Positions 1 through 64,000 of a DNA stretch of 64,000 bases are shown piece after piece. The position numbers and the translations under genes were made by a program. This DNA comes from Capnocytophaga canis (GTDB taxonomy: Bacteria; Bacteroidota; Bacteroidia; Flavobacteriales; Flavobacteriaceae): contig NZ_CDOI01000001.1 in the NCBI RefSeq assembly GCF_000827555.1, positions 1 to 64,000 on the forward strand, read 5' to 3'. Under the pieces are notes generated by a model, which made no database searches, was not told the DNA's origin, and saw only the letters and a program-made list of their open reading frames with translations. How positions within the stretch are numbered: position 1 is the first letter of the stretch; every line of letters begins with the position of its first letter.

Positions 1-398
1 GTTGCGGCTTCCGTGGCGAACACATAGTCCATAGCAGCCACAAGCCCGACTCCTCCGCCAACGGTTTTTCCTTGCACCCGACCTATAATCAATTTTTTAC
101 ATCGGCGTATGGCTAAAAATACGTTTGCGAATCCGTTGAAAAATCGAGTGCCTTCGGTTTCATTATCAATGGTCAAAAGTTCGTCAAAAGAAGCTCCAGC
201 ACAAAAAGCTTTGTCACCTTCGCTTTTGACTACAATCAGACTGACATCTTTGTTTTCAGATAATAAATCAAATTCTTTAGCCAAGCGTTCTAATAACTCA
301 AGCGGAAAAGAATTCGCATGAGGATGTCCAAATTCGATGGTTGCTACGCGATTTTCTATTTTAGTGTATAACGAACCGTTTATTCTATTAGTTCCCAT
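1..398 (-). CDS. Enoyl-CoA hydratase/isomerase family protein (partial, 3' end outside window)
   Basis: The reverse strand is open from an ATG at 396-398 to the window edge, giving the first ~132 residues of a crotonase-fold protein. Visible family motifs are the oxyanion-hole segment CAGASFDEL and the second loop around GKTVGGGVGLVAAMDY, which together build the CoA-thioester oxyanion hole. Crotonases hydrate, isomerise or cleave acyl-CoA substrates in the cytosol. The substrate cannot be told from this fragment; acyl-CoA degradation or a branch pathway is possible. The gene is divergent from the tRNA-Ala gene, with an exact TAnnTTTG box 16 bases upstream of its ATG. Family assignment is confident, specific function is not. 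Confidence 0.85.
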   Translation of the reverse strand, partial: MGTNRINGSLYTKIENRVATIEFGHPHANSFPLELLERLAKEFDLLSENKDVSLIVVKSEGDKAFCAGASFDELLTIDNETEGTRFFNGFANVFLAIRRCKKLIIGRVQGKTVGGGVGLVAAMDYVFATEAA

Positions 399-413
399 AA
401 TTTTAATTTTCCC

Positions 414-421
414 CAAAAGTA
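414..421 (-). promoter_or_regulatory. -7 box of the crotonase gene
   Basis: On the minus strand this reads TACTTTTG, an exact match to the Bacteroidota -7 consensus TAnnTTTG, 16 bases before the ATG at 398. I see no clear TTTG -33 box at the expected distance. Confidence 0.5.
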
Positions 422-463
422 AAAAAAAATATCGAAAATAGATTATTTATCCAAAAAAAATTT

Positions 464-471
464 TACCTTTG
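464..471 (+). promoter_or_regulatory. -7 box of the tRNA-Ala gene
   Basis: TACCTTTG matches TAnnTTTG exactly. It ends only 7 bases before the mature 5' end of the tRNA, so the transcript would start at or within a few bases of the tRNA. No clear -33 element is seen. Confidence 0.5.
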
Positions 472-478
472 CGCCAAA

Positions 479-552
479 GGGGATGTAGCTCAGTTGGCTA
501 GAGCGTTTGGCTGGCAGCCAAAAGGTCGTGGGTTCGAGCCCCATCTTCTCCA
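479..552 (+). tRNA. tRNA-Ala, anticodon GGC
   Basis: A complete cloverleaf can be folded by eye. The acceptor arm is GGGGATG with CTTCTCC plus discriminator A552, the D arm is GCTC/GAGC, and the anticodon arm TTTGG/CCAAA encloses the loop CTGGCAG (anticodon GGC). The variable loop has five bases, and the T arm GTGGG/CCCAT encloses TTCGAGC. The acceptor stem contains the G3:U70 wobble, the main identity element for alanyl-tRNA synthetase, which supports Ala independently of the anticodon. One U-U mismatch sits at the sixth acceptor pair. The 3' CCA is not encoded (ACAAC follows). Confidence 0.95.
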
Positions 553-587
553 CAACAAGTGTTGAAAATCAAGAAAATGTACTAATT

Positions 588-631
588 AAGGACTAATGCT
601 GGGACTACTCGGTTTTAGTCTTTGTTTTTTT
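588..631 (+). terminator. Probable terminator after tRNA-Ala
   Basis: The arms AAGGACTAA (588-596) and TTAGTCTTT (615-623) pair with one G-U, enclose an 18-base loop and are followed by a run of T (625-631). Confidence 0.6.
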
Positions 632-662
632 GTAAAATAAGCAATTAACCTGAATAGGAAAG

Positions 663-686
663 CGAGAATATCTTAGGCTATTCTCG
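663..686 (+). repeat. 8-bp perfect inverted repeat upstream of flippase gene
   Basis: CGAGAATA (663-670) and TATTCTCG (679-686) are perfect inverted arms around an 8-base loop, 27 bases before the flippase ATG. It could be a leader hairpin or an operator. No T run follows, so it is not an obvious terminator. Confidence 0.4.
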
Positions 687-712
687 GATAGTAAAAATAT
701 TCAATTATAATC

Positions 713-2134
713 ATGAGTAAACTGAAAAAACTATTCAAACATACGTTCGTCTATGGACTGGCTACCGTACTGCCACGTGTTTTAACTCTTCTGTTGACAA
801 ATTTTTATACACATAAACTTGAAAAACAAGATTTTGGTATTTATTCGGGGTTGTTCGTATATTTGATTTTAGGGAATGTGTTGCTTTCTTATGGGATGGA
901 AACCGCTTTTTTCCGTTTTGTGAATAAGGAAACCGATAAAAAGAAAGTACAATCTACGGCGCTTACCTCAGTAACAGTTAGTTCTTTTCTGTTTTTAGTG
1001 GGAGCTATCCTTTTGCAAAATCATATTGCCGAGTGGTTGAATTACAAGGTAGAGTATATCCGATTGGCGATCTACATATTGGTATTGGATGCGTTGGTTG
1101 TAATTCCGTTTGCGTGGCTTCGCAATGAGGGGAAATCGGTGATTTATGCTTTGATTAAGATTGGAAATGTAGTGGTAAATTTACTACTTAATCTGTATTT
1201 TTTCTTGGTGTTAAGCAATCATATTGATAAGACAGATGAAGGGGTTGTTTTTATTTTTATGTCTAATTTCATAGCGAGTTTACTTACTTTTTTGGTGCTT
1301 CTTCCTCTTTATTTCCGAATTAAATTCAGTTTTTCTGTTGCTTTATGGAAACAAATGATGCGTTATGGCTTCCCTGTACTCATTGCGGGAATCGCTTTTG
1401 CTGTAAATGAAGGTTTTGACCGTGTTTTTTTGCGGATGCTTCTTCCCGTTGATACTGCTGATGCTACTATCGGAGTTTATTCCGCGTGTTACAAGATGGG
1501 GATGTTTATGACACTTTTTGTAACAGCGTACAAATTAGGTGTTGAACCTTTCTTTTTCAGTAACGCACAAGACAAAAATGCACCAAAGACCTACGCTTTG
1601 GTAACGGAATATTTTATTCTCTTTGGAGCTTTCATATTGTTATTTATTACTGTTTTTATAGATGTATTAAAGTATATAATTGTATCAAATTCAGAGTATT
1701 GGGAGGCTTTGTGGATAGTTCCTGTCATTTTGTTGGCAAATCTTTGTTTGGGGATTTATCACAGTCTTTCGGTGTGGTACAAGGTCACTGATAGAACCAA
1801 TTTCGGAGCATATGTATCTGTTTTAGGGATGTTTATTACCGTGATTGTTAATTTCCTGTTGATTCCTTTAATAAGTTACAAAGGTTCGGCATTAGCTACC
1901 CTTGCTACCTATTTTGTTATGATGTCGGTATCTTTTTGGGTTGGACAAAAAAAATATCCAATACCCTATAATATTAAAAAAATAGGAATATATTTGGGAT
2001 TTAGCATAATATCTTCATTTATAGTATTCTATGTTTTTGATAAAAACATGTATATAGGGACTGTCTTTTTATTGCTTTATGTTCTATTAGTTGTAAAACA
2101 GGAAAAACAGCTAATTAGGCATTTAAAGCGTTGA
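713..2134 (+). CDS. Oligosaccharide flippase family membrane protein (Wzx-like)
   Basis: This 473-residue, strongly hydrophobic protein has about 12-14 predicted membrane spans. It starts with the basic stretch MSKLKKLFKHTFVYGLATVLPR followed at once by a helix, the usual start of MOP-superfamily polysaccharide exporters. Such proteins flip undecaprenyl-linked sugar units of O-antigen, capsule or related glycans across the inner membrane. No glycosyltransferases lie next to it, so the glycan cannot be named. A second, divergent member of the family lies at 10496-11968. The family call is good; the substrate is unknown. Confidence 0.85.
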   Translation: MSKLKKLFKHTFVYGLATVLPRVLTLLLTNFYTHKLEKQDFGIYSGLFVYLILGNVLLSYGMETAFFRFVNKETDKKKVQSTALTSVTVSSFLFLVGAILLQNHIAEWLNYKVEYIRLAIYILVLDALVVIPFAWLRNEGKSVIYALIKIGNVVVNLLLNLYFFLVLSNHIDKTDEGVVFIFMSNFIASLLTFLVLLPLYFRIKFSFSVALWKQMMRYGFPVLIAGIAFAVNEGFDRVFLRMLLPVDTADATIGVYSACYKMGMFMTLFVTAYKLGVEPFFFSNAQDKNAPKTYALVTEYFILFGAFILLFITVFIDVLKYIIVSNSEYWEALWIVPVILLANLCLGIYHSLSVWYKVTDRTNFGAYVSVLGMFITVIVNFLLIPLISYKGSALATLATYFVMMSVSFWVGQKKYPIPYNIKKIGIYLGFSIISSFIVFYVFDKNMYIGTVFLLLYVLLVVKQEKQLIRHLKR

Positions 2135-2135
2135 T

Positions 2136-2167
2136 TTTGTTTTTTAGGTTAGAAAGATGTACATTTG
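2136..2167 (+). promoter_or_regulatory. Promoter of pflA
   Basis: TTTG (2136-2139), a 20-base spacer and TACATTTG (2160-2167) form a full match to the Bacteroidota promoter, with the pflA ATG 38 bases downstream. pflA is therefore probably transcribed separately from the flippase gene. Confidence 0.65.
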
Positions 2168-2205
2168 TGACTAAAATATGTTAAAGTAAATATAGGCACC
2201 TTTTT

Positions 2206-2967
2206 ATGGAAACACATCCGTTGCGAGCAGCTATTCATTCGGTTGAATCTTTTGGAAATATTGATGGGCCAGGCATACGCTATGTTGTTTTTTTTCAGGG
2301 GTGTATGTTGCGTTGTAAGTATTGTCACAATCCTGACACTTGGGAATTGCATAATGACGATGCAAAGATGATGACCACGGATGAATTGGTTAGCGACATT
2401 GTTAAGTATAAAACTTTCTTTCAAGCTAGTGGAGGAGGAGTGACTCTCAGTGGTGGTGAGCCTTTATTGCAGTTAGATTTTGTTTTAGAACTTTTTACAA
2501 AATTAAAGTCGTTAGGAATAAGTACTTGCGTAGATACCTGTGGTGGGTTTTATGCTAATACCCCGATTATCAATGAAAAAATTCTTAAGTTAATATCTCT
2601 TACCGATTTGTTTTTGGTGGACATCAAACATATTGATGATACACAACACCAACGTCTTACCAAACGACATAATAAAAATATTATCACTTTCATTGATTTT
2701 TTAAGCCAGAATGGAGCTAAAATGTGGGTTCGCCATGTGTTGGTACCTCAATGGACCGATGATGATGTATACTTACAAAAACTTCGCGATTATATCGACA
2801 CTTTACAAGGAGTAGAGCGTGTTGAGGTTCTTCCCTACCACGATATGGCTAAATTCAAATACGATGAATTGGGAATTGATTATCCGTTGAAGGATATTGA
2901 GCGTCCGTCGAAAGAGCGCATTGAAAATGCGATTAAAATTTTAGGCGCCAGGTATGATTTGGATTAA
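2206..2967 (+). CDS. pflA: Pyruvate formate-lyase activating enzyme (radical SAM)
   Basis: A 253-residue cytosolic radical SAM protein. The 4Fe-4S cluster motif CxxxCxxC is at Cys33, Cys37 and Cys40, preceded by GNIDGPGIR, which is characteristic of PFL activases. The SAM-binding segment SGGGVTLSGGEPLLQ follows. The family abstracts hydrogen from a glycine of pyruvate formate-lyase to create the glycyl radical needed for anaerobic pyruvate cleavage to formate and acetyl-CoA. The usual partner pflB is not adjacent and is not in this window. Length is normal. The start is supported by the perfect promoter upstream. A generic glycyl-radical activase is the only serious alternative. Confidence 0.92.
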   Translation: METHPLRAAIHSVESFGNIDGPGIRYVVFFQGCMLRCKYCHNPDTWELHNDDAKMMTTDELVSDIVKYKTFFQASGGGVTLSGGEPLLQLDFVLELFTKLKSLGISTCVDTCGGFYANTPIINEKILKLISLTDLFLVDIKHIDDTQHQRLTKRHNKNIITFIDFLSQNGAKMWVRHVLVPQWTDDDVYLQKLRDYIDTLQGVERVEVLPYHDMAKFKYDELGIDYPLKDIERPSKERIENAIKILGARYDLD

Positions 2968-3312
2968 TTTTCTGCCCACAACTCATCATTCCCACATATC
3001 GGATATTTTTCTTCATAGCTAATAAACGTTTTCCTCTAAATTTATATTGAAATCCCAAACAATCTGTTAACTAAAATTTACATATATTTTTATACTAGGT
3101 TGATCAATTTTATATAGGGTTCAAGAATTTTTACGGAGGAAAAACATTTGTATTTTTTAAAAGTGCTGATTTTCAGATAAATGTAATGTTTAAAAAAATC
3201 ACATTAAAATCTTTTTGTTATATTTATGTAGAAAAATAGTTAAAAAAGTTTTTTGTTAACATAAATTTCTTTATTTTTGTAGGGAAGATATTTTAATTAC
3301 TTAACCCAAAAC
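2968..3312 (+). promoter_or_regulatory. 345-base intergenic region with the promoter of the first susC
   Basis: This AT-rich gap has no credible open frame. Near its right end TTTG (3252-3255), a 16-base spacer and TATTTTTG (3272-3279) form a consensus promoter. Transcription would begin near 3283-3286, about 30 bases before the susC start. A weak 6-bp inverted repeat (TAATGT...ACATTA, about 3185-3206) is the only other structure seen. Confidence 0.6.
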
Positions 3313-6300
3313 ATGTACAATATGAAAAGAAAGTTTTTAGTAACATTTGTGCTAACGATGGTTTTTTGTTTCCATTGGTTGTATGCACAAAATCGTACGG
3401 TTAGTGGTGTAGTTACCGATGAATCAGGGATTCCACTTTCAGGGGTGAGCGTTTTAGTTAAAGGAACAACCCGAGGAGTGTCCACCGATTTTGATGGTAA
3501 GTACAACATTCAAGCTCAAGCAGAAGAAATCCTTATTTTCAGTTCCATGGGATTTGTTACGCAAGAGAAAAAAGCTAACGTGACCAAACTCAATGTTATG
3601 TTGAAAGAAGACGCTGAAGAGTTGGAAGAGGTTGTTGTAACGGCATTAGGTATCAAACGAAGTGAAAAAGCTCTTGGGTATGCTTTACAGGAAATTGACG
3701 GAACAAAGTTACTTGAGGCTCGTGATGCTAACGTAACAAATGCTCTTTCAGGGAAAGTATCTGGTTTGCAGATTGTTAAAGGAGCGGGAGGTATGGCTGG
3801 TTCTTCAAAAATTGTGTTGAGAGGGCAAAATTCACTCACAGGAGATAATCAGCCACTGATTGTTGTAGATGGTGTGCCAATAGACAATAAAGCCAGTGGA
3901 GCTGCCGATATTTGGGGAAATTCCGGAATGGATATGGGGAACGGACTTTCCGATATCAATCCGGAAGACATAGAAAGCCTTACTGTTTTGAAAGGAGCTT
4001 CGGCAGCAGCACTTTACGGTTCTCGTGCTGGAAATGGAGTTATTCTGATTACCACCAAATCGGGAAAGGAAAAGAAAGGACTTGGAATTACATTTTCAAC
4101 GACTCTTGCCACTGAAGATATTTTTGTTAAACCAGCATTGCAAAATACTTATGCACAAGGGGTTGATAATTTATACGATCCTAAAACAGCTCGAAACTGG
4201 GGGCCAAGAATTGAAGGACAGACGGTAACTAATTGGAATAACAAGCAAGTGAAATTGGAGGCGTATGACAATATGAATAATTTCTTTCGTACAGGAATTA
4301 CAGCCACACAAGCTCTTTCTTTCCAGCAACAAATAAATAAAACTTCGGTATACGGTTCTGTTAACTATATGGATAATACCAGTATGGTGCCTGAAACGGA
4401 TATGAATCGTACATCAATGGCATTGCGAACTACAACTAATTTAGGAGCAAGTGATCGTTGGAAAGTAGATTTTAAGATCAATTATGTGAACACTCAGGCT
4501 CATAATCGTCCAATTCAAGGTTTGAACCAGTCAAATGTATTTAAAACCTTGACCATATTCCCTCGTACATTGGATATTCGTGAATTCAATCCACCGATAG
4601 TTAACGGACAACAAGTGTGGTATGATACGCAAACATTGCCCGACGACAACCCTTGGTGGACTCTTAAGTACAATACAAACAACGACGTGCGTAATCGTTA
4701 TATCAGTTTTGGAGCGGTAACTTACGAATTTACAAATTGGTTACGAGGAGAAGTAAAAGGAGGATTGGACTACTACAACACAAAAATGTATCAACGCAAA
4801 CATTCGGGAAGTTTATCAGTGCCAAAAAACGGACAATATGCAGAGGCTTCCAAAGAATTTTCTGAAAAGAACCTTAGCTTTCTGTTGATTGCTGAAAAAA
4901 GTGATTTACTGAAAGATCTTAACGGAACGTTGACCTTTGGAGGAAATCTAATGTCACAGCATATTTCAGAGATGAATGCTAAATCAGGAGATTTATTGAT
5001 TCCTAACATATTCTCATTGAACAATGGTAAAGAAAAACCAACTGTAACCTCATTGATTACACAGCGAAAAATGAATTCATTATACGGTTCAGCACAAATC
5101 GGATGGAAAAATAGTTTGTATTTGGACGCAACTTTTCGTAACGATTGGTCTTCAACCATGAGTAAAGTAAATCGTTCCTATTTTTATCCATCTTTGAGTT
5201 TTTCTGGGGTGATTTCAGAATTGATAGAGTTACCTGAATGGGTAACATTTGCCAAAGTAAGAGCTTCCTATGCTGAGGTGGGGAACGATTTAGAGCCTTA
5301 TATGTTGTATAACAGTTACTCAGTTGCGAAAGACTATTGGGGTGTGCCAACAATTTCAACTAATGAAATTTTGTATGACCATTCAGTGCGTAGTGAGTTA
5401 GTAAAATCATATGAAGCTGGGCTCGATTTAAGACTTTTTAATAACCGAGTGCGATTAGATGCAGCTGTATATAAGACCAATGCTATGCGTCAATTATTGC
5501 GTTTGCCGATGGATGAAACTAGTGGATATAAATTCAAGATAATCAACGCAGGAAATATTGAAAATAAAGGAGTTGAACTTTCGTTAGGAGTAGGTATTTT
5601 ACAAAATCCTGAAGGATTAAATTGGGATACAACGGTAAACTTTTCTAAGAATGAAAATCAAATTATCGACCTTTACCCAGGGGTAGCTTCCTATGAATTG
5701 CTTACAGTTGATGAGATTATGGTACTTGCTGAAGTAGGTAAAGAATATGGAGCAATTTATGGCTCGGCTATCCGTAGGGTCAATGATGCGAACAGTCCTC
5801 ACAACGGAAAGATGATTCTTACTGCGGAAGGATTGCCTCAGCGAGATGCTGTAGCATTACATTATCTTGGAAATCAGCAACCTGATTACTTGTTAGGTTT
5901 TAGCAATAGTTTCTCATGGAAAGGAATTAATTTAGACTTTCTTGTAGATGCTCGTGTAGGAGGAAAAATGTTCTCTATGACACGTAATTTGCTTACAGGC
6001 TATGGAATGGCAGCAGAAACAGCTGTTGATGGTAAGCGAGATTCATTTGTTGTAGAAGGTGTAATAGCCAATAGCTCAGGAGGATATGATGTAAACACAA
6101 AACAAGTAACACCTCAACGTTATTGGGGAGCATTGGCCCAAAACAACATCGGAATCACTGAAGCTAACATGTATGATGCTACATCGGTACGTTTAAGAAC
6201 CCTGTCATTAGGGTATACGTTTGGTAAAAAACACTTGGAAAGCATTGGAATCCAAAATCTCAAGTGTTCCTTCACAGCGAATAATCTTTGGTTGATTCAC

Positions 6301-6423
6301 ACCAACATTCCAGGAATTGATCCAGAATCAGTTTCAGGAACAGGCACAAACGTAACAGCATTGGAGTTTGGAGCGCCACCTACAAGCCGTACGTTTACGT
6401 TTAATATTACTATCGGACTTTAA
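3313..6423 (+). CDS. SusC/RagA-family TonB-linked outer membrane protein (pair A)
   Basis: 1036 residues. A signal peptide ends around YAQ (residue ~26). A carboxypeptidase-D-regulatory-like domain follows (about 28-108, with GVSTDFDGKY), then the TonB plug (about 110-250, with LIVVDGVPI and TVLKGASAAALYGSRAGNGVI) and a long beta-barrel to the C-terminus. SusC proteins import ligands captured by a SusD lipoprotein across the outer membrane, powered by TonB. The partner susD lies directly downstream. No glycoside hydrolase or regulator is nearby, so the substrate is unknown. An ATG at 3322 gives an equally good signal peptide. Unlike the other two susC genes here it has no poly-G run. Confidence 0.95.
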   Translation: MYNMKRKFLVTFVLTMVFCFHWLYAQNRTVSGVVTDESGIPLSGVSVLVKGTTRGVSTDFDGKYNIQAQAEEILIFSSMGFVTQEKKANVTKLNVMLKEDAEELEEVVVTALGIKRSEKALGYALQEIDGTKLLEARDANVTNALSGKVSGLQIVKGAGGMAGSSKIVLRGQNSLTGDNQPLIVVDGVPIDNKASGAADIWGNSGMDMGNGLSDINPEDIESLTVLKGASAAALYGSRAGNGVILITTKSGKEKKGLGITFSTTLATEDIFVKPALQNTYAQGVDNLYDPKTARNWGPRIEGQTVTNWNNKQVKLEAYDNMNNFFRTGITATQALSFQQQINKTSVYGSVNYMDNTSMVPETDMNRTSMALRTTTNLGASDRWKVDFKINYVNTQAHNRPIQGLNQSNVFKTLTIFPRTLDIREFNPPIVNGQQVWYDTQTLPDDNPWWTLKYNTNNDVRNRYISFGAVTYEFTNWLRGEVKGGLDYYNTKMYQRKHSGSLSVPKNGQYAEASKEFSEKNLSFLLIAEKSDLLKDLNGTLTFGGNLMSQHISEMNAKSGDLLIPNIFSLNNGKEKPTVTSLITQRKMNSLYGSAQIGWKNSLYLDATFRNDWSSTMSKVNRSYFYPSLSFSGVISELIELPEWVTFAKVRASYAEVGNDLEPYMLYNSYSVAKDYWGVPTISTNEILYDHSVRSELVKSYEAGLDLRLFNNRVRLDAAVYKTNAMRQLLRLPMDETSGYKFKIINAGNIENKGVELSLGVGILQNPEGLNWDTTVNFSKNENQIIDLYPGVASYELLTVDEIMVLAEVGKEYGAIYGSAIRRVNDANSPHNGKMILTAEGLPQRDAVALHYLGNQQPDYLLGFSNSFSWKGINLDFLVDARVGGKMFSMTRNLLTGYGMAAETAVDGKRDSFVVEGVIANSSGGYDVNTKQVTPQRYWGALAQNNIGITEANMYDATSVRLRTLSLGYTFGKKHLESIGIQNLKCSFTANNLWLIHTNIPGIDPESVSGTGTNVTALEFGAPPTSRTFTFNITIGL

Positions 6424-6436
6424 AACAATGTGTGTT

Positions 6437-8389
6437 ATGAGAAAATATATATTAAAATTCGCTATTATATCTATAGTTGCATTTTCATCGTACGCTTGTT
6501 CGGACTTTGAGGAAATCAACAAAGATCCCAATGCAGCTGATCGCAATTCGGTACTGGTTGAAGGGTTGTTTAATGCTTCGGTCGCTGATGCACAGCTTAG
6601 CTGGTGGAATCGGGATATTCTTTTTCACCGTACTTGGCTTTGGGGAGCTCGGTACACGTATCGCCCTATTCACGGGCCACAGGTGTTGCAAGATCAAAAT
6701 AATTACATGTCAGACTATTGGAATTCTGCTGCAAAATGGATTACCAATGTTAGCCAAGCCATTGAAATAGGAGAGGAACGCATCAGAACAGGAAAGGCAG
6801 ATGCCAAAACCAATAATTATGTGCAAATGGCAAGAGTTTATCGAGCGTATTTGCTTTCAGAGATTACAGATATGTTTGGCCCCTATCCAGCTCGAAAAGG
6901 ATTCAAAGGGGAAGTAGCTGAGTATGATAGTGTTGAAGATATTTACGCCTATATAGAAGAGGAACTAAAATTGGCAGTGAGCAAATTTGATGAAAGTACT
7001 GAGGCTTCAAATGATGCTTTTGATGCATTTTACGCAGGGAAAATTGGTGCTTGGAAAAAATATGCCAATTCGTTACGGTTGCGTTGTGCAATGCGTTTTT
7101 CAAATGTAGGTACAGTGGGTAAAACTCGTTTTGAAAACATCTTACAAGAAGTAGGAGATATTTCGGGATTCATTATCAATAATGTAGATAATGCTTCCGT
7201 TGCACAATCAAGTATTGCTGACTTAGAGGATCCTGCAGGTTCTATCTTTGCCCTTAGCTATATTGGAATGGAAATTACTTCCACATTGACTAACATTTCT
7301 TTTGGATTGGGAGGAATTTCAGTTGCAGAAATGGCACAATATCCTGGAACATCTGCCTATGGTTTGCCACAAGAAGCACTAACCAATCATTTACGTTCAC
7401 CTAATGAATACTTAGGAGTTTATATGCCGGATTATTTGCCAACAAAAACAAATATTCAGTCAGCAGGATATCTGTATGATTATATTCCTAAAGAAATAGA
7501 TCCTCGTATTTTAGTAAATTATCATATACCTGGGCATCATGATGGATTGGTAAATTTTTATGTACAGCGCGATTTAAATGCTGAAAAGAATAATACTAAT
7601 TATCAAGAAATTGAACTTCCTGCAGATTCTGGGCAAAAATTCAGTACGAAATATACCTTTTCATCATTCACTTGCGGAGAAAATGCAGGGAAAAATGATT
7701 TGATTCTGAGAGGTTTCCGTAGGAATTTAGGTCGTTTGCCGGCTATCGGTAAGCAATATCGTGGAGGAGATTTACGGCGCGTCTATTTCGGATGTTGGGA
7801 AACCTACTTTTTATTGGCAGAGGCAGCTCACTACGGATGGGAAACAGGACGTACAGCTAAGGAGTGGTATGAATTAGGTGTAAAAGCTAGTTTTGATTAC
7901 CACAAAATAGGTCGCTATGCAGATGCTTATTTGGAAAGTGAAAGTTATAATCGTATCGGAACTTCGGTAAAGTTTGACCATACAACCGAGATTACTTCAA
8001 AACAGCTGACGCGAAAAATTTACCCATCAGGAACGGAAGAAACCGTGACCTATAATTATCCGAAGGGAGTACATCCAACTAATAATGATGTACTATCTAA
8101 GATTATGACACAGAAGTATATCGCTCAGAATCCTTGGCAACCGTTCGAGGCAACCAATGATTACCGCCGAACGGGATTGCCGTTTTTTGAAAATCCGTAT
8201 TTGGAAGGATTATTGCCATTTATGCCATTTTACACTGATCATTCGGCTGCAGACATTAAAAATGTGTATCGCAGAGTTCGTTATCCAATCAGTTTGAAAA
8301 CAAAAAACCAAGCTGGTTATGACCGAGCTTTACAATTGTTAGGAGGAGAGGATAAACCCGAAACTCCACTGATTTGGCATAAACGATAG
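6437..8389 (+). CDS. SusD/RagB-family nutrient-binding lipoprotein (pair A)
   Basis: Starting at the ATG at 6437 gives a 650-residue lipoprotein: a basic n-region, a hydrophobic stretch and a lipobox ending SSYAC, with acidic residues soon after the cysteine. An ATG at 6428 is a possible alternative. The frame stays open upstream into the end of susC, but an earlier start would destroy the signal peptide. Sequence such as YRAYLLSEITDMFGPYP and KKYANSLRLRCAMR is typical of the SusD-like TPR fold. The protein should sit on the cell surface over the SusC barrel as the substrate-binding lid. It is co-transcribed with the susC 13 bases upstream. Confidence 0.93.
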   Translation: MRKYILKFAIISIVAFSSYACSDFEEINKDPNAADRNSVLVEGLFNASVADAQLSWWNRDILFHRTWLWGARYTYRPIHGPQVLQDQNNYMSDYWNSAAKWITNVSQAIEIGEERIRTGKADAKTNNYVQMARVYRAYLLSEITDMFGPYPARKGFKGEVAEYDSVEDIYAYIEEELKLAVSKFDESTEASNDAFDAFYAGKIGAWKKYANSLRLRCAMRFSNVGTVGKTRFENILQEVGDISGFIINNVDNASVAQSSIADLEDPAGSIFALSYIGMEITSTLTNISFGLGGISVAEMAQYPGTSAYGLPQEALTNHLRSPNEYLGVYMPDYLPTKTNIQSAGYLYDYIPKEIDPRILVNYHIPGHHDGLVNFYVQRDLNAEKNNTNYQEIELPADSGQKFSTKYTFSSFTCGENAGKNDLILRGFRRNLGRLPAIGKQYRGGDLRRVYFGCWETYFLLAEAAHYGWETGRTAKEWYELGVKASFDYHKIGRYADAYLESESYNRIGTSVKFDHTTEITSKQLTRKIYPSGTEETVTYNYPKGVHPTNNDVLSKIMTQKYIAQNPWQPFEATNDYRRTGLPFFENPYLEGLLPFMPFYTDHSAADIKNVYRRVRYPISLKTKNQAGYDRALQLLGGEDKPETPLIWHKR

Positions 8390-8409
8390 GTATAGCGTTT
8401 CATAAGTTG

Positions 8410-8451
8410 GAAATCACCCCAAGTCGAAAGACATAAGGGTGATTTCTTTTT
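8410..8451 (+). terminator. Terminator of susC/susD pair A
   Basis: The perfect 10-bp arms GAAATCACCC (8410-8419) and GGGTGATTTC (8437-8446) are followed by TTTTT (8447-8451). It lies about 20 bases after the susD stop. Confidence 0.85.
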
Positions 8452-8554
8452 AAATACGCATAAATATCTAAAATAGAGAAACTAATAGCTAAATCATTAA
8501 TTATTAATCAAATTCATAAAAAAAGACTTTTATAGATGAGAATTTACTAATTTT

Positions 8555-8588
8555 TTTGTTTATATGTAAAAGAAAAATAGTACTTTTG
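8555..8588 (+). promoter_or_regulatory. Promoter of the YidE/AspT-type transporter gene
   Basis: TTTG (8555-8558), a 22-base spacer and TACTTTTG (8581-8588) match the consensus. The box decides the gene start: a TTG at 8556 in the same frame lies inside the promoter, so the ATG at 8619 is the real start. Confidence 0.7.
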
Positions 8589-8618
8589 CGTTCGGAAAAT
8601 TTTAAAATATTTTACGAT

Positions 8619-10313
8619 ATGGATTGGATAGTAAATCTATTTTCAAATCACGAAAGTGTGGCATATACAGTCATTGTTTACAGTTTTGTGATAGCCTTAG
8701 GGGTAGCCTTAGGGAAGGTTCGTATTTGGGGAATTTCATTCGGAATTGCTTGTGTGCTTTTCGCAGGAATTGGAGTGGCTCATTTTGGTTTTACTGTTGA
8801 TGGACACATCCAGCACTTTATCAAGGAGTTTGGTCTGATTTTGTTCGTTTACACCATTGGGTTGCAGGTTGGTCCTGGTTTTTTTGCTTCTTTTCAACAA
8901 GGAGGTTTAAAACTTAATAGTTTAGCAATACTCTCAGTTCTCACATGTGTGCTGACAGTGATAGTGTTGTTTTATGCTACTGATACTAGCATGGCTGATC
9001 TTGTGGGGATTATGTCAGGAGCAGTGACTAACACACCAGGTCTGGGAGCCGCTCAACAAGCTATTGTAGACATTTTCAGAGCAGAAGGTCAATCACAAGA
9101 GACTATCAACGGAGCATTATCCAACGTTTCTAACGGATACGCAGTGGCATATCCATTTGGAGTATTAGGTATTATTTTAGTGATGATGATTCTCAAGTCA
9201 GCCCTGAAAGTGAATTTAGATGCCGAGAAACGACTGAATCAATGGAAAGTTAATAAAAACAACTCAAGTGTTGATAAAGTAGCTGTTCGTGTCGAAAATC
9301 CAGTGTTATTTGAAAAACACGTAGCAATTATAAAAGAAACTTTAGGAATGGACTTCGTTATTTCACGCGTTTATCATACAGGTAAAATACATATGGTGGA
9401 TAAGGATACCATCTTAAAGCAGGGAGATATATTACTTTTGGTGGCGAATCCAAAAGATTTTGATAAATTGTCAACTCTTATAGGAAAGAAAGAAAGTATA
9501 GCTCTGTTTGAAGGAGAGGCAAATGACATTGTTTCACGCCGAATGAATGTTACTAACAAACTGGCATATTCGAAAAAATTAGGAGAGATTAACGTACGTG
9601 AACAGTATGGCGTAACCGTAAGTCGTGTATATCGTGCGGGGATTGAATTTGTTCCTACCAAAGACACTAAATTACAATTTGGGGATGCTATCACTGTGGT
9701 TGGAGATGAAGAGCATATCAAATTGGTTGAAAAAGTATTCGGAAATTCTAAAAAACGTATGCAACATCCACACATAGCGGAGCTTTTTTTTGGTATTGTT
9801 CTTGGGGTTATTTTAGGGTCTATTCCGATTGCTATTCCAGGAATGTCGTCGCCTGTGAAGCTTGGTTTGGCAGGAGGGCCACTTATTGTTGCCATTTTAA
9901 TAAGCCGTTACGGAGGTCGCTTCTCGGTTACACACTATGTGTCGCATAGTGCTAATTTGATGGTTAGAGAGATTGGAATAGTATTGTTTTTAGCCAGTGT
10001 AGGCTTAGGAGCAGGGCAAAATTTCATTAAAACCCTATCAGAAGGGGCAGGTTTGCAATGGATGTTGATGGGAGTTGCTATCACTTTGGTGCCACTTATT
10101 GTGGTAGCGTTGGTAGCTCGTTTTTACTATAAATTGAACTTTTTAGAAATCTGTGGACTACTATCTGGGTCGCAAACCGATCCTCCTGCTTTGGCATTTG
10201 CCCATGACGTAACAGGATCCGATGCTCCAGCGGTTACGTATGCTGCTGTTTATCCACTCACAACCTTTATGCGAATTATGGTAGCACAGCTACTCATAGT
10301 GATGTTTTTGTAG
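8619..10313 (+). CDS. Putative transporter, AspT/YidE/YbjL family with RCK_C domains
   Basis: 564 residues from the ATG at 8619. A first membrane block (about residues 10-190, ~5-6 spans) is followed by two soluble TrkA-C/RCK_C-like domains (about 205-380), then a second membrane block to the C-terminus. Each membrane half carries a related motif (SGAVTNTPGLGAAQQ and SGSQTDPPALAFAHD), the internal duplication typical of the aspartate:alanine antiporter family. YidE-like members are uncharacterised inner-membrane transporters, probably of organic anions. The RCK_C domains suggest ligand gating. It is a monocistron with its own promoter and a hairpin downstream. The substrate is unknown. Confidence 0.88.
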   Translation: MDWIVNLFSNHESVAYTVIVYSFVIALGVALGKVRIWGISFGIACVLFAGIGVAHFGFTVDGHIQHFIKEFGLILFVYTIGLQVGPGFFASFQQGGLKLNSLAILSVLTCVLTVIVLFYATDTSMADLVGIMSGAVTNTPGLGAAQQAIVDIFRAEGQSQETINGALSNVSNGYAVAYPFGVLGIILVMMILKSALKVNLDAEKRLNQWKVNKNNSSVDKVAVRVENPVLFEKHVAIIKETLGMDFVISRVYHTGKIHMVDKDTILKQGDILLLVANPKDFDKLSTLIGKKESIALFEGEANDIVSRRMNVTNKLAYSKKLGEINVREQYGVTVSRVYRAGIEFVPTKDTKLQFGDAITVVGDEEHIKLVEKVFGNSKKRMQHPHIAELFFGIVLGVILGSIPIAIPGMSSPVKLGLAGGPLIVAILISRYGGRFSVTHYVSHSANLMVREIGIVLFLASVGLGAGQNFIKTLSEGAGLQWMLMGVAITLVPLIVVALVARFYYKLNFLEICGLLSGSQTDPPALAFAHDVTGSDAPAVTYAAVYPLTTFMRIMVAQLLIVMFL

Positions 10314-10333
10314 TTAATAAATTTTTATAAATT

Positions 10334-10451
10334 AGACTGTCCTAAGATGTCATTTCCAATCCCCAATAACTTTGAATGAGGGGTTCCTCCTCTTCAGGGA
10401 TTTGGAATAAAAGTTTTCAAAAAGAAACATACATCTTAGGGCAGTCTCTTT
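10334..10451 (+). terminator. Long hairpin / probable terminator between transporter and flippase genes
   Basis: Outer arms at 10334-10350 and 10431-10447 pair at 16 of 17 positions (AGACTGTCCTAAGATGT against its complement). They are followed by CTTTTA. Inner partly complementary segments around 10353-10363 and 10398-10407 extend the structure. The long loop is unusual for a simple terminator. The outer arm begins AGACTGTC, like other hairpins in this window. Confidence 0.5.
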
Positions 10452-10469
10452 TATTTCCTGAAAAAATAT

Positions 10470-10477
10470 TACTTTTG
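10470..10477 (+). promoter_or_regulatory. -7 box of the second flippase gene
   Basis: TACTTTTG matches TAnnTTTG exactly and lies 18 bases before the ATG at 10496. The -33 region is not clear. It argues against starting the gene at the in-frame ATG at 10376, which lies inside the upstream hairpin. Confidence 0.5.
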
Positions 10478-10495
10478 TACCATAATTTATTTAAA

Positions 10496-11968
10496 ATGGG
10501 TATTGTATTTCGCCAATCGTTAAAGAATATTTTAACTACTTATCTGGGTTTCGGATTTGGAGCAGTAAATACCTTATTTTTATTTGTTTACTTCCTTTCG
10601 AAAGAAGAATATGGATTGGTTAGCTATATAACTTCCACAGCTACAATACTTTCTCCACTGATTGCTTTTGGAGTACACAACACTTTCATTCGATATTATT
10701 TTTCCTATGCCGATTCTAAAGAATTATCGAAGTTCAATACAATGTTGTTCGTTTTACCACTTTTGATAATTTTTCCGTTGGGTTTGATAGGTGTTTTTAC
10801 TTATGAGCATATGGTACAATGGCTTTCAGGTGAAAATGAGGTTGTGAGGGATTACGTCTTTTTGATTTTCATTACAGCCATTGCTATGGGCTATTTCGAG
10901 ATTTTCTATTCGTGGGCAAGAGTACAACTCAAAACTGTCTTTGGAAATTTTTTGAAAGAGGTTTTTCATCGTATTTGCATTACTTTATTGTTGTTAGGTG
11001 TTTATTATAAAGTTTTTGATTTTCACGAATTTGTGTGGGGAGTGTTTGTTGCATATGCACTTCGTACTTTGCTCATGCTAATATCTTCCTTTTCCATAAA
11101 GCTACCCACATTTAGCTGGGGGCTTCCGAAAAATAAGCGAGAAATTTTTTATTACAGTCTGTTTATAGTTGTTTCGGGATCGGTAGCAAACCTACTGATG
11201 GATATTGATAAGTTTATGATTAATCAATATTTACCCATTTCTGAGATAGCAATTTACAACGTAGCTATATTTACAGCTACAGTTATTGCTATTCCTTATA
11301 GATCAATGTATCAGGTGGTTAGTCCTCTTGTAGCTAAGTTTATCAGCACTAATCAGACAGTTGGGTTGCATGAACTTTATAAAAAAAGTACTATTAACAT
11401 TTATTTGGTAAGCATAATCGTTTTTGTCTTAATTATCGTCAACGCAAACCAATTTTACAATCTACTACCCGATAAAGAATACGCATTAGGAATTAAGGTT
11501 TTGGTTTTTATTTCATTAGTAAAACTTTCGGATTCTTTGGTAGGGGTTAACAATGCTATCTTATTCAATTCTAAATATTATAGGATAGTCCTTTATCTTG
11601 GTATATTGTTGATTATATGTACAATAGTATTAAATATGTGGCTCATTCCATTATATGGGATTGATGGAGCTGGATTATCAACCTTATGTGCTTTTTTGAT
11701 TTATAATGCTCTGAAAATCAGTTTTGTTTATCGAAAATTTCACTTGTCTCCTTTTTTTAAAGAAACTCAAAGAATAACCATATTCGGAGTTGTATCAACT
11801 TTAATTTTCTACTTTTGGGATTTTTCCATTTCACCCTTATCGAATATCGTTTTAAAATCCATAATACTTCTGATTTTCAGTTGTTTTGTTTTGATAAGAT
11901 ACAAACTTTCAGAAGAAGCCATAATATTGATTAAGCAAATAGGCAGTATGAAAAATCGAAAGAGATGA
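10496..11968 (+). CDS. Polysaccharide biosynthesis / oligosaccharide flippase protein
   Basis: 490 residues from the ATG at 10496, with roughly 12-14 hydrophobic helices. The start MGIVFRQSLKNILTTYLGF and the segment YSWARVQLKTVFGNFLKE resemble flavobacterial lipopolysaccharide-type flippases of the MOP superfamily. The role should be export of lipid-linked glycan units at the inner membrane. It converges on the cysteine desulfurase gene with only five bases between stop codons and no hairpin between them. A frame extending 40 codons upstream to 10376 runs through a hairpin and promoter and is not likely to be translated. Confidence 0.85.
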   Translation: MGIVFRQSLKNILTTYLGFGFGAVNTLFLFVYFLSKEEYGLVSYITSTATILSPLIAFGVHNTFIRYYFSYADSKELSKFNTMLFVLPLLIIFPLGLIGVFTYEHMVQWLSGENEVVRDYVFLIFITAIAMGYFEIFYSWARVQLKTVFGNFLKEVFHRICITLLLLGVYYKVFDFHEFVWGVFVAYALRTLLMLISSFSIKLPTFSWGLPKNKREIFYYSLFIVVSGSVANLLMDIDKFMINQYLPISEIAIYNVAIFTATVIAIPYRSMYQVVSPLVAKFISTNQTVGLHELYKKSTINIYLVSIIVFVLIIVNANQFYNLLPDKEYALGIKVLVFISLVKLSDSLVGVNNAILFNSKYYRIVLYLGILLIICTIVLNMWLIPLYGIDGAGLSTLCAFLIYNALKISFVYRKFHLSPFFKETQRITIFGVVSTLIFYFWDFSISPLSNIVLKSIILLIFSCFVLIRYKLSEEAIILIKQIGSMKNRKR

Positions 11969-11973
11969 CAAAG

Positions 11974-13116
11974 CTATTTTTGAATTTCTCGCAGAATATT
12001 AATGACCTTATCGACCTCATCTTTGGTGTTATATACTGAAAAAGAGAATCGTAGTGAAGGCATTTTTAGTTGTTCTTCCGATAGAAAAGCCGATAAAACA
12101 TGAGAGTTTTGTACGCTACCACTTTGACAGGCACTGCCTTTGGAACAGGCTACACCCTTCAAATCCAAAGTAAAAAGTAGGGTTACACCTTTGTCTGCTG
12201 AAAAAGGAAAGGCTACGTTTAAGATAGTGTACGAGCTACTTTCCATATTTCCCGAATTACCATTGAACTTCGCTTCGGGGAAATACTTACGAACCGATTC
12301 TATAAAGTGTTTTTTGATACTTTTAATATGTTCAGTAGAGGTTGTTAAGTTTTTATATGACTCATTTAAAGCGGTTTCCATAGCTACAATGTTATGTAAA
12401 TTTTCTGTACCACTTCGCATTCCTTTTTCTTGCTCACCACCGAAAATTAATCCTCGTAACGGGATGCCTTTTCGGACGTAAGCAAAACCAATTCCTTTGG
12501 TTCCGTGGAATTTATGAGCCGAAGCGGTGATAAAATCTATAGGAAAAGCCTTTAAGTCTAACGGAAAATGTCCAATCGATTGTACTGTATCAGAATGAAA
12601 ATAAGCGTTGTAAGTTTTGCAGAGTTCTCCCACTTTGGTAATTGGCAACATATTCCCAATCTCATTATTCACATGCATTAAACTTACTAAAACTTTTTGA
12701 TTTTCAGTTCTTTGTAGTAAATATTCTAAATCGTGTAAATCTACATCTCCTACTTCGGACAACTGAACGTACAGAATGTCGATACCGTATTCTCTTTGTA
12801 AATGCTCAACGCAATGTAATACAGCGTGGTGTTCAATTTTTGAAGTAATGATGGTTTTTACCCCCAAATCACGTACTGCACTTCTGAGAATCATGTTGTT
12901 AGCTTCTGTGCCTCCAGAAGTGAAAATCAACTCAGAAGCATTTACGTTTAACCATTTAGCGATGTTTTTCCGTGCGTTTTCAATGAGTGATTTTGCTGAA
13001 CGTCCCAGACTGTGGGTCGATGACGGATTTCCGTAGTGTGAAGTGAGTGTTTGTTGAATCTTTTCAACTACTTCGGGAAAAGGACGGGTTGTAGAAGCGT
13101 TGTCGAAGTAAATCAT
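11974..13116 (-). CDS. Cysteine desulfurase (NifS/IscS family)
   Basis: A 380-residue cytosolic PLP enzyme of class V aminotransferase fold. The substrate and cofactor region includes TSGGTEANN (~66-74). The Schiff-base lysine is Lys202 in ASAHKFHGTKG, GGEQEKGMRSGTEN follows at ~227-240, and the catalytic-loop cysteine lies in CSKGSACQSG (Cys330, with Cys324 nearby). The enzyme removes sulfur from cysteine to form a persulfide for Fe-S clusters or tRNA thiolation. No isc or suf partners are nearby, so it is not called iscS or sufS. The sequence starts exactly at the conserved YFDNASTT strand, which supports the ATG. Confidence 0.93.
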   Translation of the reverse strand: MIYFDNASTTRPFPEVVEKIQQTLTSHYGNPSSTHSLGRSAKSLIENARKNIAKWLNVNASELIFTSGGTEANNMILRSAVRDLGVKTIITSKIEHHAVLHCVEHLQREYGIDILYVQLSEVGDVDLHDLEYLLQRTENQKVLVSLMHVNNEIGNMLPITKVGELCKTYNAYFHSDTVQSIGHFPLDLKAFPIDFITASAHKFHGTKGIGFAYVRKGIPLRGLIFGGEQEKGMRSGTENLHNIVAMETALNESYKNLTTSTEHIKSIKKHFIESVRKYFPEAKFNGNSGNMESSSYTILNVAFPFSADKGVTLLFTLDLKGVACSKGSACQSGSVQNSHVLSAFLSEEQLKMPSLRFSFSVYNTKDEVDKVINILREIQK

Positions 13117-13155
13117 TTCGGTTGATGTTTCATTCGGAAATAGAATATTTAAAAA

Positions 13156-13323
13156 GAGACTGTTCCAAAATTCAAGTATTCGTTTAACTAAGGATTATTA
13201 TTTAACTCAAAGTTATGTGATAAAGTAGTTAAATACAAAAAAACTGACTATAAATAGATGTTTTTTATTAGTTTGATTTATTCCTTTAATCTTAACAATA
13301 AAATTCAATTCTGCAACAGTCTC
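13156..13323. repeat. 168-bp element bounded by imperfect terminal inverted repeats
   Basis: The left end GAGACTGTTCCAAAATTCAA and the complement of the right end GAGACTGTTGCAGAATTGAA agree at 17 of 20 positions, with the outer nine bases perfect. The ends are flanked by AAAAA and ATTTT. The left end is almost the same as the left arm of the terminator at 62020. The interior has no open frame. It lies in the 257-base gap between the agmatinase and desulfurase genes. It may be a short non-autonomous element or a terminator hairpin split by inserted DNA. Confidence 0.5.
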
Positions 13324-13373
13324 ATTTTATAGATTTTTTTTTAAAAACTAAATAGAGAAATATTTGTGAAAAA

Positions 13374-14237
13374 TTATTTTTTACGACTGTATTTCATGTT
13401 GTATGCCAACATTTTATAGTATAATTTTGCTGCTAAAAACGCCGTTGGTTTTGCCATAGGGCTATCCATAAGTTCTACAATGTCGAAAGCAACAACGTTA
13501 CATTTCTTGAAAACTTTACGGAGTAATTTTAAGGTTGGATACCATTGTAATCCACCTGGTTCTGGGGTTCCAGTTGAAGGTGCTATGGCAGGGTCAAAAG
13601 CGTCCAAGTCAATTGTAATGTATACATTTCCAGATACTTTATCTAGTACATCATCAATCCATTTTTTGTTTTTAGCGATTTCGTGAGCAAAGAAAACACG
13701 CCCTTTTGGGAGGTATTTTTTTTCTTCAGCGTCCATAGAGCGGATACCCACCTGTACGAGTTTATGTTTTTCGTTTGCTTCAAATACAGCACAAGCATGG
13801 TTCGATGTAGACCCGTGAAATTCAGGGCGTAGGTCGGTGTGAGCATCTAACTGTAAAACAGTTAATTTCTCGTACTTCTCACCTACAGCACGAATCGCCC
13901 CAATAGATACTGAATGCTCTCCCCCGAAAAGCGTAAACAATTTATCGTCGTGTTTCAGCAATTCTTTAGTCTTTTGATATACGGCTTCGGTCATTGCCTC
14001 AGGTGAACTGTTTTCTGATACTTCACCTGCCAGATATACTCCTTGCAGGAAGGGCTCAGAGTCGGTTTCAATGTCATAAAGTTCCATGTTTTCGGAAGCA
14101 TTCAAGAAAAGCTCAGGCCCTTTATCGGCACCTTTTCCCCACGTGGATGTTCCATCATAAGGAACGGTTACTAACATTACCTTTGAGTTTTCAAAAGTAG
14201 CATTTTCATCTGGAATTCCAGCGTATGTTCTACACAT
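13374..14237 (-). CDS. speB: Agmatinase / arginase-family ureohydrolase
   Basis: A 287-residue ureohydrolase-fold enzyme. All metal ligand motifs are present: GGEHSV (His108), DAHTD (131-135) and IDLDAFDP (Asp210, Asp212), which bind the binuclear manganese centre. TGTPEPGG after the third motif is typical of agmatinases. The reaction would be agmatine to putrescine plus urea in the cytosol. The expected partner, arginine decarboxylase, is not within the window. In Flavobacteriaceae this gene usually travels with it, so speB is likely, but a guanidinobutyrase- or arginase-like specificity cannot be excluded. Confidence 0.88.
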   Translation of the reverse strand: MCRTYAGIPDENATFENSKVMLVTVPYDGTSTWGKGADKGPELFLNASENMELYDIETDSEPFLQGVYLAGEVSENSSPEAMTEAVYQKTKELLKHDDKLFTLFGGEHSVSIGAIRAVGEKYEKLTVLQLDAHTDLRPEFHGSTSNHACAVFEANEKHKLVQVGIRSMDAEEKKYLPKGRVFFAHEIAKNKKWIDDVLDKVSGNVYITIDLDAFDPAIAPSTGTPEPGGLQWYPTLKLLRKVFKKCNVVAFDIVELMDSPMAKPTAFLAAKLYYKMLAYNMKYSRKK

Positions 14238-14424
14238 AATATATTCTTTTTTAGATGTTTATCGTTGTTATCATATTTTGAGCAACAACTCATACAATAT
14301 GTTATTGTCTAATGAAAGTTGATATGTCAAAATTTTTGGCAAACTTACGTATTTTTTTTGTTTTATATTTATCTATATGATATTTTTTATATCTTTACAA
14401 ATTTAATATTAGAAACATCAAGTT

Positions 14425-14835
14425 ATGGATAAAGAAGTACTACAAAAAATATGGAGTGAATTGCCTGAAAATGAGCTTATTTCTTATTTAGGCATAGAGC
14501 CTGTTGAATTTGGGAAGGATTTTATTACTTTGAAAATGCCCGTAACTTCCAGAGTTACACAAATTGATGGTATTTTACACGGAGGAATCACCTTTGCATT
14601 AGCCGAAACCGTTGGCAGTGTGGGAGCTTACGTACTTTATCGAAAGCAAGGAGAAAGTATTCGAGGGATTGAACTAAGTGGTAATCATCTGCGGGCAGGT
14701 AAAGTAGGAGATACTATTTTTGCCAAAGCTACCTGCATTCATAATGGAGGAACTTTGCAATTATGGGATATAAAAGCCACCAATCAACATGATAAACTAA
14801 TTTCTTCATTTAAATTTACTACAATAAAAATATGA
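14425..14835 (+). CDS. Hotdog-fold thioesterase (PaaI-like; probable DHNA-CoA thioesterase)
   Basis: 136 residues with the hotdog thioesterase core: the motif HGGITFALAETVGS (about residues 52-65) supplies the catalytic acidic residue on the central helix, and GNHLRAGKVGDTI follows on the sheet. The frame overlaps the next gene, isochorismate synthase, by four bases (ATGA). That makes it most likely the 1,4-dihydroxy-2-naphthoyl-CoA thioesterase (MenI role) of menaquinone synthesis. This role is inferred from context; the family also includes general acyl-CoA thioesterases such as PaaI. Confidence 0.87.
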   Translation: MDKEVLQKIWSELPENELISYLGIEPVEFGKDFITLKMPVTSRVTQIDGILHGGITFALAETVGSVGAYVLYRKQGESIRGIELSGNHLRAGKVGDTIFAKATCIHNGGTLQLWDIKATNQHDKLISSFKFTTIKI

Positions 14836-15875
14836 TTTCCTATTCAGAAATACTAAAAAAAGCTATTTTACTACAAGAATCGGAAGTTCCTTTTGTGATA
14901 TTTAGACGTCCGAATGAAAAGCAAATAAATTTATACAATCAAATAGATAATCAAGTATATATATTTGAAGATTCATTCGCAAATGAAGGATTTGTCTTGG
15001 CTCCTTTTCAGAATATAACACATAAAAAAATACTTTTAAAATCCGAAGAAAAATATGTAGCAAATGTAGAGGATTTTCATTTTCAGTTTTCCGACCGAAA
15101 ACTTCCCTTTGACGAAGGACAGAAGCAAAATCATATCAAATTAATCAAAAAAGCTGTCCAAACCATGCAAAACAGTGAGCTTCATAAGGTAGTTTTATCA
15201 CGAAAAATAGCTGCACCTTATCATAAAAATCCTGTGGAAATATTCCAGAAAATGATAGAAAACTATCCTACGGCATTTTGCTACTTATTTTCACATCCAA
15301 AAGTGGGGGTGTGGTTGGCAGCAACACCTGAAACCTTGTTGAAATTTTCAGAAAATCAGCTGTATACCATGGCTTTAGCAGGTACACAACCTTTTAAAGA
15401 AGGAATAATTACTTGGCAACAGAAAGAACGTGAAGAACAGCAAATTGTTACGGATGACATTCTTGATAAAATAAAATTCTATACAGAAAATAAAAAAGTT
15501 AGTGAACCAAAAACAGTCAGAGCGGGAGGAGTGGTTCATTTATGTACGCACATTACAGCCGACTTACAAGCCGATAAAAACCCGTTTGATGTGGTTACTC
15601 AATTACATCCTACGCCTGCTGTTTGTGGGTTTCCGTTTGAGGCAGCACAACGGTTTATATTAGAAAATGAATCGTATGATCGCATTTTTTACACTGGTTA
15701 TTGCGGAGTAGTTGAGCAGCAGAAATTTGATTTCTACGTAAATCTACGTTGTATGCAACTTGAAGAAAATCAGGCGTATATTTATGTAGGAGGAGGCGTT
15801 TTGAAAGAATCTATTCCCGATTCAGAATGGGACGAGACCCAAAATAAAGCACAGACAATGTTCAGGATTTTATAG
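14832..15875 (+). CDS. menF: Isochorismate synthase (chorismate-binding family)
   Basis: A 347-residue chorismate-binding enzyme. The conserved C-terminal half carries ELHKVVLSRKI, the GTQPF loop, HLCTHITADL, LHPTPAVCGFP and FYTGYCGVV, which line the active site of the MenF/EntC/anthranilate synthase family. It would convert chorismate to isochorismate, the first step of menaquinone synthesis, the respiratory quinone of this family. It is shorter than the ~390-430 residues of enterobacterial homologues because its N-terminal part is reduced, which is usual in Bacteroidota. It is translationally coupled to the thioesterase gene. An EntC-type siderophore role is unlikely, since no siderophore genes are present. 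Confidence 0.9.
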   Translation: MISYSEILKKAILLQESEVPFVIFRRPNEKQINLYNQIDNQVYIFEDSFANEGFVLAPFQNITHKKILLKSEEKYVANVEDFHFQFSDRKLPFDEGQKQNHIKLIKKAVQTMQNSELHKVVLSRKIAAPYHKNPVEIFQKMIENYPTAFCYLFSHPKVGVWLAATPETLLKFSENQLYTMALAGTQPFKEGIITWQQKEREEQQIVTDDILDKIKFYTENKKVSEPKTVRAGGVVHLCTHITADLQADKNPFDVVTQLHPTPAVCGFPFEAAQRFILENESYDRIFYTGYCGVVEQQKFDFYVNLRCMQLEENQAYIYVGGGVLKESIPDSEWDETQNKAQTMFRIL

Positions 15876-15882
15876 AACTGTA

Positions 15883-15975
15883 CGAAAAATCGAATTTTTA
15901 TGATAGCTTCGTAGGTTTGATATTAGGCGTTTACGCCTTATTTTAGAAAGTAGCTATCCGAAATTCGATTTTTCG
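15883..15975. repeat. 93-bp nested palindrome
   Basis: There are three concentric inverted repeats. The outer arms CGAAAAATCGAATTT (15883-15897 and 15961-15975) are perfect over 15 bp. The middle arms are GATAGCT / AGCTATC (15902-15908 and 15952-15958). The inner hairpin is AGGCG-TTTA-CGCCT (15925-15938). The element starts eight bases after the menF stop. No T run follows, so it looks like a mobile palindromic repeat or a large RNA hairpin rather than a simple terminator. Confidence 0.6.
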
Positions 15976-15984
15976 AACAAATGT

Positions 15985-16013
15985 GCGACCAGCTTAAGTT
16001 TATAGCTGGTCGC
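15985..16013. terminator. Hairpin between converging genes, probable bidirectional terminator
   Basis: The perfect 10-bp arms GCGACCAGCT (15985-15994) and AGCTGGTCGC (16004-16013) enclose a 9-base loop. It lies between menF (plus) and the thioredoxin-fold gene (minus). The following TTGTTGTT is only a weak T tract. Confidence 0.55.
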
Positions 16014-16046
16014 TTGTTGTTAAATCTTCATATTTCTGTTTTTGAT

Positions 16047-16649
16047 TTAAATTTCAGAAAGGATCTTCACGAAATCATCAATGATATTGTTTCCTTTGTC
16101 TTGGTTGTACCATTTTTGTAGGTTTTCCTTAAACTCAGCATCCAATGCTCCATGTTTTGCCTTGTAATCTTCTACCATTTTTGTAGCCTCAGAAGGTCTG
16201 GATCCCCAGTGTGTTAATACGTTGTTTTCTAAATCCAGGACTACCGCTATTGGAATTGCTTTTCCTCCATTGGTTAAAAATAGATTCATCAACTCTTCAT
16301 TATCATCCCTAAAAACGAGTTTTAGCATGATTTTAGGATTCAATTCTGAAATTTTGTTGATAACAGGAATGATTTGAGCCGCATCGCCACACCAAAATTC
16401 AGTTATTACTAACAAGGTTATTTGTTTGTCGTAGTTTTTGAAAAACGTAGCCTTTTCTTCTGGGATTACAATTGTTTTGTCCAATCGTTTGTAGCGACTT
16501 TCGTTCACTGTGCTGTGTTTTATATACTCTTCGCTCTGGTTGGCACCACTGGTTCGCTTTTCATTGACGTATTGTTGATGTAGGCTTCGATATGTCGGAT
16601 ACGTAATACTGTTTAGTAAACTTTGTTCGATAATTTGTTTTGTATTCAT
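16047..16649 (-). CDS. Thioredoxin-fold protein with single active-site cysteine
   Basis: 200 residues. The C-terminal two thirds match the thioredoxin-like family found in Bacillota and Bacteroidota (Thioredoxin_9 type): ITLLVITEFWCGDAAQ at ~77-92, then a cis-proline-like GGKAIPIAVVLD at ~127-138. The usual CxxC is replaced by CGDA (Cys87), so disulfide exchange by a two-cysteine mechanism is not possible. The role may be a monothiol reductase or a binding protein. No signal peptide is visible, so it is probably cytosolic. It is a single gene between a converging neighbour and DUF445. The physiological role is unknown. Confidence 0.8.
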   Translation of the reverse strand: MNTKQIIEQSLLNSITYPTYRSLHQQYVNEKRTSGANQSEEYIKHSTVNESRYKRLDKTIVIPEEKATFFKNYDKQITLLVITEFWCGDAAQIIPVINKISELNPKIMLKLVFRDDNEELMNLFLTNGGKAIPIAVVLDLENNVLTHWGSRPSEATKMVEDYKAKHGALDAEFKENLQKWYNQDKGNNIIDDFVKILSEI

Positions 16650-16816
16650 ATATACTTATTTTTTTAGAGATTCGTATTTATCAAAAACCGAATGAGTTAT
16701 TTTGTCAGTTAAGAACTATGCTTTTTACTTTTGTAAGTTTTATTTATAGAATAGATAAACATACCCATAACTCGTTTGTGAAATTATTGATTTTTAGTTT
16801 TACAACTTACTGATTT

Positions 16817-18061
16817 CTACAAAAATTGCGTAATAGCATAAATCAACACTCCTGCTAATCCACCAACAACTGTGCCATTAATTCTGATAAACTGTAAATC
16901 CTTGCCAACCTCTAATTCTAGCTTTCGACTGAGTTCTTTACCCTGCCAATTTCCTACAGTTCGGCTTATAAGTATCCCAACCTCATGGCGGTTTTTGAGT
17001 ATGAATTGATATGCTGTTTTTTGTATTTGTCGGTTGATTTTTTGCTGTAATTCTACGTCGGTATGTAGCTGTAAACTAAGTTTTTGAATATATTTATAGA
17101 AGTATTGCTTTAATGTAGAGTCGGTAGTAGGTTTTGCTAAGTCGTTATTGATATAATCTTTTAGGTATTTCCACATTTGTAAAGCGTATTTATCGATAGA
17201 TTTAGAGTTAATTATTTGGCTTTTAATGTTTTCTATCTTTGTTGACCATGCGGAAGATGTTTGAATATCTTTGCTAAATGCGTTTAGTTGGCTGTCAACT
17301 TCTTTACGTACGGAATGTTCAGGATCTTTGATGATTTCAGCTACGTAATTTGCCAGTCCTTCGGTTATTTTATCTGCCAAAATGTCATCAACGAATTTGG
17401 GGATAAAAAAAGCACTTTTTGAGGAGACTTTTTCTTGGACTAAGGATTTATTTTCCCAAATATAGGTCTCAATTTTTTGTAATATAAAACTCAATAATTT
17501 TTGATGCTCTTTCTCCTCCATAATATAATCTAAAGATTTGCTTATCAATGTTTTTAGCTCTATTTCATGGAGTAGTTCCTTGCTTTTTTGAGTGATAAAA
17601 TCGGTAGCGTTTTCTTCATCAATCCCATTGACTAACTGTACTATTTTTTCAGATATTTCATTAGTTAATGTATTGATATTTTTTTCTTTACTTAGCCACT
17701 CGGCAAGGAAAGGAGTGATTTTCACTTCCTCAACATACGGACGTATACCTTCGGGCTTCAAAAAATTGTCTACTACAAATCCACCCAAGTTGTCACCTAT
17801 GCTTTTTTTGCGATTTTCAATCAAATTTGTATGCGGGATAGGCAAACCTAATGGTTTGTGAAAAAGTGCTGTAACAGCAAACCAATCAGCCAATGCTCCC
17901 ACCATCGCAGCTTCGGAAAAGGCTTTTATATATCCGATCAGGGAGGTCTCGGGATATCTTTTCTGTAGGAAGACCATCGTTACATAAAGTACTACCATTA
18001 TCAAAAATAAGGTAGTTGCCATTCTTTTATGATACCGTAATTTACGTTCTTTATCTTTCAT
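16817..18061 (-). CDS. DUF445 family membrane protein
   Basis: 414 residues. It has one N-terminal hydrophobic helix (about 14-32) and a second segment with EAAMVGALADWFAVTALF (50-67), the conserved signature of DUF445/YjiN-like proteins. A long charged, mostly helical region follows, and the protein ends in a C-terminal helix (GGLAGVLIYAITQ). The topology suggests an inner-membrane protein with a large coiled-coil soluble domain. The family has no established biochemical function. The gene is on the same strand as the symporter upstream, with an ~80-base gap. Confidence 0.85.
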   Translation of the reverse strand: MKDKERKLRYHKRMATTLFLIMVVLYVTMVFLQKRYPETSLIGYIKAFSEAAMVGALADWFAVTALFHKPLGLPIPHTNLIENRKKSIGDNLGGFVVDNFLKPEGIRPYVEEVKITPFLAEWLSKEKNINTLTNEISEKIVQLVNGIDEENATDFITQKSKELLHEIELKTLISKSLDYIMEEKEHQKLLSFILQKIETYIWENKSLVQEKVSSKSAFFIPKFVDDILADKITEGLANYVAEIIKDPEHSVRKEVDSQLNAFSKDIQTSSAWSTKIENIKSQIINSKSIDKYALQMWKYLKDYINNDLAKPTTDSTLKQYFYKYIQKLSLQLHTDVELQQKINRQIQKTAYQFILKNRHEVGILISRTVGNWQGKELSRKLELEVGKDLQFIRINGTVVGGLAGVLIYAITQFL

Positions 18062-18141
18062 ATTTTTTTGAATAGTAATTGGTAAATAATGGCTATTAGC
18101 TATAAAATTAAAATAGCGATATCTCTAATTTAAATTTACAG

Positions 18142-19428
18142 TTATTCTTCGGGTTCGTGTAATTTTCCAACTGATTTTCCGACAATCATTGTTACACAGG
18201 CATCACCCGTTACATTGGCAACGGTTCTGAGCATATCCAAAGGGCGATCAACAGCTAAAATCAATGCTAAACCACTTTCTGGGATACCAGCCTGTTCTAA
18301 AATGATCACCAACATTGCAATACTGGCTCCTGGCACTCCCGCAGTTCCAATACTCGCCAAAGTGGCAGTGGCAACAATCCCTAACTGAGCCGAGAAACTC
18401 AAATCCATTCCAAAAGCCTGAGCGATGAATAATGCCGCAATACCTAAATAAAGACTTGTTCCGTCCATATTCACAGTTGCTCCTAACGGAATAACAAAAC
18501 TTGCGACCTCTTCATCAACTCCTAATTTCTTTTCAACAGTTTCCATTGTCAGGGGTAATGTAGCGGAACTTGAACTTGTCGAAAATGCTAATAGTTGTAC
18601 TGGAGCTAAATTTTTAAAGAAAAATTTTGGCGTTTTTTTTGTGAAAGTCCATACCAAAAGGCCGTACACACCCATCATAATGGTCAATCCGATTACTACA
18701 GCCAAGGCATAAACTAAGAGAGCGGAAAGCATTTCCGCATTTGGCACCTCTACAATAAGGGACGCAATCAAAGCAAACACCCCGAAAGGAGCTACTTTCA
18801 TTATTAAATCTATGATTTTGAGTATGATGTCATTCAAGCTGTCGAAAAAAGCCTTGACAGGTTTGGTCTTCTCTTCCGGAATCATTATCATGGCAAATCC
18901 AAAAAGCATAGCACAGAAAATGATTTGCAACATGTTGCTATTGTTGGTCGCTGATAGAAAAAGATTGTCAGGTATTAGGTTCTCAATAGGATCCAAGGGA
19001 CGGGCTTCGCGTTGTTTGTTGTGTGCGACTTCAATACTTGTATTCGCCTGAGTTTGGTACTCTCTTGTGAGTTCAGTGCGAGTTTCTTCAGTTAGCATAT
19101 CTCCAGGCTTGATGATATTTGCAACCATCAACCCGATGGAAACCGCTAAAACAGTGGTTGATAGGTATAAAATAATAGTTCTCATCCCTATAGAGGAAAT
19201 TTTTGAAATGTCTTTCAAATCAGCAATACCTTTGATCAGAGAAGCTAATATTAATGGTAAAGCTATAATTTTCAATGATTTGATAAACATATTCCCGAAA
19301 GGTTTTACAAAATCTAAAACGGCATCTTTTCCCCATGAAAATTGCAACATGAGTAGCCCGAGTAATCCTCCTGCAACCATTCCGATGAAAATTTGCCAAT
19401 GTAACGCGAGTTTCTTTTTATCTTTCAT
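18142..19428 (-). CDS. Dicarboxylate/amino acid:cation symporter (DAACS/GltP family)
   Basis: 428 residues from the ATG at 19428, which gives the usual start MKDKKKLALHWQIFIG. An in-frame start 18 codons upstream adds a segment not expected in the family. Family signatures are the serine-rich hairpin SSSSATLPLT, GATVNMDGTSLY, TLASIGTAGVPGA and DRPLDMLRTVANVTGD, which line the sodium and substrate sites of GltPh-type transporters. The protein imports glutamate, aspartate or C4-dicarboxylates with sodium or protons at the inner membrane. The exact substrate cannot be told. The terminator-like hairpin at 19669 lies beyond its 5' side and serves the next gene block. Confidence 0.92.
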   Translation of the reverse strand: MKDKKKLALHWQIFIGMVAGGLLGLLMLQFSWGKDAVLDFVKPFGNMFIKSLKIIALPLILASLIKGIADLKDISKISSIGMRTIILYLSTTVLAVSIGLMVANIIKPGDMLTEETRTELTREYQTQANTSIEVAHNKQREARPLDPIENLIPDNLFLSATNNSNMLQIIFCAMLFGFAMIMIPEEKTKPVKAFFDSLNDIILKIIDLIMKVAPFGVFALIASLIVEVPNAEMLSALLVYALAVVIGLTIMMGVYGLLVWTFTKKTPKFFFKNLAPVQLLAFSTSSSSATLPLTMETVEKKLGVDEEVASFVIPLGATVNMDGTSLYLGIAALFIAQAFGMDLSFSAQLGIVATATLASIGTAGVPGASIAMLVIILEQAGIPESGLALILAVDRPLDMLRTVANVTGDACVTMIVGKSVGKLHEPEE

Positions 19429-19662
19429 ATACGTATGTTGTTGAAAATAAAGTGATTTGATGTTGTTTTCATTGATATACAAATAAGGCTAAGAAAACCT
19501 CAATATATAACAAATATTAATAATCGTGCAAGATATGAATTTTTTACAAAACTCAAGTGATTCTGATGAAAAATATAAAATTATTTTCTGTTGTGAGGCA
19601 ACTTGATTTATCAAAGTAATTTACAAATTTGAAATCTATGTCAGGTAATATAATTTTAACAT

Positions 19663-19700
19663 AAAAAAGAGACTGTCTGGCTATCAGACAGCCTCTTTTT
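19663..19700. terminator. Terminator after susC/susD pair B
   Basis: GAGACTGTCTG (19669-19679) and CAGACAGCCTC (19685-19695) pair with one mismatch around a short loop. It has an A run on the left and TTTTT on the right, so it could work on both strands. It lies just beyond the stop of the minus-strand susD. The arms belong to the recurrent GACTGTC family. Confidence 0.75.
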
Positions 19701-19723
19701 CGCTTAATTTAAAACTTGTAACA

Positions 19724-21724
19724 TTATTTTAAACTTTCACCTGAAACTTTGGACCAACCTGGGTTTTGGTAAACCACAGAAGTTTCTAAATTTCCTTCCG
19801 TTAAAGAAGTTAATCGAAAAGCATCCATAGGTAAAGGATTCAAGTAATGAGCATCATTCCATTTGTATCCCTCGAAATATAAGTTATTTACCTTGTTTCT
19901 TTGATACGGACGCAAATATACGCTACTAGATTCAGAGTTCACATTTCCACTGTCTGTATCACTAACCACTAAAGCAGATGTTCCATCTTTTTTCTTATAC
20001 CATTCCTTCATTGGTCCCCATATTTTGAATCCTTCAACGATGTATGGAGTTGCTTTTAGTTGATCCATCGCTCTCCAACGTTTTAAATCCATCCAACGAA
20101 GTCCTTCTGCTATAAACTCATTTCTACGTTCTCTACGGATGTTGTAAAGTGTTTTATCTACAAGATTTCCAGCTGAATGAGCTCCAAAATCACCTAATTT
20201 CTCTTTTTCCATATCTGTAGCTGCTATGGTTTTATTAAAGTCAGTATCTACATTTGCTCTTTCCCTAAGAGCTTTCCAGTATTTTTGAGAAAATCCATCT
20301 AATGAACCATCTAGCTCATAGTTAGCTTCCATGTAGTTAAGAAGAGCCTCTGCTCCGCGGAAAACCAGAGAACCTGTAACACCTACATGGTGCGTTATTG
20401 CATCTCTTTCGATATAGTTCATACCTTTTTTTACACGATAACCAGTAGAAGCTCTGGTTTCAGCAGGATTAAGTATTTCTGGAAGTTTAGCCTCAACAGC
20501 TTTTCCTTCGTGGTAATACACAACATCTTTATCTATTTTCATAAAAAGACCTAATCGGTCGTCACGATCTTTGATAACATCTTTTAAATAATCGTCTCCT
20601 GCATACTCTGAACCAGCAGCGTAGATAGGAAGCCCGTTTTTCATTAAGAAAGATTCTACCAAACCTTTAGTGTATCCAGAACCTCCACCATTTCGAGCAA
20701 GTTCCATTTGAATGTTGTGACGTATTCCTTCTCCTTCCGAGTATTTTCTCCAAAATATAACTTCATTGTAAGCCTCCATATTGCTGTCTGCAAACATCAT
20801 GTAATAGTCATTTTTAGATGCCAAATCCTTATCTCGAGCTACTCTTTCTCCTGAATTTTTGGTTAAGTTGTTAACCATTTTTTCTGCTACAACCTGAGCT
20901 GCATCTTTTGCTTGTTTCAAAAAGAATTTGATTTCACTATCTATGTCTATAGAGAATCCTTTTAAATAATCAGCAGAAGCTCCTGGCCAACCATTTCCCC
21001 CTGGTACCTGAGCTGTTCCCTTATGATACTTCAACCAAGTTCCTTCGTACAAGGCAACCCGTGATTTAAGTAAATAAGCGGCGTTAATGTTCAAACGATT
21101 TTTTCCGTTAGGGGTGCTTTCTCCAAGAAAAGAAATTGCTTTGTCTAAATCTGAAAGAATAAAACGAGCTACTTCATTACGAGGTCTTCTTTTACTTTTT
21201 TCTATAAGGACATCTTTTTTATCAGGAAGAACTTCTGTAATGATAGGAAAATCTCCAAAGGACTGTAATTTAGAGAAATAAATGTTTGCACGTAGTACAT
21301 ACATCTCACCAATATATTGCTTAATATTAGCTTGGTTCCCTTGAATTTTTCCTGCTTCGTACTTAGGTAATACGTTTTCAAAGAAATAATTACATTGGCG
21401 TATTGTGCCAAAATCCCAACCTCCGCCAGAGGAACCTACTCGCCATTCACCAGGAAGCCATCGAGTACTTCCTTCAGAAGCAGCTTGGTTATCTGTAGCA
21501 TTATCTGATTTGAAAACTGAAAGTCCATACTGACCGGGGCTAATTGTAGAAAAATCGGCTTCTGGATATAACTTAATAGAGTAAGACGCTAAATCAGCTT
21601 CATTATTGAAATACACTTCGGGAGTGATTTTATCCAAAGGTTCTCTGTCTAAAAAATCATTACAAGAAGCTATTAACAAAGCTCCTGAAACTATCGTAAT
21701 ATGTTTGAAATATTTTTTCATCAT
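19724..21724 (-). CDS. SusD/RagB-family outer membrane lipoprotein (pair B)
   Basis: 666 residues from the ATG at 21724; an ATG at 21721 is equally possible. The signal peptide ends in the lipobox LLIASC, followed by NDFLDREPLDKITPEVYF, the classical N-terminus of SusD proteins. MYVLRANIYFSKLQSFGDFP and the late RRERRNEFIAEGLRWMDLKRW are hallmark SusD segments. It should be the surface substrate-binding partner of the SusC encoded immediately upstream, eight bases away. No carbohydrate-active enzymes are nearby, so the ligand is unknown. The size is at the long end of the family. Confidence 0.95.
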   Translation of the reverse strand: MMKKYFKHITIVSGALLIASCNDFLDREPLDKITPEVYFNNEADLASYSIKLYPEADFSTISPGQYGLSVFKSDNATDNQAASEGSTRWLPGEWRVGSSGGGWDFGTIRQCNYFFENVLPKYEAGKIQGNQANIKQYIGEMYVLRANIYFSKLQSFGDFPIITEVLPDKKDVLIEKSKRRPRNEVARFILSDLDKAISFLGESTPNGKNRLNINAAYLLKSRVALYEGTWLKYHKGTAQVPGGNGWPGASADYLKGFSIDIDSEIKFFLKQAKDAAQVVAEKMVNNLTKNSGERVARDKDLASKNDYYMMFADSNMEAYNEVIFWRKYSEGEGIRHNIQMELARNGGGSGYTKGLVESFLMKNGLPIYAAGSEYAGDDYLKDVIKDRDDRLGLFMKIDKDVVYYHEGKAVEAKLPEILNPAETRASTGYRVKKGMNYIERDAITHHVGVTGSLVFRGAEALLNYMEANYELDGSLDGFSQKYWKALRERANVDTDFNKTIAATDMEKEKLGDFGAHSAGNLVDKTLYNIRRERRNEFIAEGLRWMDLKRWRAMDQLKATPYIVEGFKIWGPMKEWYKKKDGTSALVVSDTDSGNVNSESSSVYLRPYQRNKVNNLYFEGYKWNDAHYLNPLPMDAFRLTSLTEGNLETSVVYQNPGWSKVSGESLK

Positions 21725-21732
21725 TATCAAAA

Positions 21733-24700
21733 TTATAAGGTTAAACTTAAACCAAGTGACCAGGTTTTGGAAAGCGGATAAGTTTTCATTCCCTCTCCTC
21801 CATAACCAATTCCAAGCATTTCAGGATCGTATAATTTACTCAATTTAGTAAAAGTCATAATATTTTCTCCTGACACATAAATTCTTAGGTTTGAAATTCC
21901 AGTGTTGGAAAGATACTCTTGAGGAATAGTATAACCAAACTGCAAGTTTTTAACTCGTAAATAAGCTGCGTTTTGCAAGTATCTAGTTTGTGTGTGTTTA
22001 TTTCTATTTGAGCCCCAATCAGCACGTGGGTAGTAAGAATCCATATTCAAACCGAACGGATGACTTGCATCGTCACGGAAGTAATCCAAATGCTCTTCGA
22101 ATACAACAGTTTGCCATTTACCTCCATTAGCTCCCCAGAAGTAAGAACCTCCCGCAGAGAAATCTCTTTTTCCTACACCTTGCAAGAATAGTTTGACATC
22201 GAAGCCTTTGTAAGAAGCATCTAAGTTGACACCGAAATTATATCGAGGAGAACTATTACCGATGATTCTTCGGTCGCCAGAGTTTTTAACAGTATTTTCT
22301 CCTCCTGAAATTTTTCCGTCACCATCTAAATCAGCATACATAATATCTCCAGCACTCCAATTGCTACCCAATTGATTTTGTTTTACTTTTTCTAAATGAG
22401 CATCCATTTCTGCTTGGCTTTTTGCAATACCGATGGTGGTATAACCCCAAATATCACCTACAATTTCTCCTTCATACCAATTGTTTAAAGCGAAAGAAGG
22501 ATTTGGATATTTCAACACTTTTTGACGTGAATCAGACAATAAAACACCTACTCCATAATTGAAATCTTCGCCAATTTTATCTCTCCAACTTAGGCTCAAT
22601 TCGAAACCTGAAGATAGCATATCCGCGTTATTTGTTCGAGGAACAGCAGTCCCTAAGGTTTGAGGAAGTTCAGGTGCAGGCCCTACCATATTAAGAGTTT
22701 CTCTGTTGAAATAGTCAAATGAGAAGTTGAATCTGTTATTAAAAGCAGTCACATCCAAACCAATGTTCCAAGAACGAACGGTTTCCCAAGTTAAGTCTGT
22801 ACTAATTAATCCGGGCATCGATGATGTTGTAGGTCTTTTGTCTCCTAAAATCCAAGCTCCTGCATTAGGGTGATATCCCATTGCTGAATAGAAAGGATAC
22901 CAGTTTTGTGTATTTTGGTTCCCTAATTCTCCCCAAGAACCTCTAAGTTTTAATGTACTTACTTTTTCTTGTAATGGTTCCCAGAAACTTTCTTGAGCAA
23001 TATTCCATCCTACAGATACTGATGGGAAGAAGTTCCAACGTTGATCTCTCAAGAATCGGCTTGTTCCGTCGTATCTTCCATTTACTTCCAACAAGTATCT
23101 TCCTTTGTAGTCGTAATTTATACGACCGAAGAATCCAGTAGTTGACCAATGTCCATACCCTCCATTGGTTACCTTATCACTAGAAGCACTTGTATTTAAA
23201 GTAGGGTTGAGAGGAGTAATTATATTTTGTTTTTCAGCTCCCAAATTTCTGTCTTTAAGAATTTCTGACTGAAAACCTACCATAAATTTAAAATTATGCC
23301 CATTATCCAAATCAAGGTGGTAGTTACTATAGATATTTGGGTTAAAAAAGTTATGCTTATAGGCATATTCTTTTACTGAAGACGTTTGATTATGGATAGG
23401 ATATTGAATCCCATCTGCATCATGAGCATATGCTGTCAAGTAATCAGTGTGTGCAAATTCACTATGAGTTCTGTAATTGAATTCAACTTTTAAATCCCAA
23501 TTGTCTAATATTTTATAAGAAGCGTTTAACTGTGTGTATAACCAATCTTTTTGAGATTTTTGACGTCCACCATCTTGTAGGTACGCTACTTTACTTTCAC
23601 GTGCATAAAACCCATTAGGATCTTTTAAAGGAATGATAGGCCAATAGCGGATAATATCATGAAAGAATACACCGTTATTACTTAAATAAGAAGGAGCTTC
23701 ATAATCCTGACGTACAAATCGGGTGCTATATCCTAGTTTCAATTTATCGTTAATTTGCGCATTAATTTTCCCTGTTAGTGTATAACGATCGAACGTTTCT
23801 GGAGCATAGCGGAAAAGACCATCTCTGTTGAGAAAATTAGCTGATAGGTAGTATTGTACTTTTTCTGATCCTCCATTTACACTTAGGTTATGCTCCGTTG
23901 AGAAGGAAGCTCTTTTGTAATGCTCGTCAATCCAGTTAGTATTTGCAACGGGTAACAAGTCATGTACATCCCAAGTTTCCCATTTGTTAGAGCTGTTTCG
24001 GAACATATATTCCGTTCTTTTACCTTCTTGAAAATCCTTGATCTGTTGTAGTTTTTCTTCTCTAAATTGTGTACCCCCTACATCGGCATCGTTGAAATAT
24101 AATGCCCAAGTGTAAGAATCTACCATTTTAGGACGAATAATGGGAGAATCCGCTCTAAGACTAGAACTGTAATTAACAGAAACCTTTCCTGCTTTTCCTT
24201 TTTTGGTAGTGATTAGTATAACTCCGAAAGGAGCTCTTGAACCGTAAATTGACGCTGCTGCTGCATCTTTTAGGATGGAGATATTTTCAATATCGTTAGG
24301 ATTCAAAGCATTCATGTTTCCTTCCATCCCGTCTATTAAAACTAAGGGTCCGGATGTAGAGCCCGTACCTATTGTACCAGCTCCCCTGATGTTTATTCCC
24401 TTAGTGGTATTTAATTGCCCTCCTGAGTTTGATGTAGAAATGTTTAATCCAGGAGCTACGCCTTGTAAGGCTTCTGTAACTGTAGTTACAGGGCGAGATT
24501 CTAATGTTTTAGCATCCACAGAAGTAACCGCACCTGTCAGATTTACTTTTTTCTGAGTCCCAAATCCAACAACCACAACTTCTTCAAGTTGTTCAGTTTC
24601 TTCTTTTAGTAAAACATTGATTATTAGTGATTTACCCCCCCCTGTCACGGTTTTTTCTTGAGAGGTGAAGCCCAAAGAGCTAAAAACCAAAACATCACCT

Positions 24701-24900
24701 GGATTAGCCTTGATTTCATAGTTTCCATCAAAATCAGTAGAAACCCCACGCGAGGTGTTTTTGATAGAAATACTTACTCCTGCTAACGGAATTTTGCTTT
24801 CATCAGTAACAACTCCTTTTACTGATACTGTCTGTGCTAATAGCGGACTGAAGCACCATCCTAACACAAACATAAACAAGGTTAAAATTTTTACTTTCAT
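21733..24900 (-). CDS. SusC/RagA-family TonB-linked outer membrane protein (pair B)
   Basis: 1055 residues: a signal peptide to LLAQ (23), a carboxypeptidase-regulatory-like domain (about 25-105), then a plug with VVVVGFGTQKK, GPLVLIDGM and SILKDAAAASIYGSRAPFGVILITTKKG, and a barrel to the C-terminal LGLSLTL. Its first 110 residues differ at only 11 positions from the SusC at 43040, but the rest is unrelated in detail. A run of eight G (coding strand) at codons 87-89 encodes GlyGlyGly. One base more or less would put a stop within a few codons, so expression may be phase variable. It should transport the ligand of the adjacent SusD. The substrate is unknown. Confidence 0.95.
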   Translation of the reverse strand: MKVKILTLFMFVLGWCFSPLLAQTVSVKGVVTDESKIPLAGVSISIKNTSRGVSTDFDGNYEIKANPGDVLVFSSLGFTSQEKTVTGGGKSLIINVLLKEETEQLEEVVVVGFGTQKKVNLTGAVTSVDAKTLESRPVTTVTEALQGVAPGLNISTSNSGGQLNTTKGINIRGAGTIGTGSTSGPLVLIDGMEGNMNALNPNDIENISILKDAAAASIYGSRAPFGVILITTKKGKAGKVSVNYSSSLRADSPIIRPKMVDSYTWALYFNDADVGGTQFREEKLQQIKDFQEGKRTEYMFRNSSNKWETWDVHDLLPVANTNWIDEHYKRASFSTEHNLSVNGGSEKVQYYLSANFLNRDGLFRYAPETFDRYTLTGKINAQINDKLKLGYSTRFVRQDYEAPSYLSNNGVFFHDIIRYWPIIPLKDPNGFYARESKVAYLQDGGRQKSQKDWLYTQLNASYKILDNWDLKVEFNYRTHSEFAHTDYLTAYAHDADGIQYPIHNQTSSVKEYAYKHNFFNPNIYSNYHLDLDNGHNFKFMVGFQSEILKDRNLGAEKQNIITPLNPTLNTSASSDKVTNGGYGHWSTTGFFGRINYDYKGRYLLEVNGRYDGTSRFLRDQRWNFFPSVSVGWNIAQESFWEPLQEKVSTLKLRGSWGELGNQNTQNWYPFYSAMGYHPNAGAWILGDKRPTTSSMPGLISTDLTWETVRSWNIGLDVTAFNNRFNFSFDYFNRETLNMVGPAPELPQTLGTAVPRTNNADMLSSGFELSLSWRDKIGEDFNYGVGVLLSDSRQKVLKYPNPSFALNNWYEGEIVGDIWGYTTIGIAKSQAEMDAHLEKVKQNQLGSNWSAGDIMYADLDGDGKISGGENTVKNSGDRRIIGNSSPRYNFGVNLDASYKGFDVKLFLQGVGKRDFSAGGSYFWGANGGKWQTVVFEEHLDYFRDDASHPFGLNMDSYYPRADWGSNRNKHTQTRYLQNAAYLRVKNLQFGYTIPQEYLSNTGISNLRIYVSGENIMTFTKLSKLYDPEMLGIGYGGEGMKTYPLSKTWSLGLSLTL
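24635..24642 (-). repeat. G8 homopolymer run inside susC (pair B)
   Basis: Eight C on the plus strand are eight G on the coding strand, in ACA GGG GGG GGT AAA. With seven G the frame reads GTA AAT CAC TAA, and with nine it reads GGG TAA, so both single-base slips stop translation at once. The same run is in the same place in the susC at 43040. Confidence 0.7.
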
Positions 24901-24927
24901 AAATTTATGTGTTTGTTAATAATGGCA

Positions 24928-24958
24928 CAAAGATATGTATATATTTACTAAAAGCAAA
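24928..24958 (-). promoter_or_regulatory. Promoter of susC/susD pair B
   Basis: On the minus strand TTTG (24955-24958), a 19-base spacer and TATCTTTG (24935-24928) match the consensus fully. The leader to the ATG is 27 bases, and its first 20 or so bases are nearly the same as the leader of the susC at 43040. Confidence 0.75.
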
Positions 24959-25143
24959 GAAAAGGTTGTTTTTTTTTAACATATTATTAAATAAAAAAAT
25001 GTTTGTTTTTAAAGTATTCAGAAGTAAAGAGTTAACTTTTTCTGTTAGAATAAAAATAAAACGATTTTAAATTTTGAAAATATCATTATAGATTTTCTAT
25101 ATATGCAGACAGAGATGATTTGGTATAAATATGGAATCTTCAC

Positions 25144-26244
25144 TTATATCACCTCAAAAAGTTTACCAGGAAACGGACGAACCATTCCTTTCATTTCTAA
25201 TTGAAATAATAAGGAAGATACTTTGTAAATAGGAAGTTGACAGTCTATAGCTATCGAATCCAATAATTGCTTTCCGTTGTTTTTCAGGTGATTATGTATT
25301 TTTTCTTCCTCGGGAGTTAAAGAAACGAATAATTCTTGTTGAATGGTTTTGGCTTTAGGTTTATCCCAATTTAGGTGATATAATAAATCTTGAGCAGAGA
25401 GTAAAATTCGAGCTTTTTCATTGCGTATCAGCATATTGCATCCCAAGCTATAAGGGTCGGAAGCTCTTCCAGGAACGGCAAAGACCTCGCGGTTATATGA
25501 AAAAGCAATGTCTGCAGTAACTAAACTTCCACCTTTGATTCCCGATTCAATTACGATAGTAGCCTCTGATAAACCAGCAATAATCCGATTACGGCTTAGA
25601 AAATTCTTTCGATCGAATTTACTATCAATACCAAAATCAGTAATGAATCCGCCATTAGCTTCCATTTCTGCCATATATTTAGCATGTTGATTAGGGTAGA
25701 TAGTATTCAATCCATGAGCTAAGCAAGCGATTGTCTGTAAATTGTGCTTCATAGCCGTTTTATGAGCCAGAATGTCTACGCCATAGGCGTATCCACTAAC
25801 AATAACTATGTCTAAATCAGATAGTTCTTCAATTATTTTTTCACAAAAAGCAATTCCATACGGAGTTATATTTCGAGTTCCAACAATGCTTAAAATACGT
25901 TTGTTAGCCAAATTTATGTTTCCACGTTGGTAGAATATAATCGGGCTATCAACGCATTGTTTCAATAGAGTAGGGTAGTCAGTGTCGTTGTAGTGACAAA
26001 CTTTGATGTTATTTTTCAGGATAAATTCAAGCTCAGTTTCTGCCTGACGTAGATAGTCAGCAGAGGAGGAAAAATTTTGTAAGAGTTTTTCTCCAATACC
26101 GCTAACACGCTCCAAATGATGTTTTTTGATTGAAAATATAGCTTTGGCACTTCCAAAGTGAGCAAGTAGTTTTTTAGCTGTAATGTCGCCTACCATCGGA
26201 ATTTTTTTCAAAGCTATCGTGTATAATAATTCTTCTTCCTGCAT
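25144..26244 (-). CDS. dprA: DNA-processing protein DprA
   Basis: 366 residues. An N-terminal helix-hairpin-helix-like region (VSGIGEKL, ~45-52) is followed by the Rossmann-like DprA core with RILSIVGTRNITPYG, IVSGYAYGVDILAH, GFITDFGIDSKF, RNRIIAGLSEATIVIES, GSLVTADIA and VPGRASDPYSLGCN. A C-terminal winged-helix region completes it (about 310-366). DprA loads RecA onto incoming single-stranded DNA during natural transformation. Length and domain order are normal. The neighbours are unrelated, so the gene is probably a monocistron. It supports competence in the organism but does not prove it. Confidence 0.95.
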   Translation of the reverse strand: MQEEELLYTIALKKIPMVGDITAKKLLAHFGSAKAIFSIKKHHLERVSGIGEKLLQNFSSSADYLRQAETELEFILKNNIKVCHYNDTDYPTLLKQCVDSPIIFYQRGNINLANKRILSIVGTRNITPYGIAFCEKIIEELSDLDIVIVSGYAYGVDILAHKTAMKHNLQTIACLAHGLNTIYPNQHAKYMAEMEANGGFITDFGIDSKFDRKNFLSRNRIIAGLSEATIVIESGIKGGSLVTADIAFSYNREVFAVPGRASDPYSLGCNMLIRNEKARILLSAQDLLYHLNWDKPKAKTIQQELFVSLTPEEEKIHNHLKNNGKQLLDSIAIDCQLPIYKVSSLLFQLEMKGMVRPFPGKLFEVI

Positions 26245-26310
26245 GTTTTTGTTTTTTTAAGCTGTAAGCTATACGCTATATGCTAACCCCTGATATTATT
26301 AACGACTGAC

Positions 26311-28233
26311 CTAAACATACGTTAAATTCAATTTAAATCGCAGTTTTATCAATTCTTGAGCGTTGGAAATCGTTTTGAAACAGCGTTTTAGTTTTGTCTT
26401 TTCTTCTTTATTTAAATTTTTGATATTCAGGTATCTACCGCTGTCATCATTTTTTAATCCACTTTTTATACGGAATTTAAGTAAGGCTTTGGCAGCATAG
26501 GCACAGGCTAGGAATATTTCTTTATTTTGAGGTTCAAGTTCGGCTAATTTTTCAAATCGCTCAGCAGTGTTAGTTATATTTTTGATTTTGTGTGACAAAG
26601 CTAACAATCGTGCAATATCGCTAATGGTAGTTAAAGCTCTGGCCTTCAGATCGAATTGATCCTTGTATTTTCCATCGTGTTCTACGATAAAATTTCTAAA
26701 AAATCCTAATGGAGAAGGGTTTTCCAAAGCACTTTTTGCTAACAATGCCATAAATCGTTCATTGGTTTGTGTAAATTCGAACACTTTATCACTTAATTTA
26801 TTCACTAATGTAGCCTCTCCAAAGCTAAACGACATATCATAAAAAATTGAAAACATTAGTAAATCAGCATCGTTCGCATTTGATACCCATGATTTGAATT
26901 GTTCTTCCCATTTTGATAAACTCAAACACCAGTTCGGATTTTTTGCCATCATATTTGCAGGACAATAGTCATAACCAATCTTGTTTAACATAGTATTTAT
27001 CTTATTTGCTAATTGCAAAAAATAGGTTTGAGTCTGTTCATAGTGTTCCTCAGTAACATCTTCAAAGACAATGGCATTGTCCTGATCGGTGATGAGAAAC
27101 TGCTCTTTTCGTGCTAAACTCCCTAAACTAACCCATGCAAAACGTACGGGTGGAGGTGTCGGCATACGTTTGATACACAATTCAATAGCTTTTGAAGTAA
27201 TTGCCTCGAACAACTGATGAAACAAATCGGTGATCAATCCCAAAGGTATGTTTTGGATTACGTATCCCTTTAATAAATTAATGGATTGTTGGCGGATACT
27301 TTTCAGGTGCTTTGACTTTTTGGAGCGTTTCACCGCTTTCATCAACTCAGGGATGCTATCTCCTTTAACAGTTTCGATGTCGTGCTGAGTCATGATACCA
27401 ATCGTAGGAGTGTTATTTGTACCGTCTTCAGTGATAATCAGATGATTAATGTTATTTTTTATCATCTCGAATTGAGCTTTTGCGATAGTCATCTGTTTGG
27501 GATAGGTACGCACTGGACTGCTCATTACCTGTGAAACTTGCATGTCCAATGAAAAATAACTGGTAGCAATTTGCTTTCGCAAATCTTTATCCGTAACAAT
27601 TCCCAAGGGTTTTTTGTCAGCATCCACAATTACGATGCTACTCACCCTTTTTTCGGTCATCAAGGTTGCTATTTGTTGTATAGATTCTTCGGGACTGGCT
27701 TTGACCACTTTTTTGACGTAAACAGCTGGTTGAAGTTCAAAAAAATCCTTTTGAAGCATGTTTCTATCAAAATTCTGATATAAATACTTCGTATGATCTA
27801 TTGAATATGGGTTCCGAGTTTTTGAAGCGAATATTTCGATCAGATACAATCCGATTTTGGTATCTTTTTCAATCAGAGGTCTGAAATCCTTGGATGGGAT
27901 GCCATAAATAATAGATTCTTCTTGAGCAATAGCACTCATTTGATAAGGTGTGTTCGTAATTATGGGACGTACCCCAAAAACATCACCTTCATCACAGATA
28001 TCGACCATCTCAAAATTGTCATTCACTGTTTGTCGCATTTCAATGGCACCTTCTTTTACGATATAAAAATAATCGTGTGGATGGTCTTGCTCATTGAATA
28101 CTATTTTCCCTTTTTCCAAATAAATAATGGTAACCTCTTTGGATAAATTAAGTAAGTTTTCTTGATCAATAATATCAAAGGGAGGGAATTTTTTTAGAAA
28201 ATCATTAACTCTATTGGCGATTGTATTTTTCAT
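26311..28233 (-). CDS. cNMP-binding / CBS / DUF294 nucleotidyltransferase-like protein
   Basis: 640 residues with a clear multi-domain layout. A cyclic-nucleotide-binding domain (about 15-130, EKGKIVFNEQDHPHDYFYIV) is followed by two CBS domains (about 155-215 and 225-290), a DUF294 nucleotidyltransferase-like domain (about 320-460, with GSLARKEQFLITDQDNA, which keeps the Gly-Ser and Asp-x-Asp pattern), and a helical C-terminal DUF294_C region. By family it is a cytosolic signalling protein that may sense nucleotides and modify a partner. In other Bacteroidota it is often beside an exonuclease and acetate-uptake genes, which are not here. Function is unknown. Confidence 0.88.
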   Translation of the reverse strand: MKNTIANRVNDFLKKFPPFDIIDQENLLNLSKEVTIIYLEKGKIVFNEQDHPHDYFYIVKEGAIEMRQTVNDNFEMVDICDEGDVFGVRPIITNTPYQMSAIAQEESIIYGIPSKDFRPLIEKDTKIGLYLIEIFASKTRNPYSIDHTKYLYQNFDRNMLQKDFFELQPAVYVKKVVKASPEESIQQIATLMTEKRVSSIVIVDADKKPLGIVTDKDLRKQIATSYFSLDMQVSQVMSSPVRTYPKQMTIAKAQFEMIKNNINHLIITEDGTNNTPTIGIMTQHDIETVKGDSIPELMKAVKRSKKSKHLKSIRQQSINLLKGYVIQNIPLGLITDLFHQLFEAITSKAIELCIKRMPTPPPVRFAWVSLGSLARKEQFLITDQDNAIVFEDVTEEHYEQTQTYFLQLANKINTMLNKIGYDYCPANMMAKNPNWCLSLSKWEEQFKSWVSNANDADLLMFSIFYDMSFSFGEATLVNKLSDKVFEFTQTNERFMALLAKSALENPSPLGFFRNFIVEHDGKYKDQFDLKARALTTISDIARLLALSHKIKNITNTAERFEKLAELEPQNKEIFLACAYAAKALLKFRIKSGLKNDDSGRYLNIKNLNKEEKTKLKRCFKTISNAQELIKLRFKLNLTYV

Positions 28234-28273
28234 TCGGAGAGATCATGTCAGGTTTTCGCTGAGTTTTTTTATT

Positions 28274-28321
28274 TCAAAACTTTGTCAAAATATAGGCTAT
28301 TTGACAAAGTTTTGATTTTTT
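28274..28321 (+). other. 16-bp hairpin with T run on the plus strand
   Basis: TCAAAACTTTGTCAAA (28274-28289) and TTTGACAAAGTTTTGA (28300-28315) are perfect arms, followed by TTTTTT (28316-28321). The geometry is that of a plus-strand terminator, yet the genes on both sides (frr and the DUF294 gene) are on the minus strand. It could stop antisense transcripts or act as a structured leader of the DUF294 mRNA. Confidence 0.5.
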
Positions 28322-28454
28322 TATTCTAATCTTGTAGCCAAACATTCAAAGTGTAACTGTCTTGTTTTCATTTAGAAAGAATCCATTACGGTTTCATGCT
28401 TCGTGTATGTGTGAGATTAAAAACTATTTTATCTTTACTCGTAAGATGAAGGAA

Positions 28455-29009
28455 TCAGACTTTTAAGATTTCAGATTCTTTAACGGCTAAAACTTCATCT
28501 ACTTTTTTGATGTATTTATCCGTTAGTTTTTGTACCCTTTCCTCAGCATCTTTTTTGATATCTTCTGAAGTCTCTACTTTTTTGATTTCTTTGTTAGCTT
28601 CCTGACGGGCGTTGCGTACACTAATTTTAGCATCTTCGCTTTCTCCTTTAGCTTGTTTTACCAAATCTTTACGGCGTTCCTCGGTTAAAGGAGGTACGCT
28701 AATGATTACATAATCACCGTTATTCATAGGGTTAAAACCTAAGTTAGCAACCAAAATTGCCTTTTCAATAGGCTGAATCATACTTTTTTCCCACGGTTGG
28801 ATAGTAATCGTACGAGAATCGGGTGTGCTTACGTTAGCTACTTGGCTTAGAGGAGTTTGTGAACCGTAGTAATCTACAAAAACGCTCCCTAACATTTGTG
28901 GACTTGCTTTTCCTGCACGAATATTTACTAAAGCTTTTTCTAAATGAGCTAAGGCATTTTGCATTGCTTCTTCAGTACTTTCTAGAATAATGTTAATTTC
29001 TTCGTTCAT
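28455..29009 (-). CDS. frr: Ribosome recycling factor
   Basis: 184 residues, the standard length. The conserved MQNALAHLEKALVNIRAGKASPQML N-terminal helix, TPDSRTITIQPWEKS, and PPLTEERRKDLVKQAKGESEDAK are clear RRF hallmarks. The protein splits post-termination ribosomes together with EF-G. It lies downstream of pyrH on the same strand with an ~80-base gap, the classical pyrH-frr order. Confidence 0.97.
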   Translation of the reverse strand: MNEEINIILESTEEAMQNALAHLEKALVNIRAGKASPQMLGSVFVDYYGSQTPLSQVANVSTPDSRTITIQPWEKSMIQPIEKAILVANLGFNPMNNGDYVIISVPPLTEERRKDLVKQAKGESEDAKISVRNARQEANKEIKKVETSEDIKKDAEERVQKLTDKYIKKVDEVLAVKESEILKV

Positions 29010-29092
29010 ATTTATAATATAAAAAATTGTTTGTTTTTTTAAGTGTTTTATTTTCTATCAATTCCGATTTTTATGGCTCTGACAAAGAGAAG

Positions 29093-29803
29093 TTACTTCA
29101 CATCAACTGTGGTACCCACATTTTCGCCAGTTACAACCTTCATCAAATTTCCTTTTTTGTTCATGTCGAAAACAATAATCGGTAGATTGTTTTCTTGGCT
29201 CAGTGTGAAAGCAGTCATATCCATCACTTTCAGACCTTTATCCATCACATCATCGAATGTAATACGTTCAAATTTGGTTGCGGTTGAATCTTTCTCTGGG
29301 TCGGCAGTGTAAATTCCGTCCACCCGAGTACCTTTCAAAATCACATCAGCATTGATTTCAATAGCACGAAGTACTGCTGCTGAGTCGGTTGTGAAATAAG
29401 GATTTCCTGTACCCGCACCAAAAATTACGACACGTCCTTTTTCCAAGTGGCGAACCGCACGGCGTTTGATAAAAGGTTCCGCAATAGCTTCCATTTTAAT
29501 AGCCGTTTGCAAACGCGTATAAATACCCTCATCTTCCAAAGCACTCTGCAATGCCAACGAATTGATTACTGTTGCAAGCATTCCCATATAATCTCCTTGA
29601 ACTCTGTCCATTCCATTACTTGCTCCAGCAACACCTCTAAAAATGTTTCCGCCACCTATCACAATAGCAACTTCAACGCCTTCTTTCACAACTTGCTTGA
29701 TTTCAGAAGCATACTCTTTTAAACGGGCAGGGTCAATGCCATACTGACGGCTTCCCATCAGAGCTTCGCCACTTAATTTCAATAATATTCTTTTGTATTT
29801 CAT
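29093..29803 (-). CDS. pyrH: UMP kinase
   Basis: 236 residues from the ATG at 29803, which gives [17 protein letters not shown], the usual PyrH start. An in-frame ATG 37 codons upstream would add a hydrophobic segment absent from the family. Motifs include [26 protein letters not shown] and [18 protein letters not shown] of the amino-acid kinase fold. The enzyme phosphorylates UMP to UDP for pyrimidine nucleotide synthesis in the cytosol. It is followed by frr, so the two are probably one transcript. Confidence 0.97.
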
Positions 29804-30088
29804 AAAATATATATTTTTCAAAATAATAGTGATTAATTTGCTCCCAGTTTTCAATTGCCCATTGAATAACGCAAAACAAACCTGCAGGAAACAAATAAAA
29901 CGATTTTTATTCACTTACGTTGCTTACCGTTGTTGGAAAATTTGGTGTATACAACTGTATTTTAAATGTTTATGTAGGTCGAAAATCGAAAATAATCTTG
30001 TAAGAACTACTCCCTATATCGACCATACATTAAATAATCCACAAATATATACATTTTATAAATAAAATAAAAAAACCTGTTTTATTTT

Positions 30089-30116
30089 TTTGTATCAATT
30101 TTTTATATTACTTTTG
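30089..30116 (+). promoter_or_regulatory. Promoter of the TonB-C-like lipoprotein gene
   Basis: TTTG (30089-30092), a 16-base spacer and TACTTTTG (30109-30116) match the consensus. Transcription would start near 30121, so the ATG at 30147 is preferred over any start inside the promoter. Confidence 0.65.
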
Positions 30117-30146
30117 AAACCTGAATCATGCAGTAAATGTTTATTT

Positions 30147-30671
30147 ATGAAATATAGCTTTTGGTTTTTATATCTATCGCTTACGTTGGTAACAGCCTGT
30201 GGAGGTGGTGGAGCTAATTTAACAGAAGAGGAAAAAGAAAAAATAAAACAAGCTAAGTTGGATTCCATTGCCGATCTTAGACTTGCTGAGATTGATATGA
30301 ATGAGGTTGATACATATCCTATTTTTAAAGGATTATGCTCAGAATCAGCGTCTAAGGAGGAGCAAAAACAGTGCTTTGTACAACATTTTTCTAAGTTTTT
30401 GCAAGAACGATTGGAAAACGAAAAAATAGAGGTTACCGAACCTATTTTGGATACTATATTTGTAAATATTAAAATTGATAACAACGGAAAGGCTGTGCTG
30501 GAAAATACTGAAGCCAAGGCGAAAACGAAAGAGTTATTGCCTACTCTTGATGAAGATTTAGCAGATAACTTAGATGAGATTGCAACTATAAATCCTATTC
30601 AACCCGCTACAAAACACGGAGTTAGTATTAGTGTACAGTTTCGAGTTCCAATTGTGATGAATGTAAAGTAG
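30147..30671 (+). CDS. Lipoprotein with TonB C-terminal-like domain, function unknown
   Basis: 174 residues. A signal peptide ends in the lipobox LVTAC followed by GGGGAN. A charged helical linker (EEEKEKIKQAKLDSIADLR) comes next, then a domain whose pattern (YPIFKGLC..., KEEQKQCFVQHFSKFLQERL, IFVNIKIDNNGKAVLENTE, ISVQFRVPIVMNV) resembles the C-terminal domain of flavobacterial energy-transducer TonB proteins. It has a lipid anchor in place of the inner-membrane helix of TonB. The resemblance is my reading of the sequence and needs a profile search. The glycine-rich stretch after the cysteine suggests periplasmic retention rather than surface export. It is a monocistron with its own promoter. 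Confidence 0.7.
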   Translation: MKYSFWFLYLSLTLVTACGGGGANLTEEEKEKIKQAKLDSIADLRLAEIDMNEVDTYPIFKGLCSESASKEEQKQCFVQHFSKFLQERLENEKIEVTEPILDTIFVNIKIDNNGKAVLENTEAKAKTKELLPTLDEDLADNLDEIATINPIQPATKHGVSISVQFRVPIVMNVK

Positions 30672-30820
30672 GAGATGATTCTTTACATAAGAATTCTAAA
30701 TCTTACAGGGATTTTTTGAACCAGTTCTTTTTTCTTTTGAACAATTGCACTTTGATAATTTCTTCTTCAAGTAATAAAAGGTGCAGTTTAAAGTCTGTGT
30801 GAAATAAACAATAGAAATTT

Positions 30821-31366
30821 GTGGAAAAAATCATTTTAGGAATAGATCCTGGCACAACCATTATGGGTTTTGGTATTATCAAAGTTGAAAATCAGCAGAT
30901 GGAATTGTTGCAGGTCAATGAGTTACATCTTCAAAAATATGATAATCACTATATCAAACTTCGTGTAATTTTCGACAGAACTATAGAACTTATCGACACG
31001 TATCATCCTGATGAATTAGCAATTGAAGCTCCTTTCTTTGGTAAAAATGTCCAATCAATGCTCAAATTAGGTCGAGCTCAAGGAGTAGCAATGGCAGCTG
31101 GGCTTTCTCGGCAACTTCCTATAACCGAGTATGAACCTAAAAAAGTTAAAATGGCAATCACAGGAAACGGAAATGCTTCTAAGGAACAAGTTGCAAAAAT
31201 GTTGCAACAGCTACTGAAAATAAAAGAATTACCTAAATATTTTGATGCTACTGACGGACTCGCTGTCGCCGTATGTCACTTTTTTAATAACGGTAAAGTA
31301 ACTACCCAAAAATCATACAATAGTTGGGCAGCTTTTGTAAAACAAAATGAAAACCGCATCCGATAA
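30821..31366 (+). CDS. ruvC: Crossover junction endodeoxyribonuclease RuvC
   Basis: 181 residues, starting with GTG. The catalytic acidic residues are all visible: Asp9 in GIDPGT, Glu69 in LAIEAPFFG, and Asp142/Asp145 in FDATDGLAVA. RuvC cuts Holliday junctions with RuvAB in recombinational repair. Length is normal. The hemW gene begins 11 bases after the stop, so the two are probably co-transcribed. ruvA and ruvB are not in the window. Confidence 0.96.
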   Translation: MEKIILGIDPGTTIMGFGIIKVENQQMELLQVNELHLQKYDNHYIKLRVIFDRTIELIDTYHPDELAIEAPFFGKNVQSMLKLGRAQGVAMAAGLSRQLPITEYEPKKVKMAITGNGNASKEQVAKMLQQLLKIKELPKYFDATDGLAVAVCHFFNNGKVTTQKSYNSWAAFVKQNENRIR

Positions 31367-31377
31367 AAATAGCAATT

Positions 31378-32523
31378 TTGCATAGCATTTACATACATAT
31401 TCCCTTTTGCAAACAGGCATGCCATTACTGTGATTTTCATTTTTCCACGACTCTGAAACGCAGAAGTGAGATGGTAGACTCTTTGTGTAAGGAGTTGATA
31501 ATTAGAAAAAAAGAAGCTGAAAATTCCGTTATTCAGACCATTTACTTTGGTGGTGGAACTCCCAGTATTCTCTCCGATCAGGAGTTGGAGCGTATTCTAC
31601 AAACCGTTTTTGAAAATTATTGTGTTAGTGATGATGCAGAGATTACCATAGAAGCGAATCCCGACGATTTTTTCAAAGATGGAAAGACTCCCGAACAGCG
31701 TTTATGTGTATTTAAATCTCTTAAAATTAATCGATTGAGCGTTGGTGTGCAGTCGTTTTTTGAGGAAGATCTACGCATGATGAACCGAGCTCACTCTACA
31801 GAGCAAGTTCACAGATTGCTTTCGGAAGCACCGAATTTTTTTGATAATATTACTCTTGATTTGATTTATGGAATTCCTAATATGAGTGATGAGCGTTGGC
31901 TACAAAATCTCGAAAAGGCTTTGTCTTACAATGTTCCACACATATCAGCCTACGCACTGACAGTAGAACCACAAACGGCATTGCATAAATTTATCGCAAT
32001 AGGGAAAATAACCCAAGTTGATGATAATCAGTCGTTATCCCATTTTCAAAAGATGATTGAAGTTTTGATAAAAGCAGGTTTTGTACACTACGAATTTTCA
32101 AATTTTGGCAAAGAAGGATATTTTAGTAGAAACAATACGGCTTATTGGTTTGGGAAAAAATATATGGGAATTGGGCCATCGGCACATAGTTTTAATGGAA
32201 GTGAACGCAGTTGGAACATCGCTCACAATATTAAATACATACAGGCGATTGCAAAGGGTGAACTTCCTGCTGAAAAAGAGGTGCTTTCGCAAAACGATCG
32301 ATATAATGAATTGATAATCACTCGCATACGTACAATGATTGGTATTTCAATCACTGAAGTGAAGCAAGAGTTTGGGGAAAAATATTATACCTATTTATTG
32401 CAACAAGCCCAAAGACATTTTGCTGAGGCTACCTTACGTTTAGAAGGTTATTATCTTCGGGTCACTCCAAAAGGAAAATTTCTATCCGATGGTATAGCAT
32501 CTGATTTATTTATGGTAGAGTAG
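31378..32523 (+). CDS. hemW: Radical SAM heme chaperone HemW (coproporphyrinogen oxidase-like)
   Basis: 381 residues. The TTG at 31378 is the only plausible start: it gives the family-typical MHSIYIHIPFCKQACHYCDF, and no ATG lies in frame just upstream. The 4Fe-4S cluster cysteines are Cys11, Cys15 and Cys18 (CxxxCxxC, then Asp-Phe). YFGGGTPS and IEANPDDF are also conserved. Proteins of this group carry heme for insertion into respiratory enzymes rather than acting as HemN oxidase. It follows ruvC directly, an order often seen in Flavobacteriia. Confidence 0.92.
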   Translation: MHSIYIHIPFCKQACHYCDFHFSTTLKRRSEMVDSLCKELIIRKKEAENSVIQTIYFGGGTPSILSDQELERILQTVFENYCVSDDAEITIEANPDDFFKDGKTPEQRLCVFKSLKINRLSVGVQSFFEEDLRMMNRAHSTEQVHRLLSEAPNFFDNITLDLIYGIPNMSDERWLQNLEKALSYNVPHISAYALTVEPQTALHKFIAIGKITQVDDNQSLSHFQKMIEVLIKAGFVHYEFSNFGKEGYFSRNNTAYWFGKKYMGIGPSAHSFNGSERSWNIAHNIKYIQAIAKGELPAEKEVLSQNDRYNELIITRIRTMIGISITEVKQEFGEKYYTYLLQQAQRHFAEATLRLEGYYLRVTPKGKFLSDGIASDLFMVE

Positions 32524-32879
32524 TTTTGGCTTTTAAACGATGTGTAAAAATTAAATGTAAGCAGGGATAAGGTTGTTTTACTCGCGTACAAATGGTTGAT
32601 TTTTAATCTTTTTCTTCAGTAAAAAATATAAGTGTTAAGATGTTTTACTACTTTTGGTGAAGTTGCAAATTTTCTCGTTGTTTATTTTCGGAAGCAATTA
32701 CCCTTATTTTTTGTTTAAGCAAGATAATCAATTAGTTATAAGTTAAAAATAAAACGTATTTTTTTTGGATTTGGTCTAAAATTTTGTTTGTTCATTGAGT
32801 AGGAAAAACAATTCGAAATAATAGGAAAATCAAAAAAAAAGAACGAAATTTGTAGCAACTAACAAATCTAACAACAAGT
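32524..32879 (+). other. 356-base gap before the cytochrome-c peroxidase gene
   Basis: AT-rich with no credible open frame. One exact TAnnTTTG box (TACTTTTG, 32649-32656) lies about 220 bases before the peroxidase ATG without a clear -33 partner, so the promoter is not settled. I see no hairpin with a T run for hemW. Confidence 0.4.
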
Positions 32880-33905
32880 ATGCGTAAAATTTATTTTTTA
32901 TTGTCACTGGGAGTGCTTGTAAGTTGCAACAACGCTCCTAAAAAACAGGTTGTCAATGAAGTACATCCTGAAGAAACAAAATCTGAATTATTAAAAACAG
33001 CTGAAACGTTCTTCAAATCCGTTAGCTCTGTTCCTAAACCAGAAATTTCGGAAGAAAAAATCGCTTTAGGTAAGAAGCTGTATTTCGATACACGCTTATC
33101 AAAGGATGGGAACATCAGTTGTAATTCTTGCCACAATTTAGAAACTTTTGGTGTGGATAACTTGGCATTTTCACCAGGGGATACCAAAGAGCTTGGAGGT
33201 AGAAACTCGCCTACAGTATTTCACGCCAGTCTACACGCGATGCAGTTTTGGGATGGAAGGGCAAAAGATGTCGAGGAACAAGCTGAAGGGCCTATTCTAA
33301 ACCCTGTGGAACACAATATCCCTAATGCAGAATTTTTAGAAAATAGATTGCGAAAGGTAGCCGAATACCAGACGTTGTTTAAAAAAGTGTATCCTGACCA
33401 AGAACAACCAATCACGTTTAAAAATATAGCTAATGCTATTGGGGCATTTGAGCGTACGCTAAATCCTGTATCACGATTCGATAAGTTCTTGGATGGCGAC
33501 GAACATGCTTTAACTCAGCAAGAGAAAGACGGGCTTCAAGCTTTTGTAGATAATAGTTGTATTACGTGTCATTCAGGGGTAGCCATTGGAGGACAAATGT
33601 TCCAAAAATTCGGATTGTTTGGGGATTACTGGGAGCATACCAAAAGTAAAAAAGTTGATGCGGGATTGTTTGACTTGAATAAAAATGAAGGAGAAAAATA
33701 CTTCTTTAAAGTTCCAGGATTGCGAAACATAGAAAAAACAGCTCCGTATTTCCACGATGGATCTGTAGAAAAATTAGAAGATGCTGTAAGGATAATGGCA
33801 AAACTGCAATCAGATAAAGAGCTGACAGATAAGCAAGTGAATGATATAGTAGCTTTTTTGAAAACTCTTACTGCCGATATTGACGATACGCAGAAAAGAT
33901 TGTAA
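32880..33905 (+). CDS. Diheme cytochrome-c peroxidase (MauG/CcpA family)
   Basis: 341 residues. A lipoprotein-type signal ends at VSC (residue ~16), so the protein is probably anchored in the periplasm. There are two c-type heme sites: CNSCH (Cys81, Cys84, His85) and CITCH (Cys227, Cys230, His231). FDTRLSKDGNISC, GGRNSPTVFHASLHAMQFWDGRA and PFRDPGS-like KVPGLRNIEKTAPYFHDG are family features. The enzyme reduces hydrogen peroxide with electrons from a periplasmic donor, protecting a microaerophilic cell. Cytochrome maturation genes are not nearby. Confidence 0.93.
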   Translation: MRKIYFLLSLGVLVSCNNAPKKQVVNEVHPEETKSELLKTAETFFKSVSSVPKPEISEEKIALGKKLYFDTRLSKDGNISCNSCHNLETFGVDNLAFSPGDTKELGGRNSPTVFHASLHAMQFWDGRAKDVEEQAEGPILNPVEHNIPNAEFLENRLRKVAEYQTLFKKVYPDQEQPITFKNIANAIGAFERTLNPVSRFDKFLDGDEHALTQQEKDGLQAFVDNSCITCHSGVAIGGQMFQKFGLFGDYWEHTKSKKVDAGLFDLNKNEGEKYFFKVPGLRNIEKTAPYFHDGSVEKLEDAVRIMAKLQSDKELTDKQVNDIVAFLKTLTADIDDTQKRL

Positions 33906-33953
33906 CAAATAAGGAAATCCGATAGACTTCAGTTAACAAATAGTAGAATCGTT

Positions 33954-34041
33954 TAACCCCCATTTGAATTATTTTGAGATGATTTTGAAAGGTTTGGTGA
34001 TAACAGACCGATAATCAATAAAATAATTCAAGTGGGGGTTA
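33954..34041. repeat. 88-bp element with 22-bp inverted ends
   Basis: The left arm (33954-33975, starting TAACCCCCATTTG) and right arm (34020-34041, ending AAGTGGGGGTTA) are inverted copies at 21 of 22 positions. They enclose a 44-base interior without a frame. It sits between two converging genes. No T run follows on either strand, so it is more like a small palindromic repeat than a standard terminator. Confidence 0.6.
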
Positions 34042-34135
34042 GGTTATTACTATGCTTCTATTCGTACAAAGATTTAATTTATAAAGTTTTAGCCTGTTTT
34101 TTTAGCTCTACATACTCTAGGAGTAGTGTTAATAA

Positions 34136-34633
34136 CTATTCAAATAAATCCTTTTCTAAAAAAGTTGTATCGAAAAACCAGCCGTACACATAATCGCCGT
34201 CTTCATAAGTTTCCTCAATGATATACAAGTCGATGTAGCCTTGCATTCGAGCTTTCATTTGAACAACGGTGTAGTCATAATCTACAATTTTGTAGAGCAA
34301 ACGTTCTTTTCCAAGCAATTCAGCATAGCACGAAATGCGAGTTTTATTGCTTTCAATAAAAACCTCGTCTCGGTACTTGCTTCCTGGTCGTGTCATGTAG
34401 TCCCTAAAATCTTTAGCTTCCACGTCTAAAACATCTTCTTTTACCTTTTCTTGTATGATGAAACATTCATCAAAAGCTTTCCTAAAATGTTTACCTTCTC
34501 GTTTGTAAAAGGATAATTCATCGATTTCCTCTTGTTTTTTAAGCTTATTGTCCGCTTTGTGTGAGGCTTTGTGTAGTTTGTAGAAAATAAAAGTCGAGAA
34601 AAGTACAATGGCTATAACAATAAGCTGTTCCAT
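34136..34633 (-). CDS. Membrane-anchored hypothetical protein
   Basis: 165 residues. One N-terminal transmembrane helix (about 3-19, LIVIAIVLFSTFIFYKL) is followed by a very charged linker rich in Lys, Asp and Glu, and a soluble domain with many aromatic and acidic residues (ending YGWFFDTTFLEKDLFE). I do not recognise the family. The single anchor and basic residues right after it suggest the bulk of the protein is in the cytosol. It is on the same strand as ettA and about 110 bases downstream of it, so it may share its transcript. Coding is supported by the long open frame and the typical start. Confidence 0.7.
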   Translation of the reverse strand: MEQLIVIAIVLFSTFIFYKLHKASHKADNKLKKQEEIDELSFYKREGKHFRKAFDECFIIQEKVKEDVLDVEAKDFRDYMTRPGSKYRDEVFIESNKTRISCYAELLGKERLLYKIVDYDYTVVQMKARMQGYIDLYIIEETYEDGDYVYGWFFDTTFLEKDLFE

Positions 34634-34746
34634 GATTGTAGAGTTTTTGAATTTATCTCACACCAAGAAAGGGGATCCAGAGCGGGATGTAAAATATTCC
34701 GTAACTTCGTATCCCCTTCTTTTTCTTGAAAAAATGAATATCTTGA

Positions 34747-36438
34747 CTACCTAACCAATTTTTTATACTTAATACGTGTTGGAGTAACTTCTTTTCCAAG
34801 GCGTTTACGTTTGTTTTCCTCATATTCAGAGAAACTTCCTTCAAAGAAATATACCTGTGAATCGCCTTCGAAAGCTAAGATATGCGTACAAATTCTATCT
34901 AAGAACCAACGGTCGTGCGAGATGACTACTGCACAACCTGCGAAGTTTTCCAAACCTTCCTCCAAAGCACGTAATGTATTAACATCTAAGTCATTAGTAG
35001 GCTCATCAAGTAAAAGTACGTTTCCTTCTTCTTTTAAGGTCATTGCCAAATGCAAACGGTTGCGTTCTCCACCTGAAAGCGTAGCTACTTTTTTGTTTTG
35101 CTCACTTCCACTGAAATTAAATCGACTGAGGTAGGCACGGGAGTTAACTTGCCGTCCGCCCATCATAATAAGGTCTTGCCCATCAGAAAAATTTTCCCAA
35201 ATGGATTTTTCAGGGTCAATATTCTTATGGGATTGGTCAACATAAGCAATTTTTACTGTATCACCCACTATAAATTCTCCTGAATCAGGAGTTTCTTCAC
35301 CCATAATCATTCTGAAAATTGTGGATTTTCCTGCTCCGTTAGGACCAATTACTCCAACAATCCCAGCTTGTGGAAGCACAAAATTAAGGTTATCATACAA
35401 AAGTTTATCCCCGAAGGCTTTAGCAACTCCTTTTGCTTCAATGACATTAGTGCCTAAACGAGGTCCGTTCGGAATGTAGATTTCGAGTTTTTCTTCTAGT
35501 TGCTTTTGGTCCTCGTTGAGTAATCGGTCATAATTTTGCAAACGGGCTTTCTGCTTGGCTTGTCGTCCTTTAGCTCCTTGTCGTACCCATTCCAACTCAC
35601 GTTCCAATACTTTTTGGCGTTTGGATTCTGTTTTTTGCTCTTGTGCCAAACGTTTTGCTTTTTGGTCAAGCCATGATGAATAGTTTCCTTTCCACGGAAT
35701 GCCTTCACCTCGGTCAAGTTCCAAGATCCAACCTGCTACATTGTCCAAGAAATAACGGTCGTGCGTTACGGCGATGACCGTTCCTGCATATTGTTGTAGG
35801 TGTTGTTCTAGCCAAAGTACCGATTCGGCATCAAGGTGGTTAGTAGGCTCGTCAAGTAACAGAACATCAGGTTGTTGTAACAATAAACGACATAACGCCA
35901 CACGACGACGTTCTCCTCCCGAAAGCACTTTTATAGGAGTGTCAGGGTCAGGCGTACGAAGGGCATCCATTGCCACTTCTAATTTGTTATCGATTTCCCA
36001 ACCACCACAAGCGTCGATTTTATCTTGTAATTCAGCTTGTTTGTCCATCAATTTTTGCATTTTGTCAGGGTCGGAGTAAACCTCTTCCAAGCCAAACATA
36101 TCATTGATTTTGTTAAACTCGTCCAAAATGGCAATTACATCGGCAGCTCCCTCGCGAACCACTTCAATCACGGTTTTGTTTTCATCTAATTGTGGCTCTT
36201 GTTCCAAATATCCAACTGTGTAACCTGGGGCAAACACTACTTCGCCTTGATGGTTTTTATCAACACCTGCTATAATCTTTAAAAGAGATGATTTTCCCGA
36301 ACCATTCAATCCTAAAATACCGATTTTAGCTCCGTAAAAAAAACTTAAATAGATGTCTTTAAGCACCTGTTTATTAGTCGAAGCGTACGTTTTGCTTACC
36401 TTCGACATTGAAAAAATTACTTTCTTATCGTCTGACAT
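34747..36438 (-). CDS. ettA: Energy-dependent translational throttle protein EttA (ABC-F ATPase)
   Basis: 563 residues with two ATP-binding cassettes. Walker A is GLNGSGKSS in the first and GPNGAGKST in the second. The signatures are LSGGERRRVALC and LSGGERNRLHLA, each followed by LLLDEPTN. The start MSDDKKVIFSMSKVSKTYA is EttA-like, and the long charged linker (KRLAQEQKTESKRQK onward) is the ABC-F inter-domain region. No transmembrane segments are present. EttA gates the first steps of elongation on the ribosome in response to ATP/ADP. A full promoter lies upstream, divergent from the metallopeptidase gene. Confidence 0.94.
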   Translation of the reverse strand: MSDDKKVIFSMSKVSKTYASTNKQVLKDIYLSFFYGAKIGILGLNGSGKSSLLKIIAGVDKNHQGEVVFAPGYTVGYLEQEPQLDENKTVIEVVREGAADVIAILDEFNKINDMFGLEEVYSDPDKMQKLMDKQAELQDKIDACGGWEIDNKLEVAMDALRTPDPDTPIKVLSGGERRRVALCRLLLQQPDVLLLDEPTNHLDAESVLWLEQHLQQYAGTVIAVTHDRYFLDNVAGWILELDRGEGIPWKGNYSSWLDQKAKRLAQEQKTESKRQKVLERELEWVRQGAKGRQAKQKARLQNYDRLLNEDQKQLEEKLEIYIPNGPRLGTNVIEAKGVAKAFGDKLLYDNLNFVLPQAGIVGVIGPNGAGKSTIFRMIMGEETPDSGEFIVGDTVKIAYVDQSHKNIDPEKSIWENFSDGQDLIMMGGRQVNSRAYLSRFNFSGSEQNKKVATLSGGERNRLHLAMTLKEEGNVLLLDEPTNDLDVNTLRALEEGLENFAGCAVVISHDRWFLDRICTHILAFEGDSQVYFFEGSFSEYEENKRKRLGKEVTPTRIKYKKLVR

Positions 36439-36489
36439 TTTATGTTATTTTAAACTTATAATATGACACTATATTAAGATTATTTGTTG

Positions 36490-36520
36490 CAAAGGTAGTA
36501 TATTTTTTCGTTGAAGCAAA
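36490..36520 (-). promoter_or_regulatory. Promoter of ettA
   Basis: On the minus strand TTTG (36517-36520), a 19-base spacer and TACCTTTG (36497-36490) match the consensus. The leader to the ATG at 36438 is about 47 bases. Confidence 0.7.
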
Positions 36521-36556
36521 TAGAACTACTCAGGTAGAATATTATTCTCAAAAAAA

Positions 36557-36588
36557 TTTGAATATTACCGATGAGAATCGTATTTTTG
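36557..36588 (+). promoter_or_regulatory. Promoter of the YpfJ-type metallopeptidase gene
   Basis: TTTG (36557-36560), a 20-base spacer and TATTTTTG (36581-36588) match the consensus. The box sets the start at 36618: an earlier in-frame codon at 36558 lies inside the promoter. Confidence 0.72.
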
Positions 36589-36617
36589 TCATCTATATTT
36601 TAAAAATTTATGTATCT

Positions 36618-37478
36618 ATGAAATGGGAAGGCAGACGGCAAAGTGGGAATGTTGAAGACCGTAGAGGCTCAGGAGCAGGTAAAAAGGTCATCGCAGGAGG
36701 AGGTATTTTAGGTATCATTATTCTGCTTCTGCAGGTTTTTGGAGGCGAAACAGGACAAACAATAGCCCCTATGTTAGAACAATTTAACCAAAGCCAACAA
36801 GTGCAACAAGCAGATGCAAATGTGGAACTTACGCCAGAACAAAAACAAATTGGAGCTTTTGCGGCAACGGTTTTGGCAGATACGGAAGATGTTTGGGATA
36901 AGATATTTAAAGAAAATAGTTTAGGTGAATATCAAAAACCAACTTTGGTGTTGTTTACCGATGTTGTTGAGTCTGCTTGTGGAAGAGCAACGGCTTCTGT
37001 AGGGCCTTTTTACTGTCCTGCGGATTACAAGATTTATATGGATATGAGTTTTTTTGAGGAGTTACGTACACGATTTGGAGCGAAAGGAGGCGATTTTGCT
37101 ATCGCCTACGTAATGGCTCATGAGGTAGGGCACCATATACAAACTTTGCTTGGTACGTCTAAAAAAGTACGACAAGCACAGCAAGGGAAAAGCCAAGCTT
37201 ATGCTAATAAACTGTCTGTAGCTCAAGAACTTCAAGCTGATTTTTACGCAGGAGTATGGGCTCATCACAATCGGAAATATTTAGAGGAAGGCGATATTGA
37301 AGAGGCGATGAGTGCTGCCCATGCCGTAGGAGATGATGCTATTCAGAAACGTGTTCGTGGGCATGTGGAGCCTGATTCTTTTACACATGGCACCTCTGAA
37401 CAGCGTGTGAAATGGTTTATGAAGGGATACAATACGGGAGATATCCGTCAAGGAAACACGTTTGATGAAATAAATTAG
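36618..37478 (+). CDS. Neutral zinc metallopeptidase, YpfJ family
   Basis: 286 residues from the ATG at 36618. A short basic, glycine-rich head (MKWEGRRQSGNVEDRRG) is followed by one membrane helix (about 24-42, IAGGGILGIIILLLQVF). The C-terminal domain has the zinc site HExxH at His168-Glu169-His172 (MAHEVGHHIQ) and ELQADFYAGVWAHH, where Glu/Asp would supply the third ligand. SACGRATASVGPFYCPAD is also highly conserved in this family. The protein is anchored in the inner membrane. Its substrates are not established. It has its own promoter, divergent from ettA. Confidence 0.92.
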   Translation: MKWEGRRQSGNVEDRRGSGAGKKVIAGGGILGIIILLLQVFGGETGQTIAPMLEQFNQSQQVQQADANVELTPEQKQIGAFAATVLADTEDVWDKIFKENSLGEYQKPTLVLFTDVVESACGRATASVGPFYCPADYKIYMDMSFFEELRTRFGAKGGDFAIAYVMAHEVGHHIQTLLGTSKKVRQAQQGKSQAYANKLSVAQELQADFYAGVWAHHNRKYLEEGDIEEAMSAAHAVGDDAIQKRVRGHVEPDSFTHGTSEQRVKWFMKGYNTGDIRQGNTFDEIN

Positions 37479-37599
37479 TTTTTTGTATTTACTTACCAAA
37501 AGGATTTTGTTTTGTCAAAATTAGGTGAGTAATCTTTAAAACATAATCGAAAAGAAGTAAAGTAAGACATAATAAATAAATTTTCAAAAAAAGTAACTT

Positions 37600-39225
37600 A
37601 TGGGAAAAGGATTTTTTAATGTACCAAAGGCTGTAAATGAGCCTGTAAAGTCATATGCAAAAGGAACGCCTGAACGTGATGCTGTTTTAAAAGCATACAA
37701 AGAGCTTTGGAACAGTCAGGCAGATGTTCCACTATACATCGGTTCGGAGGAAATAAGAACTGGAAACACTAAAAACATGACCGCTCCTCACGATCATCAA
37801 CATGTGGTAGGAAAGTATCATTTAGCTGAAAAACAACATGTTGAAAAAGCGATCAAAACAGCTTTGGAGGCTCGTAAAAAATGGGCTGCCATGCCGTGGG
37901 AAGAACGTGCGGCTATTTTCTTAAAAGCGGCAGAACTCATTGCAGGGCCTTACAGAGCAAAAATGAATGCCGCTACCATGATTGCCCAGTCTAAAACCAT
38001 TCATCAAGCGGAAATTGACTCGGCTTGTGAATTGATTGACTTTTTGCGTTTCAATGTAGAGTTTATGGCAAATATCTACAATGACCAACCAATTTCTTCT
38101 GAAGGTATTTGGAATCGTGTGGAATACAGACCTTTGGAAGGGTTTATTTATGCTGTAACTCCGTTTAATTTCACTGCAATTTCAGGAAATTTACCAGCGA
38201 GTGCCGCTCTGATGGGCAACGTAGTAGTATGGAAACCGAGTAATGCACAGGTGTTTTCAGCTAACGTAATTATGGAAGTTTTCAAAGAAGCGGGGCTTCC
38301 TGACGGAGTTATCAATTTCATCAACGGAGATGCAGCGATGATTACAGAAACTTTATTGGCAAGTCCTGATTTTGCGGGAATTCACTTCACAGGTTCTACA
38401 GGTGTTTTCCAAGATATCTGGAGAAAAATAGGTACGAATATTCACAATTACAAAACTTACCCGAAAATTGTAGGAGAAACAGGAGGTAAAGATTTTATCG
38501 TAGCTCATCCTTCAGCTATCTCAAAACAAGTGGCAACGGCAATCACTCGTGGAGCTTTTGAATACCAAGGACAAAAATGTAGTGCTGCTTCACGTGTATA
38601 TCTGCCAAAATCAAAAGCTACTGAAATCCTTAATTTTGTAAAAGAAGATGTACTTTCGTTCAAAATGGGTTCACCCGAAAATATGGAAAACTTTATTACA
38701 GCTGTTATCCACGAAAGTTCTTTTAATAAATTAGCAAAATATATCGATCAAGCTAAGCAAGATTCTGATGCAGAGGTGTTTGTAGGTGGGAATTATGATA
38801 AATCGAAGGGGTATTTCATTGAGCCAACAGTAATCGTAACTACCAATCCTAAATATACAACTATGGAAACTGAACTTTTCGGTCCTGTGGTTACGGTATA
38901 TGTTTATGAGGATGAAAAATGGACAGAAACCCTCAAATTGGTAGATGAAACATCCGAGTACGCATTAACAGGAGCTGTGTTTTCACAAGATAGATACGCT
39001 TTAAATGAGGCAATTAAAGCTTTAGAAGATGCGGCAGGAAACTTCTACATTAACGACAAGCCAACGGGAGCTGTGGTAGGGCAACAGCCTTTTGGTGGAG
39101 CAAGAGCTTCTGGAACAAACGATAAAGCTGGTTCAGCTCAAAATCTATTGCGTTGGGTATCACCGCGATTGATTAAAGAAACATTTGTTCCGCCAGTGGA
39201 TTACAGATATCCTTTTTTAGGATAG
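37600..39225 (+). CDS. pruA: L-glutamate gamma-semialdehyde dehydrogenase (P5C dehydrogenase)
   Basis: 541 residues, a full-length aldehyde dehydrogenase of the stand-alone PruA type. The general-base glutamate is Glu293 in KIVGETGGKD, and the nucleophile is Cys327 in FEYQGQKCSAASRVY. The N-terminal MGKGFFNVPKAVNEPVKSYAKGTPER is characteristic of P5CDH. The enzyme oxidises glutamate semialdehyde to glutamate with NAD in proline catabolism. The partner proline dehydrogenase is not adjacent. No exact promoter box is seen in the 121-base gap upstream. Confidence 0.95.
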   Translation: MGKGFFNVPKAVNEPVKSYAKGTPERDAVLKAYKELWNSQADVPLYIGSEEIRTGNTKNMTAPHDHQHVVGKYHLAEKQHVEKAIKTALEARKKWAAMPWEERAAIFLKAAELIAGPYRAKMNAATMIAQSKTIHQAEIDSACELIDFLRFNVEFMANIYNDQPISSEGIWNRVEYRPLEGFIYAVTPFNFTAISGNLPASAALMGNVVVWKPSNAQVFSANVIMEVFKEAGLPDGVINFINGDAAMITETLLASPDFAGIHFTGSTGVFQDIWRKIGTNIHNYKTYPKIVGETGGKDFIVAHPSAISKQVATAITRGAFEYQGQKCSAASRVYLPKSKATEILNFVKEDVLSFKMGSPENMENFITAVIHESSFNKLAKYIDQAKQDSDAEVFVGGNYDKSKGYFIEPTVIVTTNPKYTTMETELFGPVVTVYVYEDEKWTETLKLVDETSEYALTGAVFSQDRYALNEAIKALEDAAGNFYINDKPTGAVVGQQPFGGARASGTNDKAGSAQNLLRWVSPRLIKETFVPPVDYRYPFLG

Positions 39226-39237
39226 CGTTTTAGTTTA

Positions 39238-39365
39238 CCACATAAATACGCGATTTTGGTAGAATTATTAAGAATGGTTACGCTCGTGCTTAATCAAAGC
39301 ATGGAAACGATTTTTTTTAGACCTTTTTAAATAACTATTTCTGTCGTAATTGTGTATTTATGTGG
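39238..39365. repeat. 128-bp segment with 12-bp perfect inverted ends
   Basis: CCACATAAATAC (39238-39249) and GTATTTATGTGG (39354-39365) are perfect inverted copies bounding most of the gap between pruA and the peptidase gene. The interior has no frame. A further CCACATAAAT is found at 41632-41641 after the peptidase gene. It might be a small mobile element or a wide hairpin. Confidence 0.4.
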
Positions 39366-39431
39366 TTAAAGTATAAATGTGTTTTTTCGTTAATATTTAA
39401 TGTGTTACTTACTCAAAAATAATATATCACA

Positions 39432-41531
39432 ATGAAAAAAAATCATCTGTTGACAACAGCTTTGGTACTTGCCTTAGTAAGTTGTGATGACTCCAAAAAA
39501 CAGACAATTCCTATGGAAGAAAATCCTTTGTTGGTGGAGAGTAAATTAGAATATTTTGCTCCCGACTTTTCGAAAATTAAAGATGAACACTTTCGTCCTG
39601 CCTTGTTAAAAGGTATGGAATTGCAGGTGGAACGTGTTGAAAAAATCGCTAATAGTACCGAAGCACCTACTTTTGAAAACACCATTATCGCTTTGGAGCA
39701 AAGTGGTCAGGAACTCAGTAGAGCTCGACGTGTGTTTTCCGCATTAGCATCGGCTCACACCAACGATACCATTAAAGCTATTCAAAAAGATTTATCAGCA
39801 AAATTCGCAGCACATTCCGATGCTATATTCCTGAATGATAATTTATTCCAGCGTATTAAGGAGTTGCATGGAAAACGTGAATCACTAAATTTGGATGCTG
39901 AATCTAAGAAGTTACTTGAGTATTACTATGAAAATTTTGAAATTTCAGGGGCTAATTTGTCAAAAGAAAGCAAAGAAATTTTGAAACAATACAATGCCGA
40001 GTTGGCTTCGCTACAAACTGAATTCAATCAAACTTTGTTAGAAGGAAATTTAGCATCAGCTCAAACCTTTGACAACAAAGATGCTTTGGATGGATTAAGT
40101 AATGAAACTTTAGAAAGCATTGCAAACGACGGGAAATGGAAAGTACCTACTTTTAACACTACCCAACAGCCGTCCCTTGTTGATTTGAAAAACCGAGCAA
40201 CTCGCAGACAAATCTTTGAAGCTGCTTGGAGCAGAACCGATGGAGGAAAGCATAATACTAATGAAATTGTTAAAAAAATAGCCGTTTTACGAGCTAAAAA
40301 AGCAAATTTGTTAGGGTTCAAAAACTACGCAGAATGGTCGTTACAGCAAACCATGGTCAAAACTCCTGAAAACATATATCAGTTTTTCAAAGATTTAGTA
40401 CCAGCTTCGGTAGGTAAAGTGAAAGACGAAGCTAAAGAGATTCAAGCTCAGATTAAGGCTACTGGCGGAGATTTTGTTTTAACACCCTACGACTGGAATT
40501 TTTATGCTGAGCAAGTCCGTAAAGCAAAATATGATTTGGATGAAAATGAACTAAAACCCTATTTTGAATTAAAAAATGCGTTAGAAAAAGGAGTTTTCTA
40601 TGCTGCTGAGCGTCTGTATGGGATTAAATTCAAAGAGCGTAAGGACATCCCCGTATATCATCCAGATGTACTTGTTTATGAGCTATTTGAGGAAGATGGC
40701 TCCAAATTGGGATTGTTCTATGGTGATTTCTTTGCACGAGAGAGCAAACGAGGCGGTGCATGGATGGGCAACTTTGTAGAACAGTCGAAATTATTGGGTA
40801 AAAAACCTGTGATTTACAATGTTTGTAACTATCCGAAACCTGCTGACGGACTTCCTGCATTGCTTACTTTCGATGAATTGACGACTCTGTACCATGAATT
40901 TGGACATGCTCTCCACGGATTTTTTGCTAATCAGCAATATGCATCGCTTTCAGGGACTGCTGTAGCTCGTGATTTTGTAGAGCTACCTTCGCAATTCCAT
41001 GAGAACTGGGCTTTGCATCCTGAAATTTTAAGTAACTATGCAGTTCATTATGAAACTAAACAGCCAATTCCACAAGCATTAGTTGATAAGATAATGAAAG
41101 CCAGTACTTTCAATCAAGGATATTCTTTTACTGAAGTGTTGGCAGCCGCTAATTTAGATTTGCAATGGCATACCATTTCAGCGGATACTCATATTGAAGA
41201 TGTAACTGCTTTTGAAATAGAAGCATTGAAAAAAACAGGTTTATTTCTCAATGAAGTACCTCCTCGCTATCGTTCATCTTATTTTGCTCATATTTTTGGT
41301 GGAGGATATGGAGCTGGTTACTATTCATATCAATGGACAGAGATGTTACACCATGATGCGTACATGTGGTTTCTCGAAAATGGAGGCTTAACCCGTTCTA
41401 ACGGGCAACGTTTTAGAGATATGATTCTTTCTCGAGGGAATACCTTAGACTACGAAAAAATGTATTTAGATTTTAGAGGAAAACAACCTTCTATTGAGCC
41501 TATGTTAAAGGCAAGAGGATTCAAGAAATAG
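39432..41531 (+). CDS. dcp: M3-family metallopeptidase (Dcp-like dipeptidyl carboxypeptidase), lipoprotein
   Basis: 699 residues. A signal peptide ends in the lipobox ALVSC followed by DDSKK. The zinc site HEFGH lies at His488-Glu489-His492 (TTLYHEFGHALHGFF), with FVELPSQFHENWA and FAHIFGGGYGAGYYSYQWTE further on, both conserved in thimet/Dcp peptidases. The family trims dipeptides from the C-terminus of oligopeptides. The lipid anchor places this copy at the envelope, probably for peptide nutrition. A closely related oligopeptidase A activity cannot be excluded. It is a single gene between two hairpin-bearing gaps. Confidence 0.92.
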   Translation: MKKNHLLTTALVLALVSCDDSKKQTIPMEENPLLVESKLEYFAPDFSKIKDEHFRPALLKGMELQVERVEKIANSTEAPTFENTIIALEQSGQELSRARRVFSALASAHTNDTIKAIQKDLSAKFAAHSDAIFLNDNLFQRIKELHGKRESLNLDAESKKLLEYYYENFEISGANLSKESKEILKQYNAELASLQTEFNQTLLEGNLASAQTFDNKDALDGLSNETLESIANDGKWKVPTFNTTQQPSLVDLKNRATRRQIFEAAWSRTDGGKHNTNEIVKKIAVLRAKKANLLGFKNYAEWSLQQTMVKTPENIYQFFKDLVPASVGKVKDEAKEIQAQIKATGGDFVLTPYDWNFYAEQVRKAKYDLDENELKPYFELKNALEKGVFYAAERLYGIKFKERKDIPVYHPDVLVYELFEEDGSKLGLFYGDFFARESKRGGAWMGNFVEQSKLLGKKPVIYNVCNYPKPADGLPALLTFDELTTLYHEFGHALHGFFANQQYASLSGTAVARDFVELPSQFHENWALHPEILSNYAVHYETKQPIPQALVDKIMKASTFNQGYSFTEVLAAANLDLQWHTISADTHIEDVTAFEIEALKKTGLFLNEVPPRYRSSYFAHIFGGGYGAGYYSYQWTEMLHHDAYMWFLENGGLTRSNGQRFRDMILSRGNTLDYEKMYLDFRGKQPSIEPMLKARGFKK

Positions 41532-41563
41532 GTTGTAGTTTTAAATAATTAAGTAATGAGTAT

Positions 41564-41616
41564 CAAAATCCAAGTTTCAAGTATAGATTTAATCCTTACT
41601 TGTAGCTTGGGTTTTG
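41564..41616 (+). terminator. Hairpin after the M3 peptidase gene
   Basis: CAAAATCCAAG (41564-41574) pairs with CTTGGGTTTTG (41606-41616), with one G-U. An inner stem CAAGTA / TACTTG (41578-41583, 41597-41602) extends it. The T tract is inside the stem rather than after it, so the terminator call is moderate. Confidence 0.5.
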
Positions 41617-41676
41617 TTCCCTTTATTATGACCACATAAATTATTTTTTAAATTTAATCACATAACTTTATAAACA

Positions 41677-42027
41677 ATGTTAATTCGTTATTGTGCAATT
41701 ATTTTTGGCTGTTTGGCGTTGGGTGAGTTGGTAGTCTATTTTACCGACATTCCCTTTCCTTCGAGCATTATCGGAATGCTTCTGCTCACGCTTTTCTTGC
41801 ATTTGGGATGGGTAAAAATTCATTGGGTTAAAGCTATTTCAGACCTTTTATTAGCAAACTTAGGATTGTTTTTTGTACCTCCCAGTGTCGCTATTTTGGT
41901 TTATTTCGATCTTATCCGCAATAGTTTTTGGCCAATCACTATTGCAGTTGTTGTTAGTACATTGATTGTTATTGTCGGCACAGGACATGTATATCAATTT
42001 TTGAGAAAAAAAATTAAGCAACAATGA
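41677..42027 (+). CDS. lrgA: CidA/LrgA family holin-like protein
   Basis: 116 residues, almost entirely four hydrophobic helices. GELVVYFTDIPFPSSIIGMLLL (about 16-37) and the DLLLANLGLFFVPPSVAILVYF segment (about 51-72) are the defining LrgA/CidA signatures. The protein forms an inner-membrane holin-like complex with LrgB, linked in other bacteria to murein hydrolase control and export of pyruvate or related metabolites. It overlaps lrgB by four bases. The usual LytSR regulator is not present. Confidence 0.92.
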   Translation: MLIRYCAIIFGCLALGELVVYFTDIPFPSSIIGMLLLTLFLHLGWVKIHWVKAISDLLLANLGLFFVPPSVAILVYFDLIRNSFWPITIAVVVSTLIVIVGTGHVYQFLRKKIKQQ

Positions 42028-42725
42028 AAAACTTCTTAGAAAATCCATTATGGTTGTTAGCCCTCACTTTTGCTATCTATTACGGTGGGCAAATGTTACA
42101 AAGGAAATATAGAAGTCCACTGTTGAGTCCAGTAGTCATTACGGTTTCGGTGTTGATAGGTTATTTGTTGGTCTTTAATATTTCGTATGAAACTTATTCA
42201 GCATCGGGCGGTTTTATCGAATTTTGGTTAAAACCTTCCATTGTAGCTTTGGGCGTTCCTTTGTACTTACAAACTTCAAAAATCAAAAAGCAATTAGTGC
42301 CATTACTGATTTCTCAATTGGTAGGCAGTGTGTTGGGTTTGCTTTCTGTTTGTTTTTTTGCTAAAATTTTAGGAGCTGATAAAGAGGTTATTTTATCATT
42401 AGCTCCAAAATCAGTAACGACCCCTATTGCCATAGAGGTATCACATACGCTCGGAGGAATTCCAGCTTTGACCGTAGCTTCTGTAATCATTACAGGGATT
42501 TTAGGCAGTCTTTTTGGATTTAAAATTTTGCAGTGGTTTGGTGTTAAAAGTCCAATGGGGCGAGGCATAGCCTTAGGGACGGCTTCCCATGGACTGGGAG
42601 TTATGGCAGCTTTTGATGTTAGTGAAAAACACGCTACGTATGCCAGTTTGGGTATGATTTTCAACGGGATTTTTACAGCAATATTGGCATATCCTATTAT
42701 TTTACTTATTGAACCTTGGTTATAG
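42024..42725 (+). CDS. lrgB: LrgB/CidB family membrane protein
   Basis: 233 residues with about six to seven membrane helices. SPVVITVSVLIGYL, WLKPSIVALGVPLYLQTSKIKK, LAPKSVTTPIAIEVSHTLGG and GRGIALGTASHGLGVMAAFDVSE are highly conserved LrgB motifs. It is the partner of the LrgA encoded directly upstream and translationally coupled to it. In plant and bacterial relatives the LrgAB pair moves glycolate or pyruvate. The exact role here is not known. Confidence 0.93.
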   Translation: MKNFLENPLWLLALTFAIYYGGQMLQRKYRSPLLSPVVITVSVLIGYLLVFNISYETYSASGGFIEFWLKPSIVALGVPLYLQTSKIKKQLVPLLISQLVGSVLGLLSVCFFAKILGADKEVILSLAPKSVTTPIAIEVSHTLGGIPALTVASVIITGILGSLFGFKILQWFGVKSPMGRGIALGTASHGLGVMAAFDVSEKHATYASLGMIFNGIFTAILAYPIILLIEPWL

Positions 42726-43039
42726 TTTTGATATTCAATATTTTAATTCTTTTTTTTCAAGACTCTTCTCTTTAATTCCTGTTTTACATTCAGTTTATTT
42801 GGAATTTTATTATTTTATTTCGTTAAATATTTGTTTTTGTTTAACTTTTCGTTTTTTTATTTCTTTTTGTTTTCGGATTTAAAAGGTTATATACTATTGT
42901 GTTATAGCATGTTAAAATTTGATGATGTGTTTTTTTAAGCCTGTTTTGTTAATGATATATTAAAAAAACAGCATGAAAATTTTTATATTCTCAAAAAAAG
43001 ATGTAATTTTGTGCTATTATTAACAAACAGAGTGATTTT
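42726..43039 (+). promoter_or_regulatory. 314-base gap holding the promoter of susC/susD pair C
   Basis: A very AT-rich gap with a marked excess of T on the plus strand in its first half and no credible frame. TAATTTTG (43004-43011) is an exact -7 box. No clear TTTG is found at -33. The leader from there to the ATG (28 bases) shares 21 of 22 bases with the leader of the susC on the minus strand at 24900. No lrgB terminator is obvious. Confidence 0.6.
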
Positions 43040-46000
43040 ATGAAAGTAAAAATTTTAACATTGTTTATCTTTGTGTTAGGCTGGTGTTCCAGTTCGTTAT
43101 TAGCACAAACTGTATCAGTAAAAGGAGTCGTTACTGATGAAAATAAAATTCCGTTAGCGGGAGTGAGTGTTTCAGTCAAAAATACTTCTCGTGGAGTTTC
43201 CACAGACTTCGATGGAAACTATGAAATCAAAGTCAATTCGGGTGATGTTTTGGTTTTTAGTTCCTTAGGTTTTACCTCTCAAGAGAAGATTGTGACAGGG
43301 GGGGGTAAAGATTTGATAATCAACGTTTTACTAAAAGAAGAGGCAGAGCAATTGGAAGAAGTGGTGGTTACGGCCTTGGGTATCAAGCGACAAGAAAAAA
43401 GTTTGTCGTATGCTACACAAACTGTTTCAGGTAAGGAATTGACGGATGTCCCTTCGAGCAACGTTTTGAACACTTTGGCAGGAAAAACGGCAGGTATGTC
43501 TGTTTCAGGTTCAGGTTCAGGAGTAGGTAGCTCTGTAAAAATAGTGTTGCGTGGTAATCGTTCTATTCAAGGGAACAACCAACCTCTTTACGTAGTGGAT
43601 GGAACGCCTATTAGCAGTGGAGCTTTTTCAGGTTCTTCTATTGGTGATGGCTACGGCGGAGGTATTGATGCCGGAGATGGTATGGCAGGTATTAACCCAG
43701 AAGATATTGAGAGTATCAACGTTTTAAAAGGTGCTACGGCTGCGGCCTTGTACGGTAGCCAAGCAGCTAACGGTGTAATTTTGATTACCACTAAAAGAGG
43801 TAATTCTGAAAAGATAGCAGTGTCAGTTACTTCTTCTGTTCAAGCAGATATTCCTTATTTGACTTATAAATTCCAAGATCGTTATACAATGGGAGTTGAT
43901 GGTGTGAGTCAATCATCAATGGATGCTTGGGGAGCGCCACGTACCAATCAAGATTTGAGCAATGATTTTGTGAAAAATTTCTTCAACACAGGATTCATGT
44001 CACAAAATGGGGTTTCTGTTAGCGGAGGGAATAAAGTGACTAAAAATTTTCTTTCCTATCAAAATACTACCGCAACAGGTATTATGCCTAATAATACGTT
44101 CGATAAACATAATTTGAGTTTGCGTTCTACGACTTCTCTTTTTGATGATTTTATTGAAGTAGACGGAAGTGTTGCACTTACGCATCAAGATACAGGAAAT
44201 GCACCTGCTGCTCCAGGACAGTATTTTAACCCTATCTTAGGATTATATCTTTTCCCTGCAGGAACAACAGCATTTAATTCATACAGAGATGTTTATGAAG
44301 TGCCTGATCCTTCACGGAATGGATTAATGACCATGAACTGGGCAAACCAAACCGATGTTTATAAAAACCCATACTGGTTAATCAATCGTCATAATTATTC
44401 ATACAACGTAGAGAAAGCGATTGTAAAATTAAATACTAAATTTAATTTTACAAGTTGGTTAAATCTTCAATTGCGAGGAAGTTATGATAAAACAGCTACT
44501 TTAGGAGAACGAAAAGTACATGCAGGAATGACTACCCTAACAGGAAAAGGAGGTCGTTATGATCATAAAACCCAAAATTATGCTTTGATGTACGCGGACG
44601 CTCTTTTGACTGCAAACAAATCATATGAAAAATTCTCAATAAGTGCCACATTGGGGACAAGTATTTCTGATACAAAAGAGACTACTAATGAAATCCAAAT
44701 TCACAACTTGGCAATAGCAAATCTTTTTGACTTGAGAAACTACATTGGAATAGAAGGAGGTTCCGATAATAAGAGAACACATAGACAATTGCAATCTGTA
44801 TTCGGAACCGTGTCATTAGGTTATAATGAAATGCTTTATTTAGATGTGACAGGACGTAATGACTGGTCTTCTACTTTACCTGCCAATAATAGAAGCTATT
44901 TCTATCCATCAGTAGGTACATCTTTCGTTTTTACAGAAATGTTGGACCAAAATGAAGCAAAACCAGAGTGGCTTGATTTCGGTAAACTTCGTTTCTCTTG
45001 GACACAAGTAGGTAACGATATGCCATGGGGATTAACAGAGCCTTATGACAAATTGCAAAAAGGAGGGGTTATCGAAGCTAATACCGTGAAACCTTTCGAT
45101 GATTTAAAACCAGAACGCTCTAGTTCTCTTGAGGCAGGGGTCAATCTAAGATTTTTGGGTGGACGCTTTACTTTTGATGCAGCTGTATATAAAACAGTTA
45201 CTGAAAATCAGTACTTTAAAGTGGATAACACCTCTGGTTCGGGGTATTCACAATACTACATCAATGCTGGAGAAGTTGAAAATAAAGGATTTGAACTTAC
45301 TTTAGGTTTCACTCCAATCAAAACAAATGATTTCCAATGGAATGGGTATTTAAACTATTCAACCAACAAAAATACTGTACTTTCATTGCCATCTCAATAT
45401 TTGGATAAAGGATTTGAAATATCATCTGTTGGGTATAAATTCCGTCTTAAAGAAGGAGAGGAATGGGGACGTATGTACGAAAAACGTCTTAAACGAGACA
45501 ATCAAGGAAATATTCTTCTTACGCAGACTATCGAAAATGGTGTAGATAAAGGAATTCAATTGCAACAAAGCGATGATTTTGAGTATATCGGAAACGTTAA
45601 TCCAAAATTCTTGATAGGATTTAAAAATGAGTTTTCATACAAAAACTTTTCATTAGGATTGTTAATTGATGGACGTTTTGGAGGAAATGTCATTTCATCA
45701 ACACAAAACATCCTTGACCGTTTCGGACGTAGCCAACGTTCAGCAGAAGCTCGCGATAACGGAGGTATTCCTTTAACAGGAACACTTGTAACTACAACAA
45801 AAGTAACAGGAAGCCCAGACGTAGTAACACAAACAGCTTTCAATCAAAAAATAGACGCTCAAACTTACTACAAAGTAGCACCTGCGGGAGAAACTTCAGT
45901 TTATTCAGCAACTAATGTTCGTTTAAGAGAGCTTTCACTGTCTTACACTCTTCCAAAATCACTTGTAGAGCGTGTGAAATACGTAGAAAGTGTTAGATTG

Positions 46001-46156
46001 TCTCTTATAGGACGTAATTTAGGTTTCTTCTACAATGAGGCTCCTTACGACCCTGAAATTACACTATCAACAAGTAGTAACGGATTGTCTAATGCAGACT
46101 TATTCACTATGCCAGCTTCACGAAGTGTAGGATTTAGTATTAATATTAACTTTTAA
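43040..46156 (+). CDS. SusC/RagA-family TonB-linked outer membrane protein (pair C; possible NanO-type sialate receptor)
   Basis: 1038 residues: a signal peptide to LLAQ (23), a carboxypeptidase-regulatory-like domain (about 25-105), a plug with TALGIKRQEKSL, PLYVVDGTPI and NVLKGATAAALYGSQAANGVI, and a barrel ending VGFSININF. The first 110 residues are almost those of the SusC at 24900, while the plug type instead resembles the one at 3313. A G8 run lies at codons 87-89. With its SusD and the propeller-symporter gene next to it, the likely role is uptake of sialic acid or sialylated glycan fragments across the outer membrane. The substrate is inferred from context only. Confidence 0.94.
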   Translation: MKVKILTLFIFVLGWCSSSLLAQTVSVKGVVTDENKIPLAGVSVSVKNTSRGVSTDFDGNYEIKVNSGDVLVFSSLGFTSQEKIVTGGGKDLIINVLLKEEAEQLEEVVVTALGIKRQEKSLSYATQTVSGKELTDVPSSNVLNTLAGKTAGMSVSGSGSGVGSSVKIVLRGNRSIQGNNQPLYVVDGTPISSGAFSGSSIGDGYGGGIDAGDGMAGINPEDIESINVLKGATAAALYGSQAANGVILITTKRGNSEKIAVSVTSSVQADIPYLTYKFQDRYTMGVDGVSQSSMDAWGAPRTNQDLSNDFVKNFFNTGFMSQNGVSVSGGNKVTKNFLSYQNTTATGIMPNNTFDKHNLSLRSTTSLFDDFIEVDGSVALTHQDTGNAPAAPGQYFNPILGLYLFPAGTTAFNSYRDVYEVPDPSRNGLMTMNWANQTDVYKNPYWLINRHNYSYNVEKAIVKLNTKFNFTSWLNLQLRGSYDKTATLGERKVHAGMTTLTGKGGRYDHKTQNYALMYADALLTANKSYEKFSISATLGTSISDTKETTNEIQIHNLAIANLFDLRNYIGIEGGSDNKRTHRQLQSVFGTVSLGYNEMLYLDVTGRNDWSSTLPANNRSYFYPSVGTSFVFTEMLDQNEAKPEWLDFGKLRFSWTQVGNDMPWGLTEPYDKLQKGGVIEANTVKPFDDLKPERSSSLEAGVNLRFLGGRFTFDAAVYKTVTENQYFKVDNTSGSGYSQYYINAGEVENKGFELTLGFTPIKTNDFQWNGYLNYSTNKNTVLSLPSQYLDKGFEISSVGYKFRLKEGEEWGRMYEKRLKRDNQGNILLTQTIENGVDKGIQLQQSDDFEYIGNVNPKFLIGFKNEFSYKNFSLGLLIDGRFGGNVISSTQNILDRFGRSQRSAEARDNGGIPLTGTLVTTTKVTGSPDVVTQTAFNQKIDAQTYYKVAPAGETSVYSATNVRLRELSLSYTLPKSLVERVKYVESVRLSLIGRNLGFFYNEAPYDPEITLSTSSNGLSNADLFTMPASRSVGFSININF
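43298..43305 (+). repeat. G8 homopolymer run inside susC (pair C)
   Basis: The sequence reads ACA GGG GGG GGT AAA GAT in frame. With seven G it becomes GTA AAG ATT TGA, and with nine it becomes GGG TAA. Both single-base slips end translation near residue 90. Runs of G this long stand out in an AT-rich genome. Confidence 0.7.
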
Positions 46157-46167
46157 TTAGAAACACT

Positions 46168-47799
46168 ATGAAAAAACATATAATATCCGTAAAATCATTG
46201 GCGTTTTTAGCTTTAGCAACTGCATTAGGAGGTTGTACAGATAAATTTGAAGACTACAATCGTGATACGTTCGCGCTCACTGAGGAGTTAAAAAAAGCCG
46301 ATTGGATGCACTTAAAGGCTTTCTTCCCACAAATGGAACAGTCTATTTACTATAATAACAGTAAGGGAAACTGGGAATTCCAAATAGCACAAAACTTAAA
46401 TGCTGATATGTTCGGCGGTTATTTAACCCCTCCAACACCTTTTAATGGAGATAAGAATAATATCAACTACCATATGATGGAGGGATGGAATCAGTTTGCT
46501 TTTGGTATGTATAATAATAACATCATGAAGCCTTGGTTCAATGTGAAGGCTGAGACCTTGGATAAGAAAGAGTCGTTGAACGTATATGCCATCTCATTGA
46601 TTCTCAAAGTGGCAGGTATGCATAAGTCAACAGACCTTTACGGGCCGATTCCATATTCAAAATATGGTTTGGGAGGAACTACGACTCCTTATGATTCACA
46701 AGAGGCAATCTACGACCAATTTTTCACTGAATTGGATGAAGCCGTTTCTTATTTGGAAGCCCACTTAGCAGGGCCAAATAAAGATGTGAATAGTTTGGGT
46801 GATTCGGATTTGATTTACGGAGGTGTACACACAAAATGGCTCAAATGGGCGAACTCTTTGCGTTTGCGTCTTGCAATGAGGGTGTCAAAAGTTAATCCTT
46901 CATTAGCACAAAAGGAGGCTGAAAAAGCAATCAACAATGCGTATGGAGTTTTTACAACGAATGCAGATAACGTTTTAGTTCCTACAATCAATATAGGACA
47001 TCCACTTATCGTTGTTGCTAATGATTATAATGATTCACGTATGAGTGCTGATATGGAATCTATTTTAACAGGATTGAAAGACCCTCGTTTGTCCGAATAT
47101 TTTTCAAAAGCTACTGATAAAGACGAAAACGTGAATGGAAAATATAAAGGTATTCGTCAAGGTATCAATATGAAAGCTAAAGATTTACGTTCAGGTTATT
47201 CCACTTTGGGAGCTCGTTTCGATATGTCAAAAAGAAACATCACTCCTATTACCTTAATGACCGCTGCGGAAGTGTATTTTTTACGTGCAGAAGGAGTTCT
47301 AAGAGGTTGGAACATGGGAGATACGGCTGAAAATCTTTATAAGAAAGGTATTGAACTTTCCATTGAACAATGGGGCGTTTCTGGAGCAAATGCTTATATT
47401 GAAAACGATACAAACAAACCAGCGGATTATACAGATCCTAAAGAAAAATTGTATGATAAACCTGCTGTTTCAACTGTAACTGTAAAATGGGATGAGGGTG
47501 CTTCCAACGAAGAAAAATTGGAGAAAATTATCACTCAAAAATGGATTGCTATGTTCCCTGACGGAGCAGAAGCTTGGGCTGAATTCCGTAGAACGGGTTA
47601 TCCAAAACTTTTCCCTATTGAGGTGAATAATAGTGGTGGTGAAATTGACTCTAACGTTATGATTCGTCGTTTGCGTTTTCCTGAAAATGAACGCACAGGA
47701 ACTAATAAAGAAGAAGTGGCCAAAGCAGTTCAGTTCTTGAAAGGAAAAGACTCTCCTGGTACACGTTTGTGGTGGGATACAGGAACTCCTAATTTTTAA
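46168..47799 (+). CDS. SusD/RagB-family nutrient-binding lipoprotein (pair C; possible NanU-type)
   Basis: 543 residues. A signal peptide ends in the lipobox ALGGC followed by TDKFEDYN. The body has SusD-like features: GMHKSTDLYGPIPYSKYG, WLKWANSLRLRLAMRVSKV, and late EKIITQKWIAMFPDGAEAWAEFRRTGYP. It is the shorter SusD type, like that of pair A. It starts 11 bases after susC and should form the surface lid of that transporter. The neighbouring NanM-like propeller and symporter suggest a sialic-acid ligand, as in NanU of related Bacteroidota. That remains an inference. Confidence 0.93.
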   Translation: MKKHIISVKSLAFLALATALGGCTDKFEDYNRDTFALTEELKKADWMHLKAFFPQMEQSIYYNNSKGNWEFQIAQNLNADMFGGYLTPPTPFNGDKNNINYHMMEGWNQFAFGMYNNNIMKPWFNVKAETLDKKESLNVYAISLILKVAGMHKSTDLYGPIPYSKYGLGGTTTPYDSQEAIYDQFFTELDEAVSYLEAHLAGPNKDVNSLGDSDLIYGGVHTKWLKWANSLRLRLAMRVSKVNPSLAQKEAEKAINNAYGVFTTNADNVLVPTINIGHPLIVVANDYNDSRMSADMESILTGLKDPRLSEYFSKATDKDENVNGKYKGIRQGINMKAKDLRSGYSTLGARFDMSKRNITPITLMTAAEVYFLRAEGVLRGWNMGDTAENLYKKGIELSIEQWGVSGANAYIENDTNKPADYTDPKEKLYDKPAVSTVTVKWDEGASNEEKLEKIITQKWIAMFPDGAEAWAEFRRTGYPKLFPIEVNNSGGEIDSNVMIRRLRFPENERTGTNKEEVAKAVQFLKGKDSPGTRLWWDTGTPNF

Positions 47800-47824
47800 G
47801 TGATGTAATTATAATTCAATAATT

Positions 47825-47853
47825 GGCTGTCTGAGAAATTAGGCAGCCTTTTT
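47825..47853 (+). terminator. Terminator of susC/susD pair C
   Basis: GGCTGTCTGA (47825-47834) pairs with TTAGGCAGCC (47839-47848) with G-U pairs around a 4-base loop, followed by TTTTT. Same family of arms as at 19669 and 57996. Confidence 0.8.
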
Positions 47854-47865
47854 ATTTCTAAAACC

Positions 47866-47896
47866 TTTGTTTTTGTTGGAAAATAGTGTATTTTTG
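47866..47896 (+). promoter_or_regulatory. Promoter of the propeller-symporter fusion gene
   Basis: TTTG (47866-47869), a 19-base spacer and TATTTTTG (47889-47896) match the consensus, 22 bases before the ATG. The fusion gene is therefore its own transcript, not part of the susC/susD operon. Confidence 0.7.
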
Positions 47897-47918
47897 TTCG
47901 TTTCCAAAATGATTTTTT

Positions 47919-50552
47919 ATGATAAACAAGTTTCAATTATGCTTAGTGCTACTCTTTTTGCATTGCAGTAGTGCCATTTTTTCGCAAGAAAATAAGAAAA
48001 CAGCCACACAATTTCATCAAACTACTATTTTTGATACACAAAGTTTAGAAAAACTACCACAACTTCATGAAGGCTTAGCAGGAACCTATTTTGGTAAACA
48101 TGCCTCATACTTCATTTTAGCTGGAGGGTCTCACTTTCCTACTGAAAAACCTTGGCAAGGAGGGAAAAAGCAATTTTCAAAAACAGTTTTTGTGTTTCAG
48201 GTTGAATCAGATGGTAATTTAACCTCTATTTATCAAGCCGAAGACCTCCCCGAAGCCATTGCAGAAGGAGCATATGTCACTATTTCAGATGGTTTGCTTT
48301 GTCTTGGAGGACAAACTTCCGAAGGATTGTCGTCCAAAGTTTTTTCTATTTCATATAACAACGGGAAAATAATCCTAAAACATTATGCCGATTTGCCAAT
48401 CCCTGTAAAAAGTGCTGTAGCTGAGGTTGTTGGAAATAGTGTTTATCTTTTAGGAGGGCAAACTGCTGATAACGGTTCGTTAAACCAATTCTTGAGATTA
48501 GATTTACAAAAAACAGACGCAACATGGGAAACTTTACCTGCTTATCCTCAAAAAGTATCAGGAGCAGCTATGGTAGCACAACAGAATGGTACAGAAATCG
48601 CTTTATTTGCTTTTGGAGGAAGAAATCAAAATGGGAGAAATCTTACAGAATTTTACCATCAGGCATATACTTTTAAACCTTCTTTAAACGAGTGGTTTCC
48701 AATTAAAGATATTCAAAAAAATAAAGAAGTTTTACCATTGGCCGTTGCGAATGCTTCAAAAATTGGAGCATCGAGTATTTTACTTTTTGGAGGTGACACA
48801 GGAGTTATTTTTAATCAAGTGGAACAAGCTATTTATGATGAAAATATAGAACTTCGTAATCAACTTTGGCAAACCCACAAAGGTTTTGAAACTGACGTTT
48901 TGGTCTATAACACCATTACCGATGAGTGGTTTAATTTAGGTAGTACAGATAAAGCGGTTGCTGTAGCTTCTGTTTTTTATGATGCTCAAAAACAGGAAGT
49001 TTATGTTGCGGGAGGAGAGCAGAAACCAGGAATTCGTTCACCTTATATTACCAAACTATCGTTTTCCAAGGATAGTGAATTTGGCTGGTTAAACTATGCC
49101 GTTTTAGCATTGTATTTGATCGGCATGTTAATGTTAGGATTTTTCTTCATGAAAAATAATAAAAATACGGATGATTACTTCAAAGGTGGAGGACGCATTC
49201 CGTGGTGGGCTGCTGGGATTAGTATTTTTGCTACGATGCTCAGTGCCATTACTTTCATCTCGATTCCTGCGAAAACCTATGCTACTGACTGGCGTATGTT
49301 AATGTTTAATATGACCATTATTTTGGCAGTACCTTTCATTATTCGCTTTTTTTTACCTTTCTTTTTGAGATTTAAATTGGATACAGCTTATGAATATTTG
49401 GAAAAGCGTTTCAATCGACCAGTTCGCTGGGTGGCTTCAGCACTGTTTAGTTTTTTCATGATCAGTCGTATTGCTATTGTATTGTTTTTACCATCTTTAG
49501 CTCTTAATGCAGTAACAGGGTTCAATATTTATTATGCTATTTTGATAATGAGTATTGTAACAATTATCTATTCCACCAGTGGCGGTATGGAGGCTGTGGT
49601 TTGGGGCGATGTGATCCAAGGGTTTATATTGGTAGGAGGAGCTATAGTTGCTTTTATTGTGATGGTAGTAGGTATTGATGGTGGGTTTGGTGAATTTTGG
49701 AATACAACTGTTACTTTCAATAAATTAGATACGTTTGATTTTCGATTTGATTTCTCACAGCCTGTATTTTGGGTAGTTGTTTTCGGAGGCCTTGCAAACA
49801 CTTTAATATCTTATACCAGTGACCAATCGGTGGTACAGCGTTACATGTCTACTGTTAATGAAAAGGCGACGGCAAAAAGCATATGGCTTAATGGAATTGT
49901 GAGTGTTCCCGTGAGTATATTATTTTTCTTGCTTGGAACAGGTTTGTTTGCATTCTACAAATCGAACCCCGAGCAGATGTCGATTACTGACCCAAATATT
50001 GACTCTATTTTTCCTCAGTTTATTGTTTCTCAGATGCCTGTTGGAATGTCGGGATTGTTAATAGCTTCGATTTTTGCAGCAGCGATGAGTACGCTTTCTT
50101 CCAATATAAATTCGGTTTCAGCTGTCATTACGTCTGATTTTTACAAAACAATTTTTAAAAATACTTCATTTAAAGGGCAGATGAATGTAGCTCGTTGGTC
50201 AGGAGTCGTTATTGGTTTGTTAGGGACAGCAATGGCAATTGTGTTAGCTACTTGGAATATTGCTTCGTTGTGGGATCAGTTCAATACCTTTTTAGGGTTG
50301 TTGACCAGTGGTTTGGGAGCGTTGTTTATTTTAGGAATTTTCTTTCCAAGAGTTAATGGTACCGTAGCTCTCATTGGACTCATCTCTGGAGTTTTGATTC
50401 TCTACGGAGTCAAATCATACACCAGTCTTTCGTTTCTTCTTTATGGGCTTATAGGAATGGTATCGTCTATCATTGTAGCGTTCATTATCAGTATGTTAAT
50501 TCCGAATAAGAAAGAAGTAAATGGTATTACATGGAAATACAGAAATAAGTAG
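47919..50552 (+). CDS. NanM-like Kelch propeller (mutarotase) fused to sodium:solute symporter
   Basis: 877 residues in two parts. A signal peptide (to IFSQ, ~22) leads into a Kelch-type beta-propeller (about 40-385). Its LAGGSHFPTEKPWQGGKKQF and repeated GG-rich blades match the cyclically permuted sialic-acid mutarotase (YjhT/NanM-like) family. From Glu387 a symporter of the SSS family follows with about 13 helices, including DDYFKGGGRIPWWAAGISIF and YSTSGGMEAVVWGDVIQG. The propeller would face the periplasm and convert the sugar anomer taken up by the transporter. Sialic acid is the likely substrate, inferred from the propeller type. It follows a SusC/SusD pair. Confidence 0.88.
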   Translation: MINKFQLCLVLLFLHCSSAIFSQENKKTATQFHQTTIFDTQSLEKLPQLHEGLAGTYFGKHASYFILAGGSHFPTEKPWQGGKKQFSKTVFVFQVESDGNLTSIYQAEDLPEAIAEGAYVTISDGLLCLGGQTSEGLSSKVFSISYNNGKIILKHYADLPIPVKSAVAEVVGNSVYLLGGQTADNGSLNQFLRLDLQKTDATWETLPAYPQKVSGAAMVAQQNGTEIALFAFGGRNQNGRNLTEFYHQAYTFKPSLNEWFPIKDIQKNKEVLPLAVANASKIGASSILLFGGDTGVIFNQVEQAIYDENIELRNQLWQTHKGFETDVLVYNTITDEWFNLGSTDKAVAVASVFYDAQKQEVYVAGGEQKPGIRSPYITKLSFSKDSEFGWLNYAVLALYLIGMLMLGFFFMKNNKNTDDYFKGGGRIPWWAAGISIFATMLSAITFISIPAKTYATDWRMLMFNMTIILAVPFIIRFFLPFFLRFKLDTAYEYLEKRFNRPVRWVASALFSFFMISRIAIVLFLPSLALNAVTGFNIYYAILIMSIVTIIYSTSGGMEAVVWGDVIQGFILVGGAIVAFIVMVVGIDGGFGEFWNTTVTFNKLDTFDFRFDFSQPVFWVVVFGGLANTLISYTSDQSVVQRYMSTVNEKATAKSIWLNGIVSVPVSILFFLLGTGLFAFYKSNPEQMSITDPNIDSIFPQFIVSQMPVGMSGLLIASIFAAAMSTLSSNINSVSAVITSDFYKTIFKNTSFKGQMNVARWSGVVIGLLGTAMAIVLATWNIASLWDQFNTFLGLLTSGLGALFILGIFFPRVNGTVALIGLISGVLILYGVKSYTSLSFLLYGLIGMVSSIIVAFIISMLIPNKKEVNGITWKYRNK

Positions 50553-50578
50553 TACGAAATTTGTTGCTGTTTTTGTTA

Positions 50579-50624
50579 AAACCAATATAGACTGACCTAA
50601 ATTTAGGTTAGCCTATATTGGTTT
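50579..50624. terminator. 46-bp near-perfect palindrome, bidirectional terminator
   Basis: AAACCAATATAG (50579-50590) and CTATATTGGTTT (50613-50624) are perfect arms, and between them ACCTAAATTTAGGT continues the palindrome with one mismatch and one wobble. It lies between converging genes 27 bases from the symporter stop. T or A runs at the ends are short. Confidence 0.65.
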
Positions 50625-50640
50625 CTTCCATTCTTTGTTA

Positions 50641-51423
50641 TTATCTCCTTAAAGAACGTCTATTCGTTAAAAAGTCAGAAAATTCATTAGCCGTTCTTCG
50701 GAATTGAAACATATCATACAATTGGTAGTAAAGTTCTCTGTCAATTACACAATCATATGCCTCTTTGGCCAAAATTAGCCGATTCTCATCAAAACTTAAT
50801 CTCTTCATCAATTCTCCAACTTGAGCTGTTGTAAATGACGAATTTCCGTTTTCCATACGGAAGAATTTTAATTTATCTTTATCAAACATTTGTTGTTCAA
50901 ACATTCTTAAAAAGTCGTTGAAATCCAAGATGTTATTTCGTCTTCCGTAAGAATGATTCCAAACATCGTTCCATCGTCTGCCATAATGTATTTCCCTTAC
51001 ATTGTTTAAGTTAACTTCTTCCAAAAGGAATAAACCTCGACGAGAGAAAAAGTCTAAGACCATGCGCGTATTGTCGCGAGGAGTGATGGTTACACGATAT
51101 ACCAACCGTCTGCCGTAGTATATGCTAAGTTCTTGATTAATAGCAGGTACATCAAAAAAACGGAACATACCATTACTGTTAGTGATTTCTTGTTCACCCA
51201 ACTGCAGAGTGAAACGCCCCGATTCTGGGATGCGTATAAAAACTTCCGCATACCCTAAATCGTATGTCATTTCCCATCGATAACTCAGGTTTGAGGGTAT
51301 GTATCTATCAGTAGCTTCACTTCTTCGGTTTTCATTCTGTAACCAGCGACCAGCTGAACCGATTTCCTGTGCTTTTACCACAAAAGGAAGAAGGATTATA
51401 GTGGCATAAAAAATCTTTCTCAT
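50641..51423 (-). CDS. DUF4476 domain secreted protein
   Basis: 260 residues from the ATG at 51423 (MRKIFYATIILLPFVVKAQ, a clear signal peptide). An in-frame upstream codon at 51447 is less likely. An N-terminal beta-rich region (about 40-125, with ymDLGYAEVFIRIPESGRF-type strands) leads to a C-terminal DUF4476 domain (about 165-250, FLRMFEQQMFDKDKLKFFRM, LSFDENRLILAKEAYDCVID, YYQLYDMFQF). DUF4476 is widespread in secreted and envelope proteins of Bacteroidota and has no known function. It follows rpe on the same strand by ~46 bases. Confidence 0.82.
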   Translation of the reverse strand: MRKIFYATIILLPFVVKAQEIGSAGRWLQNENRRSEATDRYIPSNLSYRWEMTYDLGYAEVFIRIPESGRFTLQLGEQEITNSNGMFRFFDVPAINQELSIYYGRRLVYRVTITPRDNTRMVLDFFSRRGLFLLEEVNLNNVREIHYGRRWNDVWNHSYGRRNNILDFNDFLRMFEQQMFDKDKLKFFRMENGNSSFTTAQVGELMKRLSFDENRLILAKEAYDCVIDRELYYQLYDMFQFRRTANEFSDFLTNRRSLRR

Positions 51424-51469
51424 GATGATTCTTTTTTTATACGCCATCTAAATTCGTGCCAAAATGAGC

Positions 51470-52114
51470 CTAAAGTTTTTTCATTCCCTCAATCGTTTGC
51501 ATTGGATTCGATGAGTTAAAAACAAAACTACCTGCTACTAAAGCATCTGCACCAGCGTCCATTAATTGACGAGCATTTTTGTTGGTTACGCCACCGTCCA
51601 CTTCAATCAGCGCTTCTGATTTGTTTCTGAGTATGAGTTCTTTTAATTGATAAATCTTTTTATAGGTGTTTTCAATGAATGATTGTCCGCCAAATCCAGG
51701 GTTTACACTCATAATTAGTACTAAATCAACTTCTTGGATAATGTCTTCCAGAACATTGACAGGTGTGTGTGGATTCAACGCCACTCCCGCTTTCATTCCT
51801 TCATTCTTAATAGCTTGGACACTGCGGTGTAAATGTGTACATGCTTCGTAATGAACTGTTAAAATATGACTTCCTAACTTCTTAAATGTTGAGATGTATC
51901 TGTCAGGATCAACAATCATCAAATGCACGTCTAAAGGTTTGGTAGCGTGTTTATTAATAGCTTCAAGTACAGGCATTCCGTAAGAAATATTTGGAACAAA
52001 AACGCCGTCCATAATGTCGATATGGAACCAATCCGCTAAACTTTGATTGACCATTTCAACATCTCGTTGTAAATTGCCAAAATCGGCTGCTAAAATTGAA
52101 GGTGCTAAAATCAT
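51470..52114 (-). CDS. rpe: Ribulose-phosphate 3-epimerase
   Basis: 214 residues, the usual length for this TIM-barrel enzyme. LAPSILAADFGNL, DWFHIDIMDGVFVPNISYG, DVHLMIVDP, MSVNPGFGGQSFIE and EVDGGVTNKNA are the diagnostic active-site strands, with the metal-binding Asp and His residues in place. It interconverts ribulose-5-phosphate and xylulose-5-phosphate in the pentose phosphate pathway. It is probably co-transcribed with the DUF4476 gene downstream. Confidence 0.97.
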   Translation of the reverse strand: MILAPSILAADFGNLQRDVEMVNQSLADWFHIDIMDGVFVPNISYGMPVLEAINKHATKPLDVHLMIVDPDRYISTFKKLGSHILTVHYEACTHLHRSVQAIKNEGMKAGVALNPHTPVNVLEDIIQEVDLVLIMSVNPGFGGQSFIENTYKKIYQLKELILRNKSEALIEVDGGVTNKNARQLMDAGADALVAGSFVFNSSNPMQTIEGMKKL

Positions 52115-52492
52115 TTTTGGTAACTAAATTAATTTTGGGGCTAAAATACAATATAAAAACATATCGACATCTCTTTTTTAAAATTTTTAGCATTTTATTC
52201 GCTTGATTTCTTTACGAATTGTGGGAGTAAAGTTTTTTTGTTTCATGTAATAGATACTTGTGAAAATGCCAAAAATCTTAGATTCAAAAAATGTTAATAT
52301 GTAATAAAACTAAAAATAAACGTTCTAAATTACAATGTAATTCTATATGTATGAAAATCAAAACTTTAAATGATTATTGACGCGTTGTTTTTTTATATAT
52401 TATCAAAAGTGAAATAGTTAAATAAAAATTATATCGAAAAAAAAGGGTAGATTTTCTATAAAACTCATATATTTGCACTTTGTCATTAATGT
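52115..52492 (+). promoter_or_regulatory. 378-base divergent gap with the promoter of the envelope operon
   Basis: An AT-rich gap between rpe (minus) and the DUF6089 gene (plus) with no credible frame. TATATTTG (52468-52475) is an exact -7 box 17 bases before the ATG. No TTTG is at the right -33 distance. I see no clear box for rpe. Confidence 0.55.
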
Positions 52493-53188
52493 ATGTATAA
52501 GTATCTATGTAGTTTGTTAGCTTTCTTAGGGATTCAGTTAATGAATGCTCAGGGACACGAAATAGGTGTTTTTTTAGGAGGCAGTAACCCTATTAGCGAT
52601 GTAGGTAGGACTTACTATGTGTTTCCCAATAAGTTGGCTTATGGAGGTATATATAAATGGAATTTTCATGACCGAGTATCGTTGCGTTTTCAAGTAACCA
52701 AAACAAATTTGAGAGCCAATGATATACAGTCTGATATTGCAGCGAAGGTTAAAAGACAGTTTGCTTTTTCCAATAATTTGACGGAGACTATGTTAGGATT
52801 GGAATATAACTTCTTCAAATTCAATATGGATAATTTGTTGGAGATGCCAATGACTCCTTATTTTTTTACAGGTGCATCTTATGTTGATGGAGATGAATTA
52901 TATTTTCAGAATCTAACCACACGTCCGTTAGAAGCACAAAAAATGCCTAATAGGCATCGTGCTTGGGCGATTCCTGTGGTAATGGGCTTTAAAATGAAAA
53001 TAGCAATTCGATGGATTTTAGCCGCTGAAATTGGCACTCGCTTTACGTTTACCAATAATTTGGATGGAAGTCTTCCATCAGGAGGCAATTTGTCATTTGG
53101 AAATAAAACAAGCAACGACTGGTATACTTTTTCTGGGTTTACACTAACGTACACATTCGGTAGAAAACCTTGCTATTGCAGAGAATAA
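52493..53188 (+). CDS. DUF6089 family outer membrane beta-barrel protein
   Basis: 231 residues. A signal peptide (MYKYLCSLLAFLGIQLMNAQ) is followed by an all-beta protein with alternating aromatic strands (HEIGVFLGGSNPISDVG, GIYKWNFHDRVSLRFQVT, NLTETMLGLEYNFFKF) and an end FTLTYTFGRKPCYCRE, typical of small flavobacterial barrels of the DUF6089 family. Function is not known. It regularly precedes uppS and bamA in Flavobacteriaceae, which suggests a role in envelope assembly or simple operon hitch-hiking. uppS starts four bases after its stop. Confidence 0.87.
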   Translation: MYKYLCSLLAFLGIQLMNAQGHEIGVFLGGSNPISDVGRTYYVFPNKLAYGGIYKWNFHDRVSLRFQVTKTNLRANDIQSDIAAKVKRQFAFSNNLTETMLGLEYNFFKFNMDNLLEMPMTPYFFTGASYVDGDELYFQNLTTRPLEAQKMPNRHRAWAIPVVMGFKMKIAIRWILAAEIGTRFTFTNNLDGSLPSGGNLSFGNKTSNDWYTFSGFTLTYTFGRKPCYCRE

Positions 53189-53192
53189 CAAA

Positions 53193-53921
53193 ATGGAAAA
53201 TAAGCAAATCATAAATTATCCAAAACACTTAGCCATTATTATGGATGGCAATGGGCGTTGGGCGAAAAAGAAAGGTATGATGCGTATTTTTGGTCATCAA
53301 AATGCGGTCGATGCCGTTCGTGATTCAGTGGAATATTGTGTTGAACATCGAATAGAATTTCTGACGCTATATGCATTTTCAACTGAAAACTGGAATCGTC
53401 CGAAAGAAGAGATCAATGGTTTGATGGAGTTGTTAGTCAAGTTTTTGAAAAAAGAATTTGAAAAATTGAATAAAAATAATGTCCGTCTGAACGCCATTGG
53501 GAATTTAGACCGTTTTCCCACCAAAGTCAAAGAAGAATTATTAACCGCTATTGCTAAATTGGAACATAACACAGGTTTGACACTCACTTTAGCTTTAGGC
53601 TATGGTTCGCGCGAGGAGTTGCAGACTGCCATAAAAAACATAGCAAGAGATGTGAAAAAAGGTGCCATTTTGATTGAAAATATTGATGAGAAAACAATTC
53701 AGAAATATCTCTACACACATGATTTGCCTGATGTAGATTTACTTATAAGAACCAGTGGAGAATGTCGTATAAGTAACTTTTTGCTATGGCAAATTGCGTA
53801 TGCAGAACTGTATTTTACCGATGTCCTTTGGCCAGATTTTTCAAAAAAACATCTGAATGAGGCCGTTTTAAATTATCAACAGAGAGAGAGAAGATTTGGA
53901 AAAACAAGTGAACAACTTTAA
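53193..53921 (+). CDS. uppS: Isoprenyl transferase (undecaprenyl diphosphate synthase)
   Basis: 242 residues. The catalytic aspartate is Asp18 in HLAIIMDGNGRWAKKKG, with YAFSTENWNRP and LLIRTSGECRISNFLLWQIAYAEL further on. The cysteine in RTSGECRIS replaces a residue that is variable in the family. The enzyme adds isopentenyl units to make the C55 carrier used for peptidoglycan, O-antigen and capsule, which links it to the flippases in this window. It ends one base before the bamA start. Confidence 0.96.
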   Translation: MENKQIINYPKHLAIIMDGNGRWAKKKGMMRIFGHQNAVDAVRDSVEYCVEHRIEFLTLYAFSTENWNRPKEEINGLMELLVKFLKKEFEKLNKNNVRLNAIGNLDRFPTKVKEELLTAIAKLEHNTGLTLTLALGYGSREELQTAIKNIARDVKKGAILIENIDEKTIQKYLYTHDLPDVDLLIRTSGECRISNFLLWQIAYAELYFTDVLWPDFSKKHLNEAVLNYQQRERRFGKTSEQL

Positions 53922-53922
53922 T

Positions 53923-56466
53923 ATGTCGTTAAAAAAATATATATTCATAGCACTGTCAGCTATCGTTGGGTTAGTAAACGCACAAGAAGAAGAGCGTTTG
54001 ACGTTGAAAGAAGGGAAAAAATATATTATCGGAGGTGTCGAAGTGATTGGTTCACAGCGGTATAATCCTCAGACTATTTTAGTGTCCTCGGGGTTGAAAG
54101 TAGGGGAGGAAATAGTTATCCCTAGCGAGAAATTCAGTGCAATTATCCATAAATTATGGGGATATAAATTATTTAGTGATATTGATATCTATATCCAACG
54201 TGTGGAAGGTGATAAAGCTTTTTTAGAGTTGGTAATCAAGGAAATACCATCTTTAGTTACAGCTAAGGTTACGGGAGTACGAACCAAAAAAGGCGAAACT
54301 TTGTTGGAAGATGCTAAAATCAAACCAGGAGTTAAAGTGACCGAAAGTTTAATTGCTGATACTAAAAACTACATTATTACCAAGTATAGAAAGGAGGGAT
54401 ATTTTGATACTAAGGTGACTATTGATACCAAGGTTGATACCACTGATGCTAACGGAGTGAATATGCTCATCCATGTTGACAGAGGGAACAAGGTGAAAAT
54501 AGCAAACGTTAATTTTGAAGGAAATGAAAAATTCTCGGATGCAACTCTCCGAAGAAAAATGAAAAAAACAAAACAACGCTTATTTGGACGCTTTTGGAAA
54601 CGCTCTAAATACGTAGCTAAGGAATACGATCAAGATTTGGTGTCGCTTATTGATTTCTATAAAGAAAACGGATATCGTGATGCACGAATCACCAAGGATA
54701 CCGTTGGATATGATGCTGATGGAAAACTTCAAGTAAATATTGCATTGGAAGAAGGTCGTAGATATTATTTTGGAGATATTCGTTTTCTCGGAAACTCAAT
54801 TTATAGTGATCACGCTTTACATCAGGTTTTAGGTGTAAAAAAAGGAGATGTTTATAATGGAGTGGTGCTAAAAAAACGGGTTAGAGATAATTCAAAACCT
54901 GATTCTGATGATATTTACAATTTATATCAAAACAGCGGTTATCTGTTTGCTGATGTTTTTCCAGTCGAAACTTCTGTAGTAAATGACACTATTGATTTTG
55001 AGCTAAGAATTAAAGAGGGTAAACCCGCTTATTTTGACAAGGTAACCATCAAAGGTAACTTAAGAACCAACGATCACGTAGTTTATCGAGAACTTCGTAC
55101 GCGTCCGGGCTACTTATATAACAAAGATGCTGTTATCCGAACTGTAAGAGAATTAGGTCAATTGGGTATCTTTGATGCTCAAAATATTTCGCCAAACATC
55201 AAAAATCCCGATGAAATTCAAGGGACTGTTGATTTAGAGTATGACCTAACAGAATCAGGTGGAAGTCAAGTACAATTACAAGGAGGTTATGGAGGAGGTT
55301 CTTTCATCGGGACTTTGATACTTTCATTCAATAACTTTTCCATTAGAAAATTGTTTGATAAAGAGGCGTATATGCAAAAAGTTCCGCTTCCGATGGGAGA
55401 TGGGCAGTCTTTATCAATTAATTTACAAGCAAGTAGATTCTACAGAACTTATGGATTTTCTTTTATGGAACCGTGGTTAGGAGGTAAACAACCAGTTCAA
55501 TTTTCACTGTCGTTTAACAGAACTGAGCAGTTCGGGTACGACTATCGAACCTACGATGTGGATAAAAGTAGACGAGTTTATATTACAGGGATTAATTTAG
55601 GAATAGCAAAGCGTTTGCGAGTACCGGATGATTATTTTCAAATTTCACATTTGTTCAGTTTCAACAACTATGATTTGAAGAATTACTCATTAGGATTGTT
55701 CTCTTTCCAAGAAGGAAACTCGAATGCGTTTTCGTACACTATCTCCCTTTCAAGAAACTCAAGTGGCCCTAATCCAATCTACCCAATGACGGGAAGCAAT
55801 TTCTCAGTGAGTGCCAAAATAACACCTCCTTATTCAATCTTCAATGGAGTTGATTATGCAGCCTTGGCATCTCAAAGAGTTAATGCGTTCGCAAATGGTG
55901 ATATGGCAGCCGTTGCAGCTATCGACCAAGAGCGTTTTCGTTGGTTGGAGTACTACAAATTGAAAGCCTCAGGAACTTGGTATACCAATATTGTCGATAA
56001 ATTTGTCGTAAAATTGGGTGCAGATTTTGGATACTTAGGAGCATACGACAAAAACAGAGGTATTGTTCCCTTTGAAAGATTTTTTATGGGAGGAGATGGT
56101 TTAGGTTATTATACGATGGACGGGCGTGAAAATATCCAGATGCGAGGATATACTAATTACTCGCTTTCATCCGATGGAGGAGATAATATATACAATAAGT
56201 TTTCATTAGAATTGCGTTATCCAATCACGTTAAAACCAATGGCGTCTATTTATGGACTGGCATTCGCTGAGGGAGGAAATACCTACACAGGTTTTTCTAA
56301 TTTTAACCCATTCCAGTTGAAGCGTTCGGCAGGATTAGGATTACGTTTGTTTATGCCGATGTTCGGTATGCTGGGTATTGATTTTGGATATGGATTTGAC
56401 AAACCATTAGGGTCAAATACCGTGGGGGGATGGCAAACGCATTTTATTTTTGGACAGCAATTCTAA
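53923..56466 (+). CDS. bamA: Outer membrane protein assembly factor BamA
   Basis: 847 residues from the ATG at 53923, which gives the signal peptide MSLKKYIFIALSAIVGLVNAQ. The frame stays open a few codons upstream but only within uppS. POTRA repeats span about 25-430 (GNEKFSDATLRRKMK, GRRYYFGDIRFLGN, GKPAYFDKVTIKGN). The 16-strand barrel follows and ends HFIFGQQF with the C-terminal phenylalanine typical of Bam substrates. BamA folds outer-membrane proteins, including the SusC barrels here. It is the centre of the uppS-bamA-ompH operon. Confidence 0.95.
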   Translation: MSLKKYIFIALSAIVGLVNAQEEERLTLKEGKKYIIGGVEVIGSQRYNPQTILVSSGLKVGEEIVIPSEKFSAIIHKLWGYKLFSDIDIYIQRVEGDKAFLELVIKEIPSLVTAKVTGVRTKKGETLLEDAKIKPGVKVTESLIADTKNYIITKYRKEGYFDTKVTIDTKVDTTDANGVNMLIHVDRGNKVKIANVNFEGNEKFSDATLRRKMKKTKQRLFGRFWKRSKYVAKEYDQDLVSLIDFYKENGYRDARITKDTVGYDADGKLQVNIALEEGRRYYFGDIRFLGNSIYSDHALHQVLGVKKGDVYNGVVLKKRVRDNSKPDSDDIYNLYQNSGYLFADVFPVETSVVNDTIDFELRIKEGKPAYFDKVTIKGNLRTNDHVVYRELRTRPGYLYNKDAVIRTVRELGQLGIFDAQNISPNIKNPDEIQGTVDLEYDLTESGGSQVQLQGGYGGGSFIGTLILSFNNFSIRKLFDKEAYMQKVPLPMGDGQSLSINLQASRFYRTYGFSFMEPWLGGKQPVQFSLSFNRTEQFGYDYRTYDVDKSRRVYITGINLGIAKRLRVPDDYFQISHLFSFNNYDLKNYSLGLFSFQEGNSNAFSYTISLSRNSSGPNPIYPMTGSNFSVSAKITPPYSIFNGVDYAALASQRVNAFANGDMAAVAAIDQERFRWLEYYKLKASGTWYTNIVDKFVVKLGADFGYLGAYDKNRGIVPFERFFMGGDGLGYYTMDGRENIQMRGYTNYSLSSDGGDNIYNKFSLELRYPITLKPMASIYGLAFAEGGNTYTGFSNFNPFQLKRSAGLGLRLFMPMFGMLGIDFGYGFDKPLGSNTVGGWQTHFIFGQQF

Positions 56467-56559
56467 TTTGGCATGATATTTTCTGTAGTAGAAAAAGTTA
56501 TGCGTAATAAATGTATAATCCAAAACTATTAGCTTGATTATCACATTCCTATTTTGTAA

Positions 56560-57381
56560 GTGATGAATAAAATTGTAAAAAATATAATCAGTTTAGGTTT
56601 GCTCATCGCAACAACGATGCTTTATGCACAAAAAAGTTCACGTATAGGGTATGTCGATATGGATTATGTGCTGTCCAACTTGGAAGAATACCAAGTAGCA
56701 AGTGAGCAATTTGCACTTCAAGTAGCTCAGTGGCAGGTTGAAATTGAAAAGCGGGAAGCCGATATTCAGAAAGAGAAACAGAAACTTGACGCTGAAAAAT
56801 CGTTGTTGACGCCTGAACTCATTAAGGATAAAGAGCAAGAAATCGCCTTATTAGAATATCAGTTAAATGCCTACAAGGAACAGAAGTTTGGAAAGGAAGG
56901 AGAGTACTTTACTCAAAAGTTTATGTTAGCTAAACCAATTCAAGATCAGGTGTTTAATATAGTTCAAGAGATAGGAAAGTTCAGAAATTACGACATGGTT
57001 TTTGAAAAAAGTGAAGTGTCGATGCTCTACTCTGCCAATCAACACAATTTGAGTAACGTAGTGTTGCGGGTCTTAAAACGTAAAGATAATGCAGAGGATA
57101 GGAATCGGGATTTTACGGAGTTATTAAAAGAAAGTTACGATTTTGAGTTTGTCGATGAACGAACCAAACGCCAACGTGAAATAGAAAAAGAACGTGCAAA
57201 GCTACAGGCTGAACGGCAAAAGGCGTACGAACAAGAACGAAAACGTAAGGCAGAAGAAAAAGCACAGCGAGATCGTGAACGAGAAGCCAAGGTGAAGCAA
57301 CAACAGCAAGAACGGGAGGAGCGAATCAAAAAGCAACAAGAGGAACGAGAAGCCAGAAGGAAACAGCAAGTAACGAAATAA
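56560..57381 (+). CDS. OmpH/Skp family periplasmic chaperone with long charged tail
   Basis: 273 residues. The signal peptide ends YAQ (~25), then the OmpH/Skp domain (about 27-180: RIGYVDMDYVLSNLEEYQVA and a long coiled-coil arm). A tail from ~205 to the end is nearly all Lys, Arg, Glu and Gln, a predicted extended helix. Skp carries unfolded barrels to BamA through the periplasm. The charged tail makes this copy much longer than the ~170 residues of the next one. Start could also be the second ATG at 56563. It is in the bamA operon. Confidence 0.92.
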   Translation: MMNKIVKNIISLGLLIATTMLYAQKSSRIGYVDMDYVLSNLEEYQVASEQFALQVAQWQVEIEKREADIQKEKQKLDAEKSLLTPELIKDKEQEIALLEYQLNAYKEQKFGKEGEYFTQKFMLAKPIQDQVFNIVQEIGKFRNYDMVFEKSEVSMLYSANQHNLSNVVLRVLKRKDNAEDRNRDFTELLKESYDFEFVDERTKRQREIEKERAKLQAERQKAYEQERKRKAEEKAQRDREREAKVKQQQQEREERIKKQQEEREARRKQQVTK

Positions 57382-57438
57382 ATAATAAAAACGATTTAAA
57401 ATAAACAAGACTAATTATTAATTTAACAATTATTAAGG

Positions 57439-57972
57439 ATGATGAGAAACATTAGAACAATTATGGTAGTATTAGCTCTTATTTTTGGAGCAACATCAAT
57501 GGCAACTGCGCAAGTGAAAGTAGCACACATTGACGTACAAAAACTTCTTGAAGAAATGCCTGAGAGAAAAGCAGCAGAGGCTCAATTGAAAAAATTGGAG
57601 CAAAATTATACCGCTGATATTCAAGCGTCTATCAAAGAACTTCAAACCAAAGCTCAGACCTACCAAAATGAGGCAGCTTCTCTATCTGAAGCTCAGTTAA
57701 AAGCAAGACAAGCTGAGTTTGAGAAAAAAGGAGAAGAAATCCAAACGATGGAAAACAATATTCGTCAAGCTGAGCAAAACGCAAGACAAACGTTATTGAA
57801 AAAACGACAAGAATTAGTAGAGCCAATTTTGAAAAAAGTGAAAGCTGCTATTGAAAAAGTTGCTAAAGCACAAGGTATCCACTATGTACTTGACTCGAGT
57901 GCTGGTTCAGGGGTAATCGTAGCTTCTGGAACAGATTTGTACGAATCAGTGAAAAAGGAGTTGAAATTCTAA
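57439..57972 (+). CDS. OmpH/Skp family periplasmic chaperone
   Basis: 177 residues, standard Skp size. Signal peptide MMRNIRTIMVVLALIFGATSMATAQ, then VKVAHIDVQKLLEEMPERKAAEAQLKKLEQNY and a coiled coil to about 145, ending with the YVLDSSAGSGVIVASGTDLYESV strand of the trimer core. It should act with BamA in outer-membrane protein transport. This is the last gene of the operon; a strong terminator follows. Confidence 0.94.
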   Translation: MMRNIRTIMVVLALIFGATSMATAQVKVAHIDVQKLLEEMPERKAAEAQLKKLEQNYTADIQASIKELQTKAQTYQNEAASLSEAQLKARQAEFEKKGEEIQTMENNIRQAEQNARQTLLKKRQELVEPILKKVKAAIEKVAKAQGIHYVLDSSAGSGVIVASGTDLYESVKKELKF

Positions 57973-57995
57973 TACTTAAAAATAATCTAATATGG

Positions 57996-58027
57996 GGTTG
58001 TCTGAAACATTCAGGCAACCTTTTTTT
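57996..58027 (+). terminator. Terminator of the bamA operon
   Basis: GGTTGTCTGAA (57996-58006) and TTCAGGCAACC (58010-58020) pair over 11 bp with one G-U and a 3-base loop, followed by seven T. Its T run overlaps the -33 box of feoA. Confidence 0.88.
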
Positions 58028-58054
58028 GTATGTATATATTTATTACTATATTTG
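58025..58054 (+). promoter_or_regulatory. Promoter of feoAB
   Basis: TTTG (58025-58028), an 18-base spacer and TATATTTG (58047-58054) match the consensus. The -33 box uses the end of the upstream terminator's T run. I see no convincing Fur site in the 33-base leader. Confidence 0.72.
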
Positions 58055-58087
58055 CCTCAAAAAATAAGTCTAAATAAAAGATAAGTT

Positions 58088-58336
58088 ATGGAAAATATTT
58101 CCACAGCACATAGAACGACAATTTCAGACCTAAAAAAAGGGGAACGAGGTATTATTAAACATATTGATATTGAGAATGTTCCTTTAAAATTGATTGAATT
58201 GGGGTGCTTTGTTGGAAGTGAAGTTATGGTTATTGAGAAATCGTTGTTTGGAAATCCTATCTACGTAAACATGAATAACTCCTATCTTTCTATCCGTAAA
58301 GAAATGGCTTCATTAATTGAAATTGAAAAAATATGA
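58088..58336 (+). CDS. feoA: Ferrous iron transport protein FeoA
   Basis: 82 residues, a small SH3-like protein of the FeoA fold (TISDLKKGERGIIKHIDIENVPLKLIELGCFVGSEVMVIEKSLFGNPIYVNM). It is cytosolic and is needed for FeoB activity. Its stop overlaps the feoB start by four bases (ATGA), the usual order. Fused FeoAB forms exist in Bacteroidota; here they are separate. Confidence 0.94.
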   Translation: MENISTAHRTTISDLKKGERGIIKHIDIENVPLKLIELGCFVGSEVMVIEKSLFGNPIYVNMNNSYLSIRKEMASLIEIEKI

Positions 58337-60453
58337 CAAAAGACAGCATACGAGTAGCTCTTATTGGGAATCCTAATACGGGAAAGACCTCTATTTTTAA
58401 TGCTCTGACAGGGTTAAATCAGAAAGTGGGGAACTATCCGGGTATTACAGTGGAGAAAAAAATTGGATATTGTAAGCTTTCGGATGGAACAAAAGCAGAA
58501 ATTATAGATTTACCTGGAACCTATAGTTTGAATGCTAACTCAATGGACGAACGCGTTGCTGTGAATATTCTGTTGAATAAAAAAGGGGAATTGTATCCTG
58601 ATGTGGTAGCTGTTGTCACCGATGTTGAAAATCTGAAACAAAATATGTTGATTTTCACACAGATAAAGGATCTGAATTTGCCTACGATTTTGATTGTTAA
58701 TATGGCCGACCGGATGGAAAAACGTGGCATCAGTATTGACATTCAAGCCTTGGAGAAGGAGTTACGAACAAAAGTAGTTTTAGTGAGTACGCGAACAAAA
58801 AAAGGATTGAATGAACTAAAAGATGTTATTACTAATTATGCTGAACTTTCAACCGATAAGTTTTTTAATATCAATAGCTTAGATGAAGGGTATTTCACAA
58901 GGATAGCAGATTTATTTCCCAAAGAAAATCCATATAAATTGTGGCTAATAATTTCTCACAACGTAGATATTATCGACCAATACAAAGAAATTGATCTCAG
59001 TGGTGTAAAAAGTTCAAAATCAGAGAGCGAAATTAAGCGATTGAAACAACGTGAGACCATTTTGCGTTACAAACATATTAATGAAATCTTAAAAAAGACT
59101 TATTCCGTTAATCTGGCTGATGCCCGAGGACTTCGTGCTTCACTTGATAAAATTTTGATTCATAAAGTATTTGGATATCTAATTTTTGCACTTATCTTAC
59201 TGCTTGTTTTTCAGGCCGTTTACGATTGGAGTTCTTACCCAATGGATTGGATTGAAAAGGGATTCGATTGGCTTTCAAGAAAGGCTGAGCAAATCTTGCC
59301 TGAGGGAGCTTTGACAAATCTGCTGACTCAAGGAATCCTTCCTGGAATTTCAGGGATAGTTGTGTTTGTACCTCAGATTTCTATTTTGTTTTTCTTTATC
59401 TCTTTATTGGAAGAAAGTGGCTATATGAGTAGGGTAGTGTTCTTAATGGATAACCTGATGAAACGCTTCGGACTTAACGGGAAAAGTGTTGTACCTCTCA
59501 TTTCAGGGGTTGCTTGTGCTATTCCTGCCGTAATGGTTGCCAGAAATATCGAGAGTTGGAAGGAGCGACTTATAACTGTGTTAGTTACTCCTTTTATGAC
59601 TTGTTCCGCTCGTTTGCCTGTCTATCTGATAATCATAGCATTAGTAATTCCTGATGGTAGTGTTGGCTTTATCAGTTATAAAGCTCTTACTTTATTAGCT
59701 CTCTATGTTTTGGGATTTGTGGTGGCGTTGTTATCAGCTTTTATTTTGGATAAGATACTGAAAATTAATAAAAATAAAAGTTTTTTCATTGTAGAAATGC
59801 CTGATTATAAGATGCCTTTACTACGGAATGTGGGGACTACGGTTTATGAAAAAACCAAAAGTTTTGTGTTGGGAGCAGGAAAAATTATTTTGGCAATCTC
59901 TATAATTCTTTGGTTTTTAGGCTCTCACGGTGTTGGCGAAAAATATGAGAATATTGAGGCAGAAGCCGAAGTGCTAGCACAGCAAAATCAATGGGACAAA
60001 ACAGAAAAGGCTCATTTTGTAGAATCTATGCAGTTGGAATATTCTTATTTGGGATATATCGGGAAAGCCATAGAACCTGTTTTCAAACCTTTGGGATATG
60101 ATTGGAAGATTAGTATTGGGGTTTTGTCATCATTTGCTGCACGTGAGGTGTTTGTTAGTACCTTGTCATCGATTTACAGTTTAGGAGCCGATTTAGATAC
60201 GGAAGAGGAGGAGGGAGAACGCACTATTTTGAATAAATTACGAAGCGAAGTTCGTCCCGATGGAACGCCTGTCTACACCTTCGCCACTGGTATTTCCTTA
60301 TTATTATTCTATGCCTTTGCCATGCAATGTCTCAGTACTATGGCCATTGTTAAACGAGAAACCAACAGTTGGAAATGGACAGTAATACAGTGGTCTTTTA
60401 TGACAGGCATAGCCTATTTGAGTGCGATGATTGCATTTGTATGGTTGAGTTAG
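58333..60453 (+). CDS. feoB: Ferrous iron transport protein FeoB
   Basis: 706 residues. The N-terminal G domain has the G1 motif GNPNTGKTS (12-20), DLPGTYSL (G3) and NMADRMEKRG (G4-like). The membrane part (from about 275) has the gate motifs VPLISGVACAIPAVMVARN and TPFMTCSARLPVYL, with the conserved cysteines, and AAREVFVSTLSSIY. The protein imports Fe(II) through the inner membrane. Together with SusC-type receptors and lpdA it is a normal monocistron group. It is not adjacent to any regulator. Confidence 0.96.
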   Translation: MTKDSIRVALIGNPNTGKTSIFNALTGLNQKVGNYPGITVEKKIGYCKLSDGTKAEIIDLPGTYSLNANSMDERVAVNILLNKKGELYPDVVAVVTDVENLKQNMLIFTQIKDLNLPTILIVNMADRMEKRGISIDIQALEKELRTKVVLVSTRTKKGLNELKDVITNYAELSTDKFFNINSLDEGYFTRIADLFPKENPYKLWLIISHNVDIIDQYKEIDLSGVKSSKSESEIKRLKQRETILRYKHINEILKKTYSVNLADARGLRASLDKILIHKVFGYLIFALILLLVFQAVYDWSSYPMDWIEKGFDWLSRKAEQILPEGALTNLLTQGILPGISGIVVFVPQISILFFFISLLEESGYMSRVVFLMDNLMKRFGLNGKSVVPLISGVACAIPAVMVARNIESWKERLITVLVTPFMTCSARLPVYLIIIALVIPDGSVGFISYKALTLLALYVLGFVVALLSAFILDKILKINKNKSFFIVEMPDYKMPLLRNVGTTVYEKTKSFVLGAGKIILAISIILWFLGSHGVGEKYENIEAEAEVLAQQNQWDKTEKAHFVESMQLEYSYLGYIGKAIEPVFKPLGYDWKISIGVLSSFAAREVFVSTLSSIYSLGADLDTEEEEGERTILNKLRSEVRPDGTPVYTFATGISLLLFYAFAMQCLSTMAIVKRETNSWKWTVIQWSFMTGIAYLSAMIAFVWLS

Positions 60454-60531
60454 AGAGTGCTACGGTAATTAGCTGTTTTTTTTCACATACAGTTATTTCG
60501 AGAAAAATATACAATGATTGATTCTAAATCC

Positions 60532-60562
60532 TTGTAATCTTTCTTTTTTATTCGTAAGTTTG
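60532..60562 (+). promoter_or_regulatory. Promoter of lpdA
   Basis: TTG (60532-60534), a 20-base spacer and TAAGTTTG (60555-60562) match the consensus, 30 bases before the ATG at 60593. Confidence 0.68.
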
Positions 60563-60592
60563 TGGTTCTAATACAAAAAATAAAGAAAATAT

Positions 60593-61996
60593 ATGAAAAA
60601 ATATGATGTTGTAGTCATCGGTTCAGGGCCTGGAGGATACGTAGCTGCGATTCGTTCGGCTCAGTTGGGATTTAAAACTGCAATTGTTGAAAAATACAAC
60701 ACCTTAGGAGGTACGTGTTTGAATGTAGGATGTATCCCTTCAAAAGCTTTGTTAGATTCATCACATCACTACGAAGATGCCCTAAAACATTTTGCGGCTC
60801 ACGGAATTGAAATCACTGGTGAGGTAAAAATCAGTTTAGAAAAAATGATTGATCGTAAAAAGACCGTAGTAGAGCAAACGTGTGCAGGTATCAATTTTTT
60901 GATGGATAAAAATAAAATTGATGTATTCCATGGAGTAGGGAGTTTCGTGAATAATACCCAACTTAAGATTACGAATGAGAACCAAGTTGAGGAAATTGAG
61001 GCAAAATATTCCATCATTGCTACAGGTTCAAAACCTTCGACCTTACCATTCATAACCGTTGATAAAGAGAGAATCATAACTTCAACAGAAGCTTTAAAAC
61101 TTAAAGAAATCCCTAAACATTTGATAGTTATAGGAGGAGGAGTTATTGGATTAGAATTAGGTCAAGTGTATAGACGTTTGGGCGCAGAAGTTTCCGTAGT
61201 GGAATATATGGATAGTATTATCCCTACGATGGATAAAGGTTTAGGAAAAGAACTCACAAAGGTACTTAAAAAACAAGGTTTTAAGTTTTACACAAGTCAC
61301 CAAGTTAAAGAAGTTTCACGTTCAGGTGAGGTAGTAAATGTTAAGGCTACTAATAGCAAAGGCGAAGAAGTTAGTTTGCAAGGGGATTACTGTTTAGTAG
61401 CTGTTGGTCGTCGTCCCTATACCGAAGGATTAAATCTTGAAGCGGTAGGAGTGAAAAAAGATGAGCGAGGTAGGGTAGAGGTAAATAGTCATTTGCAAAC
61501 CTCGGTACCTAATATTTATGCCATAGGAGATGTGGTTCGAGGGGCGATGCTTGCCCACAAAGCAGAAGAAGAAGGGGTTTTGGTGGCTGAGCAATTGGCA
61601 GGACAAAAACCACACATTGACTATAATCTCATTCCAGGAGTGGTTTATACATGGCCAGAGGTAGCAGCTGTCGGAAAAACGGAAGAACAGTTGAAAGCTG
61701 AAGGAGTTGCCTTTAAAGTGGGTCAATTCCCAATGCGTGCCTTGGGACGTGCCCGAGCGAGTATGGATATTGATGGCTTCGTCAAAATTTTAGCTGATGC
61801 AACAACGGATGAAATTTTGGGAGTGCATATGATTGGAGCTCGTGCTGCCGATATGATTGCAGAAGCCGTGACCGCAATGGAATTCAAAGCAAGTGCCGAG
61901 GATATCTCTCGTATCAGTCATGCTCACCCAACTTTTACAGAAGCCATTAAAGAAGCTGCTTTAGCAGCAACCGATAATAGAGCGTTACACGTTTGA
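60593..61996 (+). CDS. lpdA: Dihydrolipoyl dehydrogenase
   Basis: 467 residues. FAD site GSGPGGYVAAIRSAQLG (10-26). The redox cysteines are Cys42 and Cys47 in GGTCLNVGCIPSK. NAD site IGGGVIGLELGQVYRRLG, and the C-terminal HAHPTFTEAIKEAA carries the active-site histidine. The enzyme reoxidises dihydrolipoamide in pyruvate and 2-oxoglutarate dehydrogenase complexes or the glycine cleavage system. No E1 or E2 genes are near, so it probably serves several complexes. It has its own promoter and terminator. Confidence 0.97.
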   Translation: MKKYDVVVIGSGPGGYVAAIRSAQLGFKTAIVEKYNTLGGTCLNVGCIPSKALLDSSHHYEDALKHFAAHGIEITGEVKISLEKMIDRKKTVVEQTCAGINFLMDKNKIDVFHGVGSFVNNTQLKITNENQVEEIEAKYSIIATGSKPSTLPFITVDKERIITSTEALKLKEIPKHLIVIGGGVIGLELGQVYRRLGAEVSVVEYMDSIIPTMDKGLGKELTKVLKKQGFKFYTSHQVKEVSRSGEVVNVKATNSKGEEVSLQGDYCLVAVGRRPYTEGLNLEAVGVKKDERGRVEVNSHLQTSVPNIYAIGDVVRGAMLAHKAEEEGVLVAEQLAGQKPHIDYNLIPGVVYTWPEVAAVGKTEEQLKAEGVAFKVGQFPMRALGRARASMDIDGFVKILADATTDEILGVHMIGARAADMIAEAVTAMEFKASAEDISRISHAHPTFTEAIKEAALAATDNRALHV

Positions 61997-62019
61997 TAAG
62001 GGTTCATAAAGTTTATAAT

Positions 62020-62057
62020 CCAAAAAGAGATTGTTCCAAAAGACAATCTCTTTTTGG
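62020..62057. terminator. Bidirectional terminator between lpdA and ogt
   Basis: CCAAAAAGAGATTGT (62020-62034) and ACAATCTCTTTTTGG (62043-62057) are perfect 15-bp arms with an 8-base loop. The T run lies inside the right arm on the plus strand and the left arm on the minus strand. The left arm shares 19 of 20 bases with the left end of the 168-bp element at 13156. Confidence 0.85.
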
Positions 62058-62086
62058 ATTTGTAAAATAAGCTTGTTTTCCGGTTT

Positions 62087-62611
62087 TTAATACAATATCA
62101 GTTGGTTGCTTTCCAATTCAAGTAAAAACTTCTTACGCCAGAGCCCTCCTGCATAGCCTATGAGGGAGCCATTTTGACCAATTACTCGATGGCATGGAAC
62201 AATAATCGCAACTGGATTCATTCCGTTGGCGGAGGCAACTGCCCGAATCCCCTTGATGTTACCTAAAGTGATAGCTTGTTCTTTATATGAAATCGTTTTT
62301 CCGTAAGGAATGTTGAGAAGTGATTCCCACACTCGTTGTTGAAAATCCGTACCGCGAAGATCTAAAGGTAAATTAAACTCGGTGATTTCCTTTGAAAAGT
62401 AGGCTTTTATTTGCTTTTCTAACTCTAAAAATAGAGGTGTTTTTTCTTCAACAATAGAGGCTTGAAAGCATTTTTTTAACTTATCTAATTCTATTTCGGT
62501 TTGTTCATTGTCATAAAAATCTAACATACAAACTCCATGGGAAGAAACACATGCTAACAATTCCCCGATGGGTGTGGTTATGTAGCTCTTATAAATGGTG
62601 TTTTCTATCAT
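62087..62611 (-). CDS. ogt: Methylated-DNA-protein cysteine methyltransferase
   Basis: 174 residues. The acceptor cysteine is Cys140 in the invariant PCHRVIG, preceded by FQQRVWESLLNIPYGKTISYKEQA (~90-113) and the DNA-recognition ASANGMNPVAIIV. The protein removes alkyl groups from O6-alkylguanine in DNA by transfer to its own cysteine. Its start shares one base with the stop of the upstream gene (TGATG), so it is coupled to the two membrane or secreted proteins before it. Confidence 0.95.
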   Translation of the reverse strand: MIENTIYKSYITTPIGELLACVSSHGVCMLDFYDNEQTEIELDKLKKCFQASIVEEKTPLFLELEKQIKAYFSKEITEFNLPLDLRGTDFQQRVWESLLNIPYGKTISYKEQAITLGNIKGIRAVASANGMNPVAIIVPCHRVIGQNGSLIGYAGGLWRKKFLLELESNQLILY

Positions 62612-63180
62612 CAGAAATGAAAATTAAATTGAATGTAGCCTATTTTTGCTAACCGACTTTCAAACCATTCTGAAGTTTTTTTCAAGTCGAAAGTATTGTT
62701 ATCCTTTGTAACACTGTATTTTATAAAGAATCCAGGTTCCGTACATATAGAAAAGTGTTTACTAATTCTATATAAAATTCCAAAAAAAGGATTGATTGCT
62801 AGTATTTTAGTTCGCTGCTTTCGCGAAGTATAATCAATATGTCTTCCCCATAGGTCGATTCCATAGTAGAACGACCAATTTCCACTTTGTTTTAATATTG
62901 TTTCTACCCCAATTTTTAGACCAATATCGTAAATGGCATCATCTGTAGTTTCTATTCGATAATCTCCAGCCAAGCGATAACCGAGTTTTTCCTTAGGAGA
63001 GTATTTGTATTCAAACAAAAAAGCATTAGCGTCACTCGGAAAGGCCATATTCACGAATTTAGATATACCAATTCCAACCTGATGCTTTTGTGTTGTAACA
63101 AAAGAAACATTGCTCTCCTGTTGAGCGAGAGCAATGTTTGCTATAAATAATATTGTAAAAAAAATGATTATTTTATTCAT
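62611..63180 (-). CDS. Hypothetical outer-membrane beta-barrel-like protein
   Basis: 189 residues. Signal peptide MNKIIIFFTILFIANIALAQ, then alternating strands such as GYRLAGDYRIETTDDAIYDIG, NWSFYYGIDLWGRHID and ends with YIQFNFHF, which fits a small outer-membrane barrel. I do not recognise a family. Start and stop each overlap a neighbour by one base (TAATG before it, TGATG after it), so the three minus-strand genes here are one translational unit. Confidence 0.72.
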   Translation of the reverse strand: MNKIIIFFTILFIANIALAQQESNVSFVTTQKHQVGIGISKFVNMAFPSDANAFLFEYKYSPKEKLGYRLAGDYRIETTDDAIYDIGLKIGVETILKQSGNWSFYYGIDLWGRHIDYTSRKQRTKILAINPFFGILYRISKHFSICTEPGFFIKYSVTKDNNTFDLKKTSEWFESRLAKIGYIQFNFHF

Positions 63181-64000
63181 TATTTTCTTCCTTCAAAAAA
63201 TCTTTTGAAAATCTTTTCTACTCTTTCAGGAAAGTCTGAAACGAAATTCTCAGCTTTCTCTTTTGAACCATCTTCAAAAATCAAATAAGGAATTAATTTT
63301 TCAGTATTGTCTTTTTCAAGTTTTAAATCAGCTATCTTTTTTGAGTTTTTGAACACCTCTGATTTGATGAATGAGTTAATTTCTTCAGCTGACATATCAT
63401 CGATGTCCTTTTTGGAACCATAAAGTCCTTTTAAATCAGCTAAATTTCTGATTATTAATTCATTATGAGTTATTTCTAAAGTGATTTTTTCTATATCTGA
63501 TTCTGGATTGATATTTTCAATGTCGGTGTGAGTTAGCTTTACTTCTCCTTTCAATGATGTAGAACACGCGTTTGGAGAACTGAAAACAAAGTCTAATCTG
63601 AATATATTTTCACTGGTTTTATTCCATTTTAGATTTGCAGTAAATGGGTTTGCATATGCTTCAATATCTGCTTTTTCAATCATGATTGATTCCCCTGTCT
63701 GCATGTATGCGACATCATTTACCTTTATGCTGAAAATTTTAGAAGAATCAACGGTAACTGAAATATTCCCCCTTTTAGGCAACTTAACTTCTTTGCCTTC
63801 AATTGTGAATGTTTGGTCTGTATAGCCATCTAAAATCAGTGTGGCGTTGTTAGTAGTTGCGTCTTTTTTTGAAGGAAAATGCAAAGTTATGTTATTTCCG
63901 TTGCTTTTCTTCCATTTTTTAGATGTATTATCCCAAGTGTAGACTCCTTTCATTAATTGATAATTAAAAGAGTCTTCAAACACATCGCCATACTGATCTT
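63180..64000 (-). CDS. Hypothetical protein, 5' end outside window
   Basis: The frame is open to the window edge: codons upstream of the GTG at 63983 read DQYGD without a stop, so the real start lies beyond 64000. About 270 residues are visible. They are beta-rich and polar in the N-terminal part, with LPKRGNISVTVDSSKIFSIKVND, and charged and helical in the C-terminal part (ending KIFKRFFEGRK). SSPNACSTSLKGEV contains one cysteine. I do not recognise the family. The neighbours suggest a secreted or envelope protein. Only the length of the open frame and the one-base overlap with the next gene support coding. Confidence 0.7.
   Translation of the reverse strand, partial: DQYGDVFEDSFNYQLMKGVYTWDNTSKKWKKSNGNNITLHFPSKKDATTNNATLILDGYTDQTFTIEGKEVKLPKRGNISVTVDSSKIFSIKVNDVAYMQTGESIMIEKADIEAYANPFTANLKWNKTSENIFRLDFVFSSPNACSTSLKGEVKLTHTDIENINPESDIEKITLEITHNELIIRNLADLKGLYGSKKDIDDMSAEEINSFIKSEVFKNSKKIADLKLEKDNTEKLIPYLIFEDGSKEKAENFVSDFPERVEKIFKRFFEGRK

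Follow-up and report, generated by a model that had tools for sequence, protein, structure and literature searches.

A recurrent poly-G tract in the leaders of Capnocytophaga SusC genes is a probable on/off switch

We analyzed a 64 kb stretch of the Capnocytophaga canis genome (hereafter the window) and examined a G8 run close to the 5' end of one of its susC genes (43040..46156). The description that fits the tract best is that of a poly-G contingency site which recurs in the leaders of Capnocytophaga SusC genes, and it is well supported by comparison across the genus. As a simple-sequence contingency locus, the run very probably serves as a random on/off switch of SusC receptors. An earlier note, made from the window, had proposed slippage at this G8 run as such a switch, and the proposal is supported at the level of sequence by the recurrence of the run, by copies that lie out of frame and by relatives that encode the same glycines with mixed codons. 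In the proposed mechanism, replication slippage would alter the length of the run, with G8 keeping the frame of susC 43040..46156 open (ON). In the OFF state, 89 or 91 residues would be made, comprising the signal peptide and most of the CarboxypepD_reg-like domain, so that no receptor would be expected at the outer membrane. In a growing clone, slippage would presumably occur often and be reversible. About half of the Capnocytophaga genomes that we examined appear to carry the same switch, in the same codons of some of their susC paralogues, and the SusC/SusD uptake systems on display should vary randomly from cell to cell within a clone.

Codon 87 of the open reading frame begins at 43298, and the tract spans codons 87-89 of 1038, so that the homopolymer lies towards the 5' end of the frame, a trait of contingency loci. 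The in-frame position of the run given in the earlier note was confirmed on the reading frame, as were the consequences that it had drawn for a slip in either direction (Table 1). Loss of one G yields GGG GGG GTA AAG ATT TGA, with a stop at codon 92, whereas gain of one G yields GGG GGG GGG TAA, with a stop at codon 90. Both stops fall ahead of the plug domain, the match to which begins at residue 120. Besides TIGR04056, the signature model TIGR04057 also scored above its cut-off for this gene (63.1 vs 46.2 bits), and the adjacent SusD partner (PF12741, 46168-47799) is a further trait of SusC/RagA membership. The short gap of 11 bases to the SusD gene makes a polar effect of an OFF susC on its partner possible.

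Table 1 Features of the window around the tract-bearing susC genes (window positions)
Feature	Position	Strand	Remark
susC, tract-bearing	43040..46156	+	TIGR04056 665.1 bits vs cut-off 368.25
5' leader (signal peptide region and N-terminal domain)	43040..43370	+	DNA 84% identical to leader of susC 21733-24900
CarboxypepD_reg-like domain (PF13715), residues 27-110	43118..43369	+	encloses the tract
G8 tract, candidate slippage site	43298..43305	+	codons 87-89 GGG GGG GGT; in-frame (ON) state
TAA brought in frame by gain of one G	43306..43308	+	directly 3' of the tract
TGA brought in frame by loss of one G	43314..43316	+	four codons 3' of the tract
Plug domain (PF07715), residues 120-246	43397..43777	+	absent from the predicted product in either slipped state
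SusD-like lipoprotein partner (PF12741)	46168..47799	+	11 bases past the stop of susC 43040..46156
NanM-like kelch mutarotase region fused to sodium:solute symporter, one ORF	47919..50552	+	
Second susC, tract-bearing	21733..24900	-	holds G8 24635..24642
G8 tract (C8 on the plus strand)	24635..24642	-	second susC, same codons, in frame
SusD partner of the second susC	19724..21730	-	
First susC of the window, tract-free (internal contrast)	3313..6423	+	

The earlier note had also stated that the window holds no G or C run of at least seven outside two susC genes, and this was borne out: the G8 at 43298-43305 and the C8 at 24635-24642 are the only ones in the 64 kb. Beyond the window the genome has further G/C runs, for example a C7 at 64533, just past the edge. 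The whole assembly (2.57 Mb in 214 contigs) contains runs of at least eight at six places. Four of them are internal to contigs, each within a susC leader and at one and the same place, namely in both window genes and in genes on contigs C132 and C143; the remaining two sit at contig ends. With 13 SusC matches above the TIGR04056 cut-off in the genome, the tract is thus present in 4/13. The C132 tract is a G8 in frame, and that of C143 is a G9 out of frame. In C143, the frame leading into the tract is open for 92 codons (86 if counted from its first Met) and ends in GGG GGG GGG TAA, and the rest of the gene forms an open frame of 968 codons. This natural copy shows the +1 state (GGG TAA) that had been predicted for the window gene from its sequence. 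Over its plug segment, C143 shares 96, 92 and 87% identity with genes in genomes G005, G019 and G014 that carry an in-frame G9, G9 and G8, respectively, and 93% with a tract-free gene in G004. In contigs C24, C174 and C159 of the assembly, the very first bases are G/C runs, of 10, 9 and 7, and the breaks of C174 and C24 interrupt long reading frames; contigs starting at runs may reflect an assembly that fails where run length is mixed.

We analyzed the occurrence of the tract in 20 Capnocytophaga genomes by scoring 24 candidates per genome and reading the 5' end of each of 150 susC genes, those listed with the best HMM scores. A G-run of 8-12 in the N-terminal CarboxypepD-like domain, at about HMM position 60-66, was found in 26 of these 150. 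The ranking by HMM score disfavors out-of-frame copies, one of which (G016:C8) fell outside the 150; susC 43040 itself also lies outside, and three other tract-bearing genes of the same genome lie inside. Pooling all leader tracts that were read gave 31, spread over 10 of the 20 genomes, with 27 in frame and 4 out of frame (32 rows minus the non-SusC loci L012 and L353, plus L275, which the motif had missed; the leader places G017:C44:3256, G017:C178:7326 and G019:C1:2102726 were left out). The in-frame tracts were G8 in 11, G9 in 15 and G12 in one, and the out-of-frame tracts were G8 in three and G9 in one. Within the 5' ends read, the other 10 genomes had no leader tract, G006 and G011 having no susC among the 150. 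A further 26 loci in the genus, obtained from a search with GGGGGGGGTAA, added no leader tract to those counted. The 31 leaders are homologous and do not represent independent events.

Tract length differed between paralogues and between genomes, and the differences included out-of-frame copies with an open remainder. Behind the same left flank (gtagt), G8 was out of frame and G9 and G12 were in frame, and G8 after ACA and G9 after ACG encode an identical T-G-G-G peptide. By these comparisons, the length has changed more than once and most copies are held in frame. The four out-of-frame copies, from G000:C143, G016:C5, G016:C8 (near 28.3 kb) and G017:C11 (L074), are a minority (4/31), which is a point against a switch. 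The frame after the tract remains open for 968 codons in C143, 985 in G016:C5 and 1058 in G016:C8, and in L074 for 518 codons as far as the stretch reached.

Two other readings concern these copies. Errors of assembly or reading at homopolymers could have produced them, all tracts being really in frame. G-runs are difficult to read, and two of the three runs of at least nine in this draft assembly lie at contig ends. Of the four OFF copies, three come from genomes that match metagenome contigs (G014, G016 and G017, which together hold 13/31 tracts). We nevertheless regard such errors as an unlikely explanation, because the frame-keeping differences in length (ACA with G8, ACG with G9, and G12) are not expected from read error and the run still recurs when the OFF copies are disregarded. 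The out-of-frame copies might also be dying pseudogenes, with the run acting as a mutational hotspot and not as a maintained switch. Long runs of any kind mutate faster and the OFF copies are few, but the long open remainders listed above, the close relatives of C143 that are in frame in other genomes and the retention of a pure-GGG run at one site in ten genomes, contrary to decay, leave this explanation highly improbable.

A phase-variable tract is also to be distinguished from a run that is a side effect of encoding a conserved Gly-Gly-Gly loop of the N-terminal domain and switches nothing. The glycines do lie within a conserved domain, G12 adds just one Gly, and a G8 appears in approximately 2-3% of synonymous shuffles of the gene. 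Tract-free relatives, on the other hand, keep the glycines with mixed codons, namely GGA GGA GGT in L295 and L302, GGG GGT GGT in L172 and GGA GGT GGC in C183 of this genome, indicating that the protein does not need the run. Many SusC genes among the matches listed have no Gly3 at the site, and in C133, whose leader shares 90% identity with the C132 leader, the site reads GGA GCA GGT. Moreover, GGG GGG accounts for 6/189 of the Gly-Gly pairs away from tracts in the 150 loci, and out-of-frame copies occur. Taken together, these observations make a by-product of the glycine loop very unlikely.

The codons behind the tract were examined in the same genes. Among 24 other in-frame tracts, scored by script and with homologous leaders, so not 24 independent cases, a +1 shift met a stop at the first codon past the tract (TAA or TAG) in 23, and a -1 shift met one at the fourth codon in 19. 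Elsewhere in the same genes, the median distance to a stop was 9 codons (+1) and 8 codons (-1), and at 14% of other places a +1 shift likewise runs into a stop within one codon. The near stops are partly explained by conserved codons.

Slippage of RNA polymerase or the ribosome on the G-run is a further reading, in which a mixture of products would be made and run length would tune the level. Slippery runs are in principle capable of this. We give it very little credence, as in-frame lengths dominate (27/31), which such slippage does not need. With regard to the switch at the DNA level, eight Gs are short for a fast switch, and this counts against the proposal. Loss of MutS as a cause was unsupported, as mutS1 was found in the genome with a match at 928.6 bits; the presence of mutS is a further point against the proposal.

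We next considered whether composition could explain the tract. A first-order model with the GG/CC frequencies of the window predicts 0.29 runs of at least eight, and two were observed. When synonymous codons were shuffled, G8 occurred anywhere in the gene in 57/2000 and 42/2000 trials. One G8 in a single gene is thus only mildly unusual by composition, and rarity in the window (0.29 expected vs 2; 2-3% of shuffles) was set aside as too weak alone to serve as proof. Chance becomes untenable because the run recurs at one site in 31 genes of Capnocytophaga. In a hand count of eight genomes in which every run was listed and read (G000 and G002-G008), 12 of 54 runs of at least eight were at the susC site; this count omits G001, whose 29 further runs (two of them read, none known in a susC leader) would bring the share to 12/83. 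Other runs of at least eight lie in unrelated coding sequence or are intergenic. Reading every such run as a switch was rejected, since several fall in other coding sequence, with the same 'IDIGGGT' context around the runs of L371 and L375. Two longer runs within other ORFs, a G13 (L376, G008:C14) and a G12 (L356, G003:C40), are candidate switches, and L057 (G001:C2) is a 33-base tandem repeat with G6-G9 runs in many copies at a contig end.

The motif GGGGGGGGTAA (G8 then TAA) occurred 60 times in the 20 Capnocytophaga genomes vs 15 times for the reversed control. The search outside the genus covered 120 genomes, of which 118 belong to other genera; in these 118 the motif occurred 33 times vs 19 for the control. 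The excess over the control outside the genus indicates that part of the signal is due to composition or is general. In 26 of the 33 listed places outside the genus that were read, none showed a SusC leader in the frames printed, and a switch in the wider family was set aside on this ground. The best 80 of 413 confirmed relatives were retained, and of the SusC leaders that came from named records of other genera, 0/72 had a run longer than 5.

We then compared the leaders with the remainder of the proteins. For the window pair, susC 43040 and susC 21733, the protein leader is 89% identical and the rest 29%; for C132 and C133 (77 kb), the values are 90% and 28%. Most other pairs showed approximately 42-63% in the leader and 26-39% in the rest, with exceptions reaching 78% in the leader and 49% in the rest (a comparison made without C143 and with the C148 rows void, the domain split there being misplaced). 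In gapped DNA alignments, identity drops past about position 360 of the gene for the window pair and past about 210-270 for C132/C133, against a noisy baseline of 60-79%. The plug segment of gene 21733 is 88, 85 and 86% identical to those of tract-bearing genes in G017, G008 and G016 (G9, G8 and G9), and the out-of-frame gene of G016:C5 has tract-free relatives at 90-94%. The contrast between leader and rest, which is outstanding in the two pairs named first, fits an exchange of leaders, as does the finding that genes sharing at least 90% of the plug differ in having the tract. Since the leaders of most pairs are better conserved than the rest, domain conservation explains part of the contrast. 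Tentatively, and with somewhat less than even confidence, we suggest that the leader of about 330 bp may be a portable switch cassette that passes by recombination from one susC paralogue to another, adding or taking away the on/off switch and giving each clone a combinatorial SusC/SusD display. If so, the shifting SusC/SusD sets would act against phages and immunity as much as in feeding. A scan for direct repeats of at least 40 nt over 16000-52200 gave four weak pairs and was discarded; the leader pair lies on opposite strands and is undetectable in this way.

SusC/SusD pairs are among the main glycan and peptide importers of Bacteroidota and are surface-exposed. Relatives of the window susC with solved structures within SusC/RagA are BT_2264 of B. 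theta and RagA of P. gingivalis, and the window gene is adjoined by its SusD partner. As to the substrate of the susC 43040..46156 locus, the fusion ORF downstream and one BNR_2 sialidase-type protein in the genome are hints that make a sialic-acid type plausible. The NCBIfam mutarotase models score under their cut-offs on 47919..50552. The assignment to sialic acid is tentative: no NCBIfam model, NanU included, matched the SusD partner at 46168..47799, and the nanA model had no match above its cut-off in the genome.

The proposed switch resembles known systems in part. The haemoglobin uptake genes hmbR and hpuA of Neisseria meningitidis undergo phase variation at poly-G within the frame (PMC3786947). 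As in Capnocytophaga, the poly-G there lies in the frame of an outer-membrane uptake system and its lengths are ON or OFF; the commonest ON lengths given for hpuA are 10 and 13 (PMC3786947), vs 8, 9 and 12 for the in-frame tracts of Capnocytophaga. The phylum and the substrate differ, and the Capnocytophaga site, unlike that of hmbR/hpuA, is shared by several paralogues of a large family and lies within an N-terminal extension domain. SusC/SusD genes of Bacteroides fragilis are described as phase-varying by DNA inversion (PMC4747536, PMC12632263). Both cases would have SusC/SusD surface proteins varying at random, in B. fragilis through DNA inversion (Tsr0667; PMC4747536); there a recombinase shuffles DNA, whereas a change in run length is proposed for Capnocytophaga. 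We searched the 5' ends of both tract-bearing window genes (42500-43420 and 24500-25300) and found no inverted repeats common to them. The first region contains five AT-rich pairs of 12-31 bases, of which one of 12 bases is perfect and the rest are imperfect, and the second contains none. DNA inversion was therefore rejected as the switch of the window susC genes, no inverted-repeat element being shared by both 5' ends. Gardnerella belongs to a lineage unrelated to Capnocytophaga, and its sialidase NanH3 is an enzyme and not a receptor. The gene nanH3 is named in a 2025 review of phase variation as varying by slipped-strand mispairing, a similar case of simple-repeat switching of a glycan-use gene (PMC11868660). 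The review names inversion in Bacteroides, and a term search of it found neither Capnocytophaga nor TonB (PMC11868660). Likewise, a term search for Capnocytophaga and Bacteroid- found neither in a survey of prokaryotic homopolymers (PMC2831843). Among the open-licence papers that our searches listed, none was seen to describe switching by poly-G for SusC or for Capnocytophaga.

If the proposal is correct, it adds switching by run length to the SusC family, which is known for switching by DNA inversion. Random switching of multiple receptors together, through one site common to them, could then explain differences between Capnocytophaga cells and strains in feeding, phage sensitivity and immune recognition. 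OFF copies would also be at risk of annotation as pseudogenes.

Runs were also seen at other positions relative to genes. In L196 (G003:C9), L167 and L232 (G017:C113), a G8-G10 run lies 51-57 bases upstream of the HMM start. These runs, in or before the signal peptide, were excluded from the 26 tracts above and are a possible second switch site. Intergenic G8-G10 runs followed within approximately 25 bases by an element resembling TANNTTTG, which we take to be the Bacteroidota promoter motif, were found at L085 and L065 (G008) and L360 (G005), and the same layout was seen at L064 (G007), L424 (G018) and L430 (G010). Runs so placed would fall in the promoter spacer, where their length could tune transcription.
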